Shown one piece after another: positions 1-36,954 of a stretch of 36,954 nt of DNA (position 1 is the stretch's first letter; every line of letters begins with the position of its first letter). This DNA comes from Akkermansia muciniphila (GTDB lineage: Bacteria; Verrucomicrobiota; Verrucomicrobiia; Verrucomicrobiales; Akkermansiaceae). Where the stretch lies: the NCBI GenBank assembly GCA_945883695.1, contig CAMCYK010000035.1:1-36954 (forward strand), given 5' to 3'. The notes under the pieces are model-generated. The model saw only the letters and a list, made by a program, of their open reading frames with translations. It searched no databases and had not been told where the DNA came from. The translations under genes and the position numbers were made by a program.

Positions 1-1512
1 GCCGGCGATGAAGTCGAAGTGCTCCTCGAGCGCCTCGAAAACGACGAGGGCATGGTCGTCCTCTCGAAGGAGAAAGCCGCCCACAAGCAGAACTGGGAAA
101 AGATCGTCAAGGTCTTCCAGGACGGCGGTCTCGTCCGCGGCAAGGTCAAGGCGGTCGTCAAGGGCGGCCTCACCGTCAACGTCGGTGTCGAAGCCTTCCT
201 GCCCGGCTCCCAGGTCGACATCATCCCGCCGAAAGATCTCAACGAATACGTCGGCAACGTCTACGAATTCAAGATCGTCAAGGTCAACGACGAGCGGAAG
301 AACATCGTGCTCTCCCGCCGCGAAGTCATCGAAGCCGAGCGCGCGGAACTGCGCCAGCACTTCCTCCAGAGCGTCAAGGTCGGCGACAAGGTCACCGGCG
401 CGGTCAAGAATATCACCGACTTCGGTGCCTTCGTCGACCTGCAGGGCATGGACGGCCTGCTCCACATCACCGACATGTCGTGGGGCCGGATCAACCACCC
501 TTCGGAAATGCTCATCATCGGCCAGCCGGTGGATGTCGTCATCCTCGACGTCGACCGCGAGAAGGAGCGCGTCTCCCTCGGCCTGAAGCAGATGTCCGAC
601 AATCCTTGGGAAGACATCGAGCGCAAGTTCGCGATCGGCTCCAACGTCAAGGGCAAGGTCACCAAGCTCCTGCCGTACGGCGCGTTCATCGAACTCGAGC
701 GCGGTGTCGAAGGCCTGGTCCACGTGTCCGAGCTTTCCTGGGTCAAGCGCATCACCCGCCCGAGCGACGTGCTCGAACTCGACCAGGTCATCGAGGCCGT
801 CGTGCTCGGCATCAGCATCGAGGAGCAGAAGATCTCCCTCGGTGTCCGCCAGCTCGAGCCGAATCCCTGGGACGAAATCGAGAGCCGCTACCCGATCGGC
901 GCCACCATCAAGGGCCCGGTCCGCAACCTCACCGCCTACGGCGCCTTCGTCGAACTCGAGGAAGGCATCGACGGCATGGTCCACGTCTCGGACATGTCCT
1001 GGACCCGCAAGATCAACCACCCCTCCGAGGTTCTCAAGAAGAACGACGAGGTCGAAGCGATCGTGCTCTCCATCGACAAGGGCAACCAGCGCGTGTCGCT
1101 CGGCCTCAAGCAGCTTGAGGACGATCCATGGAGCCACATCGACGAGCGCTTCAAGGTCGGTGACCTGGTCAAGGGCACCGTCGCGAAGATCGCCTCGTTC
1201 GGCGCCTTCATCAGCCTCGATGGCGACATCGACGGCCTGATCCACATCTCGCAGCTCAGCGAGGACCACGTGGAGAAGGTCAAGGACGTGATCAAGGTCG
1301 GCGACGAGGTCGAAGCCCGCGTGATCAAGGTCGACAAGGTCGAGCGCCGCATCGGCCTCTCGATCAAGGCCGTGAACTACAACGAAGCCGACCTGAAGAA
1401 GGAAAGCGCCAGCTTCGAAAGCCTGCGCCCGTCCTCCGAAATGGTGGGTCTCGAGCAGGCCTTCAACCTCGCCGCGCTCGCGACCGAGGAGTGGAGCCCG
1501 TCGGAAGACTGA
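1..1512 (+). CDS. rpsA: 30S ribosomal protein S1, 5' end outside the window
   Basis: Ribosomal protein S1 binds mRNA on the 30S subunit and helps initiation on structured or leaderless messages. The reading frame is open from base 1, so the gene starts upstream of the window; 503 residues are present. The tail of one S1 (OB-fold) domain is followed by five complete S1 domains at about residues 35-110, 120-195, 205-285, 295-370 and 380-455. The last four carry the typical GAF(V/I) and (D/E)GLxH(V/I)S signatures, for example near residues 140 and 152. E. coli S1 has six such domains in 557 residues, so about one domain is missing at the left edge. The C-terminal 45 residues are not an S1 domain. 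A strong intrinsic terminator follows 21 bases after the stop. No damage is seen in the part present. Confidence 0.96.
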   Translation, partial: AGDEVEVLLERLENDEGMVVLSKEKAAHKQNWEKIVKVFQDGGLVRGKVKAVVKGGLTVNVGVEAFLPGSQVDIIPPKDLNEYVGNVYEFKIVKVNDERKNIVLSRREVIEAERAELRQHFLQSVKVGDKVTGAVKNITDFGAFVDLQGMDGLLHITDMSWGRINHPSEMLIIGQPVDVVILDVDREKERVSLGLKQMSDNPWEDIERKFAIGSNVKGKVTKLLPYGAFIELERGVEGLVHVSELSWVKRITRPSDVLELDQVIEAVVLGISIEEQKISLGVRQLEPNPWDEIESRYPIGATIKGPVRNLTAYGAFVELEEGIDGMVHVSDMSWTRKINHPSEVLKKNDEVEAIVLSIDKGNQRVSLGLKQLEDDPWSHIDERFKVGDLVKGTVAKIASFGAFISLDGDIDGLIHISQLSEDHVEKVKDVIKVGDEVEARVIKVDKVERRIGLSIKAVNYNEADLKKESASFESLRPSSEMVGLEQAFNLAALATEEWSPSED

Positions 1513-1533
1513 TCGGTCCGTCACAACGATTCC

Positions 1534-1565
1534 AAAGCCGGGGAGGGAAACCTCCCCGGCTTTTT
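1534..1565 (+). terminator. Rho-independent terminator of rpsA
   Basis: A perfect 13-bp stem (1534-1546 pairing with 1551-1563) closes on a GAAA tetraloop and runs into a five-T tract (1561-1565). It sits just after the rpsA stop and about 85 bases before the next start, so it should separate rpsA from the following operon. Confidence 0.95.
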
Positions 1566-1648
1566 CGTGGCGCGATTTTCACGAAGCGCGCGCCGGCTTT
1601 TCATGGCGGCTTCAACGGCGCTTCATCCGGGCCCCGGATCGTGAAGGC

Positions 1649-3286
1649 ATGAAGCATCCGCTGATTGCCGCGCTCCTTGCCACGCCCCTCCTTGTCACCG
1701 CCGATCCGCTCGCTGAAGCGGATGTGCGGCTGCCCTACTCGGAAATCCGCCGCCTGCTCGACGAGCGGAAGGAAGCGCCCCCGCCGGCGGTGCTGCCTCC
1801 TTCGCTGGCGTCAGCCCGTTTCATGGTGAGCCGCGAGGGAGGCCGGCTGGTGATCGACGCGGCATTCCGCACGCTCCGCTTTTCCGACCAGCCGGCGCTG
1901 GTCCCCCTGATCGGCGGGGCGGTGGGGCTGGAGAGGAGCGAACCGGCGGAGCTCGCGCTGCTGGTGAAGGACGGGCAAGTCTGCCACGCCGCGGCCGAGG
2001 CGGGCAGCACGTCCTTCACCGCCCGCTTCCTGGCAGACGCGGCGGAGGTCGAGCTGATCCTGCCGCCTTGCCCCTCGTTGATTCTTGAAACCGCAGAACA
2101 GGGACTGGTCGTGGTCGCCGGCGATCGCGAGCATGCCTTGCTCCCCGGCCAGCCGCTGCCGCTGCCTGCCGCCGGTGCCACGGTCACCGTGCGCGCCTTG
2201 TCCACCCGCGAGGCCGAGGAATCCCTCCGCCCGCCGCAGCCCTCCGACTGGAGTTGGCAGCACCAGGCGCTGGTCCGCGACGCGGATGGTGAACTGGAAC
2301 ACCTCGTCATCGCCCGCGCCTCCGCGACCACCGGATCCGGGCTGTCCGCGGAGCTGGTCTTGCCGGCCGATGCCCGCGACATCGAAGCCGCGGGCGACGA
2401 TCTCGCGTCCTGGCGCGCCAGCCGGAACGCCGATGGCACGACGCGCCTCTTGTTAGAGTGGAAGAGCCGCGACCTGCTCGAGCGCGAGGTCGTCCTGAGC
2501 TACCGCCGCCCGCTGCGTCCGCTCGATGCGGTGTGGCAGCTCGCCGCGCCGCAGGGGAGTGGCGAGACACCCTCGCGCACCCGCTTCCTGATCGCCGCCA
2601 ACCCGCGCCGCGCCTTCGAAGCCGAGGGTCTAACAGGACCGTTCGATTCCGAAGGGTTGCCCGCGAAACTTCGCGAATCCCTCGCCGGCTCGACTTATCA
2701 CACGCTCGAAAGCGCCACCGCGATCGCCGAACTCGGAGCCCGCGAGCTGCCGCTGGTCGCCACCGCTGAGGCCGTCGTTCCGGAGGCCACCTGGACCCTC
2801 CGTCAGGAAGTCGACGGCGCGCTGCTGGTGGAGGGACTGCTCAAGGTCGAGCACCGCCAGCCCTTGCTCGTCGCCTTCGACAGCCCCGCCGGATTCACCT
2901 TGCTCCGCTGTGCCGTCGATGGCCGCGACACCCGGCCGGTCGACCGCGGCGAGGGCCGGCTGGAGGTTCCCCTGCCGCCCGGCGGGAAAGAAGCGAGCGA
3001 GATCCAGCTCTCGTTCACCGCCGCCGGCAAGCCGCTCGATCCGGTCGCCGGCACGCTCGCCCTCGCCCTGCCGCGCACCCCGCTATTCATCCGCTCGCTG
3101 ACCTGGCGGATCGACTTGCCTGCCGCCTTTCGCGCCGAAGTCCACGGCAACCTGATCCGCGACCCCCTCCCGTCCGCGGATCCGCCGTCGGCGATCCGGC
3201 TGCGGAAAAACCTCTGCCGCGACGAGGTCCCCGCCGTCTCCGTCTTCTATCAGCGCGGCGATCTCGCCGGCTCCGCCCGGCCCTAA
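1649..3286 (+). CDS. Exported beta-rich hypothetical protein, partner of a CreD-like protein
   Basis: The family is not recognised. The 545-residue product opens with a basic residue pair and a short hydrophobic stretch (about residues 3-18), consistent with a Sec signal peptide. The rest has no further hydrophobic span, is rich in alternating hydrophobic/polar residues, and contains two or three similar-looking beta segments (near residues 50-130, 215-285 and 385-470). It is therefore probably a periplasmic or surface beta-sandwich protein. It lies 18 bases upstream of a CreD-like membrane protein on the same strand, so the two are probably co-transcribed and may work together at the envelope; this is inference. 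Codon use and GC at third positions are uniform along the frame, and no frameshift is visible. Confidence 0.8.
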   Translation: MKHPLIAALLATPLLVTADPLAEADVRLPYSEIRRLLDERKEAPPPAVLPPSLASARFMVSREGGRLVIDAAFRTLRFSDQPALVPLIGGAVGLERSEPAELALLVKDGQVCHAAAEAGSTSFTARFLADAAEVELILPPCPSLILETAEQGLVVVAGDREHALLPGQPLPLPAAGATVTVRALSTREAEESLRPPQPSDWSWQHQALVRDADGELEHLVIARASATTGSGLSAELVLPADARDIEAAGDDLASWRASRNADGTTRLLLEWKSRDLLEREVVLSYRRPLRPLDAVWQLAAPQGSGETPSRTRFLIAANPRRAFEAEGLTGPFDSEGLPAKLRESLAGSTYHTLESATAIAELGARELPLVATAEAVVPEATWTLRQEVDGALLVEGLLKVEHRQPLLVAFDSPAGFTLLRCAVDGRDTRPVDRGEGRLEVPLPPGGKEASEIQLSFTAAGKPLDPVAGTLALALPRTPLFIRSLTWRIDLPAAFRAEVHGNLIRDPLPSADPPSAIRLRKNLCRDEVPAVSVFYQRGDLAGSARP

Positions 3287-3304
3287 CAGCTCTCCGCCGA
3301 TATC

Positions 3305-4489
3305 ATGAAAACATCCCATCTCCTGCTCTCCGCCAGCATCGTCGCCTGCACCTGCATCGCCTGGTTCATCCTCGGCTCCGCCATCACCAACCGCACCCGG
3401 GTCTCCACCGGCACGATGCAAAACGAGGTCTCCGGGGTCTGGGGGCCGGCGCTGGTGCAGGCCCATCCGGATGCCTTTTTCCTCACGCCGAACGCGCCGG
3501 GAGGACGCGCCGTGGTGCTGCCTTCCGCCAGCAAGGCGACGGTTCGCCTCGACTCCGAACCCAAGCGCCGCGGGCTGCTGTGGCACCGGACCTACGCCGT
3601 CGATTTCAAGGCCGACTATGTCTTCACCAATCCCACCCCGATCCCGCAGACGCTCTATTTCCGCTTCCCGCTGCCGGCCGACAGCGCCGGGTTGCACGGG
3701 TTCGTCTTCCAAGTGGGAGACGAGGCGGCTTCCAACACCGCCGCGGATGACGGCGTCGTCACCCGTGCGGTCGTCGTGCCCGCCGGGGAATCCGTGCCGA
3801 TGAAAGTCGCCTACCGCACCCGCGGCACGGACTCCTGGAACTACCGCTTCACCGACGCCCGCCGGATCACCGGCTTCGAGCTCCGGATGCGGGTGAACTT
3901 CGCCGACATCAACTTCCCGGTCGGCACCGGATCGCCCGACGAGAGGATGCAGGACGAAGGCGGTTGGGACCTCGCGTGGACCTATCCCGACGTGCTCTCG
4001 GCGCCGTCGATCGGGATGGACATGCCCAAGCTCCTCAATGCCGGTCCGGTGGCGCTGCGGATCGTCCTGTTCGCGCCGGTGTCGCTGCTGTTCTTCGTCG
4101 CCGTGATCATGATCATCGCGGCCCTCAAACGGATCCCGCTGCATCCGATGCATGTCTTCTTTGTCAGCGCCGGTTTCTTCGCCTTCCACCTGCTGTTCGC
4201 CTATCTGGTGGATCTGTTGGATCCCTACGCCAGCTTCGGCATCGCCACCGCCGTCTCGCTGCTGCTGGTCGCCGGCTACCTCCGCGCGGTCGGCGGCAGA
4301 TTGTTGTTCCGGGTGGCCGTGCCGGCGCAGCTGATTTACCTGACGCTGTTCAGCCTTTCGTTTTTCTTCGACGGGCTGACCGGCATCACCCTCGCCGTCG
4401 TCTCGGTGCTGACGCTGGCCTTGCTGATGATCCTCACCGCGAAGGTCGACTGGCGGCAGGTCTTCAACGCGGAGCAAAGGGCGGCGTGA
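3305..4489 (+). CDS. CreD-like inner-membrane protein
   Basis: The 394-residue protein has the CreD architecture. There is one N-terminal membrane anchor (about residues 5-27), then a large extracytoplasmic beta-rich region (30-245), then a bundle of five C-terminal helices (about 249-274, 281-304, 308-328, 333-354 and 357-379). It ends in the characteristic 'LTAKVDW' segment (377-383), where CreD has LTRxxDW. In enterobacteria CreD is induced by the CreBC two-component system and affects envelope and beta-lactam phenotypes; its biochemical role is unknown. Here no creBC genes are adjacent; the partner is the exported protein 18 bases upstream. The central region is more divergent than the helical bundle, so the name is a family-level call rather than proof of orthology. 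Confidence 0.72.
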   Translation: MKTSHLLLSASIVACTCIAWFILGSAITNRTRVSTGTMQNEVSGVWGPALVQAHPDAFFLTPNAPGGRAVVLPSASKATVRLDSEPKRRGLLWHRTYAVDFKADYVFTNPTPIPQTLYFRFPLPADSAGLHGFVFQVGDEAASNTAADDGVVTRAVVVPAGESVPMKVAYRTRGTDSWNYRFTDARRITGFELRMRVNFADINFPVGTGSPDERMQDEGGWDLAWTYPDVLSAPSIGMDMPKLLNAGPVALRIVLFAPVSLLFFVAVIMIIAALKRIPLHPMHVFFVSAGFFAFHLLFAYLVDLLDPYASFGIATAVSLLLVAGYLRAVGGRLLFRVAVPAQLIYLTLFSLSFFFDGLTGITLAVVSVLTLALLMILTAKVDWRQVFNAEQRAA

Positions 4490-4607
4490 GCAGGCTTGCT
4501 TCACCTGAATGAAAACGGGCCTGAGGGTTCATTCTGGACCAAGCACCGGTAGGGAGCCGGACCCCTGGCCCCGGGCACCATCGGGCCGCCGGTCTTGGAC
4601 TGCGTGC

Positions 4608-4694
4608 AGCCTGCTGCCGCTTTCGTCCGCCAGCCTGCTGGCGCATCGGGACCTGACTCCACAGCAGGCTGTGGCAACAGAGCGGCAGCAGGCT
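4608..4694. repeat. Nested inverted repeat built on an AGCCTGCTG core
   Basis: A 14-bp arm at 4608-4621 is perfectly inverted at 4681-4694. Inside it, a second 10-bp pair (4631-4640 and 4662-4671) uses the same CAGCCTGCTG core. The whole can fold into a long cruciform or hairpin. It begins the gene-free stretch 4490-5179, which holds only repeats and no convincing reading frame. Confidence 0.75.
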
Positions 4695-4740
4695 CTGCCC
4701 GTTACCCACAAATTTCGCTTTTGGAGTCCCGGGCGGAGAC

Positions 4741-5040
4741 TTGTCCTGCCCGTTACCCACAAGTCGGGTGCCTCCCGTCTTATGCCCCAACGGGGCAACA
4801 CGAGATAGCCCGGGGCCGGCAACGCGCAGCCCCGGGATCGGGCGAAGTCTCGGCGCCGCGCTGAAAGTGCGGGATGGGGCGGGTGGCACGGGACGTCTCG
4901 TCGTACCGGCCCCATCGCGCCCTTTCAGGGTGCCAGATCCCGGACCCACGGACCCGGGGCTGCGCCAAGCCTTGCCCCGGGCTATCTCATCACGCCCCGT
5001 TGGGGCTTGAATCAAACGAGGTGGGTAACGGGCAGGACTT
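4741..5040. repeat. Long imperfect inverted-repeat island (REP-like)
   Basis: Two nested pairs of arms are visible. The outer pair shares an 18-base GTGGGTAACGGGCAGGAC motif, on the minus strand at about 4743-4760 and on the plus strand at 5021-5038. The inner pair is about 33 bases each, 4784-4816 against 4974-5006, mostly identical after inversion. Each inner arm contains its own small palindrome (GCCCCAACGGGGC). A further direct copy of the outer motif's CTGCCCGTTACCCACAA lies at 4695-4711. The centre (about 4820-4970) is GC-rich with no supported gene. The form fits a repetitive extragenic palindrome cluster or a non-autonomous mobile element. Confidence 0.75.
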
Positions 5041-5095
5041 GTCACCGCGCTCCCGGCGAAGCTTGCAAGAATGTGAGCGCGCGAGACCTGACCCC

Positions 5096-5122
5096 ATGGG
5101 GGCCATGGGGGCCATGGGGGCC
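5096..5122. repeat. Three tandem copies of a 9-bp unit
   Basis: ATGGGGGCC is repeated three times without interruption at 5096-5104, 5105-5113 and 5114-5122. It lies in the non-coding stretch between the inverted-repeat island and the next gene. No reading frame across it is supported, so it is a simple tandem repeat that could vary in copy number. Confidence 0.85.
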
Positions 5123-5179
5123 GTGGAGTGTCGCCGGGGGGGCGGACGGGGTGGTCGGATTTCACCGGCGGGGGCGTGG

Positions 5180-5463
5180 TCACTCCTCGGGCGGATGCCC
5201 GGGGGGCGGCGGGATGCCGGGCGGCGTCGAGGCGGCCACGATGGTGGCGGCGGATACTCCCAACCTCGCCCGGAGCAAGTCATCGATCAGCACGGCGCGG
5301 CTGTTGGGGATGACTCCGGAACCGAATTTGCGCGCGTGGTTTTTCGCGATCCCGGCGCCGAAGAACAGGATGTTGCAGGAGATCGCGTGGAGGCACCGCC
5401 CGCGCCTTGCCGCGTTGGGCCGGGGGCGACCTCTTCTTCTGCGTGACGTTCAGAGTTCGTCAT
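5180..5463 (-). pseudogene. Small hypothetical gene, apparently frameshifted
   Basis: An ATG at 5463 overlaps the stop of the upstream 68-residue membrane-protein gene, a typical coupled start. It opens a frame reading MTNSERHAEEEVAPGP and onwards. From about 5400 to the TGA at 5180-5182, however, the frame with strong codon bias is a different one. It encodes a hydrophobic segment (HAISCNILFFGAGIAKNHA), a basic/amphipathic stretch and a proline-rich tail. A one-base indel around 5385-5415 would join the two into a product of about 94 residues. No family is recognised. Either the gene is broken or the sequence has an indel error here. Confidence 0.5.
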
Positions 5464-5656
5464 CCGCCCGCACCACCGTCACGTCACCTGCTGGCCGGTG
5501 AATGCGAGTCCGGCTGGCTCCCGCGATGATGCCGGTTCCAAGGAGGATCAAGGACCCGATCGTCACCCACAACTGGGGCGCTCCCAGTTCGATCGCCCCC
5601 CAGGCGAGGCCCCCGATGAGGATCAACGTGCCAAAAATGTAAGCGAAGAATCTCAT
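5450..5656 (-). CDS. Small two-helix membrane protein
   Basis: The 68-residue protein has two hydrophobic helices (about residues 3-24 and 28-48) with a short loop, followed by a positively charged then acidic cytoplasmic tail ending DDEL. It resembles many uncharacterised small bacterial inner-membrane proteins; no specific family is claimed. Its stop codon is overlapped by the ATG of the next minus-strand frame (5463), suggesting translational coupling. The 80 bases upstream separate it from the DUF3644 gene; no clear Shine-Dalgarno sequence precedes its ATG. Confidence 0.7.
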   Translation of the reverse strand: MRFFAYIFGTLILIGGLAWGAIELGAPQLWVTIGSLILLGTGIIAGASRTRIHRPAGDVTVVRADDEL

Positions 5657-5737
5657 GGGGTGGGTTGGCGTGTTCTTGAAGCGGCGGCAAATGGCAGCGG
5701 CTCGTATCGGCCGGAATTATCTGCGGGGATGGATCCC

Positions 5738-6379
5738 TCAGCGCAAGTAAGGCGAGGATGCGTCGTCGGCGTCCGGTTCGAGGGCGTCGATGAAGCTGAG
5801 GAACCGCTTTTCTTCGTGGTTCAGAACGATGCCTTCCATCTGCTGCGGTAGAGCGACGAAGGAGAGGGGCATCAGGTAGAAATTGAACTCGGTCATGTCG
5901 CGCCCGAACCAGCTTTTGGTGGCGGCGACGAAGTTCTTCAAGCTGGCGGTTCCGACCTCTTGAAGGCGGACGGGGAACGCACCGGATCGGTTGTAGAAGT
6001 GGATCGCGGAATCCCTCATTTCCAGAAGCACCTGGAGATTGGCCCAGGCGTTCGAGTCGAACGCTTTTGAGTCGACGAGTTTCTTCGCGAGGTGGTCGAG
6101 GCTGTGTGTGAACGGATTTCCGGCGCGGGTGGTTTTGACCTTCAGTTTCCTGCTCTTGTTGCCGTCCTTCTTCGTGCGGGGCTCCATCACGTAGAGCGAG
6201 CTGACCTTGTTCCCGTGGTCGGCCAGCCATTTTGCTTTGAGCAGCAGTTCCCAGCCGTTGATGGCGAGCACGGCGAAGGCTTCCTCACGGTAGAGGAAGT
6301 CGGGTTTGTTGTAGATCTCAATCGCCGCGACCGTCGCGGCAACCGCTCGATCCAGAAGTTCCTTGGAGCGGGCTCTCAT
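5738..6379 (-). CDS. DUF3644 family protein, HEPN-like (putative RNase of a type I RM locus)
   Basis: The 213-residue protein is mostly helical. It has the DUF3644-type N-terminal core in which an 'AINGWELLLKA' helix (about 39-49) is diagnostic, and later a 'RDSAIHFYN' segment (122-130). The latter contains R122-x4-H127, the spacing seen in the active site of HEPN ribonucleases. That HEPN assignment is my inference from the motif and the helical content. The ATG overlaps the hsdS stop by 4 bases (ATGA, 6376-6379), so it is translationally coupled to the specificity subunit of the restriction-modification locus. Precedent for such linkage is PrrC or RloC, HEPN anticodon nucleases coupled to type I RM systems. 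The frame is intact, unlike its Hsd neighbours. Family call is fairly sure; activity is unproven. Confidence 0.75.
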   Translation of the reverse strand: MRARSKELLDRAVAATVAAIEIYNKPDFLYREEAFAVLAINGWELLLKAKWLADHGNKVSSLYVMEPRTKKDGNKSRKLKVKTTRAGNPFTHSLDHLAKKLVDSKAFDSNAWANLQVLLEMRDSAIHFYNRSGAFPVRLQEVGTASLKNFVAATKSWFGRDMTEFNFYLMPLSFVALPQQMEGIVLNHEEKRFLSFIDALEPDADDASSPYLR

Positions 6380-7725
6380 GAGGTGGCCGGGGCGAAGGCT
6401 TCCTTGAGAACGGCTTGGAGGAGTTGGGCGGCGTGGCGGCGGGCCTGCTCGATCTCCGCTTCCAGCGCCCGGCAGGTCGTCATCAGCGCCTCCACCCGCT
6501 CCACGATCGCGGCTTGCTCGGCGAGGGGAGGGAGGGGGATGGGTTTCAGGTAAAGGTCGTCTCGCGGCACGTTGTTCATCGAGGTCGATTTGCCCATTCC
6601 AAGCCCTGCAAAATACGCCCGCGCTTGGTCCGAATCGTTGTAAAGCGCTACCTGCTTTGTGTCCGCCCCTTCCATCAAGACGACGCGGATCGTCTTGTCG
6701 GAGAGCAACAGGTTTCGGTCACAACCGTGAACGATTGCACACTTGCCAGCGAGTCCCTTCGATCCGCTGGCTCGGCAAAAGATCAGATCGCCGCCGACGA
6801 CTTGTGCGGATCTGTCCTCGGGCGGCGAAGCACGCCAGAACTTGTTCTCACGTTCAATGAACTTTCCAGAGGTGATAGCGCTGGTTTTGATGACACCCCA
6901 CTCATCGCCTGTTGCTTCAAGATCCTCGCATTTGAAACTGCTGCCAGCCTCGTAAGCTTTCGTCAGTTGACCAAAACGGCACCACTCCCAACCCTCCGGA
7001 ATCTCGAAAGGGACTTCGGCGGCGGTGATCTTGGGCAGCGGCTTTTCGGGGCGGAGTTTCTTGGCGGCGCTGAGGCGGGCTTTCCCGGTTTGGATGCGGT
7101 GGAGGAGCTGGCTCGCGGGTTCTACGGCCGGGTGGGCGGCGCGCCAGTCGGCGGTCAGCTTGCCCTGGATCGCCTCCTGCAGGATGGCTTGCTTGAGCTT
7201 GGCGAGGAGGGATTGTTAGCGGGTGATCCCGTTCTGCGCGAGGGCGAGTTTGGCGCGGCCCTTGTTGATCTTTTTGATCAGCTCGTTCTGTTCGGGGAGC
7301 GCGGGGAGATCGACCTCGTAGTTCAAAAAGAAGCCTTCATCGACGCGCTTGCGGTTGGTGTTGCCGCGGCTGGCTTTGATGCAGGCTTCCAGGAACACGG
7401 GCGACTGGAGGAAGACGTTGAAGAACTCCCGTTCGACCACGTCTTCATTGATGTCGAAGGCGAGGAAGTCGTTGGTGACAATCGCGCCTTCGAGCTCGTC
7501 CGGGACGATCCCGAAGGCCCCGTTGCGTGCGTCGATCCGGCTGAGGATGAACTGCCCGGCCGAGACGGCGAACTGGTTCTTGGTGAGAATGGTCGCGCCG
7601 TCCTGGGTGCCGCGCAGCACGACGCCTTTGTAGTTCGTGCGGATGGTGACCTGCTTGTAGCGGGTGTCGTCTTCGACCACCACCGCGGTTTTGTTCCGGG
7701 TGAGGATGTCGCCAATGCGTTTCAT
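6376..7725 (-). pseudogene. hsdS: Type I restriction enzyme specificity subunit HsdS, interrupted by an in-frame stop
   Basis: HsdS provides DNA sequence recognition for a type I RM complex through two target-recognition domains (TRD). One frame of 450 codons runs from ATG 7725 to TGA 6376-6378. Codons 1-169 form TRD1 and end in the usual 'LPALPEQNELIKKI' tail. Codon 170 is TAA (7216-7218). Codons 171-449 continue in the same frame with the central conserved helix (LLAKLKQAILQEAIQGKL), then TRD2 starting 'PEGWEW', and the C-terminal conserved 'LPPLAEQAAIVERV' helix. Reading TAA as CAA would give a normal full-length HsdS. As it stands only a half-length protein can start at 7725; the second half has no ATG until well inside TRD2. 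TRD2 (about 6600-6960) looks less GC-rich than its surroundings, as is common for exchangeable TRDs. Confidence 0.88.
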
Positions 7726-7760
7726 CGGGGGAGCCCTCCTTCATCCAGGAGGGATACGAG

Positions 7761-8022
7761 CCTGTAGCCGGTGGTTGAGCGAAGCGACACACCGGAAACG
7801 ATGCCCCGCTCATATTCGCACCCCGGCAGGGGTGCCAGCTGGCAGCCGGTCGGCGAGTGAGGCGATGCCGCCGGGCGCGAGCAAGGGCGCTTCGCCCGGA
7901 TACCCGTGCCGCCGCGAGCACGTCTATGCCTTGGGTGTGAGGTGATGGCACCCCTGCCGGGGTGCCGGCTCCCTGTTGGACGTGTCCCGGTGGTGTCGCT
8001 TCGCTCAACCACCGGCTACAGG
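7761..8022. repeat. 262-bp element with 35-bp terminal inverted repeats (MITE-like)
   Basis: The left end (7761-7795) and right end (7987-8022) are inverted copies that differ by a single one-base indel. Inside them sit two 18-bp palindromes of the form GCACCCCx4GGGGTGC, at 7818-7835 and 7948-7965. No supported reading frame lies within. The element fills almost the whole gap between the hsdM stop (8065) and the hsdS start (7725), where type I RM genes normally sit close together. It therefore looks like an inserted non-autonomous mobile or REP-type element. Transcription from hsdM into hsdS would have to cross it. Confidence 0.82.
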
Positions 8023-8064
8023 CTGGGATGCCTCCGGCATCTTTCGGAAAACCGGACATGGGCA

Positions 8065-9502
8065 TCACGGATTGTATTCCTTCTCCACGGCTGCAAGCGC
8101 CTTGCCCACGCGCTCCAAGGATCTTCGGAACTCGCTGAAACAGTCGGTCACGCTCATCTCGCGTTCCTCGACCGCCGAGTTCGGATTCTTCACATCCAGA
8201 TCAAATCCTCGCTTCAAATCCCCGACCTTCACCTTCCACGCGACCTCGCTTTCCTCGCGCTTGTCCCACCACCCGATCATCGGCGCGAACTCGTCGAACT
8301 GGATGGCTTTGGTCTTGGAGTAGCTCTTCTGTCCTTCCGGCAGGCGGTGCTCGTAGTACCAGATTTCCCGGGTCGGCGTGCCCTTCTCGAAGAACAGCAG
8401 GTTGGTGGAGACGGTGGCGGGGTGGAAGGTGGACTGCGGGAGGCGGACGATGGTGTGGAGGTTGCAGTCGGTGAGGAGCTTTTCGCGGATGCGCTCCTTG
8501 TAGCCGTCGCCGGTGATGCAGCCGTCCGGCAGCACGATGGCGCAGCGGCCGCCGGGCTTGAGGAGCTGGATAAGGAGGATGATGAACAGGTCGGCGGATT
8601 CCCGGCAGCGGAAGGAGGCGGGGAAGTTCGTCCTCGACGCCCTCGGCGATGCCCGCGCCGAAGGGCGGGTTGGCGAGGATGACCTCCACCTGCTGCTTGG
8701 GGCCGATGGAGTTGTATTCGGTCTTGAGGCTGTCCCGGTAGTGGTAGTCCGGGACGTCGATGCCGTGGAGGATGAGATTGGTGAGGCCGAGGACGTAGGA
8801 GACCGGCTTGTATTCCCAGCCGGTGATGGACTTCTGGAGCACGGCCTCGTCGACGAGGGTGCGGACGTCGTTTTCCCGGATGTGGTCGATGGCGGCGCTG
8901 AGGAAGCCGCCGGTGCCGGCGGCGGGGTCGAGCACCTTTTCGCCGAGCCGCGGATTCGTCATGCGGGTCATCAGCTGGGTGATGGCGCGCGGGGTGTAGA
9001 ATTCGCCCTTGTTCCCGGCATCGCGGAGCTCGACGAGGATGGCCTCGTAGATGGTGCCGAAGATGTGGCGGTCGTCGCTGTTGTTGAAGTCGAAGCCGTT
9101 GAGCTGGTTGATGACCTTGCGCATCGCGTAGCCGGACTTCATGTAGTTGTTCGAGCCGTCGAAGACCTCCCGCACCAGCGCGGCCCGCTGCGGGGCCTGG
9201 GCGGAGTGGAGGGTTTTCAGGTCGATGAAAAGGCCGTAGGTCGGGTGGTTGACGAAGTTCAGCAGCTCGTCGCCGGTGATGCCCTCGGGATCCGCCGCCC
9301 AGTTCCGCCACTGGAATTTCTCCGGGATGACGGAGCGGTAGCCGGCGCGCAGCAGCTCGAGTTCCTGGTCCTTGTCGTCGAGGATCTTGAGGAAAAGCAT
9401 CCAGCCGAGCTGCTCCAGCCGCTGGGCGTCGCCGGAGATGCCCTGGTCCTCGTTCCGCATGATGTTGCGGACATTCTTGATGATTGCGGAGATGTTGGGA
9501 AT
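8065..9502 (-). pseudogene. hsdM: Type I restriction-modification DNA methyltransferase HsdM, frameshifted
   Basis: HsdM transfers a methyl group from S-adenosylmethionine to adenine in the HsdS target. The N-terminal helical domain (ISAIIKNVRNIM, with later EQLGWMLFLKILDD) is followed by SAM-binding motif I DPAAGTGGF (about residues 192-200) and catalytic motif IV NPPF (278-281). After codon 292 (8627-8629) the frame is lost. The matching continuation (FPASFRC, IVLPDGC and on to a stop at 8065) is in another frame and is restored if one base is removed at 8629. The joined product would be about 480 residues, normal for HsdM. No ATG, GTG or TTG precedes the conserved N-terminus in frame; the likeliest start position is an ATT at 9502 (or codons just upstream), which is uncertain. 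It lies about 110 bases downstream of the DUF3800 stop. Confidence 0.87.
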
Positions 9503-9558
9503 GGAAACGGGGTCTTGACGGGCGGGCCGGTCGGGTGGATCTTGCCGGCAAGTCGGAG

Positions 9559-9598
9559 TGGAAATGTCCGCCCGGCGTCTGGCTCCTGGAAATGTCCG
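9559..9598. repeat. Two direct copies of TGGAAATGTCCG
   Basis: The 12-base motif occurs at 9559-9570 and again at 9587-9598, in the gap between the DUF3800 gene and hsdM. Spaced short direct repeats of this kind are found at ends of some insertion sequences, so this may be an IS remnant or a binding site, but no inverted partner or transposase is visible. Confidence 0.4.
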
Positions 9599-9614
9599 GG
9601 GGCCATTCGCATGT

Positions 9615-10373
9615 CTAGGGGATGGAGTGGAATCCCCAGCCATCCGCCTCACCGGCCGGGCTTTGGTAGAACCTGGTGCGGATGATGTCAAAGGCACGGT
9701 TCGCCTGATGGGGCCGGAGGTGCGCGATGCCGATCGGGCGGGCGACCAAGTCGGCGATCTGGAGTCCCGCGGAGTTCGAGGTTTTCGGCACCATGACGAG
9801 GTCGAAGGGCAGCGGCCGGGCATGGGTACCCCCGACGTCGCAATGTCGCCGGAAAGCGAGTTCCAGCTCCCGGTCCTCCTTGCGGCCGCGGCATTCGACG
9901 ATGACCGGCGTGCGCTGCTCCGCTTGACCGGCCTCGATGAGGAAACGGAAGACCGCGTCGATCCCGATCTTCATGGCATGGTCGTAAACGCCGGTGGCCG
10001 GATCATCCGGCCCGGCGGCGAAGGCTGGCTTGTCGATGAGCACCGCGACGATGGTGGCGGGCATGGCTTCCATCAATGCGGTGAGTTCCTCCAGAAACCG
10101 CTCGCGCACCGGGCGTCTCAGCAGGAAGGAGAAAGCATCCTGCGGCTTCCGGATTTCATGCTCGTGCAGGACGACTTCATCGTGGCGCCAGTAGCGCATT
10201 TTGAAGTGCTGCAGCTCCGGGCAAAGGGTACCGATGTAGTCCGACTTGCGGATGATGACGAAGGCCAAGACGAAGACCGGGTGCTGGGGATTGATGCGGG
10301 TCAGGCTGTGGTCGCCGCTTTCATCGACGAAGACCAGGTAATCGCCGAAGTCCTGCTGGGGCTGCGGGCTCAT
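9615..10373 (-). CDS. DUF3800 domain protein inside the type I RM locus
   Basis: The 252-residue protein shows the DUF3800 hallmarks. These are an N-terminal 'VDESGD' motif (residues 16-21) at the end of a beta strand, an acidic mid-region strand 'PVIVECRGR', and a C-terminal 'LQIADLVA' (about 204-211) whose aspartate would complete an acidic triad. DUF3800 proteins are uncharacterised; an RNase H-like metal-dependent nuclease fold has been suggested from the D/E/D pattern, and I treat that as inference. The ATG (10371-10373) overlaps the hsdR stop by 4 bases, so it is coupled to hsdR, and hsdM follows. The frame is intact. The family is common in defence islands and is repeatedly found near restriction genes. 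Confidence 0.82.
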   Translation of the reverse strand: MSPQPQQDFGDYLVFVDESGDHSLTRINPQHPVFVLAFVIIRKSDYIGTLCPELQHFKMRYWRHDEVVLHEHEIRKPQDAFSFLLRRPVRERFLEELTALMEAMPATIVAVLIDKPAFAAGPDDPATGVYDHAMKIGIDAVFRFLIEAGQAEQRTPVIVECRGRKEDRELELAFRRHCDVGGTHARPLPFDLVMVPKTSNSAGLQIADLVARPIGIAHLRPHQANRAFDIIRTRFYQSPAGEADGWGFHSIP

Positions 10374-12376
10374 GCGGAGCGGTAGAGTTCGCCGCTGAGC
10401 TGGTGGACGGCGGCATCGTAGGCCGGCTTGCCGCCGAAAGCACGGATGATCTCGACCGGGGAACCGAGCTTGCTCAGCGGATCGAGACGGATGATTTCCG
10501 GGTTCTCCAGATCGAGGACTCCGTCGTCGGCGTACTTGTCGAGCAGGGCTTCGATGACCTTGCGGGCGAGGTCGCCATAGCGGGTGAAATAGTCGCGCTT
10601 CTTCACTTGGTCGGCGCGTTCCTTCCGGGTCAGCGGTTTCTGCTCGAAAGCGACGTGGCAGATCAGGTCGAAGGGATCGAAGGCCGAGCCGACCTCCTCG
10701 TCGAGGGCGGCGAAGAGGACGCCTCGGGCCTCCAGCTCCGCGACGATGGCGCTCTTGGTTTCCGCCTGGTTCCACGAGGCGAGGAAGGAGTCCAGCGAGG
10801 CGTAGGTGGCGCGGACATTGCGGCGGGTGTAGTCGCGCAGGCTTTCGGTGATGACCTTGCCGTCGCTGCCGAGGTATTGGACGCGCTCCTTGATCACGGT
10901 GACCTCGACGCCGTTGACCGTGATCTTGCGGGACGCCGGAGGGGGGCTCGGTCCTTCCGCGATGCCGGTGGTGGCGGAGCTCCAATCGATGGGGAAGTCG
11001 ATCTCCTCGCCGGTCAGCTCGTCGACCACCGGGGTGTCGTCGCTTTCGCTCTCCGTGCCGGAGAGGTCGTCGTCCTGGCGGGCTTCCTTCACCCGGACGG
11101 GATCGCCGTCGAAGTCCTTGTCGGCGAAGAGCGAGGTGACGCTCCGGAAGTCCATGATGGTGAAATAGTGTTTCCCGAAGTCCTCGTTGTCGCCGGTGAT
11201 TTGCATCACGTATTTCGGGTTCACCGCGACCTGGTCGGCGTTGGCGTTCGCCGGTTCCCGGCGCATGCCTTCGGCGTGCTCGATGTCGACGCAGAAGACG
11301 ATGGTCTTCGCGAAGCGGTCGTTGCCCTTGAGGAACTCGGTGATCTTGCGCGCCACGATCTGGCGGCGTTCCTCGACGATAATGTGCTTGTCGAAGTCGG
11401 TCCGGTTGTAAATGCGGTCTTCGACGACCTTGCCGGACTTGTCGGTGAACCCGGCGGGTGGGCACCAGCCTTCGGCGTCGATGTCGGGCGTGACCTTGAC
11501 CACCTTGTACGGGGCGAGGAATCCGTCGTCGATGCCCTGCTTGAGCGAGTAGGTGTAGAGCGGATCGCCGAACTATTCCGAACTGGAAATCTCCTTCGTT
11601 TCCTTGGGCGTGGCGGTCAGGCCGATGTGGGTGGCCCCGTGGAAGTAGTCGAGGATTTCCCGCCACTTGCTGTCCTCGCGGGCGCTGCCGCGATGGCACT
11701 CGTCCACGATCACGAGGTCGAAGAAGTCCGGGCTGAACTGCTTGTAGGCGTCGTCGTCGCTGTTCTTGTGGTCGGAGAGTCCCTGATAGAGCGCGAGGTA
11801 GATGCTGTAGGCGGTGTTGATCTTCTTGTGCTTGTTGACCGTCATCGCCTGGTTGATCGCGGTCTGCTGGTAATAGCGCGGCGAGCGGTTGGAACCGTCG
11901 ACGAAGTAGTCCTGCGAGACGATGGGTTCGATGGCGGCCGCGATGCCTTTGTAGGCGCAGTATTTCCGCCAGAGCTCTTCGGGTCCGGGGAAGGCATGGA
12001 GGGGAATCTCGGTTTCGATATCGCCGTCCTGAACCGTGCGGTCGTGGAAGTGGAAGGCGTCGCCGTTGCTGCTGAAGACAAAGGGAAGATCGAGGGTCCT
12101 GGCGTAGCCGAGTGCTTGCTGGATCCCGGCGGCGACCGTGTGCCTGTTGTCCTTCGCCTCGATGACCGCGATCGGGATGTTCGGCTTGTAGTAGAGGATG
12201 TAGTCGGCGCGCTTCTTCTCGCCGCGGGCGTGGATCTTTCCGCGGACATAGATCCGGCCGTCGGTGAAGCTCAACTCCTCGCGGATCTGGGTGTCGAGGT
12301 TCCATCCGGCCGCCACGAGGCTGGGCGTGATGAATTTCGAGCAGATGTCGCGCTCGCTGAGGGATTTCTTGTTTAT
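10370..12376 (-). pseudogene. hsdR: Type I restriction endonuclease subunit HsdR (EcoEI-type), degraded
   Basis: HsdR translocates DNA with a helicase motor and cleaves it. A single frame of 669 codons is recognisable. The nuclease domain keeps its PD-(D/E)xK residues (D58 in RADYIL; E73 and K75 in IEAK). Helicase motif II is DECH (225-228) and motif III is TATPKE (about 254-259). The EcoEI-type C-terminal domain spans the last 150 residues. Three defects are visible. The expected start Met of the 'NKKSLSERDIC' terminus is ATA (12374-12376). Between 'YYQQTAIN' (168-175) and 'IYLALYQ' (192-198) the segment that normally holds Walker A (GTGKT) is absent, about 60-70 residues short, without breaking the frame. 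Codon 268 is TAG (11573-11575), followed in frame by FGDPLYTYSLKQGI. The stop overlaps the DUF3800 start. The product cannot be a working motor as written. Confidence 0.9.
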
Positions 12377-15090
12377 GCCTCTGTGACGGATGCTCCGGGG
12401 ATAATCGCGGATCCAGGGAGCAGGTTCTGCGGAATCGCGAAGGCGGTGCTCGTCGCCGGCCAGTTCGCGGCTTTCCAGGTGCCGGCGACGGTCCAGGATT
12501 GGAGCGTGGTGGAGGTCTCGATCTTGTAAAAACGGCCGGGCACGGTTTGCACGGTGGCGATCGCCGAGGTGCCGGACGGTCCGGACGGTCCGGGCGTCAG
12601 GCCGAGCGCGAGCAGCACGCTGGACGGATCGGTCGGGTCGGTGCCGGCTTCGCGCTCGGCGGCGTCGGTCATGCCGTCCCCGTCGCTGTCGGCGGCGCCG
12701 GACAGGCTTGTTAGAGAGGCGGCCCAGGCGAGTTTCCACTTGTCGGGCAGGCCGTCGCCATCCTCGTCCTCCTTGCCGCCGAAGCCGAACGAGATCGAGA
12801 AGTAGTAGTCGCGGGTGAAGTCGCTGTGCTGGTAGCCCTTCATCACCGGGGCCGCGCCGACGGCGATGCTGCTGGCGACGTCGGTGACGTCGTAGCTGTA
12901 GTAGATCTGGTCGGTCCCGTCGTATTCGTAGGAGACGACTCCCGGGCCGCTGCCACCGCTGCCGTCGGGGTAGGCGTCGACAAAGCCCGGCGCGATCTTC
13001 TCGCCGGGGGCGAGGGTCAGGCGGACCGGCGCGGCGGCGAAGGGCAGGTCGTTGTCGCCGAGGCTGTAGCCGGTGCGGGTGCCGCCGATCGCCCGCACCG
13101 TGAAGTCGTTGTCGGCGTTGACCCGGACCAGGAACGGCGTGACCGGATCGCCCTGCCGCGAGGCGTGGAAGCGGAAACGCTCCACGGTGACGGTCATCGG
13201 ATTCGCGGTGGTGTTGGTGAAGGTGTTGTCCTCGTTGATGACGAGGTTCGAGCGCCAGGTGTCGAGGCTGGCCGCGGCGGGCGGCTGCGCGCCGACGTCG
13301 CCGATCCAGAAGCCGGAGGCCGGGTCGAAGCCCATCCGGTGCGGCTCGCGCAGGCCGATCGCGTAAAATTCCTCGAGCACCGTTGCCGTGCCTCCGACAT
13401 GCGGCTGGGCCCAGGGGTTGTCACTAGGAATATAGTAGTTCTGGCTGTAGGAGCCGGCGCCCGCCGGCTGGCGGCGGATCGGGTGGCTGACGGAACCGCC
13501 CCGCAGGTCCACGTCCATCCGCCAGACGCCGGAGCGGGCGCGCTCGTGGATCTTCTGGGCGTCATCGATGGCGTTGGCGCTTTCCTCGCCGCCGTCGCCG
13601 AACGCGAGGTAGAGGAAGCCGTCCGCGCCGAAGCACATCCCGCCGCCTTCGTGACCCTTGGCGACGTCGTGGAGATGCAGCAGGATCTGCTCGCTCGACG
13701 GCAGGAAAGCGCTGCCGTTCCAAGTGAAGCGGGCGAGGCGGTTGTAGAAGGGATTGTTGTTGTCGACCAGCGCGTCCGGCGAGTCGTTGGCCGGATGGTG
13801 GGCGTAGTAGATGTAGAGGTGGTCCTTGCCCTGGCCGGTGCCGAACTGGGGGTGGAAGGCGGTCGAGAAGATGCCGCCGTGCTTGTGGGAGGAAACGCCC
13901 TGGTCCCAGTTGAGATACCAGACGCGATCGGTGATGTTGAGCACCTCGCTGCGGGTGGTGGCCGCGTCGTGGTCGGCCAGTTTGAAGACGCGGCCGTCCA
14001 TTTCCACGACCATCAGCTGCCCGGCCTGGCCCGGCCACGGCTTGGCATCGATCGGCGATTCCCAGTCCAAGGCCGGGAACGCCTCGACCACCGCGACGCC
14101 GGTCGGGACGACCGACAGCGTGGGCAGCGCGCCGTTGGCGAAGGGCGCGACCGGGCGCGGCCCGCCGAAGCCGCTGGTGCCCTCGGCGTGGGCGCGCAGC
14201 GAGATCGCGGCGGGGGTCGGAAAGTCGGAGGGCACGGTGGCCGGCGGATTGATGCCGGCGCACCATTTGAGGGCGCGCACGAGGTTTTCCTGGAAGGCGG
14301 CGCAGCGCGCAGGCCGGCGGGTTCGGCATCGCCCTCCCAGATATGGCCGTAGGTCGAAGCGTAGACCCGCCCGCTGCCGTAGTTGACCGTCCACTCGACG
14401 GGAAACTGGAGCTGGGTTTGCGGATCCTTGGCATAGGAAAGGATGCTCAGGTTTTGCGCCGGGCCGCGGGCATAGCGCCAGACTTCCAGGTTGGCCGCCA
14501 TCCAGGACGACGGCAGGCCGGCGTGGATCGGGTGGTTGCCCAGCCGCTTGACCAGCACGTCGACGTTCGGACCATGGCTGGTGTAGGCGGCCGGCCCGGG
14601 CTGGCCGGGCGGGTGGATCAGCAGCGATTCGTTGGCGTTGACCACGACCGCCGTGCCGGAGCCGGCTTCATTCCAGCGCAGGCCGAGCATCTCGCCGTAT
14701 GCCGGCCAGTTGACGAAGGAGTCGCAGGCCTCGTGGAAGGCGACGAAGCCGCCGCCACCGCTGACGTAGCTGGCGAAGGCCGTCTCGACCGCCGCCGGCC
14801 AACGCGGTTCGCCGCCGAAGCCGTTGCTGTAAGCGGAGAGCACCACGTCGTAGGCGGAAAAGTCCGGCGACCAGGTGGTCCAGCCGGGGTCCGCCGCCGC
14901 GCCGGGAGTGACCGTCACATCGAGGTCCAGGCTGCCGTCGCGGGACAGGATCGCCGTCAGGATGTCCTCGCGGTGCTGCCAATCGTGGTTGCTGGCCCCC
15001 TCGATCAGCAGGCCTTGGTCCGCTCGGCAAGGGCCGGCAACACGCCGGTGATCAGCAGCAGGAGGGAAAGGAAAACACGGGGGGGCGGTC
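12373..15090 (-). pseudogene. ThuA-like domain fused to a glucose/sorbosone dehydrogenase-like propeller, frameshifted
   Basis: The first part (15090 to about 14310) is a ThuA-like, class-I-glutamine-amidotransferase fold domain: 'LLIEGASNHDWQHRE', 'GGGFVAFHEACDSF' and 'GRVYASTYGHIWEGDAEPAGLR'. It continues as 'CAAFQENLVRALKW' only in another frame. Removing two bases from the GCGCGC run at 14303-14310 restores it. The second part is a PQQ-type sorbosone dehydrogenase-like beta propeller ('GGGMCFGADGFLYLAFGDGGEE', 'YAIGLREPHRMGFDP'). It then has a DGDG-rich calcium-type linker and a short C-terminal beta segment. ThuA-GSDH fusions are typical of Verrucomicrobia and Planctomycetes and are thought to be extracellular sugar-oxidising enzymes. 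The signal peptide (RVFLSLLLLITGVLPALAE) exists only in a shifted frame between a G7 run (15079-15085) and about 15022. The stop TAA overlaps the hsdR start position. Confidence 0.82.
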
Positions 15091-15228
15091 ATGGGGGTGC
15101 CGGTCGGGGGTCCGGTCGCGAGGGACGCGGGAGGCGGCCCCGGGGCATCTGAAACAAGCAACCGAGAAAAGCACGAATCCGCGCCGGAAGCCAGCGCTTT
15201 GAATTTCGGATATTTTGATTATCCGCGC

Positions 15229-15591
15229 TCAGCGCCCGATCCCGCAACGGAGCACGAACCAGGCGGGGTTCAAATGGCCGAGCGGCCCGCGCAGTTGGTC
15301 GATCTCCTCCGCCGGCCCGTGGAATTCCAGCCGGGTCAGGTCGGCGATCGTCAGCATTTCACCGAGCACGGCGCCGACATTCTCGAGGTGGTACAGCACC
15401 CCGGCCGCCCCGGCGTAGCCTTCGCGGCAAAAAACCTGGTCCTCCAGCGTGGTGAACTCGTAGAACAGGCAGAGCGGTTCGCCGCGGGTGGTCTCGACGA
15501 ACTTTTTCAGCAGGCACTCCACCTGCTCCCCCTTGCCGGCATGCGCTTTGAAGTAGGGATGGATGGTGACGAGATTGGAGGGCAGGCTCAT
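15229..15591 (-). CDS. ABM-like dimeric alpha/beta-barrel protein
   Basis: The 120-residue protein has the pattern of the antibiotic biosynthesis monooxygenase (ABM) superfamily. An N-terminal strand 'VTIHPYFKAH' is followed by a helix 'KGEQVECLLKKFVETT', a strand 'CLFYEFTTLEDQVFCREGYA', a helix 'AAGVLYHLENVG', and a final hydrophobic strand. Such proteins form small dimeric barrels that bind quinone- or haem-like ligands or act without cofactor; the substrate cannot be told from sequence. There is no signal peptide, so it is cytoplasmic. It is transcribed away from acnA; the 156 bases between them hold both promoters. It precedes the ThuA/GSDH gene on the same strand with about 140 bases between, so they need not share a transcript. 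Confidence 0.75.
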   Translation of the reverse strand: MSLPSNLVTIHPYFKAHAGKGEQVECLLKKFVETTRGEPLCLFYEFTTLEDQVFCREGYAGAAGVLYHLENVGAVLGEMLTIADLTRLEFHGPAEEIDQLRGPLGHLNPAWFVLRCGIGR

Positions 15592-15662
15592 GGTGAGGCG
15601 CGCACTTTCGCCAAATCACCGGTCACGGCAAGCCCCTTCGCCCCGGGGCCCGGGGAACCTTT

Positions 15663-15690
15663 TTGACATTTCCCCGCCGCTTCCTAACCT
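15663..15690 (+). promoter_or_regulatory. Possible sigma70-type promoter of acnA
   Basis: A perfect TTGACA (15663-15668) is followed after 16 bases by TAACCT (15685-15690), about 57 bases before the acnA ATG. The -35 is consensus but the -10 matches only in part, so this is a tentative call. Confidence 0.3.
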
Positions 15691-15747
15691 CCCGCCCGCA
15701 GCGCAAAAGCCCTGCATCCGATCCGTCCCGTATTCCGCACACCGACC

Positions 15748-18602
<2,855 letters not shown>

Positions 18603-18606
<4 letters not shown>

Positions 18607-18937
18607 ACGTCATGTCCCTGTCCCGCACGCTGTTCCGCTCCAGCGGTCTGGCCGGCCTTGCCTTCCTTGCCTCCTGCGGCAACAGCGTGAGCCTGGATCC
18701 CGCCCGGCGCGCCGAGGCGTCGAAGATCCCACGACGCTCGGCCTGATGCCGCTGCAGACCTTTTCGAGCGAGATGCAGATCATCATGGAAGTCGAGGCCA
18801 CCCTCACCGCCAACGACGGCACCGTGATCTGGCGCACGAACTCCGGCAGCTATCCGCACAACGACCAACTGCCGGTCTTCCCGCCGGCTCGAACGGTCCC
18901 CAGTGGCCGGTCCTCAGGCTCGTTCGAAGCGCCTTGA
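18603..18937 (+). pseudogene. Lipoprotein gene downstream of acnA, frameshifted and truncated
   Basis: The ATG overlaps the acnA stop (ATGA, 18603-18606). The first frame encodes a lipoprotein signal peptide with a lipobox LASC (around residues 23-26) but stops at about 18747. From about 18720 a second frame continues with coding character ('DPTTLGLMPLQTF', 'MEVEATLTANDGTVIWRTN', 'SGSYPHNDQLP'), implying a one-base indel near 18705-18722. After about 18866 the sequence turns into a palindromic repeat that supplies a chance stop at 18935-18937. The intact gene would thus be a longer exported lipoprotein co-expressed with aconitase; its family is not recognised. Confidence 0.6.
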
Positions 18938-18978
18938 CTGCCGGTCTTTTGACCGGCTCGAAGCGCTCGAACGTCCCT
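18868..18978. repeat. Two REP-like palindromic units
   Basis: Two related units begin ACTGCCGGTCTT (18868-18879 and 18937-18948) and continue with CCGGCTCGAA. The second can fold as GCCGGTC-TTTT-GACCGGC (18940-18957). Between them GGCTCGTTCGAAGCGC and, after them, GCTCGAAGCGCTCGAAC add further small palindromes. The block sits exactly where the acnA-linked lipoprotein frame loses coding character. The next 80 bases, to 19060, hold nothing recognisable. Confidence 0.6.
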
Positions 18979-19060
18979 TGGAATACAAAAAGGTATGTGC
19001 TTTAGGAACCATTGATAGGTCAAGCCGGGCCAGTCGGCGGCCAAGGCCATCACTACCCCA

Positions 19061-19255
19061 TCAATAGGCTGCCGGAGCCGCCGGATTGGACGCGGCGGGT
19101 GCCGGCGCGGTTCCGCCGGTGGCCTCTGCCCGGTTTTCGATGCGGTCGCCGACTTTCTGGAGATCCTGGCCGAAACCACGGGTCGTGCTGCAGGAGGTGG
19201 ACAGGGCGAGTCCGAGGCTTGCCGACAGTAAGGCGATGATTCGAAGATGTTTCAT
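19061..19255 (-). CDS. Entericidin-like small lipoprotein
   Basis: The 64-residue product has a basic N-terminus, a hydrophobic signal segment (about 5-19) and a lipobox ending in Cys22 (STSC). It is followed by 'STTRGFGQDLQKVGDRIENRA', the pattern of the entericidin EcnA/EcnB family (xTxRGxGxDxxxxGxxIE). Family members are small membrane-associated lipoproteins; EcnB in E. coli is a bacteriolytic, stationary-phase lipoprotein. The C-terminal Ala/Pro tail is longer than in E. coli. The gene diverges from the large secreted-protein gene at 19439, with about 180 bases of shared upstream DNA. Confidence 0.8.
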   Translation of the reverse strand: MKHLRIIALLSASLGLALSTSCSTTRGFGQDLQKVGDRIENRAEATGGTAPAPAASNPAAPAAY

Positions 19256-19438
19256 GACGTCCCGAGAGCTAGGCCAAAGTTTCCGGCGATGCAATGGGAA
19301 AGCTGGCGACACGCTCCCGTCGCTTCCGCTGGCGCTTCTGGGTGCTGTCGGGCTTGAAACCCGAATGAACCGCCGGCCTTGCCCGGTAGGTGCGGGCCGG
19401 TGATTGACGCGGCGCAGCCTCTCGGCGAAACTGCCGGA

Positions 19439-22400
19439 GTGCACCGCTTCCGCTTGGAACTTCTGCTGTTGTTCGTGCTTTTCTCCGACGGTTTCGCCCG
19501 GGCGCAAAGTTCACGGGACACGGTGATCGAAGTCAGCGCCTTGGTCCAGGAATCGCCCGCGCAAATCACCCTGGCCTGGCCGGGGACCAGCGATCCCGTC
19601 ACACTTCAGAAGCTCTTTCGAAAGGTCAAGGGCGCGCCGGTGTGGACCGATATCGCGACACTCCCGAACGCGGCCACGGGCTACATCGATTCCGCGGTGA
19701 TGGTCGGCGTCTCTTACGAATACTTCGTGCTCCGCATTTTCAGGACGACCGATCCAGGGTCGGCGTCGGGCTATCTGAATGCCGGTATTCGCCTCCCGCT
19801 CGCGCCTGCGCGCGGTCGCGCGATCCTGCTCGTCGATGACACCATGGCCGCGGGTCTCGCGACGGAGCTGACCCGGTTTGCCGGGGATCTTGTCGGCGAT
19901 GGCTGGACCGTGGTGCGGCAGGATGTGCCGCGCACCGCGACAGCGGCAGCGACGAAGGCGGTCGTTCAAACGCTTTTCAATGCCGATCCGGAAAAAACGC
20001 GGAGTCTGATTCTCATCGGCCATGTGCCGGTGCCGTATTCCGGCAACCTGTATCCCGATGGTCATCCCGATCATCGCGGTGCCTGGCCCGCCGATGTCTA
20101 TTATGGCGATATGAACGGAACCTGGACCGATTCGAGCGTCGACGATGCGGGTGCCTCGCGGGCTGAGAATCGGAACATTCCCGGCGACGGAAAGTTCGAC
20201 CAGAGCGGTGTTCCGGGTGATGTCAAGCTGGGGGTGGGCCGCATCGACCTGGCATCCATGCCCTCCGCCTCCGCGGGCTTGAGCGAACTTGATCTGCTGC
20301 GGCAGTATTTGGATCGCAATCATGCGTTCCGCCACAAAACCGGACCCTATTCGAATGTCGTGCGCCGAGGCCTTATCTCCGATAACTTTGGGTACTTCAA
20401 CGGGGAGGCGTTCGCAGCTTCAGGTTGGCGGAACTTCACTTCCTTCTTCGGTTCCGCGCCCGGAGCTGTCGTGCCGCAGGCCTGGCTTTCCGGGTTGGAA
20501 AACGACAGCTATTTGTGGGCTTACGGCTGTGGCGGGGGGAGCTATACTTCAGCGGCCGGCGTGGGATCGACGAGCGACTTCGCGACCACCAGAAGCCTGT
20601 CGGTTTTCAACATGTTGTTTGGGAGCTACTTTGGCGATTGGGATGTGACCGACAGCTTCCTGCGCGCGCCGCTGGCCGGGCGGGCGGATTCCCTCGGGCT
20701 CGTCAGCATCTGGGCGGGTCGTCCGCATTGGCATCTGTATGACATGGCACTTGGCGGGACGGTAGGCGACGGCGCGCGGACAACGCAGAACAACGCGGGC
20801 TTCTCAACCGGCGGCTACACGATGAATTTCGGCGGACGGGGAGTGCATATCGCGCTGATGGGCGACCCGACGCTGCGACTTCATCCCGTCCTTCCGGTCA
20901 CGGATTTCGTGGTGAATTCCACTTCGGGCACTCCATTGCTGACGTGGACACCTTCCGCGGACAGCAATATCGAAGGCTATTCCGTCCTGCGTTTGGACAC
21001 GGCGGAGGGACCCTTCGAAAGTATCGGCGGGTCATTGGTGACGGGGGCGAGTTTCGTCGATCGCACCGGAACGCCAGGGCAGACCTATAGCTATCAGGTG
21101 CGCGCGGTGAAGTTGGAGACAAGCGCCGGTGGAACTTATCTCAACAACAGCCAGGGCGTGTTTGGAAGTGGCGCTTTCACCGGACCGGTGAGTCGCGAGA
21201 TCCAAGTCACGGGGAACGGCCGCGCGATCCCGGGTGGAAGCACGCTGGCGGAAGTCGCGAACGGATCGGATTTCGGCAGCGCGGAGGCCAACCTGCAAAC
21301 GGTGACACGGACATTCACCATCGCGAACAGTGGCACGGACCCATTGAGCCTGACGGGAACGCCTGTGGTGCGGATTGGAGGGCCCGGAGCCGGGGATTTC
21401 AGCGTGGTGGCCCAGCCAGCGGACTCGATCGCGGGTTCGGGCAGCATCACTTTCCAAATCGTCTTCGCTCCAACGGTCGTCGGAGCGAGCACGGCGACGG
21501 TGAGCATTGCCAGCAACGATCCTGACGAGACCCCCTATCCCTTTGTCATCGCGGGCACCGGCCTTGCGCCATCGCCCGAGATCGACCTTGTGCCAGCATT
21601 CATCGCCCGCACGCTGGCACCGGATGCCTCGGCCACATCGCCCGTGACGATCGTCAACACGGGTGCGGGCGCGCTTCACCACACCATCGGCACCTCGCAA
21701 ACCGGATACACCTTCCGCGATTCCAATTCATTCGGCGGCCCTGGCTACGCATGGATCGAGATCGGCGCGACAGGCACGGAGGTCACCGGATTCAGCAACC
21801 CCGATGATGCGGTGAGCGGCATGATCCCGATTGGGTTCAGCTTCCCGTTTTTCGGAACCAACTTCACGTCGCTGAGTGTCGGCACGAACGGCTTCATCGC
21901 GTTTGGCGGCGCCACCCCGTTTTACTACGGCACCGGTCTGCCCAGCATCGAGGCGCCGGGAAACATCATCGCAGCGTTCGCCAACGACCTGATCCTTGAC
22001 GAGTCCAGCCACATCTACATCCAAACGATTGGCGATTTGTTTGTCATCCAGTTTGAGAACATTCCGCGTTTCGGCTTCCCGGCGGCCCGTGTGACCTGTG
22101 AAATCGTGCTGCGCCAGACCGGCGAGATCACCCTCCAATACAAGCAAGTCCCTCCCTCCTTCACCGAGTATGCGGTCGGCATTCAGGACGGGTTGCGAAC
22201 GCAGGGATTGCAGGTGGCTTTCAACGCCGGCTATGCCCAGGCTCAGATGGCGGTCCGCATTGTGCCGCCAGGCTTTTATTCGTGGCTGGGATCGGGCGTG
22301 AGTGCCGGGACCGTGTTGCCCGGCGGGTCGCAGGGGCTGGACGCGACGCTCGACAGCACCGGCTTGTCGCCGGGATATTACCTCGCCTTGCTGAATGTGA

Positions 22401-23266
22401 ATTCGAATGACCCGGATGAGGCGCGGCTTTCCGTGCCGGTGGAGCTGACGGTCCCGGGGCCGCAAGCCAACGTGCTTGGAAACGGCCTCATCATTGCCTC
22501 CGGCGACATGACTCCGGAGACCGTCGATAGCACCGATTTCGGGATGGCCGCCATCACCGGCGGCCCGGTCGCGCGAACATTCACAATCCGCAACCCGGGT
22601 GCCGATCCGCTCACGCTCAGCGCCACCGCGGTGAGCGGCGGCGGATTCTCGATGACGACGCCCCCCGACGCTACCGTGGCACCATTGGGCAGCACGACGT
22701 TCGTGGTGACGTTCGCGCCGACAGCAGCGGGCGCGGCGACCGGCACGGTCAGTCTTACGACGAACGACGCCGATCAAGGCAGCTATACCTTCGCCGTGAG
22801 CGGGCTCGGTCTTGGTCCGGTGGAGAGTTGGCGGCTTGCGCACTTTGGCGTGATCGCCAATGCAGGCGACGCCGCCAACACCGCCGATCCAGATGGCGAT
22901 GCCTACAACAACCTGATGGAGTATGCTTTCGGGACGAATCCGACCGACTCCGCGTCCGGCCCTGGCAGCATCACTTTTGCCGCAGAGTCCATCATCCTGC
23001 GTGGCCAGCCCACGGTGAGCGTGACCCACACGGCGACGGACGTGGACGGCCGGGCGGTTTTCGGCCGGCGAAAGGACCACCTGACCGCCGGATTGATTTA
23101 CACGTTGCAGTTCAGTGCCGACCTGGACACTTGGGAGAACAGCGTGGCAACGCCCACCGTGGTCGCCTCCGACACGGAGATTGACGCCGTGACGGTGCGC
23201 TTTCCCCGGTTGCTGGGCACAGGCAAAAAGCCACGGTTTTTCAGACTGCAAGTCACCTTTCAGTAA
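19439..23266 (+). CDS. Large secreted multidomain protein with C25-like region and choice-of-anchor D domains
   Basis: The GTG at 19439 is chosen because it places a classical signal peptide (HRFRLELLLLFVLFSDGFARA) at the N-terminus; a TTG 60 bases upstream would add residues without coding character. The product has about 1275 residues. Residues about 125-480 ('RAILLVDDTM', 'LILIGHVPVPYSGN', 'AWPADVYYGDMNG', 'LWAYGCGGGSYTSA') resemble the gingipain-type C25/caspase-like fold, with possible His and Cys in the expected order; activity is uncertain. A fibronectin-III-like domain follows (about 490-580). Choice-of-anchor D domains lie at about 600-710 and 1014-1124 ('FTIANSGTDPLSL', 'FTIRNPGADPLTL'). 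A beta domain of the kind seen in secreted proteases lies between them. The C-terminal 'DPDGDAYNNLMEYAFGTNPTD' tail is typical of verrucomicrobial exported proteins. No damage is seen. Confidence 0.8.
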   Translation: MHRFRLELLLLFVLFSDGFARAQSSRDTVIEVSALVQESPAQITLAWPGTSDPVTLQKLFRKVKGAPVWTDIATLPNAATGYIDSAVMVGVSYEYFVLRIFRTTDPGSASGYLNAGIRLPLAPARGRAILLVDDTMAAGLATELTRFAGDLVGDGWTVVRQDVPRTATAAATKAVVQTLFNADPEKTRSLILIGHVPVPYSGNLYPDGHPDHRGAWPADVYYGDMNGTWTDSSVDDAGASRAENRNIPGDGKFDQSGVPGDVKLGVGRIDLASMPSASAGLSELDLLRQYLDRNHAFRHKTGPYSNVVRRGLISDNFGYFNGEAFAASGWRNFTSFFGSAPGAVVPQAWLSGLENDSYLWAYGCGGGSYTSAAGVGSTSDFATTRSLSVFNMLFGSYFGDWDVTDSFLRAPLAGRADSLGLVSIWAGRPHWHLYDMALGGTVGDGARTTQNNAGFSTGGYTMNFGGRGVHIALMGDPTLRLHPVLPVTDFVVNSTSGTPLLTWTPSADSNIEGYSVLRLDTAEGPFESIGGSLVTGASFVDRTGTPGQTYSYQVRAVKLETSAGGTYLNNSQGVFGSGAFTGPVSREIQVTGNGRAIPGGSTLAEVANGSDFGSAEANLQTVTRTFTIANSGTDPLSLTGTPVVRIGGPGAGDFSVVAQPADSIAGSGSITFQIVFAPTVVGASTATVSIASNDPDETPYPFVIAGTGLAPSPEIDLVPAFIARTLAPDASATSPVTIVNTGAGALHHTIGTSQTGYTFRDSNSFGGPGYAWIEIGATGTEVTGFSNPDDAVSGMIPIGFSFPFFGTNFTSLSVGTNGFIAFGGATPFYYGTGLPSIEAPGNIIAAFANDLILDESSHIYIQTIGDLFVIQFENIPRFGFPAARVTCEIVLRQTGEITLQYKQVPPSFTEYAVGIQDGLRTQGLQVAFNAGYAQAQMAVRIVPPGFYSWLGSGVSAGTVLPGGSQGLDATLDSTGLSPGYYLALLNVNSNDPDEARLSVPVELTVPGPQANVLGNGLIIASGDMTPETVDSTDFGMAAITGGPVARTFTIRNPGADPLTLSATAVSGGGFSMTTPPDATVAPLGSTTFVVTFAPTAAGAATGTVSLTTNDADQGSYTFAVSGLGLGPVESWRLAHFGVIANAGDAANTADPDGDAYNNLMEYAFGTNPTDSASGPGSITFAAESIILRGQPTVSVTHTATDVDGRAVFGRRKDHLTAGLIYTLQFSADLDTWENSVATPTVVASDTEIDAVTVRFPRLLGTGKKPRFFRLQVTFQ

Positions 23267-24049
23267 CCCGGGCGGACCCCGCTCCCTCCCACCCCGTCTC
23301 CGCTCCACACCTTGGGCAACTGAAGGTATTGGTCCGGGCGGGGCGCTTCTGGGAAATCGGGAGATTGTCCGGGCTCCTCAAAGCCGAGCAGCAGCGTCTT
23401 GGCGACAAGCTGCCATTGGTTTCCGCGAATCCGAAACCTGCGGACTTCTTGGCACCCCAAGTCGAGTTGCCTACTCCCTCCGCCTCCGCCATGCCCGGCA
23501 ACCCAATCTCCAAATGACCCAATCTCCCGATCTCCATTGCTAATTCCTCCCCCTCCCAAACAATCCGCCCGCGACCTGCGCCCGCTCTGGCGCGATCTCA
23601 TCCTCCAGGTCTGGGGCGGCGATCCTGTGGAATGACCGTGCTGCAAGGGCGCAATCAAACCCGTCCGCCAGGTCATGGCCAGGACTGCTTCGATCAAAGC
23701 CCTGCATGGCAGGCATCCGAAGTCCCGTTCGGAGAAGGTTACGCCCTGGTTCTCGAAAACTCCTGAGGCCGCCCATCGGGTTGCCGAGAAACCGCTGCCA
23801 AAAACGATCTTGGCAAAGCGGCCCGGAAGATTAACGTCGCCACCAATGAAAACGGTCGTCAAGGATCCAGCTCCCGCCCCATTTCAGGGTGAACCGGGGA
23901 TCTTTTCACCGAACCACCGCCGCCCGTCACCGCGTAACACCTCTTCCGCTCCCATTTCCCCCGCTACCCCCTTTTCCCGGTCCTCCGGGCCGGCCGAACG
24001 GCTGTTTCAAGAGCCCCCGCCCCAAGCAAATTCCTAGCAACCATCGATT
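23267..24049. other. Gene-free region with inverted repeat
   Basis: No supported gene is found in these 783 bases; the open frames across it have no consistent codon bias. It contains an imperfect inverted pair, 23351-23367 (GGGAAATCGGGAGATTG) against 23520-23535. It also has two direct copies of CCCAATCTCC (23502-23511 and 23518-23527). No terminator with a T tract is visible after the upstream gene. The last 200 bases must carry the promoter of the DUF1552 operon, but no convincing -35/-10 pair stands out. Confidence 0.5.
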
Positions 24050-25378
24050 ATGATCAATCGCAGAGAAATGCTTCATGGAATGGCAACCGGTGTCGGTGCG
24101 CTGCTTGGCACTAGTTTGTTCCCCGACCTTGCCCAGGCCGCTGACACGCCGGTGATTAAAGCAGCGGGCGGTCCCAAGCGGGTTGTTTTCTTTTTGCAAA
24201 ACCATGGTTTCGACCCGCTGACGTGCATCCCCAAGGAGCTTAAGGAAAGCTGCGCGCTCAGCGGGTTGGCCCTTGCGGAACCCATGAAGGCTCTGGAGCC
24301 TTACAAAGACAGAATGCACATCATCACCGGGTTGCATGGCCGCCACACCAACCCGGGACACAGCGCTTATTTCGGAGCCCTTGGCGCGTATCGCGGGGGG
24401 ACCGGTGTGCCGCCGTCCGCGGCCACCATTGATTATGTGCTCAGCCAGTCACTGCCGCAAACCATCCTGCCGCCGCTTTGCATCGGCATGGAATCGCTCG
24501 ACAGCATGAGAGCCCGACCAACCCTAGCCACTCTTTCGGCGGCAGGGCCGAATCAGCCGATCTTCATGCATTGCGACCCCACCATGCTGTTTCAACTGCT
24601 CTTCGGCAGCATTGCCAAGGGTGCCATAAAACAGCACTACGAGGCACGCTCCCATATCATGCTTGAAGTCGAACGCGTGGCGCAACTCAAGGCGAAGGGA
24701 TTGCCCTTGAGCGAAGGCGAGCGCTACGGCAGGTATGTCAGCGGATTTCGCGATCTGAACGGATTGAATGAGAAATTGTCCAAGATTTCGGATCAGCTTA
24801 AGAAATTCGCCCCGAAACTTGATGATCGTTACACCAATCCCAGATTTGAAACCGACTGGCACGATGCCCTGTTGGATGTCGGCATCGCGGCTCTCCAGGC
24901 GAATCTGACCAACGTGCTGACGATCGCTTCCGGATGCGGTGAGTATTTCGGCTCCTGGAAAGGACTGGGTATCACGGAAACCGGCCACGGGCTTGGTCAC
25001 ATCGATCAACCTGGCAATCCAATCTGGACGAAAATTCGTCAATACAACTGTGAGATGTTGGTCAAGCTCATGAAAGCCCTGGAGGCGACTCCGGAAGGCG
25101 CGGGATCGATGATGGACAACACCTTGATCGTCTATTCGAGCAACAATGCGGAGAAGCAGCATTCCGAAGGTGCAACATGGCCCTTTGTGCTTCTCGGCAA
25201 TGCCGGTGGCCGGTTCAAAACAGGTCAATACACGCACATCAAAGAGCGGCCGATCAACGATCTCTATGCCACCTTCCTACATGGAGTTGGCGCGCCCGTT
25301 GACCGCTTCAACATGGAAAAAAACATGGCCACGCTCCATCACAGCATGGTTGGCCCGATCGAGGAATTATTGGCGTAG
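24050..25378 (+). CDS. DUF1552 domain protein
   Basis: The 442-residue protein starts with a twin-arginine-like leader (NRREMLHG, residues 3-10, then a hydrophobic stretch to about 30), so export by Tat is likely. The body matches the DUF1552 family: 'RVVFFLQNHGFDPLTC', 'HIITGLHGRHTNPGHSAYFGALGAYRG', 'ETGHGLGHID' and 'DNTLIVYSSNNAEKQHS'. DUF1552 proteins resemble the sulfatase/alkaline-phosphatase-like DUF1501 proteins of planctomycetes and verrucomicrobia. They are almost always paired with a DUF1592-type cytochrome, as here; no enzymatic activity is established. The next gene starts 4 bases after its stop, so the two are one unit. The whole 24-30.5 kb block looks less GC-rich than the flanks. 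Confidence 0.88.
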   Translation: MINRREMLHGMATGVGALLGTSLFPDLAQAADTPVIKAAGGPKRVVFFLQNHGFDPLTCIPKELKESCALSGLALAEPMKALEPYKDRMHIITGLHGRHTNPGHSAYFGALGAYRGGTGVPPSAATIDYVLSQSLPQTILPPLCIGMESLDSMRARPTLATLSAAGPNQPIFMHCDPTMLFQLLFGSIAKGAIKQHYEARSHIMLEVERVAQLKAKGLPLSEGERYGRYVSGFRDLNGLNEKLSKISDQLKKFAPKLDDRYTNPRFETDWHDALLDVGIAALQANLTNVLTIASGCGEYFGSWKGLGITETGHGLGHIDQPGNPIWTKIRQYNCEMLVKLMKALEATPEGAGSMMDNTLIVYSSNNAEKQHSEGATWPFVLLGNAGGRFKTGQYTHIKERPINDLYATFLHGVGAPVDRFNMEKNMATLHHSMVGPIEELLA

Positions 25379-25382
25379 TGGT

Positions 25383-28088
25383 ATGAGAGCCCCTCAGCCG
25401 CTCCATTTTGCGATGGTACTCGCCTCCCTGCTTTTCTCGCAAGCCCGTGCGGACGAACCTCGTCATGCCGGCGCGACTCCTGGCATTCAGCAGGCCATCG
25501 CGGAATCCAGAAACTGGACTGACACCGACGGCAGCACCGTCGAAGCCGAATTCGTCCGGCTCGAGGGCAGCAAAGTCTATTTGCAAGACAAACACGGAAA
25601 GACATGGCAGGTCGAACTGGGTATCTTGAGTGCCGCCGACCATGCCTATGTTCAACAATTTGCCCACCCCGGCAAAAAAAAACCGGATGCTGATGTCGTT
25701 CACAAAGTAGAAGCGGGGGATGCCGGTTTCAAGAAGATGGTCGCACCGTTTCTCGAAAACTACTGCCTTGATTGCCACGACGAAGAGACCAGAAAAGGCA
25801 ATGTCTCACTGGAGAGTCTCAGCGATGTTTCGGCGGACAATGCCAGTTTGTGGAAGCGGATCTGGGAGCAGGTGGCGCTGAAGGAAATGCCGCCGCGGAA
25901 GAAAACCAACCAACCGCAGTTGATGGAGCGTTGGGAACTTTCGACGTGGATCACCGACGAACTGACCACGGCGATGAAGGACAAAGGCGGGTTCACCGAC
26001 CACATGCGTCCCATCAAGGGCAATCATCTCGACCACGATCTGCTCTTCGGACCGCTGCCCGAAAACCTCGAACCCGCGTCCACACCGGCCCGCATCTGGC
26101 GCATTCATCCCCAGGAACAAATGGTCCGCCTGAACGATCTCGTTAGCCTGAAAAGAAAATACGATCCGCAACGTCCGGGACTCTGGACCCATGGCGATCA
26201 CATCCCATCGAATCTCGAAGGGGAGACCAAGGTCTATTTCGGCCTCGATCAATTTCTGGGTGCTTTCGACGATGCATACAGTGTTGGTGTCAGCGGGTTC
26301 CAGTCCTCCTTTTCCATGGTTCGGGACCATGGCTTGCGCAACTATCCGTTCCTTTACTCGGCCAACAGTTCCGAGGCTCTGCAGATTGCCGGCATCGCGG
26401 AAAAGGTGCTGCGTTACATGGCCTACGGCCCCGCTGCCGAGCCCTACCAGTTTGCCGATGACATCAAGTCCATCCCCGGAGAATATCGAAACCTGAACCT
26501 CATTTTTTATACAAAGGAAGTCAAACGTCCGCTGACACCCGTGTACGAGTTCATGAAGTCCCCGGGGGTGAACGATGAACAACTGAAGGGTGTCATCCAA
26601 TTTCTGTTTGAAGCCCTGACATTGCGCCCGCCGACCAAGGAAGAGACCGCTGTTTATCTCGACATCGTCAATCAGTCGATCAAGGAACTCGGCAAGGAGG
26701 ACGGCGTGATCCTCGGGCTGGTGCCGATCTTCCTCGACCGCGACGCGCTCTTTCGCCCGGAACTTTGTGAGGGCGGGGAGCCCGACGCGCACGGACGCCT
26801 GCCGCTGCAAGGCAACGAACTCGCACTCGCCCTGAACGCCGCCTTCTCCTACATCCGACCTGATAACGATCGTCTCAGGACCGCTCTCGCCGAGGGGCAA
26901 CTCAGAACCCGCGAAGACGTCAGACGCGAGGTTACCCGCATCCTGAACGACGACAGCATCCGCAAACCGCGCATCCTCCAGTTCTTCAGGGAATATTTCG
27001 ACTATGATCGGGCTCCCGGAATCTGCAAGGACCGCACGTTCCTGGAGAAAGACGGGGGGCATTACGACACCTACTACGCAGCGATGAACAGCATGGTCGC
27101 CAATACCGACGCTCTCATCGAGTTGATCCTGCGGGAAGACAAAAACGTCTTGAAGGAAATGCTCACCACCGACCGCGTCATCTACCAGCCCTACACCTCC
27201 GGCGCGAACTTTCGGGACGGCATCTTGTTCAAATCCGACATCGGCTATTTCATGAATAGGGGAAAGAAATTCGAGGAGTTCATAAAAGCCGAGCAGATCG
27301 AGCCCACCAACGACAACAAACTGGTTATCGAACGAGCAGAGCGGGAAGCTTACGACCAGAACATGCTCCATCACATCTTCCCCAACCCCGCTCAACCGAT
27401 CCACGTCCGGCAGTCGCCATTCGACAAAGGCCGTTTCCCGCCCGCCACGGATGCTTTGAAGGCCATCACCACCGTGGACACGAAAGACCGCCTCGGCATT
27501 CTCACCCACCCCGTCTGGCTGGCGTCTCATTCGGATGCCATGGACAACCACGCCATCTCGCGCGGACGTTGGGTCCGCGAACGTCTGCTCGGCGATGCCG
27601 TGCCCGACATCCCGATCACGGTGGATGCCAAGCTCCCGGTGGAACCCGAGTCCACCCTGCGCGACCGGATGCGGGTCACCCGGAAAGAGGAATGTTGGCG
27701 TTGTCATCAGAAAATGGACCCGCTCGGACTGCCCTTCGAGAAGTACAATCAACTCGGCATCCTCCTCGACACCAACCCTTCCAACAACTGGGGCCACCCG
27801 GTTGACACCACCGGCGAAATCATTCTCAGCGGCGACCCTGCTCTGGATGGTCCAGTAAAAGATCCGATGGAGATGATCCGCAGGCTCGCGGCCAGCGAGC
27901 GGGTCAAACAGGTCTTTGTTCGCCACGTCTTCCGCTTCTGGATGGGACGAAGTGAAACCATCAACGACGCTCCGATTCTTCAGGATGCCTACAAGTCCTA
28001 TCGCGACAGCAATGGCAGCATGAAGGCTTTGCTGACATCCCTGCTCACCTCAGATGCTTTTCTATATCGAAAGATGAACAAAAATTAA
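25383..28088 (+). CDS. DUF1592/DUF1588/DUF1585 c-type cytochrome with SHD1 domain (copy A)
   Basis: The ATG at 25383 is chosen because it gives a signal peptide (about residues 1-24) and lies 4 bases after the DUF1552 stop; a longer open frame upstream overlaps that gene. The 901-residue product has, in order: an SHD1-like domain (about 38-90, 'RNWTDTDGSTVEAEFVRLEG'); a planctomycete-type cytochrome c segment with haem motif C128-x2-C131-H132; DUF1592; DUF1588 ('GRWVRERLLGDAVPDIP') with a second motif C771-x2-C774-H775; and DUF1585 at the C-terminus ('FRFWMGRSETINDAP'). It is probably a periplasmic dihaem protein handling electrons for its DUF1552 partner; substrate unknown. It is paralogous to the next gene, which lacks SHD1. 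Confidence 0.9.
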   Translation: MRAPQPLHFAMVLASLLFSQARADEPRHAGATPGIQQAIAESRNWTDTDGSTVEAEFVRLEGSKVYLQDKHGKTWQVELGILSAADHAYVQQFAHPGKKKPDADVVHKVEAGDAGFKKMVAPFLENYCLDCHDEETRKGNVSLESLSDVSADNASLWKRIWEQVALKEMPPRKKTNQPQLMERWELSTWITDELTTAMKDKGGFTDHMRPIKGNHLDHDLLFGPLPENLEPASTPARIWRIHPQEQMVRLNDLVSLKRKYDPQRPGLWTHGDHIPSNLEGETKVYFGLDQFLGAFDDAYSVGVSGFQSSFSMVRDHGLRNYPFLYSANSSEALQIAGIAEKVLRYMAYGPAAEPYQFADDIKSIPGEYRNLNLIFYTKEVKRPLTPVYEFMKSPGVNDEQLKGVIQFLFEALTLRPPTKEETAVYLDIVNQSIKELGKEDGVILGLVPIFLDRDALFRPELCEGGEPDAHGRLPLQGNELALALNAAFSYIRPDNDRLRTALAEGQLRTREDVRREVTRILNDDSIRKPRILQFFREYFDYDRAPGICKDRTFLEKDGGHYDTYYAAMNSMVANTDALIELILREDKNVLKEMLTTDRVIYQPYTSGANFRDGILFKSDIGYFMNRGKKFEEFIKAEQIEPTNDNKLVIERAEREAYDQNMLHHIFPNPAQPIHVRQSPFDKGRFPPATDALKAITTVDTKDRLGILTHPVWLASHSDAMDNHAISRGRWVRERLLGDAVPDIPITVDAKLPVEPESTLRDRMRVTRKEECWRCHQKMDPLGLPFEKYNQLGILLDTNPSNNWGHPVDTTGEIILSGDPALDGPVKDPMEMIRRLAASERVKQVFVRHVFRFWMGRSETINDAPILQDAYKSYRDSNGSMKALLTSLLTSDAFLYRKMNKN
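26066..26184 (+). repeat. Near-identical patch shared with 28551-28669
   Basis: These 119 bases match 28551-28669 with a single mismatch (26152), while the flanking sequence of the two paralogues differs at many third positions. The pattern fits recent gene conversion between the tandem DUF1592 genes. Confidence 0.75.
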
Positions 28089-28104
28089 ACATATCGATCA
28101 ACTC

Positions 28105-30540
28105 ATGGCGTCGATCCATCAACTGATCTCTTGCACGGTACTGCCAAGCCTGCTTTTCCCTCTGCTGGCTGCTGCGAGCCATCCTCAAACAAGGCACGGT
28201 GACGCAACGGACTTCACCGCCAAGGTCAGGCCCTTTCTCGAAAGCTACTGCTTTGATTGTCACGACGAAGAGACTCAGAAAGGAAAAGTCTCACTGGAGG
28301 GTCTCAGCGATGTTTCGGCCGACAATGCCAGCATGTGGAAGCGGATTTGGGAACAAGTGGCGCTGAAGGAAATGCCTCCGCGGAGGAAGTCGAACCAACC
28401 GGGGTTGATGGAGCGCTTGGAACTCTCGACGTGGATCACCGATGAATTGACCACGGCGATGAAAGACAAAGGCGGATTCACCGACCACATGCGTCCCATC
28501 AAGGGCAATCATCTGGATCACGACCTGCTCTTTGGGGACTTGCCCAAGAGCCTCGAACCCGCGTCCACACCGGCCCGCATCTGGCGCATTCATCCCCAGG
28601 AACAAATGGTCCGCCTGAACGATCTCGTTAGCCTGAGAAGAAAATACGATCCGCAACGTCCGGGACTCTTGACCCATGGCGATCATATCCCGTCGAATCT
28701 CGAAGGGGAGACCAAGGTCTATTTCGGCCTTGATGGCTATCTGGGAAGTTTCGGGGACGCATATAATTTTGGTGTCGGCGGATTCCAGTCCAGTCTGTCG
28801 ATGATCCGCGATCACGGCCTGCGCAACTACCCTTTCCTCTACACCGTCAATAGCTCGGAGTCCCTGCAGATCGCCGGCATCGCGGAAAGGGTCCTGCGTT
28901 TCATGGCTTACGGTCCCGCAGCCGAGCCTTACCAATTTGCGGATGATATCGAACAGGTCCCCGGGGAATACAGGGGAATGAATATCATCTTCTACAAAAA
29001 GGGGGTTTATCGACCCCTGACACCCGTTTATGAGCTGATGAAAACGCCAGGCGTCAGCGATGAGCGCCTCAAGGAGGTGATCACATTCCTGTTTGAGTCC
29101 CTAACGCTGCGCCCGCCGAGTGATGCGGAGACCGCCGTTTACCTGGAAATAGCCAACAAATCCATCAAGGAACTCGGCAAGGAAGAAGGGGTCTTCCTGG
29201 GACTGGTTCCGATCTTTCTCGACCGCGACGCGCTCTTTCGCCCGGAACTCGGCAGACATGGAGACCCGGACAAGTATGGTCGCGTGCCACTGCAAGGGGA
29301 AGAACTCGCCCTTGCGATCAACGCGGCCTTCTCTTACATCCGCCCGGAAAACGATCATCTGCGAACGGCACTGGCCGAGGGGAAACTCAAAACCCGCGAG
29401 GATGTCAAACGGGAAGTCACCCGCATTCTGAACGACGACAGCATCCGCAAGCCGCGCATTCTGCAATTTTTCAGGGAATATTTCGACTACGATCGCGCCG
29501 CAACGATCTGCAAGACCAGGGAGTCGATCGAGGGACAAGGAGCGCATTATGAGTCGCATCCCGCAGTCATGAACAGCATGATCGCCAACACCGATGGTCT
29601 GATCGAGTTGATCCTGCGGGAGGACAAAGATGTTCTCAAGGAGTTGCTGACGACAAATCGTGTGATCTATCAACCCTACACGTCGGTGCGGATTCCCCGT
29701 GGCATGACCACCGACATCGCCTATTTTATCAACCGAAAGAAACCGTTTGCGCAGATCAAGACATACAATGCGGATGCGGTGAAAAAGGGAGAGGAGGAAA
29801 AGGAGCAACATGAGGTCACCAACGGGAACCAACTCCATCACATTTTGCCGAATCCCGCCCAGCCGATTTATGTGCGTCAGTCACAATTTGACAATGGCAT
29901 TTTCCCGCCTGCCAAAGATGCTTTGAAGGCAATCACAACGGTCGATACAAATGAGCGCCTCGGCATTTTGACCCATCCTGTTTGGCTGGTCGCGCACTCG
30001 GATGCGATGGAAAACCATGCGATTTCGCGCGGTCGCTGGGTTCGCGAACGGCTGCTCGGCGACGCCGTGCCGGATATTCCGATCACGGTCGATGCCAAGC
30101 TGCCGGAAGAACCCGAGTCCACCCTGCGTGAACGGATGCGCGTCACCCGGGAGGCGGAATGCTGGCGCTGCCATCAGAAAATGGATCCGCTCGCGCTGCC
30201 ATTTGAAATGTACAATCATCTGGGAATGCTGCGCGACAGCGACAAGGGAAAGCCGGTTGACACCAGCGGCGAAATTGTCCTCAGCGGCGATCCCGCTCTG
30301 AATGGGCCGGTGAAAGACCCCTTGGAAATGATTCAGAAACTCGCGGCCAGCGAACGGGTCAAACAGGTCTTTGTGCGCCATGTGTTTCGCTTCTGGATGG
30401 GACGCAATGAAACCATCAATGACGCGCCGATCCTGCAGGATGCCTACAAGGCCTATCGCGACAGCAGTGGCAGCATGAAGGCATTGTTGACATCCCTTCT
30501 CACTTCCGACGCCTTCCTCTATCGGGAAGTGACGGAATAG
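28105..30540 (+). CDS. DUF1592/DUF1588/DUF1585 c-type cytochrome (copy B)
   Basis: The 811-residue product is collinear with copy A from its haem domain onwards and clearly arose by tandem duplication. After a signal peptide (about 1-24) come C49-x2-C52-H53, DUF1592, DUF1588 with C686-x2-C689-H690, and DUF1585. It differs in having no SHD1 domain, and the variable loop around residues 535-575 is changed: copy A has 'KKFEEFIKAEQIEPTND', copy B a lysine/glutamate-rich insert. It starts 16 bases after copy A, so it should be the third gene of the same operon. Both haem motifs are intact, so it looks functional; the two may have diverged in partner or substrate. Confidence 0.9.
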   Translation: MASIHQLISCTVLPSLLFPLLAAASHPQTRHGDATDFTAKVRPFLESYCFDCHDEETQKGKVSLEGLSDVSADNASMWKRIWEQVALKEMPPRRKSNQPGLMERLELSTWITDELTTAMKDKGGFTDHMRPIKGNHLDHDLLFGDLPKSLEPASTPARIWRIHPQEQMVRLNDLVSLRRKYDPQRPGLLTHGDHIPSNLEGETKVYFGLDGYLGSFGDAYNFGVGGFQSSLSMIRDHGLRNYPFLYTVNSSESLQIAGIAERVLRFMAYGPAAEPYQFADDIEQVPGEYRGMNIIFYKKGVYRPLTPVYELMKTPGVSDERLKEVITFLFESLTLRPPSDAETAVYLEIANKSIKELGKEEGVFLGLVPIFLDRDALFRPELGRHGDPDKYGRVPLQGEELALAINAAFSYIRPENDHLRTALAEGKLKTREDVKREVTRILNDDSIRKPRILQFFREYFDYDRAATICKTRESIEGQGAHYESHPAVMNSMIANTDGLIELILREDKDVLKELLTTNRVIYQPYTSVRIPRGMTTDIAYFINRKKPFAQIKTYNADAVKKGEEEKEQHEVTNGNQLHHILPNPAQPIYVRQSQFDNGIFPPAKDALKAITTVDTNERLGILTHPVWLVAHSDAMENHAISRGRWVRERLLGDAVPDIPITVDAKLPEEPESTLRERMRVTREAECWRCHQKMDPLALPFEMYNHLGMLRDSDKGKPVDTSGEIVLSGDPALNGPVKDPLEMIQKLAASERVKQVFVRHVFRFWMGRNETINDAPILQDAYKAYRDSSGSMKALLTSLLTSDAFLYREVTE

Positions 30541-30625
30541 TCTTTCAACGAACTGCTATCGAAGAGATTCCTGGCAGGGATCGCGCCGCCGCCGCCCGCC
30601 AGGTGCTGCGTGGCCGCGCGCGCCG

Positions 30626-30943
30626 GTGTGGCTCCCGCACAACACCTTGTTCGTACGGCCGGGCACCCCGCAGGCGGTGGGGGAATCGGTGCGGGCAGAG
30701 GCCCCCGACAAGCTCGACCGCCGGCGCCGCGCCTATGTCCCGCGGAATGATCCACCGGTTTTTGCCGCCTCGAGATTGCTCGAAGCCGGCCTGAAGGAAG
30801 CCCTCGCCATCGAAGCCCCGGCGCAGGAAGGCAGCTACGAGTTCCTCTGCACCCGCCCTGGCCACTGGGCGATCATGCAGGGCAGGCTGATCGTCACCAA
30901 GGATGTCGACGCTTATCTCAAGGCGAATCCGGAAGTGAAGTAA
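30626..30943 (+). pseudogene. 3' remnant of a cupredoxin-domain gene
   Basis: The 105 codons match only the C-terminal part of an azurin/plastocyanin-like domain of the kind fused to PVC-group haem-binding dehydrogenases. A copper-site His is in 'LPHNTLFV', and the C-x-x-x-x-H-x-x-x-M loop is in 'LCTRPGHWAIM' (about residues 74-84). The 'VTKDVDAYLKANPEVK' tail is typical of that family. The N-terminal strands of the fold and any signal peptide are absent, and the 85 bases upstream, after the DUF1592 stop, carry no start or continuation. It is most likely the leftover of a larger deleted gene. Confidence 0.65.
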
Positions 30944-30972
30944 GATAGCAACTCTCGACCACCCTTCCCGGT

Positions 30973-32088
30973 TTACGAACGAGGCTCCCGCTCCGGATCG
31001 ACCGGGCCGATGCTGCCACCCGGGATGAAGGTGGCCGGGAAGTTGATCTGCGTGCGATCCGGGTGGCCGCGCCGGGCGGCAGCGACCCAGCGCACGATGC
31101 GGCGGATCACCGGAGCCGCGCTCCAAGTGGTGTGGGAGACGGCGGGATGGCACCAGGTGAGCGCATTGTCGTAGTCCCCGCAAACCAGCGAAACCTGGTC
31201 CGGCACGCGGACCCCGATGCGGGAGAGATATTGCAGCGCCGCGATGTAGCGCGCCAGTCCATCGAGGATCATGGCCGTGGGCGGCGCGTTGCGGAACAGT
31301 TCCGCCAGCAGTTCGCTGAACCCCTCCGGACTCTCCTTCCAGTCAGGCAGGTTATAGTCCCCGGTCGCAATCCCATGGGCTTCGAGCTCGTCCAGAAAAG
31401 CGCGTTCGACGTTTCCCGGCATCGGCTTCCTCCGCGGGCGGAGGGTGATGAACACGATGCGCCGATGTCCCAAGGCGATAAGTGCTCGAGTTGTGGCAAG
31501 GATGGCGGGGAGATGGTCCGGACCGGTCCTGGCCATCTGCAGACCGTCGGTACGGCCGTAAACGGCGATACTCGGGATCGGCTGCCCGGCGAACCATTCC
31601 AACAACTCGCGCGATCCCGCGAGCACGATCCAAGTGTCCACCGGATATTTCGCGATCTCCTGCCGGATGCGGGTCACGCTGTGCCCGAGTTCGACCTGGG
31701 ACTTCTTGGCGAAAACGACCTGGTGGCCGGCGGCTTCCAGTGCGTGCTGGATTTCGAGTGTCACCGAATCGCGATGCGCCGGCCACGATTTGGGCTGCCC
31801 CACGGGCCTCGAGTCGTGGGTGAGGATCCCCACGGTCATCGACTTGCGCGGGCGTCCGACACCCGGCTGCGGTGCCACCCTGCGGCTGCGGCAATGCCCG
31901 CCGGAAACCAGGAGTCCCTCCGCTTCGAGTTTCCGCAGCGCCGGACGCATGGTGGATTCGGAAACATTCAGCTCCTCGCAAAGCGGCTGCACGCCAGGCA
32001 GTTTTTCGCTCCACTGCCCGGACCGCACCCTTTCACGCAGGTGTTCGGCGGTTTGATCGACCAGCGAGAGGCGGTGGAAGGACTTCAT
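30973..32088 (-). CDS. GntR-headed transcriptional regulator with LacI-type ligand domain
   Basis: Residues 1-75 form a GntR-type winged helix ('LREKV'-like opening helix, 'LPGVQPLCEELNVSESTMRPALRKLEAEGLLV', quoted here in parts as the recognition region around 30-60). Residues about 83-365 form a periplasmic-binding-protein-like sugar sensor of the LacI/GalR kind: 'MTVGILTHD', 'LIALGHRRIVFITLR', 'VRVPDQVSLVCGDYDN'. This hybrid class (AraR-like) is common in Verrucomicrobia and usually controls polysaccharide or sugar genes. It diverges from the large secreted-protein gene at 32368, and a perfect 15-bp inverted repeat lies between them, so regulation of itself and that gene is likely. Confidence 0.85.
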   Translation of the reverse strand: MKSFHRLSLVDQTAEHLRERVRSGQWSEKLPGVQPLCEELNVSESTMRPALRKLEAEGLLVSGGHCRSRRVAPQPGVGRPRKSMTVGILTHDSRPVGQPKSWPAHRDSVTLEIQHALEAAGHQVVFAKKSQVELGHSVTRIRQEIAKYPVDTWIVLAGSRELLEWFAGQPIPSIAVYGRTDGLQMARTGPDHLPAILATTRALIALGHRRIVFITLRPRRKPMPGNVERAFLDELEAHGIATGDYNLPDWKESPEGFSELLAELFRNAPPTAMILDGLARYIAALQYLSRIGVRVPDQVSLVCGDYDNALTWCHPAVSHTTWSAAPVIRRIVRWVAAARRGHPDRTQINFPATFIPGGSIGPVDPEREPRS

Positions 32089-32208
32089 GAAAGTGGCGGT
32101 TCGCGCGCTCGATAGCTACTCTGAAAAACAAGGTAGATAGAAGCGGAAAATCGTGATGGACCGGAATGAGTTTGCCCGGGCCGGCCTGTTTGCATTTGCT
32201 CGGATTGT

Positions 32209-32248
32209 CCCTTGTCAGCAATCTGTGATCGCGGATTGCTGACAAGGG
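32209..32248. promoter_or_regulatory. Perfect 15-bp inverted repeat in a divergent promoter region
   Basis: The arm at 32209-32223 (CCCTTGTCAGCAATC) is exactly inverted at 32234-32248, around a 10-base spacer. It lies 120 bases from each of the two divergent starts (32088 and 32368). There is no T tract, so it is not an intrinsic terminator. It is a strong candidate operator for the adjacent regulator, or an RNA hairpin in the 5' leader of one transcript. Confidence 0.7.
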
Positions 32249-32367
32249 GTCGTCCCCGAATCGCGCCCCGGGCCCCCATGGTCCACCGAAAGCGCGACGA
32301 TCTGTCGAGAATCGCCGCGGCGCAAACTGACGAATCCCCAAGCGGGGAGCAACCGATCCCCACAACC

Positions 32368-35300
32368 ATGAAACAAGCAAGAACCTGGATAAGTCGAACT
32401 GCCCTGGCGGTGTTCGCCTCCGCAGTCTTTGGTCAAACCGCGATGGCGGCCCCCGGCACCACCGTCAATGTCAACTTGGCCCTCACCGGTGCCCTCGACG
32501 AGATGGACGGGAAACCGTTCATTTCGTCCAGTTTCCAACAGGCCCCGGCCCCTTACCCGGGTACCAGATGGAACGACGTGGTTCGTGAGCTGGTCATTGC
32601 CTCGAATACCGAACCCGGCAGCTCGGTCACCCGGACGGACCTGCTGGATAGCACTGGCGGCGCCACCACCATCGGCTTCACGACCGCTTCCACGACCACC
32701 CCGTTCGACTTTGATGGACCGTATACGTTCTCCGACCACCCGGATACCACGCTGCTCAACGGCGGGGACCGCCGGGTGTGGAATTCGGGGAGCGGTAATC
32801 TCTTGCACAATCGTCTGACCGTCACCGGATTGGATGACGCCAAGGTCTACGACCTTTTTATTGCCAGTTCGCAAACTCCGCTGGTCAAGTGCTCTTGGCA
32901 AATCGGTCCGTCCGGCACCCCCAAGGAAATCCGGAACAGCGCCGTGACGCGGGACTCACAGACGTGGAGACCCGGCGACAACTGGGTGGTTTTCCATGAT
33001 GTCCCGACCAATGGCTCGGGCAGCATCGACGTCCGCGGCCTGGGTCAGGCCGGAAGCAACGGCGGGGCCTTCAGCGGTCTCACCCTGAACGGCTTCCAAA
33101 TCGTCGAGGCCACCGGTTGGCAGAGCCCGGACACCTCCATCTATGATTTTGGCACGCCGGCGGTTGCCGGCACATCGTCGGTGGTTTCCGCCAACGGGAC
33201 CGGCGACAGCATCGCTTGGACCGTGCTGTTCGCCGCGAATCTGTCAACCCTCGCGCCGACCTTCTCCCTGGCGGACGGCGCGACGTGCTCCCCTCCTTCC
33301 GGCAGCACCCAAAACTTCTCGCTCGGCCCGGTGAATTACACCGTCACCGCCGAGGACGGCACGCAGCGGATCTACGCGGTTTCGACCGTCCTGGGGCCTC
33401 CGAGTGAAGCCAATGAAATGCTGTCGATCGGCACGGCGGACCCCTTCGCTATGTCGGAAATTCTCGGGACGGATGTGACATTCTACCTCCCGCCCGGCAC
33501 TCCGCTGAACCCGGTCACCCCGATCATCACGCTTTCTCCCTTCGCCACCGTCTCCCCGGCTTCCGGAGTCGCCCGCAATTTCACCGCGCCCGTGAACTAC
33601 ACCGTGACCGCTCAGGACGGTGTCTCGACGGCGATCTACACCGTGACCGCCGTGGTTCTCGACGGCTTGGAGATCCCCGAGAACCAGACCTACACGATCA
33701 ACGGCGGAAATGTGACCGTTGAGGGGCAGCTCACCACCTGGAACGAACTCGGTCCCTTGACGATGCAAAACGGTGCCACGCTGTGGTCCCAGCCGCCTCA
33801 GAACAATGTGGTTCTCAACCGGGCCGGCCTCATCCTGGCGGGCAACGGTGGCACTTACAACTTCAGGTTCAACGACAACGACACCCACTTCAAGTTGACC
33901 GGCCCGATCAAATCGATCGGAACCGGTGCCCAGACCCTCGCCATCTATACCGGCGATATTGGCAATGGCGACCGCGAGTCGGTCACCTTCTACTCGGGTA
34001 TCCCTGATGTCGGAGACGCCAGCCCGATGTCGGTTCAAGCGAGGTTTCAAACCCAGACCGGTTCCACCAGCTTCGTCAACTTGCCCGGCAACAACACCTT
34101 CACCGGTCCGCTCACCCTGTTGAAGGGCAATGCGGTGAACGATGGATTTTTGACGATCGGTGGCGTGCGCACCAACACCGAGACCATCCCCGGCACCGGA
34201 CGGCTGGGCGGCGGCGACTATCCGGGTGCCATCACCCTCGACGTCAACACCACCTTCAACTACCTCAGCTCCGCCGCTCAGACCTTGTCCGGCGTGATCT
34301 CCGGCCCGGGCAAGGTGGTCGTGGGCGGGGGCGGCACGGTGACCCTGTCAGGCCTCAACACCTACACCGCCAACACGACTGTCAGCGCCGGCAGCACGCT
34401 GATCCTTGCGGACAATGGCGGAATGACCTTCGCGATCACCGACAGCTCCGCCACCAAGATCACCGGTGCGGGCACCGCCACCTTGGATGGCGATTTCACC
34501 ATCGACACCGCGGCGGTGACCGTTGCTACCGGCTCTTGGACCCTGGTCGATACCACCGTCAAGGCCTTCACCGGCAATTTCAGCATCGCCGGGGCGGGTT
34601 GGACGGAAACCGCCAACATCTGGAAGAAAACGGTCGGTCCCGCAACTTGGATCTTCAACGAGGCCAACGGCGTGCTCACCCGCGGTTCCTTCGGGGTGAT
34701 TACCAGCTTCACGGCTCCCAACTCTTCGAGCCAGATCAACAACAGTGCGCTGACCATCAAGCTTTTGGTGCCAGTCGGAACGAATCTGGCGACCCTCGCG
34801 CCGACCTTCACGCTAAGCGGCGGAACTTGCAACCAGACCAGCGGCGCGGCACCTTCGCCGACTTTCGCCGCGCAGAATCCCGTCACCTACACGGTCACCG
34901 ACACCGCCAGCGATCCCGACACGGTGAACAGCTACACGGTGACGGTGGTCGAAACGTCGATGGTCTTGAGCGGGCTGACCGTTTGGTTGAAAGCCGATGA
35001 TGTGAATCCCTCCGATCCCGCTCAAGTGGACGGTTTGGGTTCGGTCGTCCAGTGGAAGGACTCCAGCGGCCAGGGTAACAATGCGGCCAATGCCGCCACG
35101 GGCGACCGGCCGACTTATGTGGCCGTCGCCGCGAACTCGCTGCCGGCGATCCGCTTCGCGCAGGACAACGACGACAACGGGGATCGCCTCTTCCTTGGGG
35201 ATTTGAGTGCGAAGTTCCCCACCGGGGCCACGATGTTCGCGGTGGTGACACCCAGCAATGACGGCCGCTACAACGTCTTCGACAACCGGACCAACGATTC

Positions 35301-36732
35301 CCGGTGGATGGCCAACACCTGGACCGAAGCCGTGCCCGGAGCCTTCCGCAATGATCGCGCCAACATGGGGCCCTTCAACCTCTGGCCGCAGTCCGGTTCC
35401 CACATCATCGCGATGCAAAGCGGCACTTCGGATCCCTACACCTACACGATCGACGGCAACCCGACCCAGAGCGCCGCGGCGCAATACAACAACGGTGCGG
35501 GACAAAACTGGGTCATCGCCAACCGGCCGAACGGCGGTCAGGCGCTGAATGGCGACATCTCCGAGTTCATTCTCTTCAACCGGGTTCTAACCGCTGAGGA
35601 GAACATGGCGATGGGCGGGTATCTGACCGCCAAGTATGGTTTGAACACCAACTATCCGCTTCCCGGGCAAATCAGGACCTTCGGCATCGCCGGTAGCGAC
35701 GGGGTGATCAACCAAGGAGCCAAGACGATCAGCCTGAGCGTGCCGTTCGGGACCAATTTGGCGACCCTCGCGCCAACCTTCACGCTGTCTGGCGGCACCT
35801 GCGACCAGACCAGCGAATCCCCGCCGTCGCCGACCTTCGCGGTTGCCAACCCGGCCACCTACACCGTGACCGACACCGCAACCAATCCGGACACCGTGAA
35901 CGCCTACACCGTGACGGTCACCGTGCAGCCACCGCCACCCGCGAATGACAACTTCGCCAACGCGATCGCGTTGGCGCCGGCGGCCGCCGGCACCCGGACC
36001 GGGAGCGGCACCGTCTCCGCCACCACGGAAGTGGACGAACCCAATAGCGGCGGGGTCACCCGCTCGGTGTGGTTCAAGTGGACCAGCCCGTCGGACGGCG
36101 ATTTCACCATCAATACCACGGGCTCGACGAACCCCGGTGACGGTGAATGGGATGCGGTGATTGGCATTTATACGGGGACGGCGCTTGCCAACCTGGCCTC
36201 GCTTCCTGGAACGCCGCAAGATACCGGTCTTGAGGAGGTCATCACCAAGGCAGTTACGGCCGGAACGACCTACTTCATCCAGCTGGTCGGGTTTGAGAAT
36301 CAGGAGGCGGAGAACATCCTCCTTACCTGGAGCTTTACCGGCAGTGGTGGAGACTTTCAGACCTGGGCCGATGGGTTCGGCCTGGTGGGCGGTGCCGCCG
36401 ACGATGACGACCGCGACGGCAAGAGCAACTTCGATGAATATGCCTTCGGACTCAATCCGACCAGCGGTTCGTCAGTGGACCCAATCAGCCAGCAGCTCGA
36501 CAAGGGAACCGGCATCTTCAAGTACACCCGCCGGGCGACCCCGGCCACGACCGGGCTCACCTACACCTACGAGTGGTCGACCTCCCTCACGGGAACTTGG
36601 AACACGTTCACCCCCGTGACCAGCCCGCCGGCAAGTGACGATGCGACTCCGGTCGAGACCATTACGATCCAGGTCCCTGCCGCCCAGTTGGCCCAGCCGG
36701 CGCTGTTCGTGCGGGTAAGGGCCTTGCAGTGA
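32368..36732 (+). CDS. Large secreted/surface protein with PATR, LamG-like and PPC-like domains
   Basis: The ATG at 32368 gives a signal peptide cleaved after AMA (residue 27); the open frame further upstream runs through the regulatory palindrome and is not used. The product has 1454 residues. Two Ig-like modules ('NYTVTAEDGTQRIY', 'NYTVTAQDGVST') lie at about 255-430. An autotransporter-associated beta-strand repeat ('GVISGPGKVVVGGGGTVTLSG') lies near 634-691. A LamG/concanavalin-like lectin domain spans about 866-1094 ('LTVWLKADDV', 'VQWKDSSGQGNNA', 'GDISEFILFNRVLT'). Two almost identical 'NLATLAPTFTLSGGTC' modules flank the lectin. A PPC-like beta domain (about 1191-1321) and a 'DDRDGKSNFDEYAFGLNPT' tail end the protein. 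It probably binds or displays on polysaccharide; no catalytic residues are recognised. It is followed by an intrinsic terminator. Confidence 0.82.
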   Translation: MKQARTWISRTALAVFASAVFGQTAMAAPGTTVNVNLALTGALDEMDGKPFISSSFQQAPAPYPGTRWNDVVRELVIASNTEPGSSVTRTDLLDSTGGATTIGFTTASTTTPFDFDGPYTFSDHPDTTLLNGGDRRVWNSGSGNLLHNRLTVTGLDDAKVYDLFIASSQTPLVKCSWQIGPSGTPKEIRNSAVTRDSQTWRPGDNWVVFHDVPTNGSGSIDVRGLGQAGSNGGAFSGLTLNGFQIVEATGWQSPDTSIYDFGTPAVAGTSSVVSANGTGDSIAWTVLFAANLSTLAPTFSLADGATCSPPSGSTQNFSLGPVNYTVTAEDGTQRIYAVSTVLGPPSEANEMLSIGTADPFAMSEILGTDVTFYLPPGTPLNPVTPIITLSPFATVSPASGVARNFTAPVNYTVTAQDGVSTAIYTVTAVVLDGLEIPENQTYTINGGNVTVEGQLTTWNELGPLTMQNGATLWSQPPQNNVVLNRAGLILAGNGGTYNFRFNDNDTHFKLTGPIKSIGTGAQTLAIYTGDIGNGDRESVTFYSGIPDVGDASPMSVQARFQTQTGSTSFVNLPGNNTFTGPLTLLKGNAVNDGFLTIGGVRTNTETIPGTGRLGGGDYPGAITLDVNTTFNYLSSAAQTLSGVISGPGKVVVGGGGTVTLSGLNTYTANTTVSAGSTLILADNGGMTFAITDSSATKITGAGTATLDGDFTIDTAAVTVATGSWTLVDTTVKAFTGNFSIAGAGWTETANIWKKTVGPATWIFNEANGVLTRGSFGVITSFTAPNSSSQINNSALTIKLLVPVGTNLATLAPTFTLSGGTCNQTSGAAPSPTFAAQNPVTYTVTDTASDPDTVNSYTVTVVETSMVLSGLTVWLKADDVNPSDPAQVDGLGSVVQWKDSSGQGNNAANAATGDRPTYVAVAANSLPAIRFAQDNDDNGDRLFLGDLSAKFPTGATMFAVVTPSNDGRYNVFDNRTNDSRWMANTWTEAVPGAFRNDRANMGPFNLWPQSGSHIIAMQSGTSDPYTYTIDGNPTQSAAAQYNNGAGQNWVIANRPNGGQALNGDISEFILFNRVLTAEENMAMGGYLTAKYGLNTNYPLPGQIRTFGIAGSDGVINQGAKTISLSVPFGTNLATLAPTFTLSGGTCDQTSESPPSPTFAVANPATYTVTDTATNPDTVNAYTVTVTVQPPPPANDNFANAIALAPAAAGTRTGSGTVSATTEVDEPNSGGVTRSVWFKWTSPSDGDFTINTTGSTNPGDGEWDAVIGIYTGTALANLASLPGTPQDTGLEEVITKAVTAGTTYFIQLVGFENQEAENILLTWSFTGSGGDFQTWADGFGLVGGAADDDDRDGKSNFDEYAFGLNPTSGSSVDPISQQLDKGTGIFKYTRRATPATTGLTYTYEWSTSLTGTWNTFTPVTSPPASDDATPVETITIQVPAAQLAQPALFVRVRALQ
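34696..35930 (+). repeat. Duplicated module inside the surface-protein gene
   Basis: About 85 codons at roughly 34696-34950 recur at roughly 35680-35930, on either side of the LamG-like domain. They share NLATLAPTFTLSGGTC, an 'xTSxxxPSPTFAxxNPxTYTVTDTA' pattern and 'DTVNxYTVTV'. The nucleotide match is close enough for recombination or slippage to remove the lectin domain between them. Confidence 0.75.
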
Positions 36733-36766
36733 TCATGAAGCGAGGCTGAGCGGAGCATCCATTACC

Positions 36767-36798
36767 AAGGCCGGGAGCTCGTCTCCCGGCCTTTTTTT
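36767..36798 (+). terminator. Rho-independent terminator after the surface-protein gene
   Basis: An 11-bp stem (36767-36777 with 36783-36793) with a CTCGT loop runs into seven Ts (36792-36798), 34 bases after the stop. The remaining 150 bases of the window hold no gene and end in long G runs. Confidence 0.93.
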
Positions 36799-36954
36799 CG
36801 GTCCTGAGCGGTCGCGGTCGCATCGTGCGCCCCGGCCGGTTGATCCGAGCACAACACCGGCCGCCGGGAATTTGCTTTTTGCGGGAGGCCCCTGCAAGGG
36901 CCATTCGGGCGGACCTGAGGGCGGGGACCAGGGGGGGGAACAGGGGGGGGGGAC

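Follow-up and report, generated by a model that had tools for sequence, protein, structure and literature searches.

A perfect 15-bp inverted repeat between divergent genes for a GntR/LacI-type regulator and a surface protein of Akkermansia muciniphila, possibly a leader stem-loop

A stretch of 36,954 nucleotides of Akkermansia muciniphila (the window) carries a regulator gene and a large surface-protein gene in divergent orientation, and the gap between the two holds a perfect inverted repeat (Table 1), which reads CCCTTGTCAGCAATC (arm), TGTGATCGCG (spacer) and GATTGCTGACAAGGG (arm). Is this dyad the operator of the adjacent regulator, a hairpin in the leader of the surface-protein gene, a site for some other factor, or a sequence without function? 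A first-pass annotation had favoured the regulator, with a leader hairpin as the second option.

Table 1. Coordinates of the features discussed, as positions in the window
Feature	Position	Strand	Basis
Regulator, 371 aa: GntR winged helix (residues 10-61) and Peripla_BP_3 (LacI-type sensor)	30973..32088	-	Pfam
Proposed operator close to the regulator start, ATCTAC-N13-GTAG	32116..32138	-	degenerate counterpart of the 10-bp dyad of L045
Predicted longer imperfect stem, 31 pairs, small internal loops	about 32191..32265	+	RNA fold, z -6.5
Perfect 15-bp inverted repeat, 10-base spacer	32209..32248	+	15/15 pairs
Surface-located or secreted protein of 1454 aa with DUF5018-type repeats	32368..36732	+	Pfam; start chosen from sequence

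Besides its DUF5018-type repeats the surface protein has a weak, sub-threshold match to Laminin_G_3. For its gene we prefer the ATG at 32368 (+), which precedes a signal-peptide-like N-terminus; an ATG at 32278 would add 30 residues in front of that sequence. With this choice, and with the regulator ATG at 32088 (-), the gap between the two ATGs measures 279 bp and the dyad lies at its midpoint, 120 bases from arm to start codon on the regulator side and 119 on the side of the surface gene. The symmetry noticed in the first-pass annotation is therefore there for these two ATGs; since the alternative in-frame ATG at 32278 would spoil it, the midway placement hinges on the choice of start. Elsewhere in the window, an Rfam match to the Acido-Lenti-1 RNA (RF01687) was seen at 4953-5007 (+), scoring 37.9 bits where the gathering threshold is 37, and two adjacent genes at 25146-30540 (+) encode PSCyt1/PSD4/PSCyt3/PSD2 domains, as in planctomycete-type cytochrome proteins.

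The dyad is a real and unusually perfect hairpin-forming DNA palindrome. Its arms and spacer are just as the first-pass annotation gave them. When the 279-bp gap was shuffled 2,000 times by a first-order Markov model, no stem was longer than 11, and none of 200 shuffles of the whole window gave a stem longer than 14. To place the dyad in its genome, 1.23 Mb (60 stretches and the window, the masked part left out) were surveyed for perfect dyads with spacers of 3-30 bases. There were 43 of at least 12 bp. Six of these, including one of 33 bp, measure at least 15 bp, a length for which about 0.2 would be expected; dyads of this length are thus rare in this genome and not unique. The perfect 33-bp inverted repeat (L121, 9143-9224, contig C16) has a 16-base spacer, and its resemblance in the arms to a 15-bp dyad (L145, 8665-8717) suggests a family of hairpin repeats. 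Dyads with common AGGAGTGTCGAC arms (L109, 1183-1215; L120, 5533-5583) probably belong to another repeat family.

According to a home-made gene caller, which picked ATG 32278 for the surface gene, the dyad of the window is the only one of the 43 to lie in a divergent gap, a class that makes up 28,918 of the 154,455 gap bases. The remaining 42 are found within predicted genes (13), in tandem gaps (19), in convergent gaps (nine) and at an edge (one), and several of them, just past a gene end and with a T-rich tail, look like terminators. The tails beside the dyad of the window, GTCGTCCCCGA and ACAATCCG, are T-rich on neither side, and a scan of 31950-32500 returned no terminator-like site. It follows that the dyad is no typical terminator and that its placement is exceptional in this sample; as an intrinsic terminator, in which a T run should come directly after a G+C-rich stem, it was rejected. 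Dyads of the form CCCTTG...CAAGGG occur in 11 places against eight for a control. The other two long ones lie about 18 bases past the end of a secA-like gene (named from its translation; contig C15) and at a contig end (C344), and because their inner arms are unlike those of the dyad we claim no family.

At up to three mismatches the dyad is present once in its own genome. It is absent from the 287 other genomes of a set of relatives (288 counting its own) and from the 386 others of a sample of the phylum (387 counting its own), two sets that overlap. Arm-like sequences, again at up to three mismatches, number 25 in 1.2 Mb of the genome, which is the level of chance, given 8-43 for 12 shuffled arms. 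The single copy and the chance-level arms lead us to reject a repeat family in the own genome; scattered copies, the finding that the first-pass annotation had named as speaking against its proposal, are excluded there at the same three mismatches. A REP/REPIN element was rejected on copy number, with one copy and arm counts at chance. An origin from phage or plasmid was rejected, as the dyad has no exact match in viral contigs and the gap no match in plasmids; the 15-base arm alone was seen in 104 viral stretches, which is about chance by a rough estimate of the size of the collection. The genome contains 28 matches to the Y1 transposase (PF01797), the best at C23:1489-1830. In the flanks of six of these 28, a 12-base piece of the arm was absent at up to one mismatch, with one occurrence at two mismatches. 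The flank of one Y1 match (L286) holds a 44-nt imperfect inverted repeat of its own.

If the dyad were the operator of the adjacent regulator, something like it might be looked for in front of related regulators. The regulator belongs to a large, expanded family: its own genome has nine matches (E 1e-5), and at E 1e-30 or better a match is present in 56 of 144 genomes, counting its own. From part of these family matches 75 non-identical upstream regions were collected, one locus being represented twice (L017/L046). In their last 120 bases, an expectation-maximisation search found the proximal motif TTt.ttCTcGACAaCTagCCC..ttT.gGG (estimated fraction 94%). It scores at least 10 bits in 58 of the 75 regions, and its end usually lies 11-35 bases ahead of the start of the match. 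The count is in-sample, since the regions scored with the family matrix are those that it was derived from, including the near-identical pairs L021/L022, L031/L035, L082/L086 and L017/L046. Several instances are clear dyads, for example in L084 (AACCTGCC-N9-GGCAGGTT) and L048 (CCATCTACC-N10-GGTAGATGG). Read as CTyGACAACCTgnCCC with a partial dyad partner, as in L084, L048 and L042, the motif is a candidate family-wide operator. Dyads are mildly enriched in the family's upstream regions: of 74 regions, 17.6% have a best dyad score of at least 7 between -70 and -5 (4.1% for shuffles), and 8.1% between -135 and -70 (5.1% for shuffles). A perfect dyad of at least 12 bp within 450 bases upstream is found in three of the 75 regions only (the window itself, as L007, with L029 and L064), and a long dyad is therefore no feature of the family. 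Nothing resembling the dyad of the window was found upstream of the 74 other regulators, and a paralogous pair of the same genome (C29), in which the regulator gene likewise diverges from a homologous surface gene, is without such a long dyad. We infer from the upstream sequences that regulators of this family act through the proximal motif. The motif offers a concrete operator hypothesis for many gene pairs of the Verrucomicrobia, and in this respect it is more useful than the dyad.

The closest ortholog of the regulator (L045, 69% identity) lies on a contig titled as a Prosthecobacter debontii MAG; the other five named matches bear Verrucomicrobia names. It is divergent from a gene for a 1653-aa protein that is homologous to the surface protein of the window (37% over 643 alignment columns). 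Thirteen bases before its regulator start is a perfect 10-bp dyad, GGAATCTACT-N11-AGTAGATTCC; the 450 upstream bases hold no other dyad with a score of at least 8, and the 15-bp dyad is absent. The best 26-base match between the gaps of the window and of L045 is this proximal site, with 19 of 26 bases identical, a value reached by eight of 500 shuffles. The segments NVSESTMRPALRKL (window) and NVSQGTIRAALRNL (L045), which we take to be the recognition helices of the two regulators, are similar. On this comparison the operator of the regulator is most likely the site at 32116-32138, a case made by position and by the ortholog and not by matrix score. On the family matrix the 15-bp dyad reaches 2.7 bits and the proximal site -0.4 bits, neither of them convincing, and the best match in the gap, 32084-32113, overlaps the start codon and is off the proximal dyad. 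With such low scores at both sites the matrix does not decide between them; with the dyad slightly ahead of the proximal site, the regulator could bind at the dyad.

What, then, would the dyad do as RNA? Transcribed from the + strand, it is predicted to form a 19-bp stem round a tetraloop, counting two G-T pairs, as the core of the longer stem of Table 1. The fold of the opposite strand is weaker (a 15-bp stem, z -4.65), because the two extra pairs, G-U on the + strand, become A-C there; the strand asymmetry thus amounts to two pairs only. The leader as a whole (32139-32367) has an unremarkable stability (z -1.47). No recognisable sigma-70 promoter came out of a scan of 31950-32500, so there is no predicted transcription start that puts the dyad in a leader. 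No Rfam family matches at the dyad at gathering scores, and as it is conserved in no relative, compensatory changes cannot be counted.

We consider the dyad a lineage-specific cis element of the divergent gap which most likely forms a stem-loop in the surface-protein mRNA, within its 5' leader, and would put the probability of this at a little under 0.4. The strand asymmetry and the divergent place point in this direction, as do the lack of anything terminator-like and the fact that the regulator has another candidate operator; that the dyad is transcribed, and acts in a leader, is what we infer from them. A promoter to the left of about 32205 would give a leader of about 120-160 bases with the 19-bp stem-loop at or near its 5' end, in a position to protect the mRNA or to insulate it from the upstream context, while the GntR/LacI regulator would most likely use the separate site adjoining its own start, as related regulators seem to do. 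It would be bolder, and rather improbable, to see here a leader stem-loop newly acquired by one species in the middle of a conserved divergent gap, adding control at the RNA level beside an ancestral proximal operator.

The two operator readings and a neutral inverted duplication carry a weight comparable to that of the leader stem-loop. As a primary or auxiliary operator of the adjacent regulator, the dyad would be placed to control both promoters from the midpoint of the gap, and its single copy is what a local regulator leads one to expect; its arms hold CTTGTCAGC, which is similar to CTTGACAAC/CTTGTCAAC within the family motif, and its matrix score, obtained on the + strand, ranks 140th among 73,850 positions. 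Its absence from the closest ortholog and from in front of the 74 other family members, and its 15-bp arms with centres 25 bp apart, unlike the proximal site of the family, make such an operator unlikely. The geometry and the rarity that had recommended the dyad as the best candidate site of the regulator therefore stand, whereas its rank as best candidate is weakened by the proximal motif of the relatives, by the ortholog with its proximal dyad and no 15-bp dyad, and by the degenerate counterpart of that dyad in the window. An unlinked transcription factor could also own the site, the dyad being long and perfect and placed in a divergent gap, where operators are usual and terminators are not; we regard this as quite unlikely, for the genome contains no second site at up to three mismatches and arm-like sequences stay within the range of the shuffled arms. 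The dyad may finally be functionless, a recent neutral inverted duplication made by template switching, or a trace that a mobile element left behind. Perfect arms, a single copy and the lack of the dyad in every relative are in line with such an origin, as are the six long dyads of the survey, two of them with a common AGTCCGCTCG arm end, and the 28 Y1 transposase matches. Against it speak the six Y1 flanks that were free of the arm piece at up to one mismatch, the lack of a plasmid match for the gap, and the finding that no other long perfect dyad of the 1.23-Mb sample occupies a divergent gap; we hold an origin of this sort to be possible and somewhat doubtful. The dyad is no new kind of system. 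Among cis-regulatory or neutral dyads it is an ordinary one, unusual in its perfection.

Three known systems invite comparison. Verrucomicrobia are among the bacteria for which PMC3733652 describes GTAG-tagged REP repeats. Like the REP elements in that description (tags GTAG or CGTC), the dyad is an intergenic palindrome, and a CGTC two bases past its right arm recalls the tag; unlike them, it is a single copy with similar arms elsewhere not above chance. With the operators of regulators that combine a winged helix and a Peripla_BP_3 domain it shares a place near the local regulator, in a gap common to the divergent target, whereas the family motif is short-armed and as a rule 11-35 bases from the regulator start, and the dyad has 15-bp arms and lies 120 bases away. 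Stem-loops in 5' leaders stabilise the mRNA of outer-membrane protein genes, as in the ompA leader. The ompA-type stem-loops are unrelated to the dyad in sequence and phylum; they resemble it in standing upstream of a surface-protein gene, and the length of their leader would be comparable to that of the surface gene if transcription started to the left of the dyad. If it is transcribed, the dyad would be a simple test case of a new hairpin recruited to control a surface-protein gene.
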